This document shows positions 1 to 64,000 of a stretch of 64,000 nucleotides of DNA, in pieces; the stretch's first letter is position 1, and each line of letters opens with the position of its first letter. The notes under the pieces are model-generated. The model was given only the letters and a program-made list of their open reading frames with translations, did no database searches and was not told the origin of the DNA. Source of the stretch: Marinifilaceae bacterium (GTDB taxonomy: Bacteria; Bacteroidota; Bacteroidia; Bacteroidales; Marinifilaceae); NCBI GenBank assembly GCA_016936255.1, contig JAFGYE010000095.1:1-64000 (forward strand), given 5' to 3'. The translations under genes and the position numbers were made by a program.

Positions 1-193
1 ACTTAACAGGTTTATTTTTGCTGAAAGCCTTATAAACAGCTGTAGGTCAGAAAATCGATGTTTGAGTAAGATGTATAATAAAATATATAAAAAGATCTGG
101 AAATCCGATAACGATTCATTTATTTTGTCGTCTTTTCAGATTCGAAATAAATACCAATGAAAAAATATATATAAATCAAAAATTCATTAAACT

Positions 194-2461
194 ATGCTAT
201 TTGATTTTAAATTGATAAAATCTGTTTACGAACAAATGCCTGAAAGGGTGAAAAATGCCCGTAAGAATTTAGGCAAACCACTTACCTTGAGCGAGAAAAT
301 TTTGTACTCACATTTATCCGTAGAGGAAAAAGGTAATAAGTTTACAAGAGGAGAAGATTATGTGAATTTTGCTCCAGATAGAGTTGCTATGCAGGATGCA
401 ACGGCACAAATGGCACTTTTGCAATTTATGAATGCCGGGAAAACTAAAGTTTCTGTACCATCAACGGTTCATTGCGATCACTTAATTCAGGCATCAATTG
501 GTGCAGAGAAAGATTTGGCCGATGCAAAACAACAAAACAACGAAGTTTATGACTTTTTAGAGTCTGTTTCTCAGAAATATGGAATTGGATTCTGGAAGCC
601 GGGTGCAGGTATCATCCATCAGGTAGTTCTTGAAAATTATGCATTTCCAGGAGGAATGATGATTGGAACCGATTCTCATACTGTTAATGCAGGTGGACTG
701 GGAATGATTGCAATTGGTGTTGGTGGTGCCGATGCTGTTGATGTGATGGCTGGAATGCCCTGGGAATTGAAAATGCCTAAATTAATAGGGGTGAAGTTGA
801 CTGGAAAATTAAGCGGTTGGGTTTCTCATAAAGATGTAATATTAAAAGTTGCCGGAATTTTGACCGTTAAGGGAGGAACCGGTGCTATTGTTGAATATTT
901 TGGAGAAGGTGCTGATTCAATGTCTTGTACCGGTAAAGGAACCATTTGTAATATGGGTGCAGAAATTGGTGCAACTACATCTATTTTTGGTTACGATCAA
1001 AATATGAGTAACTATCTTCGTCACACAGGACGTGAAGATGTTGCTGATTTGGCTGATGTGGTAATGGAACATCTTCGTTCCGATGAAGAAGTTTATGAGA
1101 ATCCTGAAACATATTACGATCAGGTAATCGAAATCAACTTATCCGAAATGCAGCCATATATTAACGGTCCTTTTACTCCTGATTTAGCTCATAGTTTAAG
1201 TGAATTTGGAAAGGCTGTTAAAGAAAATAATTACCCTCAGACATTAGAGGTTGGTTTAATTGGATCGTGTACAAATTCGTCTTACGAAGATCTTTCAAGA
1301 GCAGCATCTTTGGCCAAACAGGCTAAGGATAAAAACTTGAAAGTAAAAGCGGAATTTGTGGTGACTCCAGGTTCAGAGCTTGTAAGATATACAACGGAGC
1401 GTGATGGCATTTTAAAGGAGTTTGAAGACATCGGCGGAGTAATTATGGCCAATGCCTGCGGACCTTGTATCGGACAATGGAAACGTCATACAGAGGATCC
1501 AACCCGTAAGAATTCTATTATAACTTCATTTAATAGAAATTTTGCCAAACGAAATGATGGCAATCCTAATACTCATGGCTTTGTAGCATCGCCGGAATTG
1601 GTCACAGCTTTGGCTATTGCCGGAGATCTTTGTTTTAATCCGATGACAGACACTTTGATTAATGAAGATGGTATTGAAGTGAAATTAGATGAACCAAAAG
1701 GTTTTGAATTTCCTCCCAATGGATTCGATATGAAGGATTCTGGTTATTTGGCTCCCGGTGCTGATGGAAGTGCTATTGTTATTAATGTGAATGAGAGTTC
1801 GGAGCGTCTGCAGCTACTTGCCCCATTTCAAGCCTGGGATGGCAAAGACTGGACTGGCTTGAAATTATTGATTAAGGCAAAAGGAAAATGTACAACCGAT
1901 CATATTTCTATGGCAGGACCTTGGCTAAGATACCGAGGGCATTTGGATAATATCTCTAATAACATGCTGATTGGTGCCGTTAATTATTTCAACGAGGAAA
2001 CGAATTCAATATTTAATCCGGTAAACGGAAAATATGAAGAGGTGCCGATTACTGCAAGAGATTTAAAAGCCAGTGGATTGGGTTCAATTGTTGTTGGGGA
2101 TGAAAATTATGGAGAAGGCTCATCAAGAGAACATGCAGCAATGGAGCCAAGACATTTAGGCGTTAAGGTAGTAATCGTCCGTTCTTTTGCCAGAATTCAC
2201 GAAACGAACCTTAAGAAACAAGGCGTTTTGGCATTGACATTTGCAAACAAATCAGATTATGATAAAATTCAGGAGAAGGATAAATTTGATGTGATCGGAT
2301 TAACAAATTTTACTCCAGGGAAACCTTTGAAATTAATTGTTACGCATGAAGATGGGGCAAAAGATACAATTGCCGCGAATCATACCTACAACGATGTTCA
2401 AATTGAGTGGTTTAAAGCAGGAAGTGCTTTAAATTTAATCAGAATTCAAAACGCAAAATAA
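194..2461 (+). CDS. acnA: aconitate hydratase (aconitase)
   Basis: This is a 755-residue aconitase that interconverts citrate and isocitrate in the cytoplasmic TCA cycle. The three [4Fe-4S] ligands are visible: Cys359 in GSCTNSS, and Cys422 and Cys425 in ACGPC. The substrate-site motif [11 protein letters not shown] lies near residue 160, and the C-terminal swivel domain contains [10 protein letters not shown]. The length matches the mitochondrial-type aconitase common in Bacteroidota rather than the roughly 890-residue AcnA of enterobacteria. The ATG at 194 follows a stretch without a Shine-Dalgarno sequence, normal for this phylum. Citrate synthase follows after 67 bp in the same direction, so the two are probably co-transcribed. 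Confidence 0.97.
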
Positions 2462-2528
2462 ACAATAAACATTTCCTAACGTGAAATCAGTCTCCCCGGT
2501 TGGTTTCCAAACCTAAAGTTTAGACCAT

Positions 2529-3857
2529 ATGAAAAAAACATTAAAACAAACTTTGTTCAAAAAAATTAAGGAACATAGACCTAGAACAAAAAGATTATTG
2601 GAAGAATACGGGGATGTAGTTGTTGATCAGGTTACGATATCCCAAATAATTGGAGGAATGAGGGGACTGAAATCTTTGGTTACTGATATTTCCTACCTGG
2701 ATCCGGATGAAGGGATACGTTACAGAGGATTTACATTGGATGAAGTAATTAAAGGCTTACCGAAACCCAAAGGGGGAGACATGCCTTACGTTGAAGGTTT
2801 GTTTTATTTGCTCCTTACGGGAGATATTCCAAATCAGGAAGAGGTAATGCAGGTTGTAGATGAATTTAGCAAGCGTAGAATTGTACCTCGCTATGTTTAT
2901 GAGGTAATTGATTCATTTCCTTGCTGCAGTCATCCAATGGCAATCTTTTCAACGGCTATTCTTACATTAAACAGGGAATCTGTTTTTAACAGACAGTACC
3001 ATGCCGGATTAAATAAGAAGGAGTATTGGGATGCTACCTATGAAGATTCGTTAAATTTACTTGCTAAACTTCCTGAGATAGCTTCTTATATTTATAATAA
3101 ATTGTACCGTCAGGGACCAAGAATTCAATCCAATCCTAATTTAGATATGGGAGCCAATTTTGCTCACATGATGGGGGTTGCAAAGCCTTACGACGATGTG
3201 TCGCGTTTGCATTTCATCATTCATAGTGATCATGAAAGTGGTAATGTGAGTGCGCATACAGGCCATTTGGTGGCCAGTTCATTATCAGATATTTATCTTT
3301 CTATATCTGCAATGATTAATGGTTTGGCTGGTCCATTGCATGGTCTTGCCAATCAGGAAGTTTTAAGATGGTTGCAAGAGGTAATGGATAAAATGGACAA
3401 TCGGATTCCTTCTAAAGAAGAGATGACCCAGTTTGTGTGGGATACATTAAACTCAGGTCAGGTAATTCCGGGTTTTGGGCATGCTGTATTGCGTAAGACT
3501 GATCCAAGATATATGCTTCAGCGTGAATTTAGTTTGAAACATCTGCCTGAGGATCCTATTTTTAAATATGCGGATATGCTTTATCAAGTAGTTCCGGATA
3601 TTCTTAAAGAGCATGGTAAGGCGAAGAATCCTTGGCCAAACGTTGATGCACAATCCGGTGTAATTCAGTGGCATTACGGAGTTACCGAATATGATTTTTA
3701 TACCGTTCTTTTCGGTATTGGCCGTTCAATTGGAATTTGTGCCAATGTAATTTGGGACAGGGCTTTAGGATATCCTTTGGAAAGACCAAAATCAATTACA
3801 ACTGATATGCTTGAGAAAATTGCCGGAATCAAGAAAATGGTGGAAGCTGAAGAATAA
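2529..3857 (+). CDS. gltA: citrate synthase, mitochondrial-like type
   Basis: This 442-residue citrate synthase condenses oxaloacetate and acetyl-CoA. The catalytic His271 is in GPLHGLANQE and His318 is in GFGHAVLRKTDPR. The region after residue 365, with VDAQSGVIQWHYG and IGICANVIWDRALG, resembles eukaryotic mitochondrial citrate synthases more than the hexameric Gram-negative GltA. In Bacteroides, as I recall, isocitrate dehydrogenase lies between aconitase and this gene; here the 67-bp gap rules that out. A strong terminator follows at 3884. Confidence 0.95.
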   Translation: MKKTLKQTLFKKIKEHRPRTKRLLEEYGDVVVDQVTISQIIGGMRGLKSLVTDISYLDPDEGIRYRGFTLDEVIKGLPKPKGGDMPYVEGLFYLLLTGDIPNQEEVMQVVDEFSKRRIVPRYVYEVIDSFPCCSHPMAIFSTAILTLNRESVFNRQYHAGLNKKEYWDATYEDSLNLLAKLPEIASYIYNKLYRQGPRIQSNPNLDMGANFAHMMGVAKPYDDVSRLHFIIHSDHESGNVSAHTGHLVASSLSDIYLSISAMINGLAGPLHGLANQEVLRWLQEVMDKMDNRIPSKEEMTQFVWDTLNSGQVIPGFGHAVLRKTDPRYMLQREFSLKHLPEDPIFKYADMLYQVVPDILKEHGKAKNPWPNVDAQSGVIQWHYGVTEYDFYTVLFGIGRSIGICANVIWDRALGYPLERPKSITTDMLEKIAGIKKMVEAEE

Positions 3858-3883
3858 ATACATTTTATATATAATACGACTGA

Positions 3884-3915
3884 GCTGATTTCTGAAAGGA
3901 AATCAGCTTTTTTTT
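3884..3915 (+). terminator. intrinsic terminator after citrate synthase
   Basis: A 9-bp perfect stem, GCTGATTTC (3884-3892) with GAAATCAGC (3899-3907), has a 6-nt loop and is followed by eight T. It lies 27 bp after the citrate synthase stop. Confidence 0.9.
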
Positions 3916-3954
3916 CAGCAAAAAAAAACTGCATAAAAGTTGGTGAAGACTTTT

Positions 3955-4157
3955 ATACAGTTTTGCGCAAAAACTAACAATATGGAAAACGTTCCAATGA
4001 ATTCTAATTTAATTTTGAAAGAAAAGAGAATTACTTTAAATCCTGCTACACAATTCTAACCCTAACCTAAACCACGCAGGATTTAAAGTATCCTCGCAGC
4101 AGAAGCACATGCTGCTAATCCGTCTCATTTCACAATTTGGTCAGTAACCTTATTGTG
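3955..4157. ncRNA. structured intergenic RNA candidate with three hairpins
   Basis: The gap between the convergent citrate synthase and the 598-residue gene holds three consecutive inverted repeats. The first is a perfect 15-bp stem (4032-4046 with 4076-4090) around a 29-nt loop containing TAACCCTAACC. The second is GCAGCA (4096-4101) with TGCTGC (4110-4115). The third is CACAAT-TT-GGT (4131-4141) paired with ACC-TT-ATTGTG (4147-4157). A 25-codon open frame (3982-4059) ends in the first loop. No gene follows on the plus strand, so this is not an obvious leader. I recognise no named family and the strand is uncertain. Bases 4158-4310 hold nothing I can identify. Confidence 0.35.
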
Positions 4158-4310
4158 ATATCCCTTTCACCTTACAAAAATGGATGTTTTTTTAGAAAGA
4201 AAAATCATTGGTTTTACCCAATATGCAGGATGGAAACACTCAAAAAAAATGGGTGATTTACGCCATTCTAGTTGTTCGCCTTGAGTAATGGCTTGATGGT
4301 GAGGGATTGG

Positions 4311-4346
4311 GAAAAGAAAAGCCAATCGATATCCGATTGGCTTTTC
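4311..4346 (-). terminator. terminator of the 598-residue gene
   Basis: A 12-bp stem, GAAAAGCCAATC (4316-4327) with GATTGGCTTTTC (4335-4346), has a 7-nt loop. On the minus strand it is followed by TTTTCCC. It sits 8 bp after the stop codon of the gene ending at 4354. Confidence 0.8.
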
Positions 4347-4353
4347 ATGTTAA

Positions 4354-6150
4354 TTATTTTTCAGAGGAGATTAGCAATCCCCGGATTTCAAGTTCTAATT
4401 TCTCGAGGTCTTTGCCAACCTGGCTTTTCATATTTTTAAATTTATCGGTTATATTATTCGATAAATTTTTATAGTAGTCAACTCCGTTTAAGAGGTTGTC
4501 TTTGTACTTTTCAAGAGATCTAAGTTGTTTGGCCACAGGATTATGAAGCTCATCAATTTGTTCTTTTAAATAGTCAACATACAGGCTCATTTCTTTTATG
4601 AACATATGAGGCCGGTCTGTTCTAACAATCAGATTCGTTCTGTTGTAAATGTGATCAACCATTTCCTTCAATTTAGCCTTTTTCGAAAAATAGGCCAGGT
4701 TTGGTCCCGGACAAATCGAAACCCCATCACCATCTGCTTTTGTATCGATGTGATTGACCAAAAAAGAAGATGCCGATAAACCTTTACACAAACAGGTTTT
4801 TTCAAGAAGTAAGCTAACTTCTTTTTCATATTCTTTTTCCGGAAGATTTTTCTCTTTTAAATCAGCCAGTTTTAACTTTTGATATTGAACAGAAGCTGTG
4901 CAAATAGGTTTTTCTGTAAATTCAGTATTGGCTAACATGTATTTTTTTGTACATGCGCTTCCTGGCTTGTTCTCTGCAAATTTCTTAAGAACATCTCTGT
5001 CTCGGGTGTTTGCAACAAGGTTGTTGTAACGAACGCCTAGAGGAGAAGCATGACTAAGCTTTAAATCCTTTTCCTGAGCTTCCTCAAGCAGGTGTAAGGT
5101 ATTTTCATCAACATCGCAAGCTTCCGGAACTAAAAGAAATGGAGATCCCCACCCAATTGAGTCGAGATTGTAATGATCCATAAGGAACTCCTGCTCTTCA
5201 GCTGTTCCAACTCCACCTTGAGCTGTGATTCTTATGTCTAAATTTGATTTTGGACAGGTTCTTTCTTTTCCCTTTAGAGCTTGAAATAAAATCTCATTAA
5301 GAGTTACTCTTAATTCTTCTCTGTTATTCTTAAATTCTTCAAGAATTGGGCCCATTAAAAAGCCTTCGGTTGCAAAAGCATGACCACCACAATTCAGACC
5401 GGATTCAATTCGGAACTCCGAAATCCAGATTCCTTTTTTAGCAAGGAATTTACCTTGTATTAAAGCAGAGCGGTAATCACTTACTTTCAGAACAATTTTC
5501 TTCTTTATATGGCCGGTTTCATCCGGATAAAAGTCTTCAAATTGCTCTAAATAACCATATAAGCGTGGGTTCATTCCGGCAGATAAAACCATGGAGCTCT
5601 CCAGGTTACTCATGGCAAATCCACGAAGAGCTGCATGTGCATCGTTGTATTCTGCAGGTAATTGCTCACCTTCATAAAAGTTATCTTTGTCTAGCTTGGT
5701 CATGATGTTTACATCAATAGAACCAAGGGGAAGGTTTTTTACCAACCATTCTTTCGCTTCTTTTACGTAAGAATTGCCTTCAAATTTTTCTTTAAATTCT
5801 TTTTTTACTTCTGAAAAATCAGGAAGTAAATCAAGATATTCTTCAAGATTTTCTTTCTTTTCTTGTACGGATGATTTTAGATTCTCAAATTTCTCTTTTA
5901 CGATCTTATCTATCAAATTAAGATAAGAGGTGATTCTTTCTGCACGAAAATCTTTAGTCTTCTCCGAAATTGGTAAAAATGGCAAACTGAGTTTATTGCA
6001 ATACAATTCTCTCATTTTCTCAAGTAGAATATCATCAACAATTGATACAACCGATGAAATTCCTAAATGAGCCACTTTTACAGGAGTGTCCACCGTAAAT
6101 CCGGTTCCCATAACTGGGATATGGAAACTATGTCCTAAAATTTTACTCAT
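4354..6150 (-). CDS. conserved protein of unknown function, TIM-barrel (nitronate monooxygenase-like) motifs
   Basis: This 598-residue protein matches no characterised enzyme that I know. Its N-terminus (HIPVMGTGFTVDTPVKVAHL) looks like the first strand and loop of an FMN-binding TIM barrel of the nitronate monooxygenase type. Near residues 310-345, ITAQGGVGTAEE followed by IGWGSPFLLVPEA resembles the phosphate-binding end of the same fold, and CGGHAF near 255 recalls the GGHA segment. The second half has several cysteines (SACTKK, PICTAS, KTCLCKG, SICPGP) that could bind a metal or Fe-S cluster. Charged helical stretches near 80-125 and at the C-terminus look coiled. It is monocistronic, with its own terminator. 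The family assignment is inference; I only trust that it is a real conserved gene. Confidence 0.6.
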   Translation of the reverse strand: MSKILGHSFHIPVMGTGFTVDTPVKVAHLGISSVVSIVDDILLEKMRELYCNKLSLPFLPISEKTKDFRAERITSYLNLIDKIVKEKFENLKSSVQEKKENLEEYLDLLPDFSEVKKEFKEKFEGNSYVKEAKEWLVKNLPLGSIDVNIMTKLDKDNFYEGEQLPAEYNDAHAALRGFAMSNLESSMVLSAGMNPRLYGYLEQFEDFYPDETGHIKKKIVLKVSDYRSALIQGKFLAKKGIWISEFRIESGLNCGGHAFATEGFLMGPILEEFKNNREELRVTLNEILFQALKGKERTCPKSNLDIRITAQGGVGTAEEQEFLMDHYNLDSIGWGSPFLLVPEACDVDENTLHLLEEAQEKDLKLSHASPLGVRYNNLVANTRDRDVLKKFAENKPGSACTKKYMLANTEFTEKPICTASVQYQKLKLADLKEKNLPEKEYEKEVSLLLEKTCLCKGLSASSFLVNHIDTKADGDGVSICPGPNLAYFSKKAKLKEMVDHIYNRTNLIVRTDRPHMFIKEMSLYVDYLKEQIDELHNPVAKQLRSLEKYKDNLLNGVDYYKNLSNNITDKFKNMKSQVGKDLEKLELEIRGLLISSEK

Positions 6151-6354
6151 GTAATTGGATATTGATTTTTATGATTTTTTTTGCAAATTTCACAAGCTAA
6201 ATCAATAGCATTTAGCTATAAAATTGCCTTGCGCAAGTTAGCCTATTTGTCAATGATATCAAAGCTATTTCGCGTATTTATATTTCTTATTCAGGAAAAA
6301 CGAATAAAACATGAATAAGATAGAAGAGCCTGATAGATAAAGAGAAAACGGTAT

Positions 6355-6861
6355 TTAAAACAGCAGATATTGTTCTTTTGAAGGAGTAAGATCAATGTTT
6401 TCAATTTTTAGTAGTTTAGCTTTATTGGCAAGTCCTCCGGCATAACCCGTAAGTTTCCCATTTTTTCCGATAATCCGATGACAGGGAATGATTATAGGTA
6501 TCGGGTTTTTTGAATTGGCCATTCCGATTGCTCTACAGGCAGAAGGTTTATTAATAGCAATGGCAATATCCTGATAAGAACATGTTTCACCATATGGAAT
6601 CTTCAGAAGTTGATTCCATATTTGTTTTTGAAAAGCAGTTCCATCAGGCGAGAGTTTTATATCAAATGTAGTTCGCTCATTGGTAAAGTAGGAAATTAAT
6701 TGATCGGCAACCGTCTTTAATTTATTGGAATCTTTGATCCAATTTGGTTTTAGTTTATTTGATTGATTTTTTTCATCAAATAGAATTTGTTTAAGACCAC
6801 TATCATCTGCAACAAGCAACAAATTACCCAAAGGAGACGGAAGAATATCGTAGTAGATCAT
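6355..6861 (-). CDS. ogt: methylated-DNA--protein-cysteine methyltransferase
   Basis: This 168-residue suicide DNA-repair protein transfers the methyl group of O6-methylguanine to its own cysteine. The acceptor is Cys127 in IPCHRIIG, followed by the recognition segment GKLTGYAGGLANKAKLL. An N-terminal ribonuclease-like domain occupies residues 1-75, and the helix-turn-helix region with YGETCSYQDIA precedes the active site. The length fits stand-alone Ogt proteins without an Ada domain. It is on the same strand as the tcdA-tatD pair, about 100 bp downstream of tcdA. Confidence 0.95.
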   Translation of the reverse strand: MIYYDILPSPLGNLLLVADDSGLKQILFDEKNQSNKLKPNWIKDSNKLKTVADQLISYFTNERTTFDIKLSPDGTAFQKQIWNQLLKIPYGETCSYQDIAIAINKPSACRAIGMANSKNPIPIIIPCHRIIGKNGKLTGYAGGLANKAKLLKIENIDLTPSKEQYLLF

Positions 6862-6959
6862 GGTAGTTGGTTTAGAAATAACGATGCGTTAGTCCTTGTC
6901 AATGTAATAATATTTTAACGAACAACAGCGAATCTTGCTTTTCTGTACTGTGAAAATAA

Positions 6960-7682
6960 TTAATCTGATAATAAACCATTTATTACTACCGAAGAGCAGA
7001 AGCATCCGAATAAAGGCGGCATATATGAAATGGTACCTACATTTGATCTTTTATTTTTGCTTTCAGCGAGTACAACTGCATCTTTAGATACCTCTTCGGG
7101 AGAAAAAACGACTTGTACGCCCTCGTGTACACCCAATTGGTGAAGTTTTTTACGAAGCATTCTTGCCAATTTGCAGTTATAAGATTTGGAGATATCAGTA
7201 ATCTGAATTTTTGTTGGGTCCATTTTTCCTCCAGCACCCATTGCGCTCACAATTTTTAGATTGTTTTTTAAACTGTGGTAGATTAGAAAAATTTTTGGAG
7301 CCAAAGTATCTATTGCATCCAAAACATAGTCGTACTTTTTTTCTCGTAAAACTTCAATCATTCTTTCGTCACGAAGGTATTCGTTAAGTACGTTGAGTTT
7401 TAAATTAGGATTGATATCCAAAAGACGTTCGCCCATTACTTTCGCCTTATCTTTCCCCAGATTACTAATACTTGCGGGGAGTTGACGGTTGATATTTGTA
7501 ATTTCAATATCGTCGCCATCAACAATGGTCATTTCTCCAACACCGGCGCGACATATTTGTTCTGCCGCGTAAGCTCCAACACCACCTAGTCCAACAACCA
7601 GAACATGTGCATTTTTTAGTTTGTCCAATTTATCATTCCCAAGAAGCAGTTCTGTTCTACTTAGCCATTCTGTATTCATCAT
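6960..7682 (-). CDS. tcdA: tRNA threonylcarbamoyladenosine dehydratase
   Basis: This 240-residue E1-like (ThiF/HesA family) enzyme cyclises t6A37 of tRNAs in an ATP-dependent reaction. The nucleotide-binding loop GLGGVGAYAAEQI starts at residue 31. DGDDIEITNINRQ near 55-67 is the typical ATP/Mg segment, and AMGAGGKMDP near 150 is characteristic of TcdA. The adenylation domain is complete, and the C-terminus is slightly shorter than the roughly 268-residue E. coli protein. Its start overlaps the stop of the TatD gene by 4 bp, so the two are translationally coupled. Confidence 0.93.
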   Translation of the reverse strand: MMNTEWLSRTELLLGNDKLDKLKNAHVLVVGLGGVGAYAAEQICRAGVGEMTIVDGDDIEITNINRQLPASISNLGKDKAKVMGERLLDINPNLKLNVLNEYLRDERMIEVLREKKYDYVLDAIDTLAPKIFLIYHSLKNNLKIVSAMGAGGKMDPTKIQITDISKSYNCKLARMLRKKLHQLGVHEGVQVVFSPEEVSKDAVVLAESKNKRSNVGTISYMPPLFGCFCSSVVINGLLSD

Positions 7683-8335
7683 TTATTAAAACAGGTCGTA
7701 AAATTTGATAGTAATTCTTTTTGTAGATCCTCTATTTTAAGATCTTTTATAGTAGCTGCCTTTTTGTATATTTCTTCAATATCTGTATCACTGTCATCCG
7801 TTTCAAGAAATATTTTTTTTACAGGAAGTGTTTTGAAAATGTGTTGTAAATTCTTATTAATCAGTAAAGCCTTTCCAAATGAAATGTAACATCCCAATTC
7901 TATTAAATCTTCGGCAATTTGCAAGTTCTTAACAAATCCATGAATAATCCATGGCAGCTTAGTATTTGTTTTTTTACGAATGCTGATTATTTCTGAATAA
8001 CATTTTACGCAATGGATAATTACAGGCTTATTAAACTGATCGGCTATCTGCAATTGTTTCAAAAATATTTCTTTCTGAATGGAAAGAGGAGTTTCGATGA
8101 TTCGATCAAGCCCTATTTCTCCAATGGCTAAAACTGACGGGTATGAAGCCAGATTTTCTATGTTATTCAATGTCGAAGGAATGTTTATGGACTTAATTGC
8201 CCATGGATGAATTCCTACAGAATAAGATACCGTTTGGCTGTCTAACAGTTGTTCTTCCGACTGAATTGGTAGGATAGAACGAACATTGGACTGATAACTA
8301 CAGTTATGCGTATGTATATTGATATAGGATACCAC
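7679..8335 (-). CDS. TatD-family metal-dependent hydrolase
   Basis: This TatD-family hydrolase has the HTH metal motif (INIHTHN) at its N-terminus, then GIHPWA, GEIGLD, IIHCVK, IHGFVKN and ETDDSD in the usual order. Family members are DNases or exonucleases with two metal ions. An ATG at 8365 would add ten residues, but it lies inside a near-perfect promoter whose -7 box is at 8355-8362, so it would sit at or before the transcription start. I therefore prefer the GTG at 8335, which places VSYINIHTHN at the N-terminus. The product is about 218 residues, slightly short for TatD (about 260). Confidence 0.88.
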   Translation of the reverse strand: MVSYINIHTHNCSYQSNVRSILPIQSEEQLLDSQTVSYSVGIHPWAIKSINIPSTLNNIENLASYPSVLAIGEIGLDRIIETPLSIQKEIFLKQLQIADQFNKPVIIHCVKCYSEIISIRKKTNTKLPWIIHGFVKNLQIAEDLIELGCYISFGKALLINKNLQHIFKTLPVKKIFLETDDSDTDIEEIYKKAATIKDLKIEDLQKELLSNFTTCFNK

Positions 8336-8354
8336 GGATGAAGCTATTTTTTGG

Positions 8355-8385
8355 CAAAAATACAAATATTGCTGATTGATCCAAA
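8355..8385 (-). promoter_or_regulatory. Bacteroidota sigma-type promoter of tatD-tcdA
   Basis: Read on the minus strand, TTTG (8385-8382), a 19-nt spacer and TATTTTTG (8362-8355) match the consensus TTTG-N19-TAnnTTTG exactly. It drives the TatD-TcdA pair and decides the TatD start. Confidence 0.75.
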
Positions 8386-8589
8386 TTTCCTGCTTTATGC
8401 AGGGAGTCTTGATTGTATAACGTTTTAATAACTTGAGCTTTGAGAAAATGGAAGCATGAATTTGTTTAATTTAGAATAAAAAAATTAGCGTAAGCCTTGC
8501 AAAAGCAGAGATTCTTCCTTAGCTTGCAAGTAATAAGAGAACGTTCTTTGTATATAAGATAATAGCATACCGCATTAATTAGCGATTGT

Positions 8590-8745
8590 TAAACTCAACA
8601 TTTATAAGATACCGAGAAAGCTACAAGCTTGCTAAAGCAGGCCCCAACCTTCGGGTTGTTTCGGCACAGGGGAAACTTGATCAGGCTGGCACTCAAATCC
8701 TGTCATTTAGGAGTTTAAAATCCTATTAATTAGTGCGGTTTTTTT
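8590..8745 (+). ncRNA. candidate structured small RNA with terminator
   Basis: The 440-bp gap between tatD and the AlbA_2 gene holds a segment that looks like a small RNA. A CAACC-TTCG-GGTTG hairpin with a UUCG tetraloop (8645-8658) lies inside CCCC (8642-8645) and GGGG (8669-8672). It is followed by GCACT (8689-8693) pairing with AGTGC (8732-8736), which encloses TAGGA/TCCTA (8708-8725). The structure ends in GG and seven T (8739-8745), like an intrinsic terminator. No open frame fits. I cannot place it in a known RNA family. The rest of the gap (8386-8589 and 8746-8804) shows nothing recognisable. Confidence 0.35.
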
Positions 8746-8804
8746 ATGCTTTTTTTTAATATGTCAGAATGGCGTAAGTTAGCTCGTAATAAGATGTATA
8801 AGGC

Positions 8805-9476
8805 TTAATAATCATTGACAGGTGGTTGTTGTATAATTGAATTTTCTTCTCGTTTTATGAGATATTTAGTACCTCCTTCATAAAAGCTCAATTCAATAAC
8901 ATTCCAGCAAATTAGTTTCACGACTATTCGTTCTGCCTTGTAACGACTAATTTTTGCAATTCTGCAAAATAGATTGAGACTAATCTCTTGATTATTATTG
9001 AGGTATTCCATTAGAATGGTCTCTGTTTCGGTGTATTTTAAATAAGTGCCAATTGGTTTTGATTTTTGTTTCCAAACTTCAAGAAGAACTTTGTTTGCCA
9101 AAATATTTTCATCATCTCTTCTCAGGTACGCCAACCATTTCCCTTTCTCATTTTCGGCATAATGAGGCATTTTTTTTGAAGGATGTACAGTGATTTCCAA
9201 AACATTTTTTCCGTTTATTTGCCAGACTTTGCTTTCGAAAGTAATTTTGGGACGGCAGTACATCTCAGCAGCGGCTTTTATCATATGGAATTCCTCTTCT
9301 ACTTTTGCCCCGGCAATTTTCCCATTGTCTTTCACACCAATAAGTAATTTTCCTCCGTCGGTATTGGCAAAAGCAGACAAGGATTTGGCAATTTTCCGGG
9401 AATCAGCAATGCAGAATTTAAAATCCTGTTGCTGATGTTCTCCTTCGCGAATTAATTTTTCTATATAGTGAACCAT
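8805..9476 (-). CDS. AlbA_2 (Schlafen-type) domain protein
   Basis: This 223-residue protein carries an AlbA_2 domain (PF04326-like). EHQQQDFKFCI near residue 13, AFANTDGGKLLIGVKDNGKIAG near 35-56 and LRRDDEN near 118 are the classic landmarks. In larger relatives this domain is joined to ATPase or winged-helix parts and is usually annotated as a DNA-binding or ATP-binding regulator. Here it is followed only by a region of about 90 residues that may form a winged helix. It is monocistronic on the minus strand. The precise role is unknown. Confidence 0.85.
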   Translation of the reverse strand: MVHYIEKLIREGEHQQQDFKFCIADSRKIAKSLSAFANTDGGKLLIGVKDNGKIAGAKVEEEFHMIKAAAEMYCRPKITFESKVWQINGKNVLEITVHPSKKMPHYAENEKGKWLAYLRRDDENILANKVLLEVWKQKSKPIGTYLKYTETETILMEYLNNNQEISLNLFCRIAKISRYKAERIVVKLICWNVIELSFYEGGTKYLIKREENSIIQQPPVNDY

Positions 9477-9515
9477 AGCTTAAATTCTTAAATAGGGTTC
9501 AAATCTGGGTTAATT

Positions 9516-11336
9516 CTATTCAAAAATAATTTTCATTTCGCAACGCTGGCACTGAAATTCAAGTTTGTAACGATTTTTATTATCAACAAGATACAATGGT
9601 TGATTTGTTTTTTGTCCGGTACTGACCTCTTTGTTGCACAGACCAAATTCATGACGCAAACAATGTTTTGTGGTCATGAGTGTTTTTCCTTTGAAATTGG
9701 ATTGCAACTCGAAACCTTTTTCGATTTTTTCGACCCCACACTTGAGATAAAACTCTTCGGCTTTACAATTTACCACATTACCCATATAATTCAGGTTTTT
9801 TGTGTGGTATTTGGGATGCGAGATTAGCGCTCTCGTTTTGGGCTGTTGAAATGCATTAAGCCGATTTTCAGTTAAAGAATCAAGAACCTGTCGGCGCAGC
9901 TCATTCAGCACTTTGGCCTGAACAAAGGGAGCTTCAGTAAAGTTGGTGTCAATGGAATTGATCGAGTAGATTGAATCTCCCGATTTTGATAATTGATTTT
10001 TAAGATTAGTAATTGCCATTTCAGCATTGCGGGCCAATTCAAACTCTTCCTTAAGTTGAACCGAAGCACTAATGCCGTCTTCATCTGCAGCAAATAAGGT
10101 CAGAATATTTTCTTTAAATTCCAGAAAAAGATCCGTTGAAATTCTTCTGATAGAGTTGTCTCTTTTTAGCATTTTGGCAAATTCGTGATCGTTATTACGA
10201 TACAAAACAGCACCTTTAACCAGCATGCTCATTTCATTTGGGAAAACCTGTTTCCCTTTTACTCCATTCACCAGAATTCCTTTTAACAGCTTATTGTGAT
10301 TAAAAAAGCAAAGACCATCACCATTGTGAATTTCAAATTTGGTATCAATTATAAAATGATCTTTTCGGATGTCAACAATCTTACCAATTTCTTTTCCTAA
10401 TGATTTTGGCGTGTGGAAATTTGCGATTTCGGGAATTCTACCTGTAAAAAAATAGTTGGTGAAACCGCGGTTAAAAGTTCTCTCTAAATCCGGTTCAAAG
10501 TTTGGTTTAACTGTCCCTGACGATGCTTTTTCAAATTCTTTTTTCTTTGCAAAAACATCATCTAATTCTTTTCTGTAATAGTTTGTAACATTCTTTAGAT
10601 AGGAACTGTCTTTTAAACGTCCCTCAATTTTCAGAGAGCAAATGCCGCTTTCCACCAATTCTTTCATATGACCCGAGAGATTCAGGTCTTTTAAAGAGAG
10701 CAGGTGTTTGTCTTTCGCAATTACTTTTCCTTCTCCGTCAACCAAATCGTATTTCATCCGGCAAGCCTGACTGCATTCTCCGCGATTTGCAGAGCGTCCG
10801 CCAACAGCATGAGAGAAATAGCACTGCCCACTAAGTGAAACACATAATGCGCCGTGAATAAAATATTCAAGCTCTGCCGTAGTATTTTTGCGGATTTCTT
10901 TAATTTGATCCAAGGAAAGCTCCCGGGCAAGAATAATTCTTTTAAATCCGACTTGTTCTAAAAATTTAATCCGATCGATATCGTAATTATGAGTTTGTGT
11001 ACTGGCATGAAGTTCGATAGGAGGAAGATTCATTTCCAGAACACCCATATCCTGAACAATTAAAGCATCAGCGCCAAGCTTATAAAGTTTATGAATCAGC
11101 TCTTCAGCTTCTTTTAATTCATGGTCATATAGAATCGTATTCATCGTGATGAATACTTTCGCCCAGTATTTATGAGCATATTTAATCAACTCCCCAATAT
11201 CTTCGAGAGTATTTCCTGCGGCTGATCGGGCACCAAATTTAGGTGCACCAATATATATAGCATCAGCTCCGTAATTAATGGCAGCCATTCCTGTTTCCAT
11301 ATTTTTGGCTGGAGCTAATAGTTCTATTTGTTTCAT
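9516..11336 (-). CDS. peptidase U32-family protein (RlhA/TrhP-like)
   Basis: This U32-family protein is about 606 residues long. The N-terminal TIM-barrel part has ELLAPAKNMETG, INYGADAIYIG and the family signature ELEYFIHGALCVSLSGQCYFS, with the four-cysteine set continuing in CSQACRMKYDLV. In E. coli, U32 proteins act in tRNA and rRNA hydroxylation (TrhP, RlhA) and use an Fe-S cluster; proteolysis is an older claim. The C-terminus has more cysteines (KHCLRHEFGLCNK, CQRCEMK), a likely second metal site. I start at the ATG at 11336 (MKQIELLAPAKN), because the upstream extension to 11387 runs into a repeat element. Confidence 0.88.
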   Translation of the reverse strand: MKQIELLAPAKNMETGMAAINYGADAIYIGAPKFGARSAAGNTLEDIGELIKYAHKYWAKVFITMNTILYDHELKEAEELIHKLYKLGADALIVQDMGVLEMNLPPIELHASTQTHNYDIDRIKFLEQVGFKRIILARELSLDQIKEIRKNTTAELEYFIHGALCVSLSGQCYFSHAVGGRSANRGECSQACRMKYDLVDGEGKVIAKDKHLLSLKDLNLSGHMKELVESGICSLKIEGRLKDSSYLKNVTNYYRKELDDVFAKKKEFEKASSGTVKPNFEPDLERTFNRGFTNYFFTGRIPEIANFHTPKSLGKEIGKIVDIRKDHFIIDTKFEIHNGDGLCFFNHNKLLKGILVNGVKGKQVFPNEMSMLVKGAVLYRNNDHEFAKMLKRDNSIRRISTDLFLEFKENILTLFAADEDGISASVQLKEEFELARNAEMAITNLKNQLSKSGDSIYSINSIDTNFTEAPFVQAKVLNELRRQVLDSLTENRLNAFQQPKTRALISHPKYHTKNLNYMGNVVNCKAEEFYLKCGVEKIEKGFELQSNFKGKTLMTTKHCLRHEFGLCNKEVSTGQKTNQPLYLVDNKNRYKLEFQCQRCEMKIIFE

Positions 11337-11358
11337 GTGTCTTAAATTGTTTAAAGAT

Positions 11359-11434
11359 GTCAGAAAGAATTTATCTTGATTAAACAATCATGCTCATGTA
11401 TGAGTTAATAATTATTAAATCACAGACGTTTCAT
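11359..11434. repeat. 76-bp palindromic upstream element, copy A
   Basis: This segment matches 17339-17414 at 66 of 76 positions by manual alignment. Its centre is CTCATGTATGAG, flanked by imperfect AT-rich arms (TGATTAAACAAT and ATTATTAAATCA). It lies directly upstream of the minus-strand U32 gene. The second copy has perfect arms and also lies directly upstream of a minus-strand gene (batE). Confidence 0.8.
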
Positions 11435-11618
11435 TCTTTTCAAATTTTTAGCGAAGATACAAACCAATCTTGAGATCAATAGAAATTCAACTTGATTGTT
11501 TTCTTGCTCAATAATAAATAGCAACTATAAATTCATTTATACTTATCTCTAATATTTCTTTTTTTAGAAATCAGAATCTTATTTATATCTTGATTAAATA
11601 AAAATAACGAAAAAGAAG

Positions 11619-12701
11619 ATGATTAAAAATACATTATTGACTCCTTTTGCGATTGGTAAAATCGAATTGGAAAATAGAATGGTGATGGCTCCAATGACCA
11701 GAAACAGAGCTGGAGAAGGAAATGCTCCTACCAAACTAATGACAGAATATTACCAACAAAGGGCAGGAGCAGGATTAATTATTACAGAGGCCAGTCAAAT
11801 TTCGCCTCAAGGAATGGGGTATCCGGCAACGCCTGGAATTTATAGTAAAGTTCAGGTGGAAGGCTGGAAACAAGTTACAAAGGCTGTTCATGACAAAGGC
11901 GGAAAGATATTTATACAACTTTGGCATGTTGGGCGAATTTCGCATCCTGATTTTCACAACGGAGAATTGCCGGTAGCGCCTTCGGCTGTTCGGCCGGCGG
12001 GACAAGCATTTACGTATGAGGGACTGAAAGATTTTGTGACACCGAGAGCTTTGGAAACAGAGGAGATTGCAAGTATTGTGGAAGATTATAAAAAAGCAGC
12101 GAAAAATGCGAAGGATGCAGGTTTTGACGGCGTTGAAATTCATACAGCAAATGGTTATTTAATCGATCAGTTTTTGGAAGATAAAACAAACCACCGAACT
12201 GATAAATATGGTGGAACAGTAGAGAATCGAGCCCGTTTTCTGTTTGAGGTTTTAGACGCAACGCTGCAGGTTTGGGATTCTTCAGCGGTGGGTATTCGTC
12301 TTTCGCCTAGTGGTTTATTTAATGATATGGGAGATTCGGATCCAACATCAATTTTTAATTATGTGATTGAAAAATTGAACGCATATGATCTTTCTTATTT
12401 GCATTTGATTGAACCATTGATGCCTCTTAATGATCATCCGCAATTGATTAAAGATGTAGCCGGTTATTACGGGAAACAGTACAGGGGCGTTCGAATGGTG
12501 AATGGAGGATTTACGAAAGAGACAGGTCATAAAGTTATTGCTTCGAAAAAAGCAGAATTGGTTTCTTTCGGAGTACCCTATTTAGCCAATCCTGATTTAG
12601 AAAAACGATTTGAACAAGGAGCTGAATTGAATGTAGCTAATAAAGAAACTTTTTACGGGGGTAACGAAGTTGGATATACCGACTATCCGGCTCTTGTATA
12701 G
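11619..12701 (+). CDS. old yellow enzyme family NADH:flavin oxidoreductase
   Basis: This 360-residue FMN-dependent ene-reductase is of the N-ethylmaleimide reductase/xenobiotic reductase type. The barrel starts with LTPFAIGKIELENRMVMAPM, a typical FMN-binding strand. WHVGR near residue 108 and HTANGYLIDQFL near 175 (His and Asn bind the carbonyl of the substrate) are present, as is DKYGGTVENRARFLFEVLDA. The length is normal. It is a single gene between a divergent U32 gene and a convergent transsulfuration gene and ends at a shared terminator. The physiological substrate cannot be read from sequence. Confidence 0.93.
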   Translation: MIKNTLLTPFAIGKIELENRMVMAPMTRNRAGEGNAPTKLMTEYYQQRAGAGLIITEASQISPQGMGYPATPGIYSKVQVEGWKQVTKAVHDKGGKIFIQLWHVGRISHPDFHNGELPVAPSAVRPAGQAFTYEGLKDFVTPRALETEEIASIVEDYKKAAKNAKDAGFDGVEIHTANGYLIDQFLEDKTNHRTDKYGGTVENRARFLFEVLDATLQVWDSSAVGIRLSPSGLFNDMGDSDPTSIFNYVIEKLNAYDLSYLHLIEPLMPLNDHPQLIKDVAGYYGKQYRGVRMVNGGFTKETGHKVIASKKAELVSFGVPYLANPDLEKRFEQGAELNVANKETFYGGNEVGYTDYPALV

Positions 12702-12715
12702 ATTTTAAAATTAAG

Positions 12716-12745
12716 AACTCCGAATGAGATTCGGAGTTTTTTTTT
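12716..12745. terminator. bidirectional terminator between convergent genes
   Basis: A perfect 10-bp stem, AACTCCGAAT (12716-12725) with ATTCGGAGTT (12729-12738), has a 3-nt loop followed by T to 12745. It lies between the old yellow enzyme gene and the convergent PLP gene whose stop is at 12744, so it may serve both. Confidence 0.88.
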
Positions 12746-14261
12746 AGATTTGATTTAAGGCTTTTTCGAAAATTCTGATTAATTCTTCGATTGGCTCTGT
12801 ACCCACTGATATACGAACCAATTCCCAGTTGATTTCCTTTTCGGTAAGCAGTTTTCGTCCCTTTTCAGATTTAATCATATCGTAATGAGCCAAATAAAAA
12901 TAAGGCATTACCAATGTGAATTCTGTACCGAGGCTTGGACCTTTCGGGAGTTCAAGAGCATCATAGAACTTTTCAATTGGGCCATCAAATTCAATAGAAA
13001 TTAAACCGGTATAGTTGTTTTCTTCTTTTTCAATTTTCGAATAGTTGGCTTTGTTTCTTTTATGGTGAGACCAATTAACTGTCTTTACAGCAGGATGTGA
13101 TTCGAAAAAACGAGCCAATTCAAATACATTTTTTTGAATGGATTTAACTCTCGATTCAATACCTGAAATTTGAAATGCAATTCGTTCCAAATCTCTTCTG
13201 TATAATTCTTGTTGGTAGGGTTTTAAATCAACCAAATTGTTCTTTGTCCAGTTCGAATTAGGATTTGGAACAACACAACCAGCCATAACATCAGCCATTC
13301 CTGATGCAAATTTTGTGAGGCTTTCTACCGCAAAATCACAATAAGGCAGATAATTCATATTCACGCATGTTCCAATTGTTCCATCCACAATTAATGGGAT
13401 ATTGAGCTTGCTTAAATGCGAATATAGAAAAGGCAAATTAGGAGTGTGAAGAAAAGGATTGGTTGGGATTTCGGTAAATACTGCGGCAATTCTCCCTTTG
13501 TTAGCTTCTATTATCAATAGTAATTCTTTCTCGTCGTAAACAGAGATTACCTCAAAATAAGATTCACTGTACTTTCTCAAAATATCTATGGTATCGGTGT
13601 ATAACCAACCATATTGAATGAAAATAGTGGCTTTTTTTAGCTTTTGAATTTGATTAATGCCCTCAAAAAGAGAATATATCGCATTCATTCCACTCGAAAA
13701 TAGTTCAATATTTTGATTCTTATCTAGCAGGAACTGTTTTTGGAGTTCTTGTTTAACGTGCTGTTCCGGATTGGTAGAAAGCATTTCCTCTTGATGTGGA
13801 TTGTTTATGAGTTTTAGCTTGAGTAAGAAATCCTCTAATTGTCTCGAAAAAACTTTGTGTCCGGTATGCTGAATAAAGTCGCATGCTTTTTTGAGAGCAG
13901 GATTTTGCGAATCAACAGAAATGGTGAAGATTCCGTTTAATTCATATTCTCTGAAATTAAGTTCAAAAAAACTACTTACAAGTTGACAGGAGGATTTTGA
14001 TGGAAACAGGAAGAGATGTTTCTCTTCGCTAATTGAAAAATGAGCCTTAAAATATTCAATAACCTTTGTTTCGTAAGGATGACAGAAAAAGCGGGGATAG
14101 CCTGTTTCCATGCAATTCCGCCAGTTATTCTTATTTTCTTCATAGGAATATACATCCTGAATAGTTGGAAGACTAACAGAAATAGCGTGAACATTGTGCG
14201 GTGGAATCGATTTTCCGCAAGTTATGTTTCGGTATGGGGTTTTAACCATGCATTTTTCCAT
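12744..14261 (-). CDS. cystathionine gamma-synthase-like PLP enzyme, fungal Str2-like
   Basis: This 505-residue PLP enzyme belongs to the Cys/Met metabolism family. ESLTKFASGMADVMAG contains the presumed PLP lysine, and the C-terminus has GTEPIEELIRIFEKAL. The N-terminal part (IPPHNVHAISVSLPT, then GYPRFF) resembles fungal cystathionine gamma-synthases, which carry an extra N-terminal region; typical bacterial MetB proteins are about 385 residues. It starts 4 bp after the stop of the shorter PLP gene, so they form an operon. The pair likely covers cystathionine synthesis and cleavage, but which enzyme does which step is inference. MVKTPYRN four residues later is an alternative start. Confidence 0.8.
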   Translation of the reverse strand: MEKCMVKTPYRNITCGKSIPPHNVHAISVSLPTIQDVYSYEENKNNWRNCMETGYPRFFCHPYETKVIEYFKAHFSISEEKHLFLFPSKSSCQLVSSFFELNFREYELNGIFTISVDSQNPALKKACDFIQHTGHKVFSRQLEDFLLKLKLINNPHQEEMLSTNPEQHVKQELQKQFLLDKNQNIELFSSGMNAIYSLFEGINQIQKLKKATIFIQYGWLYTDTIDILRKYSESYFEVISVYDEKELLLIIEANKGRIAAVFTEIPTNPFLHTPNLPFLYSHLSKLNIPLIVDGTIGTCVNMNYLPYCDFAVESLTKFASGMADVMAGCVVPNPNSNWTKNNLVDLKPYQQELYRRDLERIAFQISGIESRVKSIQKNVFELARFFESHPAVKTVNWSHHKRNKANYSKIEKEENNYTGLISIEFDGPIEKFYDALELPKGPSLGTEFTLVMPYFYLAHYDMIKSEKGRKLLTEKEINWELVRISVGTEPIEELIRIFEKALNQI

Positions 14262-14265
14262 TAAA

Positions 14266-15411
14266 TTATTTAAGCGCGTTTTCTAAATCTTCAAGCAGAT
14301 CATCGATGTGTTCCAGTCCGATGGACAATCGAACTGTGGACGGGAAGATTCCAATCGCTTGCAGATCCTCTTTAGAAAAGGATGCGTGACTAATTTTAGC
14401 GGGAATTTCAATTCGTGAATCAGCAGTTCCGAACGAGGCTTTTTCTCCAAACCAGCGAGTGGCTGCTACCAATTTTTCAGCCGTTTCGACATTCTGCATG
14501 TGAACAGTGAGCACGCCGGGGAAAATTTTCATTTGAGATTTTGCCAACTCATGTTGCGGATGATTTTTGGAGCCTGGATACACCAGCTTATTCACTTTTG
14601 GGTGTTTCTCCAAATATTCAGCAACCTGAATTGCACTTTGTTCATGATGCTTGAGTCGTAAGGGGAGAGTAGGTATTCCCAGTGAAATTAAAAATACATC
14701 AAAGGGATTTTGGGAACGACCTTCGGCATTGGCAAAATAGGCAACCTTTTCGCCATCTTCCTCCCATTTAGAGACCAATGCACCAGCCACAGTACTTCCA
14801 TGTCCTGAAATGTATTTTGTAGCGCTGAAAACAGAAAAATCAGCTCCCAAATCAAGCGGTTTCTGAGATGCAAATGTTGCGAGACTGTTATCAACGGCAA
14901 ATTTGCTTCCATTGTTTTTGGCAAGCCTTGCCAATTCTCTTAAATCAATAATTTTCATTCCCGGATTGGTGGGAGATTCACAAAGAACTAAATCAAAGTT
15001 TTCGGTTTCCAATAAGTTTTGAATTTCCAAAAGATCAGTAAAATCAGCAAAGAAAACTTCTACATTGTATTTGTCTTTATACACTTGTAAAAGTCGGTAA
15101 GTGCCGCCATAACAATCTTTTTCAACCAAAATTTTACTGTTTGCTTTTAATACAGTTTCGAAAAGCAGGGCAATTGCTCCAATCCCGGTATGAGTGCACG
15201 AACAAGATGCCCCATTTTCAGCCTTGGCAAAAACCGTTTCCAAAGCATCTCTTGTTGGATTATCAGAGCGGGTGTAATCGTAAATTTTAGATCCGGACTG
15301 TTTTTTCAGATCAAAGGTAGCTGTTTGATAAATTGGTAAGTGCGACGCCCCGTATGGATCGTGCACGCCACCTTCTTCAGCCAAATGTGCAAGTAAAGTT
15401 TCAATATGCAT
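14266..15411 (-). CDS. cystathionine gamma-synthase/beta-lyase (PLP-dependent)
   Basis: This is a 381-residue Cys/Met metabolism PLP enzyme of normal bacterial length. It has YDYTRSDNPTRDALE near residue 44, then CESPTNPGMKI near 145, and FSATKYISGHGSTVAG near 193 with the Schiff-base lysine. The C-terminus RLSIGLEHIDDLLEDLENAL is typical. MetB, MetC and related lyases cannot be separated reliably by eye. It is the first gene of a two-gene operon with the Str2-like enzyme, a layout that fits conversion of cysteine to homocysteine. No riboswitch was recognised in the 200 bp upstream. Confidence 0.88.
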   Translation of the reverse strand: MHIETLLAHLAEEGGVHDPYGASHLPIYQTATFDLKKQSGSKIYDYTRSDNPTRDALETVFAKAENGASCSCTHTGIGAIALLFETVLKANSKILVEKDCYGGTYRLLQVYKDKYNVEVFFADFTDLLEIQNLLETENFDLVLCESPTNPGMKIIDLRELARLAKNNGSKFAVDNSLATFASQKPLDLGADFSVFSATKYISGHGSTVAGALVSKWEEDGEKVAYFANAEGRSQNPFDVFLISLGIPTLPLRLKHHEQSAIQVAEYLEKHPKVNKLVYPGSKNHPQHELAKSQMKIFPGVLTVHMQNVETAEKLVAATRWFGEKASFGTADSRIEIPAKISHASFSKEDLQAIGIFPSTVRLSIGLEHIDDLLEDLENALK

Positions 15412-15582
15412 TCGCGAAAAATTGATTAAATAGTTATAAACTTATGATACAAATTAACTTGTTTGTTTTAGCGTGGTTAGTACAGATAATTTATAAGCCT
15501 GTTACAAATTTAACTTTTCAGATGAAGAATTGCTTCTGAAAGGCAAAAAAAAGATATATTGGTCTTTAATTTTGATTGGAGA

Positions 15583-15606
15583 TAAAAAAAGAGCCTTTAA
15601 GGCTCT
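15583..15606 (-). terminator. terminator of the aldose epimerase-like gene
   Basis: AGAGCCTT (15590-15597) pairs with AAGGCTCT (15599-15606); on the minus strand a run of T (plus-strand A 15583-15589) follows. It is just downstream of the stop at 15613. Confidence 0.8.
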
Positions 15607-15612
15607 ATTATT

Positions 15613-16491
15613 TTATTCTGTGATTTCTATCGAATATGTGGCACTAAATGTTTTGCCGAAATCAAGAGATTGAATGATTTCTTTTTCAGAAAATTCCCTG
15701 CTCGAATCATAGCTGTCGGCGATCCCAATCCAAGGTTCAATGCAAACATAGGGCGCATTTGGTTTTGCCCAAAGTCCAAGATAAGGGAAATCATCAAGGC
15801 TGACTTTTAAGGAGAAATTTGAATTCTTACTCCTTAATTTCACAAAGGAGGATTTTAGATTTTTAAAAATCAGAGCATCCTTTGCGAAAAGATCTGGTGC
15901 AAGTTCAATTCGATCATTTTCATCTAAAATCAATTTTCCTTCCTGGCCAATAAGTCCATTGTCGACAATCATCCAGGTGTGTGCAGTTTCTTTTTGCTCA
16001 AATTCAAGATAATAATCCGAGTATTTTTCTCCTTCCTTTAACGGACATGCAAAAGCGGGATGCCCACCCAGACAAAAGAGTAGATCTTTTGGGCCGGTAT
16101 TAATCACATCATGTTTCACATGTAATTTCTTACCATCCAATATAAAATGAATGTAGAATTCAAATTCGAAAGGGTAGACTTTACGGGTGTTTTCGTTTGA
16201 TTTTAATACAAAACAAAGCTCATTATCTGATTTGCTGTGCATTTGAATATCTTTATTGTTGCGAATAAATCCATGTTTGGGCATTGCATATTCTTTGCCT
16301 TCATGAATAAATCCATCTTCTTTTAAACAGCCAATAACCGGGAATAGGTTGGGAGCGTGGCTTCCCCAAATTTCAGGATCAGCTTGCCACATAAATTCCT
16401 GATTGGTAAGTCTCGATTTAATACTGCAAAGTTCAGCTCCTTTTTCAAGAACCTCAATTTGGAAGAATTCGTTTTGTATGCTGTATTTCAT
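15613..16491 (-). CDS. aldose 1-epimerase family protein (LacX-like)
   Basis: This 292-residue protein belongs to the galactose mutarotase-like superfamily, close to the LacX/YeaD-type proteins. Conserved landmarks are HAPNLFPVIG near residue 45, MPKHGFIRN near 70, CLGGHPAFACPL near 143 and CIEPWIGIADSYD near 258. These proteins are thought to act on sugars or hexose 6-phosphates, but substrate specificity is seldom known. It stands alone, with its own terminator, between the transsulfuration operon and the bat operon. Confidence 0.9.
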   Translation of the reverse strand: MKYSIQNEFFQIEVLEKGAELCSIKSRLTNQEFMWQADPEIWGSHAPNLFPVIGCLKEDGFIHEGKEYAMPKHGFIRNNKDIQMHSKSDNELCFVLKSNENTRKVYPFEFEFYIHFILDGKKLHVKHDVINTGPKDLLFCLGGHPAFACPLKEGEKYSDYYLEFEQKETAHTWMIVDNGLIGQEGKLILDENDRIELAPDLFAKDALIFKNLKSSFVKLRSKNSNFSLKVSLDDFPYLGLWAKPNAPYVCIEPWIGIADSYDSSREFSEKEIIQSLDFGKTFSATYSIEITE

Positions 16492-16521
16492 ATTGCTGTT
16501 TGATAAGCTTGTTGTATGAAT

Positions 16522-16550
16522 AAAAAGGATTTCGAAGCCGAAATCCTTTT
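16522..16550 (-). terminator. terminator of the bat operon
   Basis: A perfect 12-bp stem, AAAAGGATTTCG (16523-16534) with CGAAATCCTTTT (16539-16550), has a 4-nt loop. On the minus strand it ends in TTTT. It lies 15 bp after the batE stop codon and before the divergent flank of the epimerase gene. Confidence 0.85.
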
Positions 16551-16565
16551 ACGTTATGGAGTTAA

Positions 16566-17315
16566 TTATATCATTTCAATGTCTTCTTTTTTCAGCCAAC
16601 CTTCATTGCCATCGCTAAGCAGAATATTCCTCCAATCCTGCAGTTCTCCAATCACTTTAACTTTAGTGCCTTCGTGCAGTAAGAACAATTCGGTACCGCT
16701 TTTGTCCGGAGAACCTTTAACGGTAACACTTGGACTCACAATAATTGCATGCTCACGAATATTGATTTCATCCGTCTTTTTTGAAGCAAAAGAATAAGTC
16801 ATGATTGAAATACCAAAGGCAAAAAAAGCAAAGAAAAAACCTAGTTTTTTAAGACCTGATTTATTGCTGTACAGATAAAAACAGGCAAAAATAAGCGTCA
16901 GTAAAAAAAATAGAATTGAGAAGTAAGACCATATATCAGCCGAAAAACTATTTCGGATCCCAGAAAACCATCTTTTTATAAATATTTCAGGCAAAACTTC
17001 AAACTTATCCAAAACATGTTTACGGGCTAAGTCTAAATTGTACTGAATATCCTTGTCGTTAGGAGAGAATAGTAAAGCCCGCTCATAGTTTAAAATGGAA
17101 GAAGAGATTTCTCCTGTTTTGTAGTAAGCATTTCCCAGATTAAAATAAATTTCCGGTGCTTCTAAATGAGTATCCAAAACAAATTCATAGGCTTGAATTG
17201 CTTTCTCGTATTCCCCTTTCTTATACATCTCATTGGCCTCAGAAATTGGGTTAACTTGAGCCCATGTTTGAGTGCTGATAAATATGGCGAGTATAAATTG
17301 TAATGCTTTTTTCAT
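16566..17315 (-). CDS. batE: BatE: TPR and SH3-like membrane protein
   Basis: This is the last gene of the bat operon. A signal peptide (MKKALQFILAIFISTQTWA) is followed by TPR units around EMYKKGEYEKAIQAYEFVL and APEIYFNLGNAYYKTGE. Two membrane helices near residues 130-180 come next, then a C-terminal SH3-like domain with GTKVKVIGELQDWRNILLSDGNEGWL. This matches BatE from the Bacteroides aerotolerance locus, a periplasm-facing scaffold whose exact role is unresolved. I take the ATG at 17315 rather than 17336, because it gives a proper signal peptide. The copy B palindromic element lies just upstream and separates it from batD by 130 bp. Confidence 0.9.
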   Translation of the reverse strand: MKKALQFILAIFISTQTWAQVNPISEANEMYKKGEYEKAIQAYEFVLDTHLEAPEIYFNLGNAYYKTGEISSSILNYERALLFSPNDKDIQYNLDLARKHVLDKFEVLPEIFIKRWFSGIRNSFSADIWSYFSILFFLLTLIFACFYLYSNKSGLKKLGFFFAFFAFGISIMTYSFASKKTDEINIREHAIIVSPSVTVKGSPDKSGTELFLLHEGTKVKVIGELQDWRNILLSDGNEGWLKKEDIEMI

Positions 17316-17338
17316 CTGTTTATAATTTTTATGCAATT

Positions 17339-17414
17339 GTCAGATGGAACTTACCTTGATTAAATAATCATGCTCATGTATGAGTTGATAATTATTTAAT
17401 CATGTACGTTTCAT
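17339..17414. repeat. 76-bp palindromic upstream element, copy B
   Basis: This copy has perfect outer arms, TGATTAAATAAT and ATTATTTAATCA, around CTCATGTATGAG. It agrees with 11359-11434 at 66 of 76 positions. It lies within the bat operon between batD and batE, directly upstream of the batE start. Confidence 0.8.
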
Positions 17415-17444
17415 GTTTAATTTGATATTACACAATCAATTAAT

Positions 17445-19256
17445 CTATTTTATATTTTTCTCCAACTTGGTGATTGTATCCATGCTTGTCTGATATAACT
17501 CATCCATTTCCGAAGAACCGGCCGATGGAGAGTATCTGGCAAACTCGCAGGTGTCCAATATGCTTAGAAATTCATCCTTAAGTTCCGGTTCAACTCCTTT
17601 GCTAAGCAAAATCTCACTAATATTTTCTTTATTCAGATTCTCCAAAGGTAAATTCAACTTATCCGATGTATATCCCCAAATTGCTTTAAGAATCTCATCG
17701 TAAAACTGATCCTTCTGTTTTGCTTTTAGACTTGCCGAAGCCATTTTTAATCTTTTCATCGCAACGCGGTTGGCACGTTTGTTTTTTAATTTAGCGGTGT
17801 CGGCATTTTCTTTTATTCGTTTTCTGTTGAATACAAATGCTAAAACAAACAGGAAGAAGGGAATAATATACGCCAAATAGAAATTTGTGGTTCCAAAGAA
17901 CACCTCACCTTTTAATTGAGGGCTGAAATCGTTGGTTTTGATATAGCGGATATCTTTTCCTAGAAATTTCACCTTCTCTTTAGTAAAGGAGCTAATGATA
18001 GTTCCTGAATTATCTCCATCTCCCTTTGCTACTTTAACGGTAAATTTTTTGGTAGAACGTGTTCTGAATATTTTTGCTTTCGGATCGAAGAAAGAGAAAT
18101 CAACTGCCGGAATCTCATATTCACCGCCGTGTCGGGGAATAATCAGATATTCGAAAGTGGTTGAACCACTCATTCCTGCTTCTGAGCTTTTTAAATTCTG
18201 CGACGTTTTGGGGTCGTAAACTTCAAAATCGGCTGGGAAATTAAATTCCAAAGGTTTAATCAACTTCAAGTTTCCGTTACCTTCTACTTTTACGCGCATG
18301 GTAATCGCATCATTTGCTTTCACAGAATCTTTATCGATAGTTGTAGACAAAGTGAAATTTCCAACGGCACCGTCAAAACTTGCAGGTTTATTGGATGGAA
18401 AGTCTTTTACCTGAATTTTGATCGGCTTGCTTTTACGGGGCACTCTTATGTCTTGATAATTATCAAAGAAATCATCGAAGAAACCACTTCGTTTGTTTGC
18501 CTGACGCTGACGAATGATCACCTCTAATTCAAAAGGATCAATTGTAATTTCCCCTGTGTGTTGAGGAAAAAGAATTAATTTCCGAATGATTCCGGTATTG
18601 TAAATGGTTCCGTTTATATTTTCTCTTTCTAATGAAATTTGTCCTGGAGTTGGCACTTCCTGACTTAAAAAACCGTCAAACGAGGGGAACTTTGAATCGC
18701 CAAATCCAGCAATGGTAAGTCGTGTATATACTTTAATGGTTGCAACAACGTGCTCACCCATATAAACATTATTCCGATCTAATTTTACCTTAACAAATAA
18801 ATTGTCTTCCGTGATTTTTTGGCTTGATGCAGCGTTTTGTGATTGTTTCGAACCGCTATCCTGCTGGGTTTTATTCACCTTAACAACTTCAATCGTAAGC
18901 GAATTTGATGTTTTGGTTTCACCATCAACAGCAATTGTTGCAGGCTTGATGTCAAATTTTCCTTCTTCTTCGGCCAAAAGAACATAAGTGTACGAGTAGG
19001 ATGAGCTGGAAGTAACTTTTCCATTAATTATTTGTGTACTCATACTGCTTGATGTTGACGGTCCCATAAGAACTCTAAATCCATCAAGAGCTGGAATTTT
19101 AATATTTTTCCCTTTGCTGTTAAGGGAATAGGTTAAACGAAATTGTTCGCCAAGTTCCACAACATTTGGAGCCGAAGCAGTAAATTTAATTTCATCAGCA
19201 AATACTGATGTAGCAATTAAAATGACTGTTACTAATGAGAGAAGTATTTTCTTCAT
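17445..19256 (-). CDS. batD: BatD-family protein
   Basis: This roughly 603-residue BatD protein has a signal peptide (MKKILLSLVTVILIATSVFA) and a large periplasmic part built of beta-sandwich repeats. Examples are FTASAPNVVELGEQFRLTYS, VKLDRNNVYMGEHVVATIKV and TTIDKDSVKANDAITMRVKV, each starting a similar domain. One membrane helix near residue 465 (AYIIPFFLFVLAFVF) is followed by a cytoplasmic helical tail of about 130 residues. A Ser-rich loop (SSSMSTQ, SSSYSY) lies near residue 70. The ATG at 19256 is preferred to 19268 because of the signal peptide. It follows batC and precedes batE. Confidence 0.92.
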   Translation of the reverse strand: MKKILLSLVTVILIATSVFADEIKFTASAPNVVELGEQFRLTYSLNSKGKNIKIPALDGFRVLMGPSTSSSMSTQIINGKVTSSSSYSYTYVLLAEEEGKFDIKPATIAVDGETKTSNSLTIEVVKVNKTQQDSGSKQSQNAASSQKITEDNLFVKVKLDRNNVYMGEHVVATIKVYTRLTIAGFGDSKFPSFDGFLSQEVPTPGQISLERENINGTIYNTGIIRKLILFPQHTGEITIDPFELEVIIRQRQANKRSGFFDDFFDNYQDIRVPRKSKPIKIQVKDFPSNKPASFDGAVGNFTLSTTIDKDSVKANDAITMRVKVEGNGNLKLIKPLEFNFPADFEVYDPKTSQNLKSSEAGMSGSTTFEYLIIPRHGGEYEIPAVDFSFFDPKAKIFRTRSTKKFTVKVAKGDGDNSGTIISSFTKEKVKFLGKDIRYIKTNDFSPQLKGEVFFGTTNFYLAYIIPFFLFVLAFVFNRKRIKENADTAKLKNKRANRVAMKRLKMASASLKAKQKDQFYDEILKAIWGYTSDKLNLPLENLNKENISEILLSKGVEPELKDEFLSILDTCEFARYSPSAGSSEMDELYQTSMDTITKLEKNIK

Positions 19257-19350
19257 CTGTATATACATGTGTTTCAGATGTTATAAATGCAATTAATTTG
19301 TCCGGTAATTCTTTCGCAAATTTACTGATTAATCAATTAGAAAAGATCAA

Positions 19351-20118
19351 TTACCAATCCTTTTTGATTTTGGTTCTTTTTGCTTTTTGAGCAACAGCTT
19401 TGGCTTTTTGCACCTTTTCCTGAACCTTTTTTTCATCATTTTCAAGAGCTTCCAACAAGCGCTTGGCATCCTGTTCGGATATTTTATTTTGCTGTTCTTC
19501 AGGATCACCTTTCTTTTTATCCTGATCTTCAGGTTTATTTTTCTGATTTTTCTGATCTTTCTGATCTTTCTGATCTTTTTTGTCCTGGTCTTTTTTATCC
19601 TGATCTTTTTTATCCTGATCTTTCTTGTCCTGGTTTTTCTTGTCCTGATCCTTGTTTTGATCCTGTTTCTTTTTCTCCTCTTCCTCTTTTTGTTTCATTT
19701 TTCGGGCATATTCCAAATTGTATTTGGTTTCTTTTGAATTTGGGAAGTTACGAAGGGATTCTTTGTATGCCTCAATACTTTCATCAATTTTCCGGTTCAT
19801 TAGAAGAGTGTTTCCAATGTTGTGGTAAATTTCCCCGAGTTTTTTAGGATCCTGTTCAGCCACTGTTAAAGTCTGGAATTGTTTCAAGGCTTCATCGTAT
19901 TTCTTTTGTTTGTACAAGGCATCTCCCAAATTAAAACCAGCTTCATACGAATTGATTTTTTTATCGAGAGCCTTTCGGTATTCAACTTCAGAGTTTTCAT
20001 ATTCATTTCCTTCAAACAGGCCATTTCCCTTACGGATAAATTTTCTTTCCTTTTGTGCTAATGCATCCAAACTAAAGAGGCAAAGCAAGCCGATGAATAA
20101 TGCTATATATTTGTTCAT
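19351..20118 (-). CDS. batC: BatC: TPR protein with Lys/Asp/Gln-rich tail
   Basis: This 255-residue exported TPR protein (signal peptide MNKYIALFIGLLCLFSLDALA) has TPR repeats at FEGNEYENSEVEYRKAL, GDALYKQKKYDEALKQF, GEIYHNIGNTLLMNRKIDESI and SKETKYNLEYAR. From about residue 145 it turns into a long, highly charged tail built of DKKDQ units, followed by EEQQNKISEQDAKRLLEALENDEK, a helix common in BatC. The low-complexity tail is encoded by tandem DNA repeats and is probably variable in length. It lies between batB and batD. Confidence 0.92.
   Translation of the reverse strand: MNKYIALFIGLLCLFSLDALAQKERKFIRKGNGLFEGNEYENSEVEYRKALDKKINSYEAGFNLGDALYKQKKYDEALKQFQTLTVAEQDPKKLGEIYHNIGNTLLMNRKIDESIEAYKESLRNFPNSKETKYNLEYARKMKQKEEEEKKKQDQNKDQDKKNQDKKDQDKKDQDKKDQDKKDQKDQKDQKNQKNKPEDQDKKKGDPEEQQNKISEQDAKRLLEALENDEKKVQEKVQKAKAVAQKAKRTKIKKDW
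19541..19665 (-). repeat. tandem repeat encoding the DKKDQ tail of BatC
   Basis: Imperfect units of TCTTTTTTATCCTGA type (about 9-18 bp) are repeated on the plus strand and encode the Lys/Asp/Gln tail on the minus strand. Such in-frame repeats can expand or contract without disrupting the gene. Confidence 0.7.
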
Positions 20119-20136
20119 AATAATCAGAATTGAGTT

Positions 20137-21174
20137 CTATTTCGATGGTTTAAACAAATTGATATCCTTCAAATAGCGATTTTTACGTTCCAGAACTAAG
20201 AATTCAAGAAAGAGCAGCAGCAATCCGATGGCAATAAACAATTGGAATTTTTCGTCGTAGGCAGCATATACTCTCTGCTCTAATTCCGTTTTGTTCATTT
20301 TATTAATTTCATTAAAAAGTGCATTTAATCCAGTTGTTGTATTGTTGGCTATCACTGGTTTTCCTCCTCCGGCTGTAGCAATCTGCTCAACCATTTGCTG
20401 ATCTAATTTTGAAATTACAATGTTCCCTTTTTCATCCCGTCTGAAATCCCGGGAACCACTGCTTACAGGTATTGGAGCACCTTCGGGCAATCCCATGGCA
20501 ATGGTGTGTACTATAATTCCTTGATCGAATGCTGCCTTTGCGGCAGAAATTGCGTCATCCTCATGATTTTCACCATCAGTAATTACAATTATTGCTTTGC
20601 TGGCCTCACTATCAGGAGTAAAACTTTTTGTCGCCAAGTTTATTGCAGCTCCAATTGCAGTTCCTTGTATGGGAACAATATCAGTACTGATTGAGGACAA
20701 GAACAATTTTGCAGATGCATAATCTGTTGTAATCGGCAATTGAGTATATGCCTCGCCGGCAAAAACCACCAAACCGATTTTATCATTATTCAATTTGTCA
20801 ACCATTTTGGAAACTGCTCGTTTTGCCCGTTCCAATCTATTGGGTTGAATGTCTTGTGCCATCATCGAATTGGATACATCCAGCGCAATGATAATTTCTA
20901 CTCCTTTTCTTTTTATGGTTTGGAGTTTTGAACCGAATTGAGGTCCTGCAAGACCAAAAATGATAAAACTTAAAGCCAGTAAAAGAATTCCAAACTTATA
21001 AAACGGTCGGGTAAATGAAGCGTAAGGCATAAGTTGGGAGATAATATTCATCTCACCAAATTCAGCAAGAGCCTTCTTTTTTCTTGAATAACTAATCCAA
21101 TATAAAATTCCAAGAATTGGAAGAATTAGAAATAAATATAGAAGATCGGGATGATCAAGACGAAATTGATTCAT
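20137..21174 (-). CDS. batB: BatB: membrane-anchored von Willebrand factor A protein
   Basis: This 345-residue VWA protein has two N-terminal membrane helices (residues about 10-28 and 55-75) and one at the C-terminus (LFIAIGLLLLFLEFLVL). The VWA domain between them has a complete MIDAS site: DVSNSMMAQD near residue 95, T in the QLPITTDYASA segment, and DGENHEDD near 200. It is paired with batA, which has the same architecture. The two presumably form the metal-dependent adhesion core of the Bat complex in the periplasm. Confidence 0.94.
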   Translation of the reverse strand: MNQFRLDHPDLLYLFLILPILGILYWISYSRKKKALAEFGEMNIISQLMPYASFTRPFYKFGILLLALSFIIFGLAGPQFGSKLQTIKRKGVEIIIALDVSNSMMAQDIQPNRLERAKRAVSKMVDKLNNDKIGLVVFAGEAYTQLPITTDYASAKLFLSSISTDIVPIQGTAIGAAINLATKSFTPDSEASKAIIVITDGENHEDDAISAAKAAFDQGIIVHTIAMGLPEGAPIPVSSGSRDFRRDEKGNIVISKLDQQMVEQIATAGGGKPVIANNTTTGLNALFNEINKMNKTELEQRVYAAYDEKFQLFIAIGLLLLFLEFLVLERKNRYLKDINLFKPSK

Positions 21175-21208
21175 TGTTCAATGATTTTCTGTGTTCAATT
21201 AATAACAA

Positions 21209-22201
21209 TTACGGAATATTCCGCAATATTGAATTACGCAAAGCAATTTCAAGCAGTAAAAATAAAGTAGCCAACAACGCAAAAATTAAGTATTCCTCGC
21301 TTTTTGTAATGTATTCTTTCACCTCAATTTTACTTTTCTCCAACTTGTCAATTTGTTCGTAAATTGCTTTTAGTTTATTGTTGTCGGTTGCCCTGAAGTA
21401 TTGACCGCCAGTCATTTCTGCAATTTGCTGCAATACTTCTTCGTCAATTTTTACCGGCATGTTTCTCATGCTGATACCAAAAGCAGTTTGAATAGGATAG
21501 GGAGCCATTCCCATGGTTCCGATACCAATTGTGTAAACTCTTATGCCAAAAGTTTTTGCTAATTCGGCAGCCGTGATAGGAGCAATTTCTCCTTGATTAT
21601 TTACACCATCGGTTAAGAGAATAACTACTTTCGATTTCGATTTACTTTCCTTTAAACGATTAACGGCATTGGCTAATCCAAGTCCGATTGCAGTACCATC
21701 TTCAATCATTCCACTTTGGATGTCGTTGAAAAGGTTGATTAAAACAGCATGATCGGTTGTTAAAGGACATTGAGTGAAACTCTCGCCGCTAAAAATTACC
21801 AATCCAATTTTATCATCTTCGCGGCCAGTAATAAAGCTCACAGCAACATCTTTTGCCGCTTCCAGTCTGTCTGGTTCAAAATCACGGGCAAGCATACTGC
21901 TCGAAATATCAAGCGACATAACGATGTCAATTCCTTCTGTGGTTACATCTCTTCGGCTATTACTTGATTGTGGTCGGGCAATAGCAAGTACTAAAAATAC
22001 AATTGCTAAAACACGAAATACAAATAAAGCATGCCGCAAGTAGTATTTGTAGGTTTTGGTGCTTGAATGAAAGCCTTTTAATGTTGACACCTGAATACTT
22101 GCATGCGCATTCTTGTCCTTTAAGATGTACCATGCTATTAATGGTATCAAAAGGATCAGCAAGTAAAAATATTCAGGATTTGCAAATTGTATAGAACTCA
22201 T
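21209..22201 (-). CDS. batA: BatA: membrane-anchored von Willebrand factor A protein
   Basis: This VWA protein of about 330 residues has the same layout as BatB: two N-terminal helices (FYLLILLIPLIAWYIL and FVFRVLAIVFLVLAIARP), a VWA domain, and a C-terminal helix (YLIFALLATLFLLLEIAL). MIDAS residues are in DISSSMLARD, QCPLTTDHAVL and DGVNNQGEI. I choose the ATG at 22201 (MSSIQFANPEYFYLL); the ATG at 22216 would add five residues and nearly touch the upstream gene. Confidence 0.94.
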   Translation of the reverse strand: MSSIQFANPEYFYLLILLIPLIAWYILKDKNAHASIQVSTLKGFHSSTKTYKYYLRHALFVFRVLAIVFLVLAIARPQSSNSRRDVTTEGIDIVMSLDISSSMLARDFEPDRLEAAKDVAVSFITGREDDKIGLVIFSGESFTQCPLTTDHAVLINLFNDIQSGMIEDGTAIGLGLANAVNRLKESKSKSKVVILLTDGVNNQGEIAPITAAELAKTFGIRVYTIGIGTMGMAPYPIQTAFGISMRNMPVKIDEEVLQQIAEMTGGQYFRATDNNKLKAIYEQIDKLEKSKIEVKEYITKSEEYLIFALLATLFLLLEIALRNSILRNIP

Positions 22202-22219
22202 ACTTTGTATTTTCAAAGT

Positions 22220-23251
22220 TTACTTATCTTCCTTTTTTGTTTCTTCCAGTGCAATAGATTCTTTTTCCTCTTTAGCAGGAGCCTCTTCTACAATGGTGGT
22301 CTCAATAATTTTGTAAGCATATTTTAAGCTTAGTTCATTTTCATCCTGAAGAGGAGTGAATTTAGCGAATTTGGCTAAATCCGCGCGTTCAAGAACTTCC
22401 TTTAGTTTGGCATGCCAGTCTGAATTTACCTCCACAGTATTAACTGCTTTCAATATCTCATCGGTGGTTGATTCCAAAGTTGATAGTTGGAAACGTTCAT
22501 CCAAATAATACCGGATTGTATCCGTAAGGTCAGAATGAAACTGTTTCACCTTTCCGGTTTCCCAAAGCTTTTGTTTTTTGATTTCATCCAACTTGCGTAA
22601 GGCAATAACATGAGCCGGTTCGGCTGGTTTTACTTTTACGAATAAAGGCTGGTTTTTCTTTCGCTTGCGCAGGTATAAAATCAATAAAACAATTAATGCT
22701 GCAAGCAGCAGTCCGCCAAAAGCCCAGGGAGCAATTTCCGCAAAAGCAATTGGAGTATGTATTGGCATTACAATGTCGAAATTGGCTTTGCTCGTATCAA
22801 TTTCGAAAGTTTTTACACCCAAAAGCATTGTGTCGGTTCTAATGATATTCATCAGATTTTCGTCATGAATTTTGAATTCAAAAGGATTCATTTTGTGAAC
22901 ACCATCATCAAAAGAGGTAATCAAAAAGTTTTTATTCACTTTAATATTTCCATTCTCTAATGAGATAGTATCCTGAGGAGATTGTTTGACAATCTCTACT
23001 CCCGAACTAATGCTGTCCGTAAATACAGGAAACTCTACCCGAAGACCTTTTGGCTGTTCGATGGAAAGCAAAAGGTTTATTTGATCACCAATAACAATAA
23101 GATTGGTGTCGAGTTGAGCACTGTAGTTAAGGCCTTTGTCTTCCTCTTGAGCATATGACGAGAAGGAGGAAAAAGTAGCTCCCAATACAATTACAAATGC
23201 GAATATTGCTTTTGCGAATGGTTTACTTGGGATGATAATTCTATTTGTCAT
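22220..23251 (-). CDS. bat-operon membrane protein of unknown function
   Basis: This 343-residue protein sits between the DUF58 gene and batA. It has a signal peptide or N-terminal anchor (AKAIFAFVIVLGATFSSFSSYA), a periplasmic beta-rich domain, one helix near residue 175 (APWAFGGLLLAALIVLLILYL), a basic stop-transfer KRKK, and a cytoplasmic helical part with a Glu/Lys-rich end. The topology resembles a short BatD, and the fragment RYYLDERFQLSTLESTTDEIL recalls the BatD cytoplasmic tail. Proteins in this position in other bat operons are usually uncharacterised. It is clearly part of the operon (20-bp and very short gaps). Confidence 0.8.
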   Translation of the reverse strand: MTNRIIIPSKPFAKAIFAFVIVLGATFSSFSSYAQEEDKGLNYSAQLDTNLIVIGDQINLLLSIEQPKGLRVEFPVFTDSISSGVEIVKQSPQDTISLENGNIKVNKNFLITSFDDGVHKMNPFEFKIHDENLMNIIRTDTMLLGVKTFEIDTSKANFDIVMPIHTPIAFAEIAPWAFGGLLLAALIVLLILYLRKRKKNQPLFVKVKPAEPAHVIALRKLDEIKKQKLWETGKVKQFHSDLTDTIRYYLDERFQLSTLESTTDEILKAVNTVEVNSDWHAKLKEVLERADLAKFAKFTPLQDENELSLKYAYKIIETTIVEEAPAKEEKESIALEETKKEDK

Positions 23252-23270
23252 AGTCGTCTGCTTCTAAAAA

Positions 23271-24140
23271 TTAGTGTCCTCTTCGTTTAAATAAGGCAAT
23301 TAAGGATCTCACGTAATCCTGATCGGTTCGAATATTCGCCACATCTACCCCCGATTTTTTAAATGTTTCGGCAAGTAAATTGTCTTTATCACTCCACCAT
23401 TTGGCGTAGTTTTCCCGTACCTTTTTATTCGAAGTATCTATCCAGCTGTATTCGCCTGTTTCCGCATCCTTAATTTTAATCAAGCCAATTGAAGGGATTT
23501 CCTGTTCGCGTTTATCGTATATGTTAAGGGCTACAAGATCATGCTTTTTGTTGGCAATCGTCAATGCATTTTCAAAATCATCATCAATAAAATCTGATAT
23601 CACGAAAGTGGTGCAGCGTTTTTTAATAACCTGTGTAAGGTATCGTAAAGCATTGCCGATATCAGTATTCCGATGTTCGGGTTTAAAATCGATCAATTCA
23701 CGAATAATTCTCAGAATATGAGATTTTCCCTTTTTGGGAGGAATAAACTTTTCAATTTTATCCGAAAAGAAGATCACCCCAATTTTATCGTTGTTTTGAA
23801 TGGCCGAAAAGGCCAGTACGGCAGCAATCTCCGTAATCTGATTTTTCTTTAGTTTGGAGATGGTTCCAAATTCACGGGAACCACTCACATCAATCATCAG
23901 CATTACGGTCAGTTCACGCTCTTCTTCGAAAAGTTTTACGTAAGGTTGATTGTAGCGGGCGGTTACATTCCAGTCAATATTTCTGATGTCATCACCATAT
24001 TGGTATTCCCGAACTTCGCTGAAGGTCATACCGCGTCCTTTGAACGCAGAATGATACTCGCCGGCAAAAATATTTCGGGAAAGACCTCTGGTTTTGATCT
24101 CTATTTGCCTAACGCGTTTTAATAATTCACTAGTTTCCAT
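23271..24140 (-). CDS. DUF58 domain protein of the bat operon
   Basis: This 289-residue DUF58 protein has the family signature GMTFSEVREYQYGDDIRNIDWNVTA (about residues 37-61) and then a cytoplasmic VWA-like domain with DVSGSREFG and DFIDDDFENAL. DUF58 proteins are regularly encoded directly after a MoxR ATPase and act with it on VWA protein complexes. It lacks membrane segments, unlike BatA and BatB. It is separated from moxR by 45 bp of AT-rich, weakly repetitive DNA. Confidence 0.93.
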   Translation of the reverse strand: METSELLKRVRQIEIKTRGLSRNIFAGEYHSAFKGRGMTFSEVREYQYGDDIRNIDWNVTARYNQPYVKLFEEERELTVMLMIDVSGSREFGTISKLKKNQITEIAAVLAFSAIQNNDKIGVIFFSDKIEKFIPPKKGKSHILRIIRELIDFKPEHRNTDIGNALRYLTQVIKKRCTTFVISDFIDDDFENALTIANKKHDLVALNIYDKREQEIPSIGLIKIKDAETGEYSWIDTSNKKVRENYAKWWSDKDNLLAETFKKSGVDVANIRTDQDYVRSLIALFKRRGH

Positions 24141-24185
24141 AGTTTAATTATGAATGAATAATTATTAATTAACAATTACTAATTA

Positions 24186-25181
24186 CTATGGCACTTCAAC
24201 GGTATTCAGTATTTCACTAATAATGTTCTCACTAGTAATATTGTTTGCCTCAGCTTCGTAAGTCAATCCAATTCTGTGACGCAGTACATCATGACAAACT
24301 GCACGGATATCTTCAGGAATTACGTAACCTCTTCGTTTAATAAAAGCATAAGCTTTAGCCGCTGAAGCCAAACTGATACTGGCACGTGGCGATCCGCCAA
24401 ATGCGATCATATCCTTAAATTGTTCCAATCCGTAATCGGCAGGGAAACGGGTTGCAAAAATGATGTCAACAATGTATTTTTCAATCTTTTCATCCATATA
24501 AACATCTTTCACTACGTCACGCGCCTTGTTGATGTCTTCCGGTTTTAAGATTTGAGCTGCTTTTGGAAATACCTTCAAAAGATTTTGACGCATAATAAGT
24601 TGCTCTTCATCTTTTTTAGGGTAATTGATCACCACTTTCAGCATAAAACGGTCAACTTGTGCTTCCGGCAGAGGATAAGTTCCTTCCTGCTCAATCGGAT
24701 TTTGAGTGGCCATAACCAAAAACGGTTCTTTTAATTTATAGGTGGTGTCACCAATGGTGATTTGCCGTTCCTGCATGGCTTCCAATAAAGCAGCCTGTAC
24801 TTTTGCCGGAGCACGGTTGATCTCATCAGCAAGAATAAAGTTGGCGAAAAGAGGCCCTTTTTTCACTACAAATTCTTCTTTTTTCTGACTGTAAATCATG
24901 GTACCCAACAAATCGGCAGGTAACAGGTCAGGAGTAAACTGAATACGGCTAAATTCAGCTTCTATGGTAGTTGCAAGTGTGCTGATTGCAAGTGTTTTTG
25001 CCAGTCCGGGAACCCCTTCCAGTAATATATGACCATTCGAAAGTAATCCTATCAATAAGCTTTCAACAAGGTGCTTTTGACCAACAATAACTTTGTTCAT
25101 TTCCATAGAAATCATATCCACAAAGGAACTTTCTCTTTGGATACGTTCATTTAGTTCTTTGATATCAACTGTTTGGATCAT
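24186..25181 (-). CDS. MoxR-family AAA+ ATPase, first gene of the bat operon
   Basis: This 331-residue MoxR ATPase has Walker A GVPGLAKT near residue 57, Walker B FILADEIN near 120, NRAPAKVQAALLEAMQE, sensor 1 ATQNPIEQEGTYPLPEAQVDRF, and a C-terminal lid with GGSPRAS. MoxR proteins are chaperone-like ATPases that insert metals or remodel VWA partners. It heads the eight-gene operon and has a recognisable promoter upstream. Confidence 0.95.
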   Translation of the reverse strand: MIQTVDIKELNERIQRESSFVDMISMEMNKVIVGQKHLVESLLIGLLSNGHILLEGVPGLAKTLAISTLATTIEAEFSRIQFTPDLLPADLLGTMIYSQKKEEFVVKKGPLFANFILADEINRAPAKVQAALLEAMQERQITIGDTTYKLKEPFLVMATQNPIEQEGTYPLPEAQVDRFMLKVVINYPKKDEEQLIMRQNLLKVFPKAAQILKPEDINKARDVVKDVYMDEKIEKYIVDIIFATRFPADYGLEQFKDMIAFGGSPRASISLASAAKAYAFIKRRGYVIPEDIRAVCHDVLRHRIGLTYEAEANNITSENIISEILNTVEVP

Positions 25182-25246
25182 TAGAAATATATTTAATTAC
25201 TTGAAAAATTTACATAAAAAGAATCTGATTTTTCAGAAAACCTTTA

Positions 25247-25276
25247 CAAAGATAAACCTTTGAGCGTTTTATGAAA
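25247..25276 (-). promoter_or_regulatory. promoter of the bat operon
   Basis: On the minus strand, TATCTTTG (25254-25247) is a perfect -7 box, with TTTC 18 nt upstream as a near-match -33 box. It lies about 65 bp before the moxR start. Confidence 0.6.
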
Positions 25277-25304
25277 ATGCATGCCCGTTAAAAATTGTTA
25301 ATGG

Positions 25305-25580
25305 TTTTAGCAAGGAACAAGTGACAAGCTCCAAGGAACAAGTTTCAAGGAACAAGTATCAAGTGACAAGTATCAAGTAACAAATTTCATGGAGTTGGTT
25401 TGTACTCCGTCGTATCCTGACTATAAGCAAGCTGTAAATGTCAGGTTACGACTAAAAACAATATAACAAATACACAAAAATGGAGACACTACTGTGGATC
25501 AAGTAACAAGTAACAAGTAACAAGTATCAAGTATCAAGTATCAAGTAGCAAGTAACAAGGAACAAGCTCCAAGGGACAAG
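25305..25580. repeat. degenerate 7-mer array with embedded palindromes
   Basis: Two arms of degenerate CAAGTAA/CAAGTAT heptamers (25305-25385 and 25498-25580) flank a non-repetitive core. In the core, GTCGTATCCTGAC (25409-25421) can pair with GTCAGGTTACGAC (25440-25452) with one mismatch, and GGAGT/ACTCC (25391-25408) forms a second small stem. No open frame is present. The array fills the spacer between the bat operon and truA. Confidence 0.8.
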
Positions 25581-25642
25581 GAATCCAATTGTTCATTATT
25601 CTGTCCCTTTGTTCTTTCATTTTCGGACTTGCTAAAAATGCT

Positions 25643-25650
25643 TACTTTTG
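25643..25650 (+). promoter_or_regulatory. -7 box of the truA promoter
   Basis: TACTTTTG matches TAnnTTTG; the -33 element (TTTC about 18 nt upstream) is weak. Its position overlaps the first in-frame ATG and argues for a later truA start. Confidence 0.45.
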
Positions 25651-25676
25651 GGGAGAATCAGAAAATACTATTTAAA

Positions 25677-26441
25677 TTGAAGAAACGATATTTTATTCGC
25701 CTAAGTTATAAAGGAACAAACTATCATGGTTGGCAGATTCAGCCGAATGCAAGTTCTGTTCAGGAGGAGTTAAATAAGGCCTTGTCTACTATTTTAAATC
25801 AGCCAATAAATGTGGTTGGTTGCGGAAGAACGGATACAGGTGTGCATGCCAGCGATTTTATGGCTCATTTCGAGGTGGATGAAAACTGTCGGTTCGATTG
25901 CGAAAAATTGGTTTTTAGGCTGAATCGCTTTTTGCCTCATGATATTGCCATTCGCGAAGTGTTTCGGGTGAAAGCTGATGCACATACCCGTTTCGATGCC
26001 GTTTCCAGAACTTATCATTATAAAATTACCAAGCATAAAAATCCGTTTCGAATGGAGTCGCATTGGAAAAATCAGCATGAACTGAATGTTTCGAAAATGA
26101 ACGAGGCGGCAAAAATTCTGTTCGAATACATCGATTTTACAAGCTTTAGTAAATTGCATACCGATGTAAAAACAAACAACTGCAGGATATCGATAGCTGA
26201 ATGGACTGAAACTGATGATGAATTGGTATTCACGATTAAGGCCGACCGCTTTCTTCGTAATATGGTTCGTGCCATTGTTGGGACTTTGATTGAAGTTGGA
26301 CGGGGAAAAATGGATTTGGCTGGTTTTCGTGAGGTGATTGAAAGCAAGAACCGATCGAATGCAGGTTCTTCGGTGCCTGGTCATGGCTTGTTTCTCGCTA
26401 AAATTGAGTATCCGGATGGTTTAAGAATAGAAGATGAGTAA
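25677..26441 (+). CDS. truA: tRNA pseudouridine(38-40) synthase
   Basis: TruA isomerises uridines 38-40 of tRNA anticodon arms. YKGTNYHGWQIQPN is at the N-terminus. The catalytic aspartate is in VVGCGRTDTGVHA, followed by RFDAVSRTYHY, and FLRNMVRAIVGTLIEVGRGK lies near the end. I choose the TTG at 25677, which gives MKKRYFIRLSYKG, the usual N-terminus. The frame is open further upstream (TTG 25629, ATG 25638), but those codons lie at or before the probable -7 box. The stop overlaps the next gene by 8 bp. Confidence 0.92.
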   Translation: MKKRYFIRLSYKGTNYHGWQIQPNASSVQEELNKALSTILNQPINVVGCGRTDTGVHASDFMAHFEVDENCRFDCEKLVFRLNRFLPHDIAIREVFRVKADAHTRFDAVSRTYHYKITKHKNPFRMESHWKNQHELNVSKMNEAAKILFEYIDFTSFSKLHTDVKTNNCRISIAEWTETDDELVFTIKADRFLRNMVRAIVGTLIEVGRGKMDLAGFREVIESKNRSNAGSSVPGHGLFLAKIEYPDGLRIEDE

Positions 26442-26916
26442 TCAGCTGTTTTTATTTACCGATGGAAGTGTAAATCCGCAATCTAAAATTGGTTTTGGAG
26501 CCGTTCTTCTTTTACAGGATTTGAATGTCTCACTGGATGAAGCTAAAACTCTGGTAAAACTGAATCGTTTCGAAAATACTTCTTCTACAAAACTGGAGCT
26601 GCAGGTTTTACTGTTGGCTCTGAATGAAATTGATTCGGACAATTGCCATGTAATTGTATACACCGATTCTCAGAATATTATTGGTTTGCCTGCGAGGAGA
26701 GAGCGTTTTGAAAAAAACGGCTATTGTTCCAAAAATGGGAAATTGATCGCCAACCACAAATTGTATCAGGAATTTTACAGACTGACCGATAGTTTACAAT
26801 GCGAATTTGTGAAGGTGAAAGGACACAAAGTTTTCAGGCAGAAAGATCAGGTTGATCAGTTGTTTGCATTGGTGGATCGAGCATCTAGGAATGCTTTGAG
26901 GGCAAGAGGAATTTAA
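26434..26916 (+). CDS. RNase H-like protein
   Basis: This 160-residue protein has an RNase H fold. LFTDGSVNPQSKIGFGAVLL at the N-terminus carries the first catalytic Asp, KLELQVLLLAL has the Glu, YTDSQNIIGL has the second Asp, and KVKGHKVF with the following DQLFALVDRAS contains the His loop and last Asp. The spacing fits ribonuclease HI, which removes RNA from RNA-DNA hybrids, although the sequence is divergent from typical RnhA. It overlaps truA by 8 bp and is surely co-transcribed with it. Confidence 0.85.
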   Translation: MSNQLFLFTDGSVNPQSKIGFGAVLLLQDLNVSLDEAKTLVKLNRFENTSSTKLELQVLLLALNEIDSDNCHVIVYTDSQNIIGLPARRERFEKNGYCSKNGKLIANHKLYQEFYRLTDSLQCEFVKVKGHKVFRQKDQVDQLFALVDRASRNALRARGI

Positions 26917-26943
26917 TTTTTGTGTCCTCAAGCCGGACGGGCT

Positions 26944-26970
26944 ATTCTTTTGTCATTATCACAAAAGAAT
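26944..26970. repeat. 10-bp inverted repeat after the RNase H-like gene
   Basis: ATTCTTTTGT (26944-26953) pairs with ACAAAAGAAT (26961-26970) around a 7-nt loop. The surrounding 26930-27010 resembles dispersed intergenic repeats I associate with Bacteroidota genomes. The rest of this 465-bp gap (27010-27310) shows no credible gene; an open frame at 26922-27200 lacks coding character. Confidence 0.5.
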
Positions 26971-27316
26971 CAAAAAGACTAGACGGCAAAAATTTTGTTA
27001 CCCATCACGATTTGATGACGGAACAAAATAATATTCGTTCGTTCCTCTCTCATGGAATTTTGTTCTTATCGTCCTCTTCATCTATGGGGACCAACAAATT
27101 TTTGAATGTCGGGGTGGTGCGCTCTTTTAAAATTTGGTTGGTGTTTAAACTGCAGGAATTAAATTACTCTTTTACTTCTTATTTATTTTGGTTTTATTAA
27201 ACTGATAGTATACAAACTAACGACAAGTTCTCAGCTTCCCGGTCTTACTAAGGCATTACTGCAATTCAGATTGTTTTTTTCCTAATGCGGCAGCAGAGAT
27301 ATTACAATTGCATAAC

Positions 27317-27346
27317 AAAACCCATACTCAGATGAATATGGGTTTT
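27317..27346 (-). terminator. possible terminator of the Glu-rich gene
   Basis: AAAACCCATA (27317-27326) pairs with TATGGGTTTT (27337-27346) around a 10-nt loop. The T-run on the minus strand is short, so termination may be weak. It lies 36 bp after the stop at 27382. Confidence 0.5.
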
Positions 27347-27381
27347 GAATCCAGTTTAGTTGTATGTAGTTAAAAAGGGTA

Positions 27382-28377
27382 TTAGTTACGTACCAAAAGG
27401 CCAAGTGATTCCAATAACTGAGGTTTGTCTTCCATGGCGATTTTTGCCACGGCATAAAAATCACTCATCCATTTGTCTACTTCGGCAAAGGCTGTATCTT
27501 TTGCTTTTGTTGCTTCCTGCGATTCACCTGCTTCTTTTAAATACTGCGAACGTGCATATTCTAATTCTTGTATGTTTGCAAGTCGGGATTCTGCGTCTTC
27601 GGCACTAAATTTTAATTTTGAAAGTTTTGTGATTAATGCAGGTTCTGCTTTAAGACCATTGTAGAATGTTTTCATGCATTCGACCCATTTGATATAGGCT
27701 TTAGGTGCTGCACCTGATAGGGCTAATTTATGCAAAACAAGTGGATCGTTTCTGAAAATTACTTTTGCTTTTTTACGATCCATGGAGTAGTCTTCAGCAA
27801 CGGTTTCGGTGATTGCATCGAGATTGATTTTACTCTCCAGTGTTTCGTTGTCTTCCTGTTTGTTGAGATCGTAAGCTTTTCGCATATTTTCATACAATAG
27901 CTTGCCTTCGGCTATGGCTGCCGTATCGTAACCGAATCCGGTCATTGCTGCAGCAATTTCCTGTTGTTGTTCAACATTTGTTAGTGACACTCTGTATTGT
28001 TCGAGGGTGTCGGTTTCTGATCTTTTTCTTCTTGATGTCATTTTTTTGGATTTTGTTTTATTTGTTGATATTAGTTGTGGGGGTTCTTCTGATTGATTTA
28101 GCACATCTTCAACCTTCTCATGCATTTCTTCTGCTTTCCCAAGCTCTTCTTCCCGTTGCTCAAGCATTGCTTCGCGTTGCTCCTGCACATCTTCCGGTTG
28201 ATTGTGTTCTTCTTCGGGTTGCTTTTGTATTTCTTCGAGTTGCTGAAGGTCTGCTACAGCTGTATTTGATGAAAAATCGAGCGGATTTGTATTGATGTTT
28301 CTTGGTGGAGGTGCTACCTCCGGTTTATCGAAATTGTCGATATGTATTGGGTTGAAACTGTTTGTGTTTTCGGTCAT
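27382..28377 (-). CDS. hypothetical protein with Glu/Gln-rich repeats
   Basis: This 331-residue protein has no function I can assign. Residues about 40-95 form a string of imperfect 7-8-residue units of the kind EQREAML and KAEEMHEKVED, very rich in Glu and Gln and probably helical. A basic patch (KTKSKKMTSRRKRS) follows near 108-121. The C-terminal 200 residues look like a folded, mostly helical domain (DAITETVAEDYSMDRKKAKVIF, APKAYIKWVECMKTFYNGL). I have the impression that this domain recurs in Bacteroidota proteins, but I cannot name it. No signal peptide or membrane segment. It lies in the accessory block beside the TIR gene. Confidence 0.6.
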   Translation of the reverse strand: MTENTNSFNPIHIDNFDKPEVAPPPRNINTNPLDFSSNTAVADLQQLEEIQKQPEEEHNQPEDVQEQREAMLEQREEELGKAEEMHEKVEDVLNQSEEPPQLISTNKTKSKKMTSRRKRSETDTLEQYRVSLTNVEQQQEIAAAMTGFGYDTAAIAEGKLLYENMRKAYDLNKQEDNETLESKINLDAITETVAEDYSMDRKKAKVIFRNDPLVLHKLALSGAAPKAYIKWVECMKTFYNGLKAEPALITKLSKLKFSAEDAESRLANIQELEYARSQYLKEAGESQEATKAKDTAFAEVDKWMSDFYAVAKIAMEDKPQLLESLGLLVRN

Positions 28378-28586
28378 TTTATTGTTTTTCTTTCCTTAGG
28401 CTCTTTGAATTCGTATTGCAGCTCAATAAGTTTGTGTTGAGTTGTAAGTCGGTATTGAAAGTAAACAATAAAAATGGATAATAAAAATAAAATGTTTAGT
28501 ATGTGTACTGGGCTGTTTGAAAAGGGACTGTCTTTATTCGTGGGAAGTATTGTTAAATGTGGTGTTTGAGGGGCTGGAGTGGGGAC

Positions 28587-28613
28587 AAAAAAAAGACCAC
28601 TTGGGGTGGTCTT
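28587..28613 (-). terminator. terminator behind the truncated gene tail
   Basis: AAGACCAC (28593-28600) pairs with GTGGTCTT (28606-28613) with a 5-nt loop, and a run of eight T follows on the minus strand (plus-strand A 28587-28594). It lies 13 bp after the stop codon at 28627 and does not belong to the gene starting at 28377. Confidence 0.8.
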
Positions 28614-28626
28614 TGGTGTGAGGCAT

Positions 28627-28728
28627 TTATTTCTTTTGTTTGACGAAGCTCGGCATTTGCGACATGCTTGGTTTGTACTGAGTTTGCGAATTGTCTGGTA
28701 GAGTAGGAAGTTCCCCATTAGTAATCAC
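28627..28728 (-). pseudogene. C-terminal remnant of a lost gene
   Basis: A frame of 33 codons (from GTG 28728 to TAA 28627) reads ITNGELPTLPDNSQTQ and then YKPSMSQMPSFVKQKK. The composition is that of an ordinary protein tail and it is followed at normal distance by a strong terminator. The upstream frame closes at once, just at a hairpin (28713-28736), so only the 3' end of a gene seems left. I do not recognise the parent protein. This is inference. Confidence 0.4.
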
Positions 28729-28736
28729 TAACGGGG
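28713..28736. repeat. inverted repeat at the TIR-cassette edge
   Basis: CCCCATTAGT (28713-28722) and ACTAACGGGG (28727-28736) form a 10-bp stem around AATC, with one G-U pair in the minus-strand RNA. It lies 30 bp after the TIR stop codon and has no T-run. Confidence 0.6.
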
Positions 28737-28765
28737 TAGTCTAGTAGATTAGTAAACGTTATTAA

Positions 28766-30106
28766 TTAAACTCTATTACGTTCGTTTGAAATTTTCATTG
28801 ATAACTCATTAACTTGAGTAATATCCTGTTTCATTAAATAAATTCTATTCTCTTCTTTCCAAGTTTCTAATCCTTTTGTTGAATAGTATAGAAATAAATT
28901 ATGGCTATGAGCAAAATATGATTGAGTTAATTTGTCTAATTCTTTACAATCATTAGGAGCAAAAGGCATGTCTGTTGCCTCATTATATATTTCATTAATT
29001 TCACTTTCATAATCTACAACATACTTAATGACGGATTTAAACTCACCTTTAATTCCCAATTCGGTGCTAAATTTATCAATCAAAGGTTTAATAATAGCTT
29101 GATTTTTACGAATAAGATTATCATGTTGGGATAGAAATTTATCTTTAGTCGTTAAGTATCCATCATAAAACTCTGAAAGTTCGACATATTTGTCATTCCA
29201 TTCAATTTTTATGTCTCCTACTGAATCATTCCCTTGCATTTCTGTGGGTCTCATGTTCTCATCAAGATCCGTATTTATCCAACTTGTTTTGCAAATCCAG
29301 TTTGTATTATTTACATCTGAAAGTCTATTGGCAACGAATAACCAAACAACATCAGCTTTTTTATTGATAAAATGTTGTTTTAGTTTTTCATTTTTGCAAT
29401 AGTTACTGTTGATTAAACTATCGTTTACTTCGTCTATTACAGATTTAATTTCGTTTCTAGTATATTTACTGTCAATTAATATTTGTGCAGAATATCTTTT
29501 TGCTCCAGGATGACTTATATCTTCTTGATTCAACAGGTCATATCTAATTTTAGACTTAGATACTATTTGAATACCCAGCTTTTGTTTTATTTCTTTAAAC
29601 TGGTTTTTAGTTAATATATCTAATGGTATGTTCTTTAAGTCACTCACAATACTAATAAAGTCAATAATTGAACCATTAATATCACGGATTATCTTTAAAT
29701 CAGAAGTTACTGAAATGACTTCTTCAGGTGAATACTTTGAAATTGATTTCTTTAAAGAAGAATATTCATTTTTCCAATAGTCTAAATATTCTAGTTTATT
29801 AGTGGGTGAAAATATTTCGGCATCGGGTAGCACTATTGGATAAATCCGTTCTTTATAATTTTCATCTTTTAGTGTTTCAAGAACTTCATACATGCAATTT
29901 TTTGATTTTAGATAAGCATCACTTATAATCATTAGCACAGAATCAGTAGAACGAACTTTTTTCATAAATTCTTTGAAACTGTCTTTGTACTCAGTATCTC
30001 TTTTATCTCTAAAAAGTGTTACACCATCTTTAGCGAATGACTCATCAATTTCATTAACAATAGTTTCATTTTTCCAGCAATATGATATGAATATTTTGTT
30101 GTTCAT
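28766..30106 (-). CDS. TIR-domain protein with uncharacterised C-terminal domain
   Basis: This 446-residue protein begins with a TIR domain (about residues 1-140). KIFISYCWKN is the first strand, and VLMIISDAYLKSKNCMYEVLETL contains the S-x-x-C-x-x-E pattern, with Glu74 as the predicted NADase catalytic residue. Residues about 190-446 form a domain I do not recognise, with QILIDSKYTRNEIKSVIDEV and ADVVWLFVANRL, then a helical end. TIR proteins with intact Glu in bacteria often act as NAD-depleting effectors in anti-phage defence; the C-terminal part would be a sensor. No partner gene is adjacent. It lies in an accessory block between a truncated gene tail and paired palindromes, suggesting recent acquisition. 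Confidence 0.85.
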   Translation of the reverse strand: MNNKIFISYCWKNETIVNEIDESFAKDGVTLFRDKRDTEYKDSFKEFMKKVRSTDSVLMIISDAYLKSKNCMYEVLETLKDENYKERIYPIVLPDAEIFSPTNKLEYLDYWKNEYSSLKKSISKYSPEEVISVTSDLKIIRDINGSIIDFISIVSDLKNIPLDILTKNQFKEIKQKLGIQIVSKSKIRYDLLNQEDISHPGAKRYSAQILIDSKYTRNEIKSVIDEVNDSLINSNYCKNEKLKQHFINKKADVVWLFVANRLSDVNNTNWICKTSWINTDLDENMRPTEMQGNDSVGDIKIEWNDKYVELSEFYDGYLTTKDKFLSQHDNLIRKNQAIIKPLIDKFSTELGIKGEFKSVIKYVVDYESEINEIYNEATDMPFAPNDCKELDKLTQSYFAHSHNLFLYYSTKGLETWKEENRIYLMKQDITQVNELSMKISNERNRV

Positions 30107-30135
30107 TATTTTCTATGTGTTGGTTATTTAATGCT

Positions 30136-30165
30136 TGCTAATGTATTAGCAGAGTGCAATGCACT
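30136..30165. promoter_or_regulatory. twin palindromes upstream of the TIR gene
   Basis: TGCTAAT-GT-ATTAGCA (30136-30151) is followed at once by AGTGC-AAT-GCACT (30153-30165), both perfect. They are 30-60 bp before the TIR start codon. They could be an operator or a recombination boundary. The rest of the 30170-30449 gap shows no gene. Confidence 0.45.
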
Positions 30166-30449
30166 TTGTATTACTTCGCTGTTGCTTGTTGTAGTTTTCT
30201 GTTTTTGAGGTGTAAACTATGTTTTTCTATGAAAATTTTGTTTTGCAAGAGAAATTGTTCCCTACTCAGGTAAATCAAAAGCGTTTCCGAAGTTATGAAA
30301 AGCAAACAGATTAGCAAAAAATACCGGAAGTAAAGTTTGCTTTCAGAAAAAAATGAGTAAACCGTTGTGTTTTGAATGAACAGCTAGGGAAGGAGCTTAT
30401 TTTTTTGCAGAAAAGCACAAAAAGCCTTGCGGGCAAGTGAAATGTAAAC

Positions 30450-31685
30450 TTATCTTTCGTCCGTTTTTTTCATCATTTTTAGAGTGAAACCTGCCAGAAT
30501 TAGTATGATTAGAGCCATAACCGCCCACAACCATTTTTCATCGGCAAAAAGGGGTTCCGTTTTAGGCGATTCTGGTTTTGTAATTATTTCTTCATCACCA
30601 AGGGCAAGTGTTGTGATTGATTGGGGGATGTTGTCTGAAAATCGGGAGATGTCATAATGTGGTTTTCGTGCATCGCTGTTTCCATAGTTCAGGAAATATT
30701 TGGCGGGTTTCGAAAACCGAACCAGTAACTCATAAATAGAGCCTTCTATTTCAATATTGCTAATGCTAAGCGCTTCATTGTCCGAATTTTTGATGATGAT
30801 TTTTACATGCTGTGCAATGGTATTGCTGAATTTGAACTCATTTTTTTCGATGGAGTTGAGCGTGCCCGAAGCAAGGGTTTGATAGTTGTATTTCCATCCC
30901 TGTTCGGTTTGGGTACTATCCGTTACATACTGAATGTAAACAGGTCTGTAATAATCGAATGATTCGCGAATATTGATTTTAAGATTATTTACCAAAACGG
31001 GAGAACCCAAATCGATATCAAGTTCAGTCTGTTTGCGTTTTTTATTCTCAATGGTGTTGATTTTCTTAATTTTGTAATTGCGGGATTTTCCTTTTACAAT
31101 CTCTGTAAGAAATAATGCCGCACTTTCCAGCTTAGGTTTTTCCCCGCTTTTGATTCCTATTCTGTAAAAAGCATAATTGGCATTCGGGAAATTAAGTTTC
31201 GAAAACTGATAATTGGTGTGTGTATTATTGATGGATAGAATTCTGTAATCCTCTACAAGAGTATACCAATTCTGTTGATCCTGACTTCCTTCAAGACTTG
31301 TTTTCCAGTCGAAATTCTCTTGTTCAAAATTCAACTGAATCTGATTTATTGAATTTGAGGTAGGAACTTTAAAGGTGAAGTAGTGGCCATTTTTATTCCT
31401 CGATTGATTCAATAATGTAAAATCAATGTTTAGATTTCTTGTTTGATCTTCGGTAGAATGCAGAATGTAGGGTGCTTCAAGCGTGTCGTTTTGCTCAGAA
31501 ACACCTGTGATTCTGATATCGTTCAGGTTTGGGGAAAGCTTCGCTAGAATTTCATTCGGTAATTCCAGTTTGTGCCATTGATCGTTTGTACCAATAATTT
31601 CTCTTTTGTAGTTGAAATTATTCTGCTGACCAAAGGAATTGGTAAATGCAAAAAGCAATAGTATGAAACAGGTCTTATTTTTCAT
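30450..31685 (-). CDS. DUF3999 family protein
   Basis: This 411-residue exported protein has a signal peptide (MKNKTCFILLLFAFTNSFG), a long beta-rich periplasmic part with galactose-binding-like features (WKTSLEGSQDQQNWYTLVED, INQIQLNFEQENFDW), and one C-terminal membrane helix (LWAVMALIILILAGFTLKMM). It fits DUF3999, which is regularly encoded beside DUF2339 membrane proteins, exactly as here. Function is unknown; the pair may form an envelope complex. It lies 60 bp after the DUF2339 gene on the same strand. Confidence 0.85.
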   Translation of the reverse strand: MKNKTCFILLLFAFTNSFGQQNNFNYKREIIGTNDQWHKLELPNEILAKLSPNLNDIRITGVSEQNDTLEAPYILHSTEDQTRNLNIDFTLLNQSRNKNGHYFTFKVPTSNSINQIQLNFEQENFDWKTSLEGSQDQQNWYTLVEDYRILSINNTHTNYQFSKLNFPNANYAFYRIGIKSGEKPKLESAALFLTEIVKGKSRNYKIKKINTIENKKRKQTELDIDLGSPVLVNNLKINIRESFDYYRPVYIQYVTDSTQTEQGWKYNYQTLASGTLNSIEKNEFKFSNTIAQHVKIIIKNSDNEALSISNIEIEGSIYELLVRFSKPAKYFLNYGNSDARKPHYDISRFSDNIPQSITTLALGDEEIITKPESPKTEPLFADEKWLWAVMALIILILAGFTLKMMKKTDER

Positions 31686-31745
31686 GAGAATAAGTTTAAT
31701 AGTATATTTAAGCGAAACCAGCTAAAATAAATTGTGTCCTTTGTT

Positions 31746-34106
31746 TTAGATTTCTTCCTCAGTCATATTGCTCTTGTATTTGTTGTACAGGAACGAAATA
31801 ATCAAAAGAAGTATTCCCAATAAAACAAATGCGATGGTTTTTGCGATTGTACTCAATTGCGAGATGTCGTAAAAGAAGAGCTTTATCAATGTAAGTGCAA
31901 ACAATCCGATAGCACCAATTCGCACATGTTTTTTATTCTTCCAGATGCCGTAAGCAATCAGGAGTAGGGAATACGACCCCCAAAGTATGCTTAATCCAAG
32001 CTTGTAGGATTGAGTCGATCCGCTTATGTCCATCCAATTCAGCAACTCGCTGCTAAATATCCATAGAATGGAGGTGCTAAGCAGGTATTCGAATGCTATT
32101 CTGTACCTTTTTGTATTAAATTCTTCCTTTACATGAAGAAATATACCTGCCAGTGCAATCGTGGCAAAGGCTAATGAGATGTATCTGATAATGATATTGA
32201 AGGTTCCCCGTTGATAATATTCAGATAAACTTTGAGTCAGATAACTTTCTCTTAATTCACTTAGCGAGTACAATCCTTGGGTTAAAAATACGGTGAGTGT
32301 AAGTATTGTTAATCCGATACTTACAAACGCCAGTTTTTTATTTTTTAATTTCCGGATATTTACAAATGAAAGAATTGAGAAGAACAGTAATGAGTAATTG
32401 ATGATCCAAATCGTTTTAAATTCTTTTAAATCGTAGTTTTTATAGTAATGAGAATATTCCTCTCCGGTTGCCTGAATGCTTAATGCTGACTCCTTAATTA
32501 GTTGATTCCAGTAATTGCCAATTTCCAATCGGATTGAATAGTAAAGCGTAAATACGAGAATAACAGGAATGGCATAGGATAATAGTTTTGTGATCTTTAG
32601 CCATGAGCCTAATAAAGTCGGATACTTGATATTACTGTTCAATCTGTTGATGAGTCCAAATGAAACAATAAAAAGCAATGAACTCAAAAAATTAACATTA
32701 AGAAACAGAGTGATTTTGGTTTTAGGATCATCCACAAGGTAGGTGTTGTACATTGTAGTCCAATCCTGCAAAATACTACAGAAGGCAAGTGCCATTAAAG
32801 GGTAAGACATTGCTTCGTAAATGGAAACTTTTTTAGTTCGGCCAATCCAAAAGAGCAGAGCGGCTTCACTGACCCATAATAAAGTTACCCAATTTCCGTC
32901 TAGCTGAATAGGAAATGCGATGGTGATAAATATGAGAACTAAACCTGATATCAAATAGAAAACATTTTTGTCGGCAAGCTTTTGTTTGTAGATAATTACA
33001 CTGACAATACTGTGAATAACAGCATTGATAAGAGTGAATAATCCTAATAAATGTTGTCCTGTTTCGTGAAGCGATAATATAGAATATCCCAGGCCAAAAA
33101 AGATAAGGGAGTTGGATACGATAAGCAGAGAATTGCCTTTGTTGATTTTTTCTTTCCGAACCAATTTGTAAGCAAGGAACAGCAGGTAAAAGATTGCAAA
33201 AAATACGATCAGAAAGCTGCTTCCCAGTACAAAGTGTTCGCTGGTTTCGTATTTTCCCATGAACCATGAGAAAAAGATTAGCCAGGTAAGGCAAAAGGAG
33301 GAGTATTGTAATGCTTTCCAGTATTTCCTGAATGCAATGAAAAGAATGCCAATGTTAATAATGGTCATGTAAGTAAAAAGTACTGCCACTTTTCCTGAGC
33401 CGTCACTTAGCAGAAAAGGAACCGCATATGCACCTACCAAACCGATATGTGCAATTACCTGCTTGTTGTAATTGATTGCAGCAACAACAGTGAATACGGT
33501 GAAAATCAGCATTAAAATAAAAGCAAATGCCTGCGGAAACAGATCGTACAGACTGTAGGCCATATAGGTAATGAAATATAGAATTGCTATGGCACCACTC
33601 ACCAGAACGGCGCTGTAATTTTCATATTTCGCTTTTAGTTTTATTCCAAAACCCAACAGACCAATTCCCGTTAAATAAGCCAGAATTATTCTGGTTAAAG
33701 GACTGATAAGATCATTGTCGATGGAATACTTGGCACCTATCGCCACACCAATAATGGTAATGGCAATCCCAATTTTATTGATCAGATTTTCACCAATAAA
33801 TTTCTCAAGATCGGATTTCGATTTTGGAGGTTGATTGGTTACAGGAGGAGTTACAATTGTTTTTGCAGTTTCAATTTTGAGTTTCTCCTGCGCTGCTGGA
33901 GATGCTATGTTTTTTAGATCATCAAGAAGATTTTCATTCAAAATCTGCGTCTCTTCTTTATCTGCAAAAGATTTGGTTTCGCTGTTCTTCAGACGAATAA
34001 TTTCATGTCGTAATTCACTAATCTCATTCGACAGAGCCTCTTGTTTTTTATGAAGCTTTTCTTGTATCTCGAAAAGCTGATTTATTTTGTCTTTATTGTC
34101 TGACAT
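31746..34106 (-). CDS. DUF2339 multi-pass membrane protein
   Basis: This 786-residue protein starts with a coiled-coil region (about residues 1-50, LFEIQEKLHKKQEALSNEI) and a Pro/Lys-rich linker. The DUF2339 signature FIGENLINKIGIAITIIGVAIGAKY begins near residue 100. About twenty hydrophobic helices fill the rest, ending with LLGILLLIISFLYNKYKS. The family is broadly distributed and uncharacterised. It is the first gene of a pair with DUF3999, and TATATTTG (34136-34129, minus strand) gives a plausible -7 box just upstream. Confidence 0.9.
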   Translation of the reverse strand: MSDNKDKINQLFEIQEKLHKKQEALSNEISELRHEIIRLKNSETKSFADKEETQILNENLLDDLKNIASPAAQEKLKIETAKTIVTPPVTNQPPKSKSDLEKFIGENLINKIGIAITIIGVAIGAKYSIDNDLISPLTRIILAYLTGIGLLGFGIKLKAKYENYSAVLVSGAIAILYFITYMAYSLYDLFPQAFAFILMLIFTVFTVVAAINYNKQVIAHIGLVGAYAVPFLLSDGSGKVAVLFTYMTIINIGILFIAFRKYWKALQYSSFCLTWLIFFSWFMGKYETSEHFVLGSSFLIVFFAIFYLLFLAYKLVRKEKINKGNSLLIVSNSLIFFGLGYSILSLHETGQHLLGLFTLINAVIHSIVSVIIYKQKLADKNVFYLISGLVLIFITIAFPIQLDGNWVTLLWVSEAALLFWIGRTKKVSIYEAMSYPLMALAFCSILQDWTTMYNTYLVDDPKTKITLFLNVNFLSSLLFIVSFGLINRLNSNIKYPTLLGSWLKITKLLSYAIPVILVFTLYYSIRLEIGNYWNQLIKESALSIQATGEEYSHYYKNYDLKEFKTIWIINYSLLFFSILSFVNIRKLKNKKLAFVSIGLTILTLTVFLTQGLYSLSELRESYLTQSLSEYYQRGTFNIIIRYISLAFATIALAGIFLHVKEEFNTKRYRIAFEYLLSTSILWIFSSELLNWMDISGSTQSYKLGLSILWGSYSLLLIAYGIWKNKKHVRIGAIGLFALTLIKLFFYDISQLSTIAKTIAFVLLGILLLIISFLYNKYKSNMTEEEI

Positions 34107-34128
34107 ATGATCTGCTTACTAAGTATTG

Positions 34129-34136
34129 CAAATATA
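34129..34136 (-). promoter_or_regulatory. -7 box upstream of the DUF2339 gene
   Basis: On the minus strand TATATTTG matches TAnnTTTG exactly, 23 bp before the start codon. No convincing -33 box was found at the standard distance. Confidence 0.45.
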
Positions 34137-34357
34137 ATTCCTTGTTGAATTGTAAATATCCAAAATTGGAAATCTTTAGTTTGCCTGATTAAGGAATTGT
34201 TTACTTTGGCTCGTGAATTTATGAAAAGCATTCTACATAAACAAAATGTATGTTTTAATGCCGCTGTCGCACCAACCCAATATTTGATCAAATAATATTA
34301 TGAAGAATTGTTTTGTGAATTTACAATGCCAAGGAATGGAATGTGAGATTTTGTGAA

Positions 34358-35098
34358 TTATCTATTCCAAATCTCCCAGTTTCTCTCGGCTTGTAAGTGA
34401 AGCATCTTTAAACCATTATGAGTTTTAGCTCCTTTTTCTGCTCCTTTTTTCATGAAAAGAGTCTCTGCAGGATTATAAACTACATCGTACAGAAAATGAT
34501 CTTTTGTAAGGCATTCGTATGGGATATCCGGACAGGTATCATCTTTGGGGAAAGTTCCCAATGGAGTACAATTCACTATTAAATGACAATTGTTTATGAT
34601 TTCAGGGGAAAGCATCTCGTAGCTGATGCATTTGTCGGAAGCAGTTCGGGATACAAATTGGTATTCAATATCCATTTCTTCAAATGCTGTGGCTACAGCT
34701 TTTGAAACCCCGCCAGTTCCTAATATCAATGCTTTTGGTTTCGCGCCGTCCAAAAAAATACGCAGCGATTCGGTAAATCCATGAATATCGGTGTTGTATC
34801 CGACTAATTTAAATTGTTCATTTTCACGGATAATCTGTATGGAATTTACAGCACCAATTCTTTCTGCCAAAGGATCAATATCATCGAGAAATTGAATTAC
34901 ATCTTGTTTGTAGGGAATGGTAACACAGAATCCTTTTAAGTCGGGATGTTGCTCCAATATAGCAGGGAAATCCTGAATATTGGAAAGTTCGAAATTTAAA
35001 AAAGAAGCGTCTATATTTTCTTTGGTAAACTTATCCGTAAAGAATTTTTTTGAAAAAGAGTGTCCCAGAGGGAAACCAAGAATTCCGAATGTATCCAT
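34358..35098 (-). CDS. aroE: shikimate dehydrogenase
   Basis: This 246-residue AroE reduces 3-dehydroshikimate with NADPH in aromatic amino acid synthesis. Substrate-binding GFPLGHSFSKKF is at the N-terminus, and the catalytic lysine is in VTIPYKQDV, followed by GAVNSI and GYNTDIHGF. The nucleotide loop ALILGTGGVSKAVATA lies near residue 127, and VNCTPLG and DVVYNPAETLF follow. It is slightly shorter than E. coli AroE (272). It begins 1 bp after the DUF368 stop, so the two are coupled. Confidence 0.96.
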   Translation of the reverse strand: MDTFGILGFPLGHSFSKKFFTDKFTKENIDASFLNFELSNIQDFPAILEQHPDLKGFCVTIPYKQDVIQFLDDIDPLAERIGAVNSIQIIRENEQFKLVGYNTDIHGFTESLRIFLDGAKPKALILGTGGVSKAVATAFEEMDIEYQFVSRTASDKCISYEMLSPEIINNCHLIVNCTPLGTFPKDDTCPDIPYECLTKDHFLYDVVYNPAETLFMKKGAEKGAKTHNGLKMLHLQAERNWEIWNR

Positions 35099-35099
35099 T

Positions 35100-36038
35100 T
35101 TATTCTGTTTTTGATTCCGGAGAAAATTTTTCCATCATCCAAATTAATAGAAATCCGGCAATAGCCAAAAGAATTGCAAATATCAATTGTGAATCCTGTT
35201 CAAGAATATTTGCGAATGTATTTGGCAGTATATTTTCCTGCAGCAATGGTTTTTCAACTCCGTGCCGGTCAATAAAGGTTGAGATTGTGTTTTTCCAGGG
35301 CCAAACTTTATTTAAAGATCCGATCATGAATCCGGAAAGCAAACCGATAGTCATGTTGTGGTATTTTTTTAACAGCCAGCTTAGCAGATTTGAGAAACTT
35401 AAGAGGCCTATTACAGCTCCGGCGCCAACTACAGCAACAACATCCAGTTTAAAAGAACTGATGGCATTTAGGATGTATTCATATTTGCCCAAAAGGAGCA
35501 ATATGAAGGCGCCTGATATTCCAGGTAAAATCATCGCACAAATTGCCAATGCTCCCGAAAGAAAGAGAAACCAGTAGGAGGTAGGGGTTTCTGCCGGGGT
35601 AACAACAGTTACCATATAGGCAATTCCGATACCAATAAGCATTGCTATAATAGTCCGTAATTTCCACTCTGTTATTTTACGGGCAACTACAATTGCAGAT
35701 GCAACAATCAACCCAAAGAAGAAAGACCAGATTAAAATCGGCTGTTCGGCAAGAAAATACTTGATGAGTTTCGCTAAGGACAAAAAGCTTAAAAAAATTC
35801 CGAAGATCAATGACAACAGAAAATTTCCGTTAACTGCCTGCCAGAATTCTTTCAGTTTGAATTGAAAGAGGAGTTTTACAGCACTTGCGTTAATGGATTT
35901 AATGCTGTTAATTAATTCCTCGTAAATACCGGTAATAAATGCGATTGTGCCGCCGGAAACTCCCGGTACAACATCTGCTGCTCCCATCCCCATTCCTTTA
36001 AAGGCAATAAGAAGGTAGTCTTTTATTTTTCTGGGCAT
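35100..36038 (-). CDS. DUF368 membrane protein, polyprenyl-phosphate transporter (PopT-type)
   Basis: This membrane protein of about 312 residues has the DUF368 signature KGMGMGAADVVPGVSGGTIAFITGIYEELI at its N-terminus and a second half-site ALAICAMILPGISGAFILLLLGKYEYI near residue 190, an internal repeat. DUF368 proteins have been shown to recycle undecaprenyl phosphate across the inner membrane, which supports peptidoglycan and surface-polysaccharide assembly. The ATG at 36038 (MPRKIKDYLLIAFKG) is preferred to 36080, because the extra 14 residues are polar and abut the stop of the upstream gene. Confidence 0.9.
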   Translation of the reverse strand: MPRKIKDYLLIAFKGMGMGAADVVPGVSGGTIAFITGIYEELINSIKSINASAVKLLFQFKLKEFWQAVNGNFLLSLIFGIFLSFLSLAKLIKYFLAEQPILIWSFFFGLIVASAIVVARKITEWKLRTIIAMLIGIGIAYMVTVVTPAETPTSYWFLFLSGALAICAMILPGISGAFILLLLGKYEYILNAISSFKLDVVAVVGAGAVIGLLSFSNLLSWLLKKYHNMTIGLLSGFMIGSLNKVWPWKNTISTFIDRHGVEKPLLQENILPNTFANILEQDSQLIFAILLAIAGFLLIWMMEKFSPESKTE

Positions 36039-36080
36039 AGTATAATTTTGTTGTGCTTGCTTTATTGGTCTCAAAGGCAA

Positions 36081-37484
36081 TTACTGATTTGCTTTGATTA
36101 GTTTGGTGAAGTTTTTATTTTTCTTCAATTCAGGAAATTGAATAAAGATGTCGTTAATGTTTTCAGAATCGATATCGATCGCTTGTCTGATATAATGTTC
36201 CGAAGACTTGATGTCACCCGTTATTGCATAGTAAGCCGCTAAATTACTTAGCAATTGAGGACAGTTTGGGGTTTGGGCAAGACTTTCCAACAATACATCA
36301 ATAGCTGTTTCTTCATTTTCATTTTGATGATAATATTCAGCGAGAGTTATTGGATAAGTGGTATCGAAAGGATCCAGATCAATCGCCTCTCTAAATGCCT
36401 GAACTGCCTTTTGAGGCGAGTTGGCTCTGGCGTAAGCTGATCCCAGGGCAAACCAATAGTCTGAATTGGTATCATCTAATTTTTTAGCTTTTTCAAGATA
36501 AACCAAACACTCATCAATTTTATCCTGATACATGAGTATTAGTCCCATTCCAAACCAAGGATCGGCTAAATTCTCATCAATTTTGATGGCTGTTTCGTAA
36601 TTGATTAAGGCTTGCTCGTATTCGTCCATTTTCTCAAAACATTCACCAATATACGAATAGGTTGAAGCGTGATCATCATCAAACTCCAGGTATTCGGTGT
36701 AGCATTTTATTGCGTCTTCGAAAAGTCCCTGATTAGCCAGAGCATTGGCTTTGTTAAAATAGGCTTTGCTATGCTGCTCATTTACCGTTAGTGCAAATTC
36801 GTAGGCTTCAACAGCTTTTGGGAAATTCCCCATGCGGTTGAAAATGATTCCCAGATTGTACCAGGCGTTGTCTGAGAAAGGGTTTAGCTCTAAAAATTGC
36901 TCATAAGCCGCGATGCTTTGATCGTCCTCACCAATTTTCTCATAACAATAACCTAATTCAAAAAGAACTTCTGAATCTTCTTCGTCCAGTTCCAGTGCTT
37001 CTTCCAAATAATCTATCGCAAGGTCGAACTGACTCAATTGCTCGAAAGCAAGTGCAATTCTGAAAAGTAAATCTTCACGATTCTCATAACTTATCTGGAG
37101 AGCCTTATCGAATTGTATTTTGGCAAGCTCAGGTTTTCCTAAATGGTTGTATATATTCCCTTTAAGTAAAAGGATCTCCTTGTTGGAAGATTCGATACCC
37201 TGTATGTGCTTTAAAATGGAAAGTGCTTCGAGATACTGTTCCCGGTCAACTAAAATCTGAGCTTTTTTAATTTGGAGAGAAATGGCACCGGGGTGCTGTT
37301 TATTAGCAATATTAGAAACTTTTACAGCTTCTAAAAGATTGCCCTTCTCAGTATAGTGATCAATGATGCTTTCAAATTCATGAACATCGAAATAGTAAAG
37401 CGTCTCAGCTTTAATCATTTCTTCGAACCGGCCTACCAAAGTAAGCGCATCATCATCAAGATAGTTTTCTGTATTCTCTATCAT
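36081..37484 (-). CDS. TPR-repeat protein
   Basis: This 467-residue cytoplasmic protein is built almost entirely of tetratricopeptide repeats, about eleven units. Examples are EVLFELGYCYEKIGEDDQSI, NAWYNLGIIFNRMGNFPKAV, KAYFNKANALANQGLFEDAI, STYSYIGECFEKMDEYEQAL and DYWFALGSAYARANSPQKAV. There is no signal peptide. It precedes DUF368 and aroE on the same strand with practically no gap. TPR arrays serve as protein scaffolds; its partner is unknown. A good promoter lies just upstream. Confidence 0.9.
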   Translation of the reverse strand: MIENTENYLDDDALTLVGRFEEMIKAETLYYFDVHEFESIIDHYTEKGNLLEAVKVSNIANKQHPGAISLQIKKAQILVDREQYLEALSILKHIQGIESSNKEILLLKGNIYNHLGKPELAKIQFDKALQISYENREDLLFRIALAFEQLSQFDLAIDYLEEALELDEEDSEVLFELGYCYEKIGEDDQSIAAYEQFLELNPFSDNAWYNLGIIFNRMGNFPKAVEAYEFALTVNEQHSKAYFNKANALANQGLFEDAIKCYTEYLEFDDDHASTYSYIGECFEKMDEYEQALINYETAIKIDENLADPWFGMGLILMYQDKIDECLVYLEKAKKLDDTNSDYWFALGSAYARANSPQKAVQAFREAIDLDPFDTTYPITLAEYYHQNENEETAIDVLLESLAQTPNCPQLLSNLAAYYAITGDIKSSEHYIRQAIDIDSENINDIFIQFPELKKNKNFTKLIKANQ

Positions 37485-37512
37485 CTATCAAATTAAAATG
37501 ATTATTGCACTG

Positions 37513-37543
37513 CAAAAATAGGATTAATTTTAAAATATTCAAG
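37513..37543 (-). promoter_or_regulatory. promoter of the TPR-DUF368-aroE operon
   Basis: On the minus strand, CTTG (37543-37540), a 19-nt spacer and TATTTTTG (37520-37513) fit the consensus with one -33 mismatch. It lies about 30 bp before the TPR start codon. Confidence 0.65.
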
Positions 37544-37605
37544 ATGTAAGATATTAACAAAAGTTAATCCGATTTTCTGTTTTTACAGGATTTTGTCCAA
37601 AACAA

Positions 37606-37629
37606 ACGGCCTCTTATCAGGAGGCCGTT
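37606..37629 (-). terminator. terminator of the DUF4301 gene
   Basis: AACGGCCTC (37606-37614) pairs with GAGGCCGTT (37621-37629), loop 6 nt, followed on the minus strand by TGTTTTGG. It lies 6 bp after the stop at 37635. Confidence 0.75.
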
Positions 37630-37634
37630 GTTAA

Positions 37635-39191
37635 TTATAAATTGCGATGTTCAATTCTAAGCAAATCAAATACTGTTTTAACAGGATTAAAAGTAACGAT
37701 TGGGACTTCTACAAACACAGAATTCCAATCAGACATGGCACCATTCCACAAACCTGGCAATTCCATGGCTTTAAGATCACTGCCATTGTGTGATTTTTGA
37801 GAGATGAAACCGGTTTGTTTATCAACAAACAAATTCAAATCAAATTTATTCCCCTTGTAGTCTTTAATTCCACAAACCAAATCTACAGGGTTAAAGTGAG
37901 TGGAGCGTTCCAAAATATTAGTTTGGCGGACGTCTTGTTTGTCAATCTGCGACCCTTCAACAATTTGAAGAGAAACAGATCCATCTGAATTTCTTGACCA
38001 AAATGGCCCTCCACCAGGTTCACCTTCATTCTTAACCATACCACAGACACGAATAGGACGGTTGAATTTGGAAAACAGGTATTTCTTCAGTTTTTCAGGA
38101 TCTTCGATTTTAAGACTGGCCGGTGCTTTTGTGCAAAGTTTATCTTCTAAAAAGGCAAGCATTTCATCAAGAGTGTTCTGCGAAATGTTTTTGTCCTCTT
38201 CAAGAATTCTTAAGTAGTCAAAAATAAATGATTGGCGTTCCAGAAGAATGCCTGCCAAAACTTTTTTGAATTTATAAGTTATTTCCTTTAAGCGATCAGG
38301 AACAACATTGTCAATATTTTTAATGAAAACGATATCAGCATTCAGCTCATTCAAATTTTCAATCAACGCACCATGTCCACCCGGACGAAACAGGATCGTG
38401 CCGTCTTCGTTTCGGAATGGTTCATTGTTCATATCAACAGCAATGGTGTCGGTTGATGATTTTTGAACCGAATAAGTTACATTTAGTTTGCCGTTATATT
38501 TCTCTTCAAAAGTCTTTTTGGTTTTTTCTAAACGATCTTCAAATAGTTCTTTGTGATCTTCTGATACCGTAAGATGAATTTGTGCATCTCCTTTGGAGTT
38601 TTTAGCGTAATTTAGAGTCTCAACCAAATGTTCCTCAAAAGCTGTTCTGGAAAAATGTTTGTACCTGTGGAATTTCAACAATCCCTTAGGAAGACTGGCA
38701 TAATTAAGACCTTTTCGTGTTAGGAGCATGGCCAGAATTTGCTTGAATTGATTTTTATCAATCATCTTCTCCAAATCCATATTGTTTTCCGAAACAATAT
38801 TTCGAAGATCGCCATAGAAAGCAAAATCTTCAATTCTGTCAAAGAAGTTAAACATGGTTTCCGGTCCTTTGTGACAAAGGAATTTTAGGTATTCATCTTC
38901 GGTGTCCTGATAAGTGTTCAAAAAATCGTACAGCGATTTAAACATTCTGGTGGCGGCGCCCGAAGCAGGAACAAATTTTAGCAATGAAAGGTTTTTGACA
39001 TGTGCTGTAAACACTTCTTGATAAATATCCTGTTCATCATCACCAATTTGCAATATTCCGTCATCAATTGTGGCAGGCTTCTTTAATTTCATTTTAGGAA
39101 AACCAGTCCTGAAGTTGTTTAGTTGTTCTTCAATGGTTTTAATATCAATGGCTTTGGCCTTGAATTGAGATTGGTCTTGTTTTGAAAACAT
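37635..39191 (-). CDS. DUF4301 family protein
   Basis: This 518-residue protein fits DUF4301, a Bacteroidota family without known function. Recognisable segments are LLKFVPASGAATRMFKSLYDFL near residue 70 and FRPGGHGALIENLNELNADIVFIKNIDNV near 265-295, which looks like a nucleotide-sugar pyrophosphorylase-type fold. RVCGMVKNEGEPGGGPFW near 385 is also present. The G-rich N-terminal loop and KNIDN segment suggest nucleotidyltransferase ancestry, but this is inference. No signal peptide. It is monocistronic with its own terminator. Confidence 0.85.
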   Translation of the reverse strand: MFSKQDQSQFKAKAIDIKTIEEQLNNFRTGFPKMKLKKPATIDDGILQIGDDEQDIYQEVFTAHVKNLSLLKFVPASGAATRMFKSLYDFLNTYQDTEDEYLKFLCHKGPETMFNFFDRIEDFAFYGDLRNIVSENNMDLEKMIDKNQFKQILAMLLTRKGLNYASLPKGLLKFHRYKHFSRTAFEEHLVETLNYAKNSKGDAQIHLTVSEDHKELFEDRLEKTKKTFEEKYNGKLNVTYSVQKSSTDTIAVDMNNEPFRNEDGTILFRPGGHGALIENLNELNADIVFIKNIDNVVPDRLKEITYKFKKVLAGILLERQSFIFDYLRILEEDKNISQNTLDEMLAFLEDKLCTKAPASLKIEDPEKLKKYLFSKFNRPIRVCGMVKNEGEPGGGPFWSRNSDGSVSLQIVEGSQIDKQDVRQTNILERSTHFNPVDLVCGIKDYKGNKFDLNLFVDKQTGFISQKSHNGSDLKAMELPGLWNGAMSDWNSVFVEVPIVTFNPVKTVFDLLRIEHRNL

Positions 39192-39450
39192 GTTTAAAGT
39201 TTTAATAAAGTGTCACAGGCAATATAAAGAATACTTTCTATAAATGAAACGCTCATTCTATTAAATAAAAAAAATACTTATGCAATGCTTTGCAGTTTTG
39301 AATGTAAAAATACAATTATAGTAGGGATTTAATGTTTCAATAATGCAGTAATTTTTGGAAGAAACCTGCATGACAGCATTTTAATTTTGAATTCTGTCTG
39401 ATTCTTCAGCTGGCAACTTATCTTGATGAATTCCAATTAATGTGAATCAA

Positions 39451-39481
39451 TTTACTGGAATCAATTTCTTTTGTATTTTTG
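39451..39481 (+). promoter_or_regulatory. promoter of the TIGR01212-type radical SAM gene
   Basis: TTTA (39451-39454), a 19-nt spacer and TATTTTTG (39474-39481) fit the consensus with one mismatch. It lies 18 bp before the ATG at 39500. The rest of the 308-bp gap from 39192 shows nothing else. Confidence 0.65.
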
Positions 39482-39499
39482 CGCTAAATTTAAATAGGT

Positions 39500-40453
39500 A
39501 TGACAGATAAGCAATTTCAGTGGGGGAATAATAAAAGATATAATGATTTTCCAAGTTCATTTAAAAGACGTTTCTCGGAACGAATTCAAAAAATATCAAT
39601 AGATGCTGGTTTTACTTGTCCCAACCGTGATGGAAGCAAAGGAATAGGTGGTTGTACCTATTGCAATAACAATAGTTTTAATCCGGCTTATTGTAGTCCT
39701 AAAAAAACAATCACAGAGCAAATCCTATTGGGGATTGATTTTTTCAACAGCAAATACAAAGCTCAGTATTATCTGGCTTATTTTCAGGCTTATTCAAATA
39801 CTTATGGATCACTTGATCATTTAAAGCAAATTTACGGGGAGGCTTTGTCTCATGATAAAGTAGTTGGTTTGGTTATTGGTACCCGACCCGACTGTGTTTC
39901 CGATTCTCTTTTGAGTTATCTGGAAGAATTGGCAAAAGATTATTATATCAGTATTGAGTATGGTGTCGAATCATTGAATGACCGTGCTTTGGAAGCTATA
40001 AATCGTGGGCATTCCTATCAGGAAGCGGAAAAAACCATAATGAGAACTTCGGGGCGTGGAATTCATATTGGAGCCCATTTGGTGAACGGCCTTCCGTTCG
40101 ATACACCGCAAATGATGATTGATCATGCTGTGAAATTATCAAACCTGCCAATTGATACGCTTAAAATGCATCAGCTGCAAATTCTCAATCATACAATAAT
40201 GGCCAAAGAATATGAGGTGGAACCTGAGAAGTTCTATTTGTTCGAAATGGAGGAGTATTTGGATTTTGTTGTCGATGTGATTGAGAGAATCAATCCAAGG
40301 GTAAGTTTGGAACGGTTCATAAATCAGGCGCCAAAAGGATGGTTGATAGCACCGAAGTGGGGCGTTAAGAATTTTGAGTTTGTTGATAAACTAGACAAGA
40401 GGTTGGTGGAAAGAAACTCTTGGCAGGGAAAATTATTTAAGGAAATTGAATGA
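39500..40453 (+). CDS. TIGR01212-family radical SAM protein (YhcC-like)
   Basis: This 317-residue radical SAM enzyme has the cluster-binding pattern in FTCPNRDGSKGIGGCTYCNN (about residues 38-57), the wide spacing typical of the YhcC subfamily. YLAYFQAYSNTYG, VIGTRPDCV, YISIEYGVESLNDRAL and GAHLVNGLPFDT follow in the usual order. The reaction is not established in this subfamily. Its stop codon abuts the stop of the convergent TPR lipoprotein gene (TGA|TCA at 40451-40456) with no gap at all. Confidence 0.93.
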   Translation: MTDKQFQWGNNKRYNDFPSSFKRRFSERIQKISIDAGFTCPNRDGSKGIGGCTYCNNNSFNPAYCSPKKTITEQILLGIDFFNSKYKAQYYLAYFQAYSNTYGSLDHLKQIYGEALSHDKVVGLVIGTRPDCVSDSLLSYLEELAKDYYISIEYGVESLNDRALEAINRGHSYQEAEKTIMRTSGRGIHIGAHLVNGLPFDTPQMMIDHAVKLSNLPIDTLKMHQLQILNHTIMAKEYEVEPEKFYLFEMEEYLDFVVDVIERINPRVSLERFINQAPKGWLIAPKWGVKNFEFVDKLDKRLVERNSWQGKLFKEIE

Positions 40454-41182
40454 TCAACCGGTAATTTCCCTGAGTACGTTAGTCGCTTTTTTAAACCCTA
40501 ATTTTTCTGATTGTTTGATGTCTGAGATGGCCGCTTCTTTATTGCCGTTTTTCAAATTGGCAATTCCCCGGGCGAAGTAGGCCCGTTCCAATTTGCTGTC
40601 AATTTTTATTGCCTTGTCATAGTATTTTATTGCCTTGGTGTATTGTTCCAGGCAATCCAGCGCAACCGCTTTGTTGTAGTACACACCCGAAGAGTTTAGG
40701 CCATATTTTATAGCCAAATTATAATCAGTTACTGCTCCGGAGTAATCTTTGATGTAGTACCTGCAAATGCCGCGAAAATGCAATGCTTGAATGTTTCTGG
40801 GGTTTATGGTGAGTAAATGATTGTAGTCTTTAATCGCTGCCTCATATTTCTTTTGATTTTCAAAGAGAATTGCTCTGTTGAAATAGGTCTCTTCATCAAA
40901 TTTTTGTTTCGAGATCACAAAATTCAAATCATTAATTGCTTCTCTGTTTTTGTTCAGGAAAGAGTAACAGATTGCTCTGTTGTAATAGGCCGGAAGGTAG
41001 TTTTTATCTTCTTTAACAATTGCAGAAAATTCTTTAACAGCTTCAGTATATTTCTGTTTTTTCATCAATTCAATGGCATTGCCATTGGCTCTGTCTGCCT
41101 GGTTTTTGTTGCACCCGAAAACAATAAAAACGAGAATAATCAGTGTAACAACAGTAGAAGTTCGTAAGTAAAATTTAGTCAT
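40454..41182 (-). CDS. TPR-repeat lipoprotein
   Basis: This 242-residue protein begins with a lipoprotein signal (VVTLIILVFIVFGC, lipidated Cys near residue 24), then about six TPR units such as AIELMKKQKYTEAVKEFSAI, LPAYYNRAICYSFLNKNREA and SGVYYNKAVALDCLEQYTKA. The likely location is the periplasmic face of a membrane. The partner is unknown. It ends exactly where the convergent radical SAM gene ends. Confidence 0.88.
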   Translation of the reverse strand: MTKFYLRTSTVVTLIILVFIVFGCNKNQADRANGNAIELMKKQKYTEAVKEFSAIVKEDKNYLPAYYNRAICYSFLNKNREAINDLNFVISKQKFDEETYFNRAILFENQKKYEAAIKDYNHLLTINPRNIQALHFRGICRYYIKDYSGAVTDYNLAIKYGLNSSGVYYNKAVALDCLEQYTKAIKYYDKAIKIDSKLERAYFARGIANLKNGNKEAAISDIKQSEKLGFKKATNVLREITG

Positions 41183-41226
41183 GCAAAGTAGTTAGAGTTG
41201 GTTTCTCCAATATACGCAAATAAATA

Positions 41227-41248
41227 GAAGAGGCATTCAAACCTCTTC
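41227..41248 (-). terminator. weak terminator after the YgiQ-family gene
   Basis: GAAGAGG (41227-41233) pairs with CCTCTTC (41242-41248) around an 8-nt loop; on the minus strand TATTTATTT follows. It lies between the YgiQ-family stop (41284) and the TPR lipoprotein start (41182). Confidence 0.5.
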
Positions 41249-41283
41249 ATATTTGTTATAAACAGCTGCTTATAGTTGCTTAA

Positions 41284-43119
41284 CTATTTAAAAAGTTTGG
41301 TCAGCATGTCTTTTTTGCCCATTTTTATCAATTCAGTTTTTATCGCTTCGCGATACTCTTTTTTGTACCAGAACAGAAATTTTCGTTGTGCCAGCTTTTC
41401 CTTTTCACTCTTGGCCGTAAATACCTTTTTTAATGTGTAGGGATGGTAACCAGAGTAGTAGATTACTGTAGCAACAGTCATTGGTGTTGGGGTAAAATCC
41501 TGAACTTGTTCCAGTTTAAAATCAAGTTCTTTTGTTTTTACAGCAAGGTCGGCCATATCAGTTGGCTGACTTCCCGGGTGACTTGAAATAAAGTATGGAA
41601 TTAGTTGCTGGTTCAAACCTTCCTTTTTGTTGATGTCGTCGAACAAAGCCTTCAGTTTGTAAAATAAATTAAAGGATGGTTTTCTCATCATATTCAAAAC
41701 ATCATCGGAAGTATGCTCCGGAGCAACTTTTAATCTTCCCGACACATGATTTTTAATCAATTCGGTAGCATATTCCCGGTTCGATTTATTTATTTTATCA
41801 TCTTTAGTCTGATGTAGAATAAGGTCATAACGAATACCGCTGCCAACGAACGATTTCTTAACTCCCGGAACCTGATCAACCTTTTTGTAAATGTCAAGCA
41901 TTGCCTGATGATTTGTGTTCAGGTTTGGACAAACATCCGGGTGAATGCACGAAGGTCTTCTGCAGGTTTTGCAGATCGATTCGAAAATCCCCTTCATTTG
42001 GTACATATTGGCAGAAGGGCCTCCTAAATCTGAAAGATAACCTTTAAAATCGGGCATCTTTGTAATGTTTTCAACCTCTTTCAATATCGATTTTTCAGAT
42101 CGGTTGGCAATAAATTTTCCCTGATGGGCAGATATGGTACAGAATGAACAGCCTCCAAAACATCCTCTGTGCATGTTTACCGAGAATTTAATCATATCAA
42201 AAGCAGGAATCTTTTTGTCTTTGTATCGCGGATGCGGCAATCGGGTATAGGGAAGGTCGTAAACTTCATCCATTTCCTTTTCGTTCATCACCGGGTACGG
42301 AGGATTCACAACAATGGTCTGATCTTTATAGTCTTGAGTGAGTTTCTTTGCCATCATTGCATTCGATTCCATCTCAATGTACCGAAAGTTACTTGCGAAT
42401 TTTTTCTTGTCGTTCAGGCAATCTTCATGTGAATAGAGTTTCTGATCCTGCCACGTTTTCTTTGTGGGATAAACTTCATCTTGGGCAACAAGAAAAGACG
42501 TTTGTGGAATATTAGTCAAAGAATAAAATGGTACTCCTTTTTTTGTTAGGCGAACAATTTCTTTTAAGGGTTTTTCGCCCATTCCATAAACCAATAAATC
42601 GGCATTGCTTTCGCAAAGGATGCTTGGTTTCAGTTCATTATCCCAATAATCGTAATGAGTTACCCTCCTTAATGAAGCTTCAATTCCTCCAATTAGTATG
42701 GGGGTGTCAGGGTATAGTTTTTTCAGAATCTGAGAATAAACTATTGTGGGACGATCAGGTCTTTGGCCGTGTCTGCCATCGGGTGTATAAGCGTCATCAT
42801 GCCGCAATCTTCTGTTCGCGGTATAATGATTGACCATAGAATCCATATTGCCTGCTGTCACTCCAAAGAATAATTTAGGCTGTCCGAGTTTCTTAAAGTC
42901 ACGTAAATCATCACGCCAGTTTGGTTGTGGCACAATAGCAACTTTCAGGCCTTCGTTTTCCAGAACCCGTCCAATAACAGCAGCTCCAAACGAAGGGTGA
43001 TCAATGTAGGCATCACCGCTGAATAGAATTACATCCAATTCTTCCCAACCTCTTTCTTTTACTTCCTTAGCCGATGTTGGAAGCCACTTATCTATGTACA
43101 GTTTGTTGTTCTCAGTCAT
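41284..43119 (-). CDS. YgiQ-family radical SAM protein
   Basis: This 611-residue radical SAM protein has the YgiQ architecture: an N-terminal cobalamin-like region with VILFSGDAYIDHPSFGAAVIGRVLE, FFGVTAGNMDSMVNHYTANRR and LIGGIEASLRR, then HRGCFGGCSFCTISAHQGK near residue 320 with the CxxxCxxC cluster motif. A second cysteine group follows (CKTCRRPSCIHPDVCPN near 395). Function is unresolved in the family. It has a good promoter 18 bp upstream and is monocistronic. Confidence 0.94.
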   Translation of the reverse strand: MTENNKLYIDKWLPTSAKEVKERGWEELDVILFSGDAYIDHPSFGAAVIGRVLENEGLKVAIVPQPNWRDDLRDFKKLGQPKLFFGVTAGNMDSMVNHYTANRRLRHDDAYTPDGRHGQRPDRPTIVYSQILKKLYPDTPILIGGIEASLRRVTHYDYWDNELKPSILCESNADLLVYGMGEKPLKEIVRLTKKGVPFYSLTNIPQTSFLVAQDEVYPTKKTWQDQKLYSHEDCLNDKKKFASNFRYIEMESNAMMAKKLTQDYKDQTIVVNPPYPVMNEKEMDEVYDLPYTRLPHPRYKDKKIPAFDMIKFSVNMHRGCFGGCSFCTISAHQGKFIANRSEKSILKEVENITKMPDFKGYLSDLGGPSANMYQMKGIFESICKTCRRPSCIHPDVCPNLNTNHQAMLDIYKKVDQVPGVKKSFVGSGIRYDLILHQTKDDKINKSNREYATELIKNHVSGRLKVAPEHTSDDVLNMMRKPSFNLFYKLKALFDDINKKEGLNQQLIPYFISSHPGSQPTDMADLAVKTKELDFKLEQVQDFTPTPMTVATVIYYSGYHPYTLKKVFTAKSEKEKLAQRKFLFWYKKEYREAIKTELIKMGKKDMLTKLFK

Positions 43120-43136
43120 ATGTCTTAAAATTATTG

Positions 43137-43167
43137 CAAAGATAGTATTATTTATAAAGATTTTAAA
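43137..43167 (-). promoter_or_regulatory. promoter of the YgiQ-family gene
   Basis: On the minus strand, TTTA (43167-43164), a 19-nt spacer and TATCTTTG (43144-43137) fit the consensus with one mismatch, just before the start at 43119. Confidence 0.65.
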
Positions 43168-43269
43168 GAAGGATTTTTATCTCAGCAAATAATAAATTTC
43201 GCAGCAATTAAAAATGCGTCGTTTGTTGTTTGATTAAGGCTGAATAATTGATGTATATTGCGGCATGGC

Positions 43270-43300
43270 TTTGTGATATTGATACCTTGAAGTATCTTTG
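43270..43300 (+). promoter_or_regulatory. promoter of the PHP phosphatase gene
   Basis: TTTG (43270-43273), a 19-nt spacer and TATCTTTG (43293-43300) match the consensus exactly. The transcript would begin near 43306, which fixes the start codon at 43320. Confidence 0.75.
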
Positions 43301-43319
43301 CCTGACTAAAATCAGACAG

Positions 43320-44159
43320 ATGAATTATTTTTCATACCACACCCACACGATCTTTTGCGATGGTAAAAACACAGCGGAAGAATTTGTTGAAAGAGCTATA
43401 GAGCTTGGTTTGAATGCAATCGGATTTTCTTCTCATGCACCATTGGCGCAAAATGAGCCGTGGAGTATGCCATTGCAAAGCTTAAAGGAATACACGGCTG
43501 AAGTGGAGGCCTTGAAGCAAAAGTACCGGTCAAAAATACAGATTTACCTGTCTTTGGAGATTGACTATATTCCCGAAGCGACAAAATCTTTTAAGGAGTT
43601 GAAAAAAGAGGCTGGCTTGGATTATACAATCGGTTCGGTTCATCTGGTGAAAGCTAAGTCTGATTCCGGGTTTTGGTTTCTTGATGGACCGGATACAAAC
43701 TACATTCATGGCATTGAGGTTTTGTTTGACGGGGATGTTCAAAAAGCTGTCACAGCTTATTACAATCAGATCATTGAAATGATTGAAACTCAGAAACCAG
43801 ATATTGTCGGGCATGTTGATAAGGTGAAAATGAACAATAAAGGCCGGTTTTTTTCTGAAAATGAGAAATGGTATGTTGATTTGTTGGATCAGACAATTAA
43901 AGCGATCAGGAATTCCGGAACTATCGTTGAAGTCAATACCAGAGGGATTTACAAGAAAAAGTCTGATTCGTTTTTCCCTGATTCCTATTTTTTGAGAGAA
44001 TGTAAAAAGTATGCGGTACCTGTTACAATCAGCACCGATGCTCATCAGCTGGATGAATTGGTTTCAGGATTCGATTCAGCTGTGAGTTTGCTCAAAGATA
44101 TTGGGTTTGAGTCAGTTCGTGTTTTTGTTGATGGGTGCTGGCAGGATCAGTCATTGTAA
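43320..44159 (+). CDS. histidinol-phosphatase-like PHP protein
   Basis: This is a PHP-domain phosphoesterase of about 279 residues, most similar to HisK-type histidinol-phosphatases. MNYFSYHTHTIFCDG gives the first metal motif, GFSSHAPL follows, and then SLEIDYIP, GSVHLV, IVGHVDKVKMN and STDAHQLDEL. The start is the ATG at 43320: an upstream in-frame ATG at 43248 lies before the promoter and would add 24 unlikely residues. No other histidine genes are nearby, so the substrate is not certain. Confidence 0.9.
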   Translation: MNYFSYHTHTIFCDGKNTAEEFVERAIELGLNAIGFSSHAPLAQNEPWSMPLQSLKEYTAEVEALKQKYRSKIQIYLSLEIDYIPEATKSFKELKKEAGLDYTIGSVHLVKAKSDSGFWFLDGPDTNYIHGIEVLFDGDVQKAVTAYYNQIIEMIETQKPDIVGHVDKVKMNNKGRFFSENEKWYVDLLDQTIKAIRNSGTIVEVNTRGIYKKKSDSFFPDSYFLRECKKYAVPVTISTDAHQLDELVSGFDSAVSLLKDIGFESVRVFVDGCWQDQSL

Positions 44160-44428
44160 TTAACAGTAATTATTTAGTTTTTTTAATTGAATAATGAACC
44201 GGAGTATTGATAAATAATACTATTTTTATCCGGTTGAAAAGGTCTGATACTTTGGGCTCGGTTAAGGGGGCTGAACAATGCGGGCTTTTTTGAAAATAGT
44301 AATGACTTTGAAACAAAAAAAATATAGATAAATACCAATTCATTCTATCGTCTTAATTTGGATGGTAATTGATTTGGTTTGTCACTCCCGGTATTTATCG
44401 GGACAACCTTTTTAGAACGTATTTACAT

Positions 44429-46234
44429 ATGAAGTTGGTTGATCCAAAAGATTTATTAAAAGCTAGTGAGAGCCTAAGCTGGTTTGGTGGTGAAAGTTTT
44501 GCCAAATTGTTAATGTATATTCTTCGGTTGAATAAATTGAATGATTTGTATTCGGCAAATTGCGGCAAGGATGGCATTGATTTTATTGATGCCTTACTAG
44601 ACGATTTGGGAATTAAATTTGAATTTGACGGGGAAGAGTTAAAACGCATACCCAAGGAAGGTCCGTTCATTACAATATCAAATCATCCGTTTGGGGGAAT
44701 TGACGGCTTAATTTTGATTAAGCTGATCTGCATGGTGCGTCCGGAGTTTAAAGCAATGGCTAATTTCCTGTTGAAAAAAATTGAGCCGATTAAAGATTAT
44801 TTTCTGGGGGTAAATCCTTTTGAGGAAAGAAAAGGCGTAGCTTCCAGTACTGGTGGTATCAAAGAAGGACTTCGTCATTTAAGTGACGGTTTCCCCTTGG
44901 GAATATTTCCTGCAGGAGAGGTTTCGTCCTATCAGTCCCACACAAATAATATTACCGATAAGCAATGGCAGCCATCCATTCTTAAGTTTATTAAGAAAGC
45001 GGATGTGCCTGTTGTGCCAATTTATTTTCAGGGAAGCAATAGTTTGATTTTCCATTTGCTGGGGATGATTCATCCTACACTTCGAACTGTGAAATTGCCA
45101 TCGGAATTATTAAATAAAAAGAATAAAACGGTTCGGATCCGTATCGGAAATCCGATTTCGGTAAAAGATCAGAAAGGATTCACAGATATTAATCAGTATG
45201 GTCGTTTTTTGCGCGCAAAGACATATATGCTGGGGACACCAATTGAAGTGAAAAAGTTTTATCAATTCAAACGCAAGGAAAAAATTGCGAAGGTTGAAGA
45301 CATTATACCTCCTGTAAATCCAGAGATTATCCAAAGTGAGGTGGAAAGCCTTCCTAAGGAATATTTGCTGTTCAAAAGCAGTAATTTTACCGTTTATTGT
45401 GCACCTTCTTCCAAGTTGCCTCATGTTTTGACAGAGCTTGGACGTCTTCGGGAAATTACCTTTCGGGAGGTTGGCGAAGGAACAAACCTGGGCATTGATG
45501 TTGATGAGTATGATTTGTATTACCATCAGCTTTTTATTTGGGATGAGGAGTTGAAGAAGATTGTCGGGGCTTATCGGGTAGGTAAGGGAAATGAAATTCT
45601 TTCAGAGTATGGATTGAAAGGTTTTTATTTGCAAAGTCTGTTCCGCATGAGCAGGAAATTTCAGCCTGTTTTGCATGAATCATTGGAGTTGGGGCGTTCT
45701 TTTATTGTGAAAGAATATCAAAAAAAGCCAATGCCTCTTTTTTTGCTTTGGAAAGGGATTCTGTATTTCTTACTTAAAAATCCTCAGTCGCGTTATTTAA
45801 TAGGTCCTGTGAGTATCAGCAATAAGTATTCTGATTTGTCGAAAGATTTGATCATTAAATTTATTATGCGGAATTATTTCAATTACGATTTAGGACAGTA
45901 TATTAAATCAAGAAAGAAGTTTAAGGTCAAAATAAAAGATCTGGATGTGGATATTTTATTGGAAATGGCTAAGAATGATATCAATAAATTAGATAAGCTA
46001 ATTGGCGATTTTGAGATCACGAATGATAAGTTACCTGTACTTCTTAAGAAGTATATTTCTCTGAATGCCAGGATTGTTGGGTTTAATATCGACCCAAATT
46101 TTAATGATTGTCTGGATGGTTTGATCGTTGTTGATTTGTTCGATGTGCCAATAAAAGTGATTGAATCATTGTCGAAGGAGTTTAATGACGAAACGATTAT
46201 GAAAAGATTTTCATCAGAAGATGTCAATTTTTAG
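44429..46234 (+). CDS. OlsF/GlsF-like bifunctional lipid acyltransferase
   Basis: This protein of about 601 residues joins two acyltransferase modules. The N-terminal half is PlsC-like, with the HX4D motif in ISNHPFGGIDG near residue 80 and FPAGEVSS and PIYFQGSN downstream. The C-terminal half is a GNAT-type N-acyltransferase (hemolysin/OlsB type) with GRLREITFREVGEG, KKIVGAYRVGKG and LELGRSFIVKEYQ. This order is that of OlsF, which makes ornithine lipids, and of the enzymes for glycine lipids in Bacteroidota; which amino acid is used cannot be read here. I start at the ATG at 44429 (MKLVDPKDLL). Confidence 0.87.
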   Translation: MKLVDPKDLLKASESLSWFGGESFAKLLMYILRLNKLNDLYSANCGKDGIDFIDALLDDLGIKFEFDGEELKRIPKEGPFITISNHPFGGIDGLILIKLICMVRPEFKAMANFLLKKIEPIKDYFLGVNPFEERKGVASSTGGIKEGLRHLSDGFPLGIFPAGEVSSYQSHTNNITDKQWQPSILKFIKKADVPVVPIYFQGSNSLIFHLLGMIHPTLRTVKLPSELLNKKNKTVRIRIGNPISVKDQKGFTDINQYGRFLRAKTYMLGTPIEVKKFYQFKRKEKIAKVEDIIPPVNPEIIQSEVESLPKEYLLFKSSNFTVYCAPSSKLPHVLTELGRLREITFREVGEGTNLGIDVDEYDLYYHQLFIWDEELKKIVGAYRVGKGNEILSEYGLKGFYLQSLFRMSRKFQPVLHESLELGRSFIVKEYQKKPMPLFLLWKGILYFLLKNPQSRYLIGPVSISNKYSDLSKDLIIKFIMRNYFNYDLGQYIKSRKKFKVKIKDLDVDILLEMAKNDINKLDKLIGDFEITNDKLPVLLKKYISLNARIVGFNIDPNFNDCLDGLIVVDLFDVPIKVIESLSKEFNDETIMKRFSSEDVNF

Positions 46235-46287
46235 CATATATTTTACGACCTTTGCAGGCAATTTTGTTAACTGAAAAAGATTTGTAA

Positions 46288-46938
46288 TTGGATTTTCAAT
46301 ATTTATTTAAAGGGATAGTTGTGGGGTTAATGGTTTCTATACCATTAGGTCCGATAGGGGTGTTAATTATTCAAAAAACCATTCAGAAAGGTCGTTTGGC
46401 TGGTTTTATTTCAGGCTTGGGTGCTGCTGTTGCAGATATGTTTTATGCTACGGTTGCAGCTTTTGGTTTGGGAATGGTGCTTAGTTTTATTAAAACACAG
46501 GAATTCTACCTGCAGTTGATTGGCAGTATTTTTCTGGTGTATGTAGGGTTGCGAATCTTCCTTACAAATCCTATAAAGCAGATTAGAGGGGCAAAGAAAA
46601 CGGGTAAAAAAGGAATGCTGGGTGACTTCGTTTCTATATTTTTTCTTACTGCATCGAATCCGATTGCAGTTTTTGTTTTTGTAGCGGTTTTTGCCGGAGC
46701 CTCTATTTTTGGAAGCAATCCGACATTGAGAATTGAATTGTTTCTGATTTTAGGAGTGTTGTTGGGAGGAGCTTTATGGTGGTATACCTTGTCGACCATT
46801 ATTAATATATTCCGAAAGAAATTCAGATTGAAACAATTGTTTTGGATCAACAAAATTTCAGGAATTGTAATTGCCGCATTAGGATTCCTTGCTTTTCTGG
46901 CCTGTTTCGAGCCAATCAAATCTTTTCTTCACACCTAA
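46288..46938 (+). CDS. LysE-family amino-acid exporter
   Basis: This 216-residue protein has six hydrophobic segments and the LysE signature near the N-terminus (GLMVSIPLGPIGVLIIQKTIQKG). ISGLGAAVADMFYATVAAFG is the second segment and FFLTASNPIAVFVFVAVFAG a later one, as in LysE/RhtB exporters. The frame opens with TTG at 46288; no ATG lies at a suitable place, so TTG is probably the start. It follows the acyltransferase gene after 53 bp on the same strand. The substrate is unknown. Confidence 0.88.
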   Translation: MDFQYLFKGIVVGLMVSIPLGPIGVLIIQKTIQKGRLAGFISGLGAAVADMFYATVAAFGLGMVLSFIKTQEFYLQLIGSIFLVYVGLRIFLTNPIKQIRGAKKTGKKGMLGDFVSIFFLTASNPIAVFVFVAVFAGASIFGSNPTLRIELFLILGVLLGGALWWYTLSTIINIFRKKFRLKQLFWINKISGIVIAALGFLAFLACFEPIKSFLHT

Positions 46939-47063
46939 GAATTGATTTTAAATTACAAAGACCATAAGCAGGAATAAAAAAAGACACAATATTTTGCGTC
47001 CTTATTTTTTAGTTTCTTCGATTATTCTATTCTTCGGCTTTTGGGCCTTTCACTTTTCAACTT

Positions 47064-48092
47064 TTATCGAATAGTTACCATGGTTGCTCCCCATCCGTAC
47101 TCTTTAAACGAAGCATCCTGAGAATAGTGTTTTCTGTATTTTCTTTTAAGTTCGCTATGAACACGTTGCTTTAAAGTGCCATTGCCGATACCATGAATAA
47201 ATACAATCTTTTTGCCTTTCTCGTATTGGTTTTGGCGCAGCACCTCATGAAATTTGCTGAGTTGAAATTCAAGGATGTCAGCATTTGACAGACCCGTTAC
47301 AGAGTCAATTAATGCATTGATGTGTAAGTCTACTTCGATTAAATTATCATCAGAATTATTGTTCTTCGGAGCCGGTTTTACTTTCTCCGGATTTTCCTTT
47401 TCACGAATTGCCTGTTTAAAATCTTTATTGCTTAGTTCTTCTATTTTTTGCTCCAGGTTTTCGCCTGTTAGTTTGTAAAGTATTACCTCCTGATGAAAGT
47501 AGGCAGTATCCTTATAGCTTGAAGATTTATGGAATTTTACAGCCTGAATTTTAAGCGGACGATCCAAAGGTTTTTTCAGGGTGAATTTTCCCTGCTGATA
47601 GAATATGATTTGAAAATGGCAGCAGGTCAATTCGTTCAAGTCTTTTATTTCGTATTCCGATAAAAGGATTTTTGATTTAGGATCAAGAGTTCCTGCAGTT
47701 ATTCCTTCCATTCCATTTCCTTTTTCATCATAGAAACTGTACAAAAGAATTTGATTGGTATCGTTAATTAAAAACAGCTCCAACGGACTTTCCGATTGGG
47801 TGGCTGATTCCTTGGGGGCAAAGGCTACGTAAACTTCCTCCTTTTCAACAAATAGAGATTGTTTTGCTGATGGCAATGAGGAGCTTGAGCTGGAAGAATT
47901 ACTTTGTTTGGATTGAGGGGAAGTTCCTGTATTTACCGATTCGATTACAACCAAATTGGTTTTAAGGCTTGGGATCTCAAATTCATCCTCGTCATTTAAA
48001 ACCATAACGGTTTTGGCATCAATAATTCGGGTGACAATACCACCACCTGTTTCATTTAAAAACCGGACTTTATCTCCTGTATTTATTTGCAT
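47064..48092 (-). CDS. DUF2027/Smr-domain protein
   Basis: This 342-residue protein has an N-terminal DUF2027 part (INTGDKVRFLNETGGGIVTRI, SH3-like), a Ser-rich linker (about residues 60-72) and a middle beta domain. It ends in a Smr domain with EVDLHINALI near 255 and FIHGIGNGTLKQRVHSEL near 300, closing with YGWGATMVTIR. Smr domains have nuclease activity on branched or RNA substrates; related domains are found in MutS2. The role in Bacteroidota is unknown. It is divergent from queA. Confidence 0.9.
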   Translation of the reverse strand: MQINTGDKVRFLNETGGGIVTRIIDAKTVMVLNDEDEFEIPSLKTNLVVIESVNTGTSPQSKQSNSSSSSSSLPSAKQSLFVEKEEVYVAFAPKESATQSESPLELFLINDTNQILLYSFYDEKGNGMEGITAGTLDPKSKILLSEYEIKDLNELTCCHFQIIFYQQGKFTLKKPLDRPLKIQAVKFHKSSSYKDTAYFHQEVILYKLTGENLEQKIEELSNKDFKQAIREKENPEKVKPAPKNNNSDDNLIEVDLHINALIDSVTGLSNADILEFQLSKFHEVLRQNQYEKGKKIVFIHGIGNGTLKQRVHSELKRKYRKHYSQDASFKEYGWGATMVTIR

Positions 48093-48164
48093 CGGATTAT
48101 CTTGTTTGGGTTGACTGTTTTAGTATTCGTTTTTACTTCAGGAATCTAAAATAGGCAACAGGTT

Positions 48165-48194
48165 TTTGATTCCCGACAAAGTTAGCTATTTTTG
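48165..48194 (+). promoter_or_regulatory. promoter of queA
   Basis: TTTG (48165-48168), an 18-nt spacer and TATTTTTG (48187-48194) fit the Bacteroidota consensus, 60 bp before the ATG at 48255. Confidence 0.65.
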
Positions 48195-48254
48195 CCGATC
48201 AAAAGGTAAAGCCCCTTTTTTATTAGGAATAAAGCTTGATTAATTAAGAAATAG

Positions 48255-49490
48255 ATGGATTGTAATATCAATACAAATAGTTTGGACGCCAGACAAATTC
48301 AAATTTCAGATTTCACCTACGATCTTCCCGATGAGAGAATTGCCAAACATCCTTTAGCGAACAGGGATTTGTCAAAATTGCTGATTTACAAAAACGGATT
48401 GATTTCTGAATCTGTATTTGAAAATTTGCCTTCGGAGATTGCAGCCGGAACAACGATGGTATTTAACAATACCAAAGTGATTCAGGCCCGGTTGATATTT
48501 CATAAGGAGACAGGAGCCCGGATTGAAATATTCTGCCTGGAACCTTTGAAGCCGGCTGATTACAATTTAGCTTTTCAGGCTTGTGGTTCTTCATCCTGGA
48601 AATGTATTGTGGGGAATGCACGAAAATGGAAGTCGGGTGAATTAAAAATGCCTTTCTATGTTGAGGACAAAGAGTATTTTCTGAAAGCGGAGAAGCAGGA
48701 TGCATTGGAAGGAGCTCAGGAGATCTTTTTTTCGTGGAATCATCCGGACCTGAGCTTTAGCGAGGTGTTGGAACAAACCGGTAAAATTCCAATTCCCCCC
48801 TATTTAAACCGCGATACGGAAGCAACGGATCTGCTTCGCTACCAAACTGTTTATTCCAAGTATGAGGGGTCGGTAGCGGCACCAACAGCAGGACTGCATT
48901 TTACTGAGGATGTGTTTTCTCATTTGGAAGCAAAAAAGATCAGGCGCGAGGAATTGACTTTGCATGTGGGGGCAGGAACGTTTAAGCCTGTAAAATCGGA
49001 GCAGATAGGCGATCATGAAATGCACACTGAGCATATTCAGGTTACTCTTGAGAGTCTTCAGAACATCACAAAGCTTCGCGGGCAGATTATTGCAGTAGGT
49101 ACCACTTCTGTGCGAAGTTTGGAGAGTTTGTACTGGATGGGAGTTAAAATTCTGACCAAAAAGGAAAACCCTCATTTGTTGGAGCAGTGGGAGGCTTACC
49201 AGTTGCCGGCTGATTACAGCAGACAGGAATCATATCAGGCAATTTGCAGCTATATGCAGGAGAATGATTTGACTTTATTTAATGCGGCTACTCAGATTAT
49301 CATCGCTCCGGGATATGAATTCAAAGTTATTTCGGGTTTGGTAACAAATTTTCACCAGCCGCAAAGTACTCTGCTTCTTTTAATCTCGGCACTTGTTGGT
49401 GATAATTGGAAGAAGATATATCAATACGCGCTGAAGAATGATTTTCGTTTTCTGAGTTATGGTGACAGCTCCTTGCTGATGAGAGGGTAG
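48255..49490 (+). CDS. queA: S-adenosylmethionine:tRNA ribosyltransferase-isomerase
   Basis: This 411-residue QueA-family enzyme transfers the ribose of SAM to preQ1 in tRNA, forming epoxyqueuosine. FTYDLPDERIAKHP is near the N-terminus, then FNNTKVIQARL, IPIPPYLNR, YEGSVAAPTAGLHFT near residue 210, and LHVGAGTFKPV and HEMHTEH. The protein is about 60 residues longer than E. coli QueA, and the middle of the sequence is divergent, as in a Bacteroidota subfamily. It could be a paralogue, but the catalytic motifs are complete. The next 375 bp hold repeats and a gene remnant. Confidence 0.92.
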   Translation: MDCNINTNSLDARQIQISDFTYDLPDERIAKHPLANRDLSKLLIYKNGLISESVFENLPSEIAAGTTMVFNNTKVIQARLIFHKETGARIEIFCLEPLKPADYNLAFQACGSSSWKCIVGNARKWKSGELKMPFYVEDKEYFLKAEKQDALEGAQEIFFSWNHPDLSFSEVLEQTGKIPIPPYLNRDTEATDLLRYQTVYSKYEGSVAAPTAGLHFTEDVFSHLEAKKIRREELTLHVGAGTFKPVKSEQIGDHEMHTEHIQVTLESLQNITKLRGQIIAVGTTSVRSLESLYWMGVKILTKKENPHLLEQWEAYQLPADYSRQESYQAICSYMQENDLTLFNAATQIIIAPGYEFKVISGLVTNFHQPQSTLLLLISALVGDNWKKIYQYALKNDFRFLSYGDSSLLMRG

Positions 49491-49500
49491 GAGTCCTAAA

Positions 49501-49575
49501 AGTCAAAGAGTCTTGAAAAGTCTTGAAGAGTCTTGAAGAGTCTTGAAAAGTCTTGAAGAGTCGAAGGTCAAAAGC
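49501..49575 (+). repeat. AGTCTTGAAG tandem array
   Basis: Five or more 10-bp units of the type AGTCTTGAAG or AGTCTTGAAA follow queA directly. The same word recurs, less regularly, near 52120-52140, 52408-52440 and 52590-52665. Confidence 0.85.
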
Positions 49576-49726
49576 ATATTTGGTGGAAAAAGAGGTGGAA
49601 GTATCAGCGGTAGAGATTGCTGCCTGGGGTGAGGAGTTTATTTTGAATGCTTGTTTTGGCGGTTCGGGATGTTCTGAAAATGAGCATCATGAGAATCGAA
49701 GAATAGAATTAATTTTTGTATTGTAA
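49560..49726 (+). pseudogene. remnant of an OmpA-family C-terminal domain
   Basis: The frame ending at 49726 reads SRRSKAYLVEKEVEV, AAWGEEFILNACFGG and CSENEHHENRRIELIFVL. This is the end of the OmpA-like peptidoglycan-binding domain as seen in Bacteroidota proteins (GWGE, N-x-C, C-x-E-x-E-H-x-x-N-R-R). Everything upstream is replaced by the AGTCTTGAAG array, so only about 50 codons remain. The longest open piece from a GTG at 49583 has 47 codons. It is surely not a functional gene. Bases 49727-49824 show nothing further. Confidence 0.75.
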
Positions 49727-49824
49727 ATCTATCGTCATTCGTCCTGTAAAGAGAAATTGTCTTTTGCAATATTTATTGTCATTAATTAATTGATTTTATT
49801 ATATTTACTACTGTTAATTTTTGT

Positions 49825-49832
49825 TATTTTTG
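49825..49832 (+). promoter_or_regulatory. -7 box upstream of the SPOR-like gene
   Basis: TATTTTTG matches TAnnTTTG, 34 bp before the ATG at 49867; a TTTA 17 nt upstream is a poor -33 box. Confidence 0.45.
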
Positions 49833-49866
49833 AGAATTAATCTGACACTCTATTCTGCCATCTGTT

Positions 49867-51054
49867 ATGAGGAATATCTACTTTTTAATCTGTTTTTTCT
49901 TGACCGCCGGGACAATCGGTTTCTTTTCTCCTTTTTTCGATATCAATTTTGCCGGCTCCGATGCCGGAGGTTCAATATATGGTGTGGAAATTGCAAAATT
50001 TAAATATCCGGTGTATACCGATTATTTCGAGGAATTAAATGACGTTGTAGAGTTGAGTGGCAAAGATGGAGTGTATCATTATTTATCAGGTCTTAGCAAT
50101 TCCAGAAGTGAAGCAGAGAATCGGGTGGAAGAAGTAAAGTCTTTCGGATACGCAGATGCCAGGGTGTTGGATTTAAATCTGGAGTTTTCGTCGGAGCAGC
50201 TTGCCGGAGTTCTTGCAAATAAAACAGGCGGTCAGGATAAAACTCAGAAGAAAAAAATCACCAGCCAAACAGTAAAAAAGAATCCTGCAGCTGAAACCGC
50301 AATTGCTAAGCTGACTGATATAGGTAATGATTGTTACTACACGATACTTCTTCAGAAAAGCAAAAGCATTCTAAATGCCGAAAGTTTTTCTCCGCACAAT
50401 TCAGTGAAAGTACTGGAAGCAGATGGAAAGTTTCAATATGTATTGGGGCGCTTTGAGGATTTGGGCGGGGCTAAAAAATATTTGCAGGAAAAAGTGCTGA
50501 CAGATTTTCCCTATGCCAGCCTTGCACTTATTAATAAAGGGGTGTTAGCGAAAGTGAACGCAGACACAGAAGGGAAAAGTGATGTGAAAATCTCCTCGAA
50601 TCAGACAGGATCCTATAATATGGGGCGGAAAATGAGGGGAAAGGAATATGTTGACTACTATTATGAGCTAGGACATTTAAAGATGTCTGAAAAACCAATT
50701 TACATGATTGAAATTGGAGATTATCACGATAAAAAGATTGCGGATGAGGCGGTTCAGAAATTAAAGGATCTTGGTTTTACTCAGGCAAGAATAAAAACCC
50801 CCTCAGGCCGAAAAACGGAGACCGTTCAGCAAAGTCCTTCTGCAGATGCCCATTTTACCATTCAGGTATTTGCAAGTAAATCTGAAATAAACCTTAAGCG
50901 GATTGCAATTAAAGATCTTACCCGGACATTTGATCCGCAGGACGAGTTGTACCGTTATTTTTATGGTGATTACGACAATTATTGGGTTTGCCGCCGGGAA
51001 CTGCGCGAAATCCGTCAAAAAGGCTGCAGCGATGCATTTATTGTCCGATTATAG
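49867..51054 (+). CDS. exported protein with SPOR-like repeats
   Basis: This 395-residue protein has a signal peptide (MRNIYFLICFFLTAGTIGFF) and about four SPOR-like or related repeats. These are YHYLSGLSNSRSEAENRVEEV near residue 72, FQYVLGRFEDLGGAKKYLQ near 190, YMIEIGDYHDKKIADEAVQKL near 280, and FTIQVFASKSEINLKRI near 335 with WVCRRELREIRQKG at the end. SPOR domains bind denuded peptidoglycan glycan strands; here two of the repeats are degenerate. A Lys-rich linker lies near 120-140. The location is probably periplasmic. It stands alone between an OmpA remnant and the S23 element. Confidence 0.75.
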   Translation: MRNIYFLICFFLTAGTIGFFSPFFDINFAGSDAGGSIYGVEIAKFKYPVYTDYFEELNDVVELSGKDGVYHYLSGLSNSRSEAENRVEEVKSFGYADARVLDLNLEFSSEQLAGVLANKTGGQDKTQKKKITSQTVKKNPAAETAIAKLTDIGNDCYYTILLQKSKSILNAESFSPHNSVKVLEADGKFQYVLGRFEDLGGAKKYLQEKVLTDFPYASLALINKGVLAKVNADTEGKSDVKISSNQTGSYNMGRKMRGKEYVDYYYELGHLKMSEKPIYMIEIGDYHDKKIADEAVQKLKDLGFTQARIKTPSGRKTETVQQSPSADAHFTIQVFASKSEINLKRIAIKDLTRTFDPQDELYRYFYGDYDNYWVCRRELREIRQKGCSDAFIVRL

Positions 51055-51085
51055 GTTCCAAACTTCCAAGGATCAATCTTGAAGT

Positions 51086-51103
51086 AAAAAGGATAAAGTA
51101 CAA
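51086..51103 (+). repeat. left arm of an 18-nt inverted repeat around the S23 gene
   Basis: AAAAAGGATAAAGTACAA is repeated as the exact reverse complement at 51570-51587. The arms enclose the four-helix-bundle gene; adding three more bases (AGG against TGG) gives 20 of 21 matches. The arm is embedded in a run of AAGTATAAAG-like words (51076-51150). Confidence 0.85.
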
Positions 51104-51177
51104 AGGGTGAGAAGTATAAGGAATATTGTAAGTGTAAAGTATAAAGCCACGTGAAACAAAATGAATTGCAAGCTTGA

Positions 51178-51507
51178 TTGTTTAATTTTTCTGTTGACAT
51201 CATAAAACAGGTAAGGGTGTTTCCAGATTCGCGTGAGTATCAAGTAATCTCCTATCAGATATTAAAGTCAGCAACTTCTGTTGGGGCAAATTACGAAGAA
51301 GCGCAAGCAGCTGTCTCAGAAGCTGATTTTGCTAATAAAATCTCTATTTCCCTTAAAGAGATAAGAGAAACAAACTACTGGATTCGTATTGTTAATTCTA
51401 TCTCTGAGGAACAAAAACAATGGGGTATCTTGGAAAGAGAATCTGAGGAATTAATGAAAATATTGGGAGCAATAAGAGTTAAAATGTACCAAAAGCTAAA
51501 ACGGTAA
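51178..51507 (+). CDS. S23-type four-helix-bundle protein
   Basis: This 109-residue protein is of the four-helix-bundle (S23/intervening-sequence) family. FSVDIIKQVRVFPDSREYQVISYQILKSATSVGANYEEA is the conserved N-terminal part, and ADFANKISISLKEIRETNYWIRIV the second helix pair. Members are small, often linked to repeats or to 23S rRNA insertions, and structurally similar to the Avd protein of diversity-generating retroelements; no function is proven. The frame starts after a stop at 51175, so TTG at 51178 is the only plausible start. It is enclosed by an 18-nt inverted repeat (51086-51103 and 51570-51587). Confidence 0.85.
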   Translation: MFNFSVDIIKQVRVFPDSREYQVISYQILKSATSVGANYEEAQAAVSEADFANKISISLKEIRETNYWIRIVNSISEEQKQWGILERESEELMKILGAIRVKMYQKLKR

Positions 51508-51519
51508 CATTACCTTCCT

Positions 51520-51688
51520 TTGTATTTTTTTTCTTTTAACTACTTTTTCATTTCTTTTTATTTTATCCATTGTACTTTATCCTTTTTCCTTTGTACTTAT
51601 TGCCTCCTTTGTACTTTTTCCATTTCTTCCCTTCTCTATTTTATACTTTATACTTGTTACTTTTTCCTTTATACTTGTTATTTTTTCC
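51520..51688 (-). repeat. short-repeat array after the S23 gene, right inverted arm
   Basis: On the minus strand this stretch reads as runs of AAGTACAAAGG and AAGTATAAAGT words. The exact 18-nt right arm is at 51570-51587. Open frames through it (for example 51520-51762) are products of the low-complexity sequence and are not genes. Confidence 0.75.
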
Positions 51689-51689
51689 T

Positions 51690-51697
51690 TACATTTG
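51690..51697 (+). promoter_or_regulatory. -7 box of the rnpB promoter
   Basis: TACATTTG matches TAnnTTTG and ends 4 nt before the predicted rnpB 5' end; the -33 box is not convincing because the repeat array runs up to it. Confidence 0.5.
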
Positions 51698-51700
51698 TCC

Positions 51701-52043
51701 CGGCAAACCGTTCTATCGCTGCTTTGCAAAAAGGAGAGGAAAGTCCGGGCAACATAGAGTAACATACTTCCTAACGGGAAGAAGGTCGAAAGACTTTAGT
51801 AGTAGAACAGAAAAGAACCGCCTTCGGGTAAGGGTGAAAAGGTGAGGTAAGAGCTCACCAGCACTGATGGTGACATTGGTGGCTGTGTACCTTATGTGTT
51901 GCAAGATCAAGTATACCGGCGTATGTAGGCTGACTCGGCTGATGTTCGGGGGGTGGATTGCTCGAGACATTTGGTGACAAATGTTCTAGATAAATGATAG
52001 AAATTCTTTTCGGAGAATACAGGACCCGGCTTACAGGTTTGCC
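51701..52043 (+). ncRNA. rnpB: RNase P RNA
   Basis: This is the catalytic RNA of RNase P, which matures tRNA 5' ends. The conserved core GAGGAAAGTCCGGGC lies near 51734-51748, ACAGAAAAGAACCGCC near 51808, GGTAAGGGTGAAAAGGT near 51827, and the closing segment with ATACAGGACCCGGC near 52017-52030. The ends pair as helix P1: GGCAAACC (51702-51709) with GGTTTGCC (52036-52043). The order and spacing fit a bacterial type A RNase P RNA. Ends are set from the P1 helix and may be off by a few bases. Confidence 0.95.
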
Positions 52044-52060
52044 TTTTTTAAAAAACAAAT

Positions 52061-52094
52061 GACTGACTCATGATTGAGTTGGTCTTTTTTTTTT
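52061..52094 (+). terminator. terminator after rnpB
   Basis: GACTGACTCA (52061-52070) pairs with TGAGTTGGTC (52075-52084), two G-U pairs and a 4-nt loop, followed by ten T. It lies 17 nt after the rnpB P1 helix. Confidence 0.8.
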
Positions 52095-52107
52095 GTGATA
52101 TAGTGAA

Positions 52108-52700
52108 AGTTTGGAAGGGTCTCAAAAGTCTTGAAAAGTCGAAAGTACAAATTCCAAAGTACAAAGTACAAAGCCCAAATTCCAAAGTACAAATTCCAAA
52201 GGAAAAAGGGAGAGCCTGAAGGGCTCAAATATAAATAGTCCAGGGAAAAAAGCGAAGCGAATGCCACCCCGGGATAAGGATGGGACATTACAAATTGGCG
52301 CAGGTGAAAATAATTTTTTGAAGCAGGATCTTATTCTGCGCCACAAGATGTAATGTAAAAAGAAGCATGAGATTGAATTACCTCCCGGATGCAGTTGTTG
52401 GAGAAAAGTGTCTTGAAAAGTCAAAAGGTCGAAAAAAAGTCAATTGCAGTTTTATGGTTTAAATTGCTATGTGGCTTTAGTCCATGGTTTGTGAATATAT
52501 ATTGCCAACTGCTTTAGCTGTTGTGAGAAATGATTTGTTGCAGCAATTCTCCCATTTTAAGGGGAGATCCCGACAGGGTGAGGGGTGTGGAATCGAAAGT
52601 CTTGGAAAGTCTGGAAGGGTCTTGAAAAGTCGAAAGGTCGAAAGGTCGAAGAGTCCAAAAAGTGAAATCTGATTTGGTTGCCATGTGGCTTTAGCTCTTG
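52108..52700. repeat. mixed short-repeat region between rnpB and the polysaccharide locus
   Basis: Three kinds of repeat alternate. AAGTACAAATTCCAA words occur at about 52142-52205. AAAAGTCTTGAA and AAAGGTCGA words occur at 52120-52140, 52408-52440 and 52590-52665. TTGCYATGTGGCTTTAG occurs at 52464-52480 and 52678-52694, with a weaker third copy at 52502-52516. No credible gene was seen between 52095 and 53091; the only other feature is the promoter before 53092. Confidence 0.75.
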
Positions 52701-53011
52701 GTTTTGGGAAGAGATGCGTTTTGTGAATTGATGCAATCTCAACCGCCTAAGTTTTTGTGAGGAGGGTGAAGTAGGGAAAATGAATGGCAAAACGGTTAAA
52801 AGAAAGGATGGTAAAATCGTCATATTGTAAAATTATTTGATATTGTTTTAACTGACTTGAAATGAATCCATTGTGTTTTTATTGTAACTTTTACGCAACC
52901 CTTTGCGTTTTATGTAATCATATAGTTTTTAGGGCTTATGGATTAAAAGATTATTATTGTATGTGAATAAGCCATAAAAAACGACAAAAAGAAAAAATGG
53001 CAACTTTGACA

Positions 53012-53043
53012 CTTGTTTTTAGTAAAATAAGAACTTATTTTTG
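53012..53043 (+). promoter_or_regulatory. promoter of the polysaccharide dehydratase gene
   Basis: CTTG (53012-53015), a 20-nt spacer and TATTTTTG (53036-53043) lie 48 bp before the ATG. The sequence CTTATTTTTGTGCT recurs identically before the wza-like gene (55241-55254). Confidence 0.6.
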
Positions 53044-53091
53044 TGCTTTATATATTAAATACACTACTTACTACATATTAAACCAATATTT

Positions 53092-55044
53092 ATGAATTTA
53101 TCTAAAATTAGTGTTTTCGATCACAACACACCGCGTTGGATCGTTTTTCTAATTGATTTGTTTATTGGGCTGGTTTCAATTTCAGCAGCTTATTTGTTAC
53201 GTTTCAACTTTAATCTGGAAAGCGTTAATCTGAGTTCTGCGAAGTTTGTAATTCCTTTGGTTTTAATGATGAGAGCTATAAGCTTCCTGATTGGAGGGAC
53301 TTATGCAGGCATTGTCAGGTATACAAGTGCCAAGGATGCTGAACGTATTTTTGTAGTGGTTTCCCTGGGATCTGTATTGCTTGTTCTTGCAAACGGATTG
53401 AGTTACTATTTTATGAACGGCGTTTTCCTGCTTCCATTTTCCATTTTAATTATTGAATACATTTCAATGGTCTTTTTGATGACCAGCAGCCGGATTATTT
53501 TTAAAGCCATTTATTTCAGGTATTTAACCTATTCTAAAATTCGGGAGAATATACTGATTTACGGGAGCGATGAGTTTGGCATCATGGCAAAACATGCGCT
53601 GGACAGCGGTAAAGAGGTGAACAGTACCATTGTTGGATTTATAGATCATAACAACAGGAAAGTGGGAAGTAAATTAGAAAACATTAAGATTTACAGCCCT
53701 AATGATTTAGAGAAATTGTTGGAGAAACAGGAAATTGATAAGGTTATTATTGCCAAAAAAGATTTAAGTGTTGAGGAACGTCAGGATGTTATCGAAAAAT
53801 GCCTGAATAAAAATGTGAAGGTTTGGGAGGTTCCTAAATTTGAAAGCTGGGTGAACGGCGAATTGAGTGTGAAGCAGATCCGGGCCATTAAGATTGAGGA
53901 TTTGCTGGAACGGGAACCCATAAAATTAGACTGGGACGAAATCGACAGTCAGGTGCGTGATAAAACAGTCTTGGTAACTGGTGCGGCCGGATCTATTGGC
54001 AGTGAGATGGTTCGTCAGGTAGCCCGTTTTAAACCCAGAAACATTATTTTGTTTGATCAGGCGGAATCCCCCTTATACGATATCGAATTGTCATTGAAGG
54101 AAGAGTACAATTTTTACAATTTCGAGATTGTTATTGGTGACGTGCGTGATTTGGAACGAACCCGCAAAATGTTTGAGATTTTCAAACCTCAGCTGGTGTA
54201 TCATGCGGCGGCTTATAAACATGTGCCGATGATGGAGAACAATCCTTCCGAAGCCATTAAAACAAATGTGTTTGGAACCAAGAATATTGCTGATTTATCT
54301 TTGGAATATGGAGTGGAGCGCTTTGTAATGGTTTCGACCGATAAGGCTGTGAATCCGACCAATGTAATGGGAGCATCAAAAAGAATTGCTGAAATTTATA
54401 CTCAAAGCATGAATTTCCCCGGTGGACAAACGCATTTTATAACAACAAGGTTTGGGAATGTGCTGGGTTCAAATGGCTCTGTAATTCCACGGTTCAAGGC
54501 TCAGATTGAAAAGGGCGGTCCGATTACGGTTACTCATCCTGATATTACCAGATATTTTATGACGATTCCTGAAGCTTGTCAGTTGGTGATGCAGGCTGGT
54601 GCAATCGGTAAAGGGGGGAAAATCTTTATTTTTGATATGGGACGTTCTGTGAAAATTGTTGACTTGGCCTACAAGATGATCAAATTAAGTGGACTGAAGG
54701 TAGGTGTCGATGTGAATGTTCAGTTTACAGGTTTACGTCCGGGCGAAAAATTGTATGAGGAATTGTTGAATGTGAAAGAAAATACAGTACCTACCAAACA
54801 TCCCAGAATTATGATTGCAAAAGTCCGGGCTTATGAACGGGAAGAGGTTGAACTATTGATTAAGCATTTTTGTGAATTGCTTGATGAAAATGATAATTTT
54901 AAGATTGTTGCGCATATGAAGGCTATTGTGCCTGAATTTAAATCAATGAATTCAATCTATGAACAGTTGGATGCAAAAATTATCCGCAGGAAAGAACAGA
55001 TTGGATTGATTGATTTGGCCGAAATCAAAGAAATGCTGCGATAA
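53092..55044 (+). CDS. CapD/FlaA1-like nucleotide-sugar 4,6-dehydratase
   Basis: This 650-residue membrane enzyme is of the WbpM/PglF/CapD type. Four N-terminal helices (residues about 15-35, 45-65, 80-105, 110-130) anchor it; a CoA-binding-like domain follows near 150-260. The long SDR domain begins at VLVTGAAGSIGSEMVRQ near 297. STDKAVNPTNVMGASKR carries the modified active site in which Met replaces the usual Tyr, as in WbpM. Such enzymes make UDP-4-keto-6-deoxy sugars for surface polysaccharides. It opens the polysaccharide locus and has its own promoter and terminator. Confidence 0.93.
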   Translation: MNLSKISVFDHNTPRWIVFLIDLFIGLVSISAAYLLRFNFNLESVNLSSAKFVIPLVLMMRAISFLIGGTYAGIVRYTSAKDAERIFVVVSLGSVLLVLANGLSYYFMNGVFLLPFSILIIEYISMVFLMTSSRIIFKAIYFRYLTYSKIRENILIYGSDEFGIMAKHALDSGKEVNSTIVGFIDHNNRKVGSKLENIKIYSPNDLEKLLEKQEIDKVIIAKKDLSVEERQDVIEKCLNKNVKVWEVPKFESWVNGELSVKQIRAIKIEDLLEREPIKLDWDEIDSQVRDKTVLVTGAAGSIGSEMVRQVARFKPRNIILFDQAESPLYDIELSLKEEYNFYNFEIVIGDVRDLERTRKMFEIFKPQLVYHAAAYKHVPMMENNPSEAIKTNVFGTKNIADLSLEYGVERFVMVSTDKAVNPTNVMGASKRIAEIYTQSMNFPGGQTHFITTRFGNVLGSNGSVIPRFKAQIEKGGPITVTHPDITRYFMTIPEACQLVMQAGAIGKGGKIFIFDMGRSVKIVDLAYKMIKLSGLKVGVDVNVQFTGLRPGEKLYEELLNVKENTVPTKHPRIMIAKVRAYEREEVELLIKHFCELLDENDNFKIVAHMKAIVPEFKSMNSIYEQLDAKIIRRKEQIGLIDLAEIKEMLR

Positions 55045-55076
55045 TTATCCGGAGAAGTGGAAATTGTTATAAAGAG

Positions 55077-55107
55077 ACCGTATCGAATTTATTGACACGG
55101 TTTTTTT
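55077..55107 (+). terminator. terminator after the dehydratase gene
   Basis: ACCGT (55077-55081) pairs with ACGGT (55097-55101); seven T follow. The stem is short, with a 15-nt loop, so efficiency is uncertain. Confidence 0.55.
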
Positions 55108-55242
55108 ATTTGGCAGGTTTGACAGGCAAATAAATGATGGAGAAATTGTACTATTGCGGGGAATTGCAGTTCTGTAGGCAATATGTTTATAAAATAAGGG
55201 AAGTAAAATGCTCGGAAATTAGGGAATTGTGGATTCGTTCCT

Positions 55243-55250
55243 TATTTTTG
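55243..55250 (+). promoter_or_regulatory. -7 box of the export-operon promoter
   Basis: TATTTTTG lies in CTTATTTTTGTGCT, identical to the promoter before the dehydratase gene. It is 107 bp before the wza-like start; the -33 element is poor. The rest of the 55108-55356 gap shows nothing else. Confidence 0.5.
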
Positions 55251-55356
55251 TGCTGCGAAAAAAATCTTTCGTCTTATTGAAATAGGGTTTTGTCACAACA
55301 AAACGGATATAGGTGATAGGAATAAAGGTACATACTACATAAATGTTATTGAAATT

Positions 55357-57777
55357 ATGATTTGGTCGGTAAAAAAAATGTTTCTGCTTTGTTTGTTCGC
55401 GGTTTTATTCATCGGGACAGCAAAGGCTCAAAACACAAATATCAATCCAGCGAGTGTAAATGTGGAAGCTTTGAGTGATGCTCAGATTGAAAAGCTGATT
55501 TCCGAAATGGAAAAAAACGGCATGAGTCTGGAAGAGGCGATGGCCCTGGCCAGGGCACGGGGTGCTTCTCAGCTGCAGATCGATCAGATGGTGAAAAGGA
55601 TCAGTGAGTACAAAAGCGGAACACGAAGCTTGAAAACCAATGAAGATGTACTCAACACAAAAGTAGTTCCGGAGGTAAAATTTTCAGGAAAAGCAGCCTT
55701 TGAAGCCACAGAAAAAAACAAGCAGGTTTTTGGTTTCCAGTTTTTCAATTCCAAAAATTTAAGTTTTGAACCGGCAATGGATGTGCCGGTTTCGGAATCC
55801 TACTCTTTAGGAATCGGCGACGAGGTAAATATATCTGTTTACGGCGCTTCCCAGCAAAATTATCAGTTAAGGGTTCAAAAAAGCGGAAACATTTCCATTC
55901 CTGATTTAGGGCCTGTTCCTGTGTATGGCATCTCGTTTAAGGAGGCACAGCAGAAAATTAAAAGCAGGTTGATTTCCATTTACAATGGTATGGGGGGCGA
56001 ACGTCCAAATACCTTTGCTGATGTTAGTATGGGCAGCTTGAAAGGGGTTAAGGTAAATGTGATCGGGGAAGTGAATTTGCCGGGTACCTATACTTTGCCG
56101 GCAACAGCATCTGCCTTTAATGCCTTGTATTTGGCAGGCGGACCCAATGAGAATGGTTCTTTCCGAAGTATCGACGTGCTTCGCGATGGCAAATTGGTGT
56201 GCAGCATTGATGTGTACGCTTATTTAATCGATGGAAAAACACAAAACAACATACAGCTGCGCGATCAGGATGTGGTTCTGATCCGCCCTTACGCAAAAAG
56301 AGTGGAAGTAGCGGGCGAATTGAAACGGACGGGTTTGTTTGAGGCCAAAGCCGGTGAAACGGTAGCTGATCTGCTGCGTTTTGCAGGGGGCTTTACTGAT
56401 AAAGCATACACGCACCGTTTGGAACTGTACCGCAACAATACCAGAACCTTAAGTTTTAAAGGTGTTTCTGCTGATCAGTACAGTCAGGTGCAGCTGATGA
56501 ACGGGGATCGCCTGGTGGCAGGCATGCTCACCGAACGTTTCGAAAACCGGGTAAGCATAGATGGTGCTGTCTACCGTCCGGGCAATTACGAACTGACCGA
56601 AGGCCTGCAGTTGTCCCAATTGATTAAAAATGCGGAAGGACTCAAGGAAGAGGCATTTATGGAGCGGGCAGTCATTACAAGAAAGCTGGAGGACATGAGT
56701 CTGAAGGCGATTTCCTTTTCGCTTCGTGATGTGGTGAACGGAAAAATAGATTTTGAGCTTCAGAAAGAAGACCGGATTCAGATATCCTCCATATTCGATA
56801 TGCGCGAAGCCAGAACGGTCGAGATTGTTGGGGAAGTTCAGTTTGCAGGAACCTATGCCTGGGCAGAAAATTTGCGGATTGGAGATCTGATTTTTCAGGC
56901 AGGAGGTTTCAAAGAGGATGCTGAGGTGGCTGGACTGGAAGTGAGCCGCGTGTTGGATTACCAGGAAACCAGCGAATTGACAAAATCATTGCTGCATACC
57001 TTTCAGTTTTCACTGGACCGGAATTTGAAATTGAATCCGGAAGATGAAGTTTTTCTGCTGAAACCTTTCGATAAGGTTTATGTTCGCCGTGCACCGGGAT
57101 ACCGTCCTCAGGGAGCCGCCAACATCCAGGGAGAAGTAAAATATTCAGGGGATTACGGGATTACTCATAAGAACGAAAAAATATCAGATATCATCCGAAG
57201 GGCAGGAGGAATTACACCGGAAGCTTATGTGAAAGGGGCCTCTTTGCGCCGAAGAATCCAATTGAGCGAGGCGGAATATCAGGCCAAACTGGCCATCGCA
57301 GCTCAGGATACCACCATGGCCGAAGCGGATATTGAAAGGGTAGCCTATCAGATTGTGGGAATTGATCTGCAAAGCATTTTAGGCAATCCTGGTGGCGTGG
57401 AAGACTTGCAGGTAAAAGCAGGAGATCAGATTTTGGTTCCTTCAAAATTAGAGACGGTAATGGTATCCGGTTCTGTATTGAGTCCGGTGGCTCATACTTT
57501 TACAAAGAAGAAAAAATTGAAAGATTACGTGTACAGTAGTGGTGGTTTTGCCGAACGGGCAAAAAAAGGAAAAGTATATGTTCTGTATGCCAATGGAACC
57601 ACTCAGGCAACAAAAGGGGGACTATTCGGCCGTCGTTTCCCGAAGGTAGAACCGGGCTGTGAGATCATTGTTCCTGAAAAACCGGAAGTGGACAAAGCCG
57701 GACAGGCAAGCAAGTGGTTGGCCGTTGCATCTACCTTTGCAACATTGATTACCGCTATTGCGGTGGCCACGCGTTAG
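55357..57777 (+). CDS. Wza-type polysaccharide export protein with multiple SLBB domains
   Basis: This 806-residue outer-membrane polysaccharide export protein has a signal peptide (KKMFLLCLFAVLFIGTAKA) and then an alpha-helical segment (LSDAQIEKLISEMEKNGMSLEEAMALARARG). The Poly_export domain follows near residue 150 (YSLGIGDEVNISVYGAS). At least five SLBB repeats come after it, for example VNVIGEVNLPGTYTLPATAS, VEVAGELKRTGLFEAKAGET, VSIDGAVYRPGNYELTEG, VEIVGEVQFAGTYAWAEN and ANIQGEVKYSGDYGITHK. The C-terminus has one possible anchor (WLAVASTFATLITAIAVA). It is about twice the size of E. coli Wza. It precedes the Wzz gene with only the GxxExxY element between. Confidence 0.92.
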   Translation: MIWSVKKMFLLCLFAVLFIGTAKAQNTNINPASVNVEALSDAQIEKLISEMEKNGMSLEEAMALARARGASQLQIDQMVKRISEYKSGTRSLKTNEDVLNTKVVPEVKFSGKAAFEATEKNKQVFGFQFFNSKNLSFEPAMDVPVSESYSLGIGDEVNISVYGASQQNYQLRVQKSGNISIPDLGPVPVYGISFKEAQQKIKSRLISIYNGMGGERPNTFADVSMGSLKGVKVNVIGEVNLPGTYTLPATASAFNALYLAGGPNENGSFRSIDVLRDGKLVCSIDVYAYLIDGKTQNNIQLRDQDVVLIRPYAKRVEVAGELKRTGLFEAKAGETVADLLRFAGGFTDKAYTHRLELYRNNTRTLSFKGVSADQYSQVQLMNGDRLVAGMLTERFENRVSIDGAVYRPGNYELTEGLQLSQLIKNAEGLKEEAFMERAVITRKLEDMSLKAISFSLRDVVNGKIDFELQKEDRIQISSIFDMREARTVEIVGEVQFAGTYAWAENLRIGDLIFQAGGFKEDAEVAGLEVSRVLDYQETSELTKSLLHTFQFSLDRNLKLNPEDEVFLLKPFDKVYVRRAPGYRPQGAANIQGEVKYSGDYGITHKNEKISDIIRRAGGITPEAYVKGASLRRRIQLSEAEYQAKLAIAAQDTTMAEADIERVAYQIVGIDLQSILGNPGGVEDLQVKAGDQILVPSKLETVMVSGSVLSPVAHTFTKKKKLKDYVYSSGGFAERAKKGKVYVLYANGTTQATKGGLFGRRFPKVEPGCEIIVPEKPEVDKAGQASKWLAVASTFATLITAIAVATR

Positions 57778-57780
57778 GAA

Positions 57781-57835
57781 TAGGGATTACACGGATGGCA
57801 TTAAAAGGATTACGCTGATTAAAACAGATTGCACG
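57781..57835 (+). repeat. GATTACACGGATG-type repeat before the GxxExxY gene
   Basis: Short words of the type GGATTACACGGATGG and GATTACGCTGATTAA (57808-57822) fill the 60 bp before the gene. GATTACGCTGATTAA recurs exactly at 58222-58236, across the stop codon. Confidence 0.8.
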
Positions 57836-57836
57836 G

Positions 57837-58232
57837 ATGTCAAACTTGTTACACGAAGAAAAGACTTACTCAATAATTGGAGTGTGTATGGCCGTTCATC
57901 GATCATTAGGTTCCGGTTTTCTGGAAAGTGTATATTCCGAAGTATTGACAAAAGAATTTGAAAAAAGGAATATTCCTTTCGAAAGAGAAAAGAAACTGGA
58001 ATTATATTATGACGGCGAAAAGCTGGATAAATATTTTAAAGCTGACTTTGTATGTTATAATTCTATTATAGTGGAGATAAAAAGCAAAATCAGAATAATA
58101 AAAGTAGACGAGCAGCAAATCATCAACTATCTAAAAGCAACGAACTGTGAAGTAGGGCTTTTGGTTAATTTTGGTGAAAGCTCCTTGAAATATAAACGAT
58201 TCATTAATACCCTAAAAGTGAGATTACGCTGA
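57837..58232 (+). CDS. GxxExxY family protein
   Basis: This 131-residue protein is of the GxxExxY type: HRSLGSGFLESVYSEVLTKEFEKRNI holds the name-giving motif, and ADFVCYNSIIVEIKS resembles the catalytic D-ExK strand of a PD-(D/E)XK nuclease. Family members are small, sporadic, and often found in repeats; no function is proven. The last codons (RLR-stop) are written in a repeat, GATTACGCTGATTAA, that also lies before the gene. It separates the wza-like and wzz-like genes, both clearly part of one operon. No own promoter was seen. Confidence 0.88.
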   Translation: MSNLLHEEKTYSIIGVCMAVHRSLGSGFLESVYSEVLTKEFEKRNIPFEREKKLELYYDGEKLDKYFKADFVCYNSIIVEIKSKIRIIKVDEQQIINYLKATNCEVGLLVNFGESSLKYKRFINTLKVRLR

Positions 58233-58300
58233 TTAATATCGATTACACAGATGATAGAGATGTACTCTGTTGCATCTGCGAAATCATTTTGAAATCCGCG
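58222..58300 (+). repeat. repeat copy over the 3' end of the GxxExxY gene
   Basis: GATTACGCTGATTAA (58222-58236) matches 57808-57822 exactly and is followed by CGATTACACAGATG, similar to CAGATTGCACGGATG at 57825. The direct repeats bound the GxxExxY gene. Confidence 0.8.
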
Positions 58301-58317
58301 AAATAACAATACGAAGT

Positions 58318-59469
58318 ATGCAGGAAAAGGAACCCAATCAAACAGAAACGACTCGTGTTGATCATGAGGACGAAATAGACTTAATCGCTCTCGCCAAAAC
58401 CCTGTGGGAAGGCCGCCGAACCGTCATCCGTACCACCCTTATTTTTATGGTGCTGGGTTTGTTTATCGCCATTTTCTCGGCCAAAGAATATACAGCCACA
58501 ACCACCATGGTGCCTCAATCTTCCGAAGGCGGATCAAAACTGGGGGGCAGTCTGGGCGGACTGGCCGCCATGGCCGGTATCAATCTGGGAAGTATGGGCG
58601 GAGGATCAACGATTCCTCCTTCATTGTATCCTAAAATCATCAGCAGCATTCCCTTCCAAAAAGAATTGATGCAAACCCCTTTGAGCATTGAAGGGCAAAG
58701 CGGACAGGTAACATTTGCAGACTACTATCTGGAAATCAAAAAGCCCGGATTATTGGGGACTATCAAAAAATACAGCATCGGCCTGCCGGGCCTTATCATC
58801 AAGGCAATCAAAGGCGAACGTACAGACGCAATGCTTGCGTCTCAAAGCAATGACCAATTGCTAAGCATTACTGAAGAGGAAAAGAATCTAATCAATATCC
58901 TTTCAGCTCAATTATCTCTGGAAGTAAACGACAAAGACGGCTACGTAACCTTATCTGCTAGTATGCCCGAGGCCAAAGCGGCCGCTCAACTGGCAAAAAA
59001 AGCTCAGGAACTCTTGCAGCAAGCAATCACCGATTTTAAAATACAGAAGGCAAAAGATCAATTGGCCTTTGTCGAAGAACGCTATTCTGAAAAAGAAGCG
59101 GTTTTTAATTCCGTTCAGGATAAATTGGCCCGCTTTCGCGATCAGAACCGAAACGTGAGCACGGCAGTAGCCCAAACCCAATTGGAGCGCCTCCAATCCG
59201 ATTTTTCCATGGCTTCCTCGGTCTACACCGAACTGGCCAAACAATTGGAAACCCAGAAAATACAGGTAAAAGAGGACACGCCCGTTTTCACCATCATCGA
59301 ACCGGTAGCCATTCCCATCGAAAAATCAAAACCCAAACGGCCCATGATTCTCGTGATCTGGACTTTCCTGGGAGGTATTGTCGGTGTGGGGATGGTGTTT
59401 GGGAAGGAGTTTTTTGCGGGTATTAAGGATAAGTGGATAGAAGAAAATACCAAATATACTTCCAGATAA
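58318..59469 (+). CDS. Wzz-type polysaccharide chain-length regulator
   Basis: This inner-membrane protein of about 383 residues has the Wzz layout: a short acidic N-terminus, helix 1 (TTLIFMVLGLFIAIFSA), a large periplasmic domain with a Gly-rich loop (GGSKLGGSLGGLAAMAG), a coiled-coil segment around LAFVEERYSEKEAVFNSVQDKL, and helix 2 (MILVIWTFLGGIVGVGMVFG). It controls chain length or export together with the Wza-type protein. No tyrosine kinase domain is fused. I start at the ATG at 58318 (MQEKEPNQTE), because the frame upstream runs into repeat sequence. The codon use is richer in G+C than the genes that follow. Confidence 0.9.
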   Translation: MQEKEPNQTETTRVDHEDEIDLIALAKTLWEGRRTVIRTTLIFMVLGLFIAIFSAKEYTATTTMVPQSSEGGSKLGGSLGGLAAMAGINLGSMGGGSTIPPSLYPKIISSIPFQKELMQTPLSIEGQSGQVTFADYYLEIKKPGLLGTIKKYSIGLPGLIIKAIKGERTDAMLASQSNDQLLSITEEEKNLINILSAQLSLEVNDKDGYVTLSASMPEAKAAAQLAKKAQELLQQAITDFKIQKAKDQLAFVEERYSEKEAVFNSVQDKLARFRDQNRNVSTAVAQTQLERLQSDFSMASSVYTELAKQLETQKIQVKEDTPVFTIIEPVAIPIEKSKPKRPMILVIWTFLGGIVGVGMVFGKEFFAGIKDKWIEENTKYTSR

Positions 59470-59475
59470 CAATCA

Positions 59476-59532
59476 GAATTGGAATGTGTATTTAGTGAAG
59501 TTTTGACGAAAGAACTTAATAAGAGATATTAG
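59476..59532 (+). pseudogene. 19-codon fragment of a second GxxExxY gene
   Basis: In frame, the sequence after the Wzz stop reads ELECVFSEVLTKELNKRY followed by TAG. It matches FLESVYSEVLTKEFEKRN of the intact GxxExxY protein 1.6 kb upstream at most positions. No start codon or upstream part exists, so this is a decayed or truncated copy. It lies exactly where the base composition drops. Confidence 0.7.
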
Positions 59533-59589
59533 TAGGTTTCCTTCTGGATTTGGCTTACTATCTTTATTGGATTAACATATATATATATA

Positions 59590-60537
59590 ATGGATATTAA
59601 TCTTATTGCAAAAGAAGTATTTGAAATTGAATCGAAGGAAATAGCAAATTTATCTAATTTGTTAACTGAGGATTTTGAATATGCAGTTAATGCTGTATTT
59701 AAAACTAAAGGTAAGTTTATTATATCTGGAATGGGTAAGTCTGGGATAATAGCAAAAAAAATAGCCGCTACATTAGCAAGTACAGGAACACCTAGTTTCT
59801 TTTTGCATCCAGGAGAAGCTTATCATGGTGATTTAGGCATGATTGAAAAAGATGATATTGTGCTATTAATATCTAATTCAGGAGAGACTGATGAAGTGTT
59901 GAAGCTTATTCCATTTTTGAAACTTCAAGAGAATGTTACAATATCAATGAGTGGAAATCCAGATTCGACATTAGCTAGAAATACGAATTATCATTTGAAC
60001 ATTGCAGTGCAAAAAGAAGCTTGTCCTTTGCAATTGGCACCAACATCTTCTACGACTTCAACCCTAGTTATGGGTGATGCAATTGCTGTTGCTCTTATGA
60101 AATTAAGAAATTTTGGAGACGTAAACTTTGCCAAGTTTCATCCAGGTGGAAGTTTAGGAAGAAGGCTTTTGACAAAAGTTGAAGATGTTATGAAAAAAGA
60201 TAATCTACCTGTATCTAATAAGAACTCTACGATAAAGGAGGTTATTAATAAAATAACAGATGGTAAATGTGGACTTGTAGTAGTTGTTGAAAATAAAGCA
60301 ATAAAGGGTGTTATTTCTGATGGTGATATTAGAAGGGCAATGGAAATAGATGAGGCCAGTTTTTTTGCTTTAAAAGCAATTGACTTAATGAGTAAAGATC
60401 CTAAAACGATTGGGTGTGATGAAAAGTTAATTATGGCCAGTGAGCTGATGAATAAAGAAAAGATAAACTCATTATTAGTTACTAATTTTGATAATGAATT
60501 TGTTGGGATTGTTCAAATGTATGATTTGGGATTATAG
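59590..60537 (+). CDS. kdsD: arabinose-5-phosphate isomerase
   Basis: This 315-residue KpsF/KdsD-type isomerase converts ribulose 5-phosphate to arabinose 5-phosphate, the first step to KDO. The SIS domain has GMGKSGIIAKKIAATLASTGTPS near residue 48 and HPGEAYHGDLGMI near 77. LAPTSSTTSTLVMGDAIA near 148 and FHPGGSLGRRL near 183 follow, and two CBS domains lie after 205. It begins the AT-rich block and is 4 bp ahead of kdsB. The ATG is preceded by a TA repeat (59580-59588). Confidence 0.95.
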   Translation: MDINLIAKEVFEIESKEIANLSNLLTEDFEYAVNAVFKTKGKFIISGMGKSGIIAKKIAATLASTGTPSFFLHPGEAYHGDLGMIEKDDIVLLISNSGETDEVLKLIPFLKLQENVTISMSGNPDSTLARNTNYHLNIAVQKEACPLQLAPTSSTTSTLVMGDAIAVALMKLRNFGDVNFAKFHPGGSLGRRLLTKVEDVMKKDNLPVSNKNSTIKEVINKITDGKCGLVVVVENKAIKGVISDGDIRRAMEIDEASFFALKAIDLMSKDPKTIGCDEKLIMASELMNKEKINSLLVTNFDNEFVGIVQMYDLGL

Positions 60538-60540
60538 AAA

Positions 60541-61299
60541 ATGAGAAAAGTTATTGTAATACCAGCAAGACTCTCTTCATCAAGACTCCCAAATAAAGTT
60601 TTACTTGACTTAAATGGGAAGACTGTTTTACAGAGAGTTTACGAACAATGTTTGAAAGTAAATGTTGACAAAGTTTATATTGCTACTGATAGTCAGAAAA
60701 TAAAAGAATCATGTCAAGCATTTACTGAAAATATTATCCTTACTAGCGCATCTCACTTGTCAGGAACAGATCGTATTGCTGAAGCGGTGCAAAGTATTGA
60801 TTGTGATGTGATTATTAATGTACAGGGCGATGAGCCATTTATTGAGCCTAGGCTCATAAAGGAGCTGGTTGCTTTATTTGAAGATAAAGAAGTTCAAATG
60901 GCGAGTGCCATGAAGCGAATTAGTAAAACAGAAGATCTTAAAAATAGTAATGTTGTAAAAATTACCGTTGATAATAATAATAATGCGCTCTACTTTTCAA
61001 GATCTATTATCCCATATCATAGAGATAATTGGCACGCTTTATTAAATGATCAGGCAAGTATTCCTTCTGATCTGAATTTCTTTAGGCATATTGGAATTTA
61101 CGCTTATCAGAAAGATTTTTTGGTTGAGTATTCCAGAATGGATGTAAGTTATTTAGAGAAATTAGAAAAGTTGGAGCAGTTAAGAGTGCTTGAAAATGGA
61201 TGTAAAATAAAAATGCTTGAAACCAATTATGAGACAATAGGTATTGATACTATTGAAGATTATTATAGTGCTCTTGAGGTATTGAATAGAGCTGATTAA
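60541..61299 (+). CDS. kdsB: CMP-KDO synthetase
   Basis: This 252-residue cytidylyltransferase activates KDO with CTP. VIPARLSSSRLPNKVL at the N-terminus is the nucleotide-binding signature. SGTDRIAEAV near residue 78, VIINVQGDEPFIEP near 93 and HIGIYAYQKDFL near 185 are diagnostic for KdsB. Length is normal. It lies directly behind kdsD with a 3-bp gap. The context is a surface polysaccharide locus, so KDO may go into capsule as well as lipid A core. Confidence 0.95.
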   Translation: MRKVIVIPARLSSSRLPNKVLLDLNGKTVLQRVYEQCLKVNVDKVYIATDSQKIKESCQAFTENIILTSASHLSGTDRIAEAVQSIDCDVIINVQGDEPFIEPRLIKELVALFEDKEVQMASAMKRISKTEDLKNSNVVKITVDNNNNALYFSRSIIPYHRDNWHALLNDQASIPSDLNFFRHIGIYAYQKDFLVEYSRMDVSYLEKLEKLEQLRVLENGCKIKMLETNYETIGIDTIEDYYSALEVLNRAD

Positions 61300-61364
61300 A
61301 CTGTCTGTGAAAGGTTGCTTTGTACACTATGTTTTAGGTTATTTAAGATTTAGTTGTTGATGTT

Positions 61365-62126
61365 ATGGGAAATAAAAATAGAGTTGGTATTATTATACAA
61401 GCAAGAACAGGTTCTTCTAGACTACCAGGCAAAATGCTAATGCCGTTTTTTGAGGGAAAAGGTATTTTTGAATTATTGATAGAGAGAATACAAATTGAAT
61501 CTTTAAATGTGCCAATTGTTTTGGCCACATCGAATACAGAAAAGGATAATGAATTGTGCTTGATAGCTAGGAAGCATAATGTTTCCGTTTATCGTGGAAG
61601 TGAAAATGATGTTCTTGATCGTTTTATCAATGCAGCAGAAATGTATAGTATTAATAAAATAATTAGGATATGCGCTGATAACCCTTTCTTAGATATGGAA
61701 TCTTTGAAAGCTATTATTGATGAGTTTGCTCTTAATGAAGTTGATTATTTTGCCTTTAGGACAAGGCAAGGTGTGCCTACGATAAAAACACACTATGGTT
61801 TTTGGGCAGAGGGTGTTTCTATAGATGCATTACTACGAGTGCGTAAAATTACGGATGATAGTCTTTATCATGAGCATGTAACTAATTTTATTTATTCAAA
61901 TACAAGTTTTTTTACAACATCATTTTTAACTATCCCTTTAGAAATTGAAAATTCCAATGTAAGAATGACACTTGATACAGTGGAAGATTTTTTTGTTTTA
62001 AAGGATATTTATGAAGAGTTTATGAAGTTGGAAAAACAAAATTTATTTAGCTTGATTACTCTGGTAGATACGAATCATAATTGGAAGGATAGTATGTTAG
62101 CGCAAATAGAAATTAACAATAAATAG
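61365..62126 (+). CDS. SpsF-like cytidylyltransferase family protein
   Basis: This 253-residue protein is of the SpsF/cytidylyltransferase-like family: IIIQARTGSSRLPGKMLMPFFEGKG at the N-terminus, VPIVLATSNTEKDNEL, RGSENDVLDRFINAAE and RICADNPFLDMESLKAIIDE in order. Such proteins usually accompany a NeuB/SpsE enzyme and probably activate or modify its product. It is followed by exactly such a gene after 3 bp. It is related to, but distinct from, KdsB two genes upstream. The sugar is unknown. Confidence 0.85.
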   Translation: MGNKNRVGIIIQARTGSSRLPGKMLMPFFEGKGIFELLIERIQIESLNVPIVLATSNTEKDNELCLIARKHNVSVYRGSENDVLDRFINAAEMYSINKIIRICADNPFLDMESLKAIIDEFALNEVDYFAFRTRQGVPTIKTHYGFWAEGVSIDALLRVRKITDDSLYHEHVTNFIYSNTSFFTTSFLTIPLEIENSNVRMTLDTVEDFFVLKDIYEEFMKLEKQNLFSLITLVDTNHNWKDSMLAQIEINNK

Positions 62127-62129
62127 TTT

Positions 62130-63694
<1,565 letters not shown>

Positions 63695-63814
63695 ATTTTG
63701 ATTTATAAGGTAATTACTCGTATTAGTGTGAGTTTTGTGTTGTTTAATTTATTGTGACAAGTTCTATTGATTATTAATAGCAGTGATTTAGTGTGGATTT
63801 GATACAGATTATAA

Positions 63815-64000
<186 letters not shown>

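Follow-up and report, generated by a model that had tools for sequence, protein, structure and literature searches.

The locus described here lies in the genome of a Marinifilaceae bacterium (G000, 4.7 Mb), within a stretch of 64,000 nt that was analysed as a whole and is referred to below as the window. Between a SPOR-domain gene and rnpB there is a cassette in which an array of short words is followed by a gene of the S23 family (PF05635) and then by the inverted word array, and the 18-nt inverted repeat seen at the locus is the edge of this larger structure. The comparisons below involve G033, which belongs to the same species as G000, and G027 to G032 and G034, which belong to the same genus. 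The features of the locus, in order of their start, are:

49867..51054, plus strand: SPOR-domain gene, the left neighbour (ORF and domain match)
51055..51699, plus strand: whole S23 cassette, a 645-nt gap from the stop of the SPOR gene to the start of rnpB, of the same length in G033
51082..51145, plus strand: upstream word array, G-rich strand, with the words AAGTACAAAGG, AAAGGATAAAG and AAGTATAA
51086..51103, plus strand: left arm of the exact 18-nt inverted repeat (sequence match)
51151..51177, plus strand: 5' part of the S23 frame, from a GTG at 51151 to a TGA at 51175-51177; open in the G030 ortholog
51178..51507, plus strand: S23 (four-helix-bundle) ORF with a TTG start (PF05635, TIGR02436)
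51515..51695, minus strand: downstream word array, the inverse of the upstream array, with the words CTTTGTACTT and CTTTATACTT
51570..51587, minus strand: right arm of the exact 18-nt inverted repeat (sequence match)
51640..51655, minus strand: right arm of a second inverted pair (partner 51130-51145, 16 nt, 94%)
51700..52049, plus strand: rnpB (RNase P RNA class A), the right neighbour (236.9 bits)
52128..52208, plus strand: heptamer array without S23 after rnpB (AAAGTAC, AAATTCC, AAAGCCC)

A sequence-only reading of the window had described the 18-nt repeat as exact and the enclosed gene as S23, and both descriptions hold. AAAAAGGATAAAGTACAA occurs once in the 64-kb window, at 51086, and its reverse complement once, at 51570; the pair can be extended to 25 nt at 92% identity (51082-51106 and 51567-51591). 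The enclosed ORF matches PF05635 with 59 bits (cut-off 33.8) and TIGR02436, 'four helix bundle protein', with 79.3 bits (cut-off 24). In the domain search PF05635 was the only match of the gene inside the arms, which does not qualify as a RAYT tyrosine transposase; the nearest solved structure by sequence is 2RLD (E 1.3e-15), and 2GSC is a weak sequence relative. The extent of the gene had been given as 51178-51507, where an ORF does exist, but the homologous frame opens further upstream, at the GTG, and is interrupted by the TGA. This TGA is present in G033 too and, because it breaks a frame that G030 keeps open, the window copy of S23 is 5'-truncated or decaying.

The flanks of S23 genes were scored by the best local match between the 200 nt upstream and the reverse complement of the 200 nt downstream. 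Among 329 ORFs of at least 90 aa, taken from the window and from 20 evenly spaced 20-kb stretches (400 kb) of G033, the window S23 gene ranked first with a score of 40, followed by 33, and 25.5 was reached by 12 of 328 control genes (13 of 329 if the window S23 is counted). These control genes were scored without gene ends, and the score that includes gene ends is controlled only by the arms of other sites. The family set comprised 116 S23 ORFs (118 before removal of duplicates), a selection of the PF05635 matches in the family; 77 of them had inverted flanks above the 99th percentile of shuffled flanks, against 15 in direct orientation, leaving 39 below the threshold, as were 18 of the 30 loci sampled across the phylum (see below). 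The mean arm score of the 116 genes was 33.0 with the right partner and 18.6 with a wrong one. With gene ends included, 81 of the 116 scored at least 28 compared to 3.5% of arm pairs from different sites, and the median score was at least 28 at 21 of 29 sites. In all these counts related loci are not independent and the samples partly overlap. As the flanks are A+T-rich and repetitive, it is conceivable that chance or base composition makes the arms match. Wrong-partner arms of similar composition nevertheless score near background and control genes seldom pass the threshold, and on these two comparisons we rejected this explanation, leaving it a negligible probability. The enclosure had been suggested to be fortuitous should such flanks be equally frequent around unrelated genes; inverted flanks are instead strongly enriched at S23 genes.

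The genome carries six S23 genes with six different words: GTAGATAGTA; GCAATTGGC/TTTTAGC; GAAAAGTCTTG; ATTACGA; AATTAATAATT; and, at the window locus, AAGTAC/AAAGGATAAAG. The sequence-only reading had proposed to test whether inverted AAGTACAAAG words surround the other S23 genes. Inverted arrays are indeed present, but they are built from other words, and AAGTACAA was absent as an inverted pair within 700 nt of all five other S23 genes. A role for AAGTACAAAG around every S23 gene was consequently rejected, as each locus has its own words and AAGTACAAAG belongs to the window copy. With gene ends included the six arm scores were 20, 27, 48, 33, 37 and 40 (the last being the window locus), i.e., at least 27 at five of six loci, and the sixth was recognised by eye: this weakest locus shares its word array with its copy in G033, for which the score is 27. 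Only three of the six reach 25.5 by the strict score without gene ends, because the arrays run into the gene ends at L002 and L004.

The arms are periodic and polar. Among 122 arms of at least 28 nt the best period was 7 or 14 in 80, 8 in 23 and 9 in 14, with periods of 4 to 14 tried, so that the doubles of 8 and 9 lay outside the range. G outnumbered C in 94 of 103 non-tied, non-redundant upstream arms, compared to 128 of 303 non-tied control upstream regions. Where both neighbours are known (135 of 146 genes), the upstream neighbour was on the same strand as S23 in 131 (234 of 313 in controls) and the downstream neighbour in 112 (229 of 313 in controls). The arms therefore have a fixed polarity, and the element is almost always found behind a gene on the same strand. 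Between strains the arrays change by whole words: the cassettes that G000 and G033 carry between sdhA and sdhB are identical except for one exact 7-nt word, and in all two arrays differ between these genomes by single whole heptamers. At the L003 cassette the difference between them is wider than single heptamers.

Orthologous sites were compared at several gene junctions. The genes called sdhA, sdhB, yicC-like and gmk here were named by Pfam (fumarate reductase flavoprotein C-terminus, 2Fe-2S, YicC-like and guanylate kinase, respectively). The sdhA/sdhB junction is empty (3 nt from stop to start) in 13 of 30 loci and occupied by S23 in 9, where the gap is 447-481 nt with word arrays at both ends. 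Within the genus of the window genome the junction is empty in G027 and G031, carries a TAGTA-word cassette in G000, G033, G030 and G034, and carries a GAGAT-word cassette with a different S23 in G028, G029 and G032 (61% protein identity between G000 and G028; in G029 the S23 match spans only 62 of 106 positions). Between G030 and G028 both flanks are 96-97% identical and the cassette 60%, while between G000 and G030 the flanks are 94-95% identical and the cassette is identical at 471 of 474 positions plus one 7-nt gap, i.e., one word. The alignment of related genomes between the SPOR gene and rnpB, which had been proposed as a check on the sequence-only reading, revealed that the whole cassette is either shared or swapped. 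The cassette of G030 is 93.4% identical to that of G000 (563/603; 63 gap columns) and unlike that of G028 (387/619), even though in the SPOR gene G030 resembles G028 (562/600) more than G000 (510/600). G028 and G034 carry different cassettes in the same place, with 60-62% identity to G000. The rnpB gene is conserved in all pairs compared, and the right flank (333/340) is more alike than the cassette. At the yicC-like/gmk junction there is a 10-nt gap in G006, a 110-nt gap with a word hairpin without S23 in G007, and a full cassette in four genomes of the genus to which these two belong; G016, from another genus, has a 224-nt gap with a hairpin and no S23. Similarly, the rnpB site of G038 is filled by a hairpin of another word, without S23. 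Orthologous sites thus occur in three states: empty, with a hairpin that lacks S23, and with the full cassette.

Species of one genus can thus differ in the cassette while their flanks are similar, or share a cassette type beside a more diverged flanking gene, so that gene and arms behave as an exchangeable unit at these junctions of co-directional genes. We are highly confident that the S23 gene together with both arms is a discrete exchangeable unit, bound in its orientation and with matching ends that differ between elements. A miniature mobile or self-propagating unit whose ends are the repeat words themselves had been envisaged for the locus. A discrete and patchy unit that is exchanged between species agrees well with the first part of this description; self-propagation is conjectural, and the exchanges fit homologous recombination between the flanks as well as movement driven by S23. 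At sdhA/sdhB, G000 and G030 are also identical in the sequence that borders the cassette, over 85 nt on its left and 53 nt on its right, and towards the end of sdhA there are dense differences between G030 and G028. The exchanged tracts hence seem to overrun the cassette, as in ordinary homologous recombination.

The arms could alternatively be attenuators or terminators that the host uses for an ordinary conserved gene, and not the ends of an element. S23 is under purifying selection (median dN/dS 0.096 in 59 pairs, at 75-97% protein identity and dS <2) and has resided at some sites for long across genera, e.g., upstream of rnpB, where it is found in 12 genomes from five genera, the window's own aside. 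Cleanly empty junctions in genomes of one genus, and swaps in which S23 changes together with both arms, speak on the other hand against such a host function. Furthermore, where orthologs share less than about 75% protein identity, the similarity of an arm is to the opposite arm of its locus (score 38-43) and no longer to its counterpart in the ortholog (21-27), in an arms-only comparison that is biased by construction towards the own partner. An initial comparison, in which the same arm appeared more alike between orthologs, was set aside since its 200-nt flanks took in the neighbouring genes, and the arms-only version replaced it. Taken together we find host regulatory arms improbable.

A classical DNA transposon, with S23 as the transposase that recognises terminal inverted repeats, would account for inverted ends, for miniature copies without S23 and for patchy presence. 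The ends vary however from element to element, the orientation relative to the upstream gene is single, and paralogs were old in the four genomes tested, where S23 paralogs were at most 47-71% identical. The paralogs group largely by site in a tree read by eye, and the sole near-identical pair seen is a head-to-tail tandem at the rnpB site of G027 (L070, 1534-2214, locus reverse strand); neither the paralog identities in the four genomes nor the tree gave a direct sign of movement to new sites. At sdhA/sdhB no target-site duplication was visible, among loci that included no recent insertion. We know of no nuclease motif in the S23 four-helix-bundle family. One orientation and old paralogs disfavour S23 as a classical transposase, and we consider this explanation very improbable.

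It may also be that the cassettes are intervening sequences of mRNA, in which the arms pair, RNase III cuts and the S23 segment is separated, so that selection on the RNA keeps the arms matched. The S23-encoding intervening sequences (IVSs) of 23S rRNA are described as having complementary ends that are cut by RNase III (PMC4990558), the upstream neighbour of S23 is nearly always on the same strand, as noted above, and the fold of the window cassette is better than that of each of 20 shuffled versions (z -2.03). Selection on RNA should however enrich mismatches that are compatible with G.U pairing, and over 94 loci 82 of the arm mismatches were G.U-compatible compared to 99 that were incompatible, i.e., there was no G.U excess. 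This asymmetry test gave no support to RNA pairing as the force that keeps the arms matched. An RNase III stem would moreover not need degenerate word arrays. An origin as mRNA intervening sequences thus appears rather unlikely.

The window locus is an example of a small and widespread type of genetic element, with S23 between inverted arrays of short words. PF05635 was found in 41 of 56 genomes of the family. Of the 392 Bacteroidota genomes sampled across the phylum, 300 had matches (285 of them over the cut-off), frequently with more than one copy. Among 30 genes from the best-scoring loci of the phylum (two ORF hits were dropped) 12 passed in inverted and 2 in direct orientation. A set of named loci, mostly Bacteroidota, was made from the best 80 of 496 confirmed hits, four of which were left unscored as their flanks were too short; 51 of the 76 passed in inverted orientation, 10 of 76 in direct orientation and 3.7% with wrong partners. 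One of these loci, L259, is the same as L018 of the family set (3318/3318). Fifteen of the 76 come from records titled as other phyla, mostly metagenome-assembled genomes (MAGs), for which the organism names may be wrong. Eleven of the 15 pass (an Ignavibacteriae, two Clostridia, two Planctomycetota, a Kiritimatiellaeota, a Gottesmanbacteria, a cyanobacterium, Thiohalocapsa, Ramlibacter and Desulfosarcina), and those that fail are an Oscillospiraceae, SAR324, a Lentisphaerota and a Bacillota. In a further set that includes cyanobacterial plasmids 34 of 41 loci passed, or 22 of 29 without the 12 loci already in the named set, from genomes chosen partly for visible arms. Cyanobacterial loci passed in 11 of 13 cases (10 of 12 without a repeated locus) and those on cyanobacterial plasmids in 8 of 10 (10 of 39 plasmid records found). 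The words around the plasmid genes include AGGGAAC, AGGTGAC, GGGTGTA and TTTTAGC, and three of these genes (L342, L344 and L345) are located inside CRISPR operons, either between cas6 and cas4 or between cas10/cmr2 and a cmr3-family gene.

Word arrays also occur without S23. In the window rnpB too lies between inverted arrays, as the forward AAAGTAC array follows it; this array is one 7-nt word shorter in G033 than in G000, at the array start, and G028 and G034 have words of the GAAAAGTC type in its place. Two further heptamer arrays without S23, at 25303-25590, consist of AAGTAAC and AAGGAAC, the words of the rnpB-site cassettes of G028 and G034, and arrays of about 10-nt words of the GAAGAGTCTT type, again without S23, are found at 49500-49575 and 52590-52660; the L003 cassette has the same word type. 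A near-perfect GGAATTA heptamer array is located directly behind an ORF at 5582-5660 of L160, a stretch without an S23 match. An unrelated feature of the window is a Bacteroidales-1 RNA, a suggested 6S RNA, at 8568-8746 (85.8 bits). The window holds five of seven dense arrays in 464 kb, one of the five being the S23 arm itself. Per 400 kb there were two dense arrays in G033 (six S23 genes), none in G026 (seven) and none in G042 and G045 together (no S23 found), numbers too sparse to relate array density to S23 content. S23 was found within 1.5 kb of 2 of 17 distinct TAACTGA places and 2 of 30 TTAGC places, and hence not within this distance of 43 of 47 long solo-array loci of these two words (15 of 17 for TAACTGA). 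In an unmatched control of 360 pieces, each about 3 kb long and taken from further genomes in the phylum, S23 did not occur. S23 is thus enriched near long solo arrays, but far from being a rule. Genomes with TAACTGA arrays carried S23 in 13 of 15 cases, with no clear difference from the overall frequency in the phylum given above.

On balance, we lean towards an explanation with three parts: an action of S23 in cis on the arms that enclose it, the copying of one arm to make the other, and the spread of the element to the same junction in other cells. An S23 oligomer would bind the G-rich word strand or the hairpin of the two arms, as RNA or single-stranded DNA, and would act in cis on its own element. 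One arm might then be copied from the other by fold-back and template-switching DNA synthesis, with slippage by one word; such copying would explain the tandem words, the inverted symmetry and their joint turnover in one step. Elements could reach the same junction in other cells through recombination between flanks or through homing promoted by S23, and the short hairpins and solo arrays that lack S23 would represent non-autonomous copies or remnants. The parts of this explanation are not equally secure. That S23 binds its own arms is about an even proposition, while copying of the arms by the element itself is doubtful. Propagation driven by S23 is something we infer, and ordinary recombination may be responsible. 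It is tempting to speculate, though we do so tentatively and think it unlikely on present evidence, that S23 elements form a novel class of mobile elements whose ends are self-written: an element's own word would be copied and slipped into two inverted arrays, and no fixed end would be read. If so, ends and protein would travel together while the word is free to change, and S23 elements would be a source of heptamer arrays in cyanobacteria, Bacteroidota and others.

The rule of matched arms joins the function of S23 with the spread of heptamer arrays and opens both to testing. From the flanks of an S23 gene it predicts the ligand of the encoded protein, and it provides a way to find such elements and their positions in operons (sdhA/sdhB, cas6-cas4, cmr2-cmr3), where annotation shows them as lone 'four helix bundle protein' genes. 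S23 cassettes may therefore help to explain scattered short-word repeats of obscure origin. In the literature searched, with most subscription papers and all bioRxiv preprints outside its scope, no paper was found that ties S23 to short-word arrays.

Several known systems resemble the cassette in part. According to a description from 2016, no function was known for S23 proteins, and a relative is a pentamer of four-helix bundles (PMC4990558). A resemblance to Avd of diversity-generating retroelements, which is reported to be similar to PF05635 (PMC10053308), had been raised for the window gene. As a family resemblance between related four-helix bundles it stands, and the sequence-only reading was also right that there is no reverse transcriptase beside S23. 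The genome has three PF00078 reverse transcriptase matches, one of them with a group II intron maturase domain, on contigs C96, C92 and C31, while S23 genes are on C89, C74, C72, C82 and C47; a diversity-generating retroelement was rejected because no contig with S23 carries a reverse transcriptase. Unlike in transposons and MITEs, the arms are not conserved between copies or distant orthologs. The arms of S23 are tandem degenerate heptamers, as are the cyanobacterial STRRs, which reportedly also occur within rnpB. Like S23 arms, the TAACTGA repeats and STRRs are tandem short words, intergenic and strain-specific, and their spread was called unexplained. For the TAACTGA arrays 'no mechanism' is said to be evident, and a mobile repeat-binding protein is offered as one possibility (PMC4679880). 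In contrast to S23 cassettes the TAACTGA repeats are described there as arrays alone, and the term S23 is absent from the main text of that paper (PMC4679880). REPIN/RAYT systems share with the cassettes short words that form inverted doublets and potential hairpins, linkage to a gene, and hairpins without the gene (PMC3116915). They differ in that the gene of the cassette is S23 and not a RAYT tyrosine transposase, and in that the words change from one S23 element to the next (six loci, six words), with no single abundant family. The closest known system is the S23-encoding IVS of 23S rRNA, in which an S23 ORF lies between complementary ends (428 nt in Coxiella) and which is sporadically present at conserved sites (PMC4990558). 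The window S23 ORF likewise has complementary ends, and the differences lie in location, ends and copy number: the window cassette lies between the SPOR gene and rnpB, outside the 23S rRNA gene, and S23 cassettes in general occupy gene junctions, with word-array ends particular to each element and several different copies per genome.
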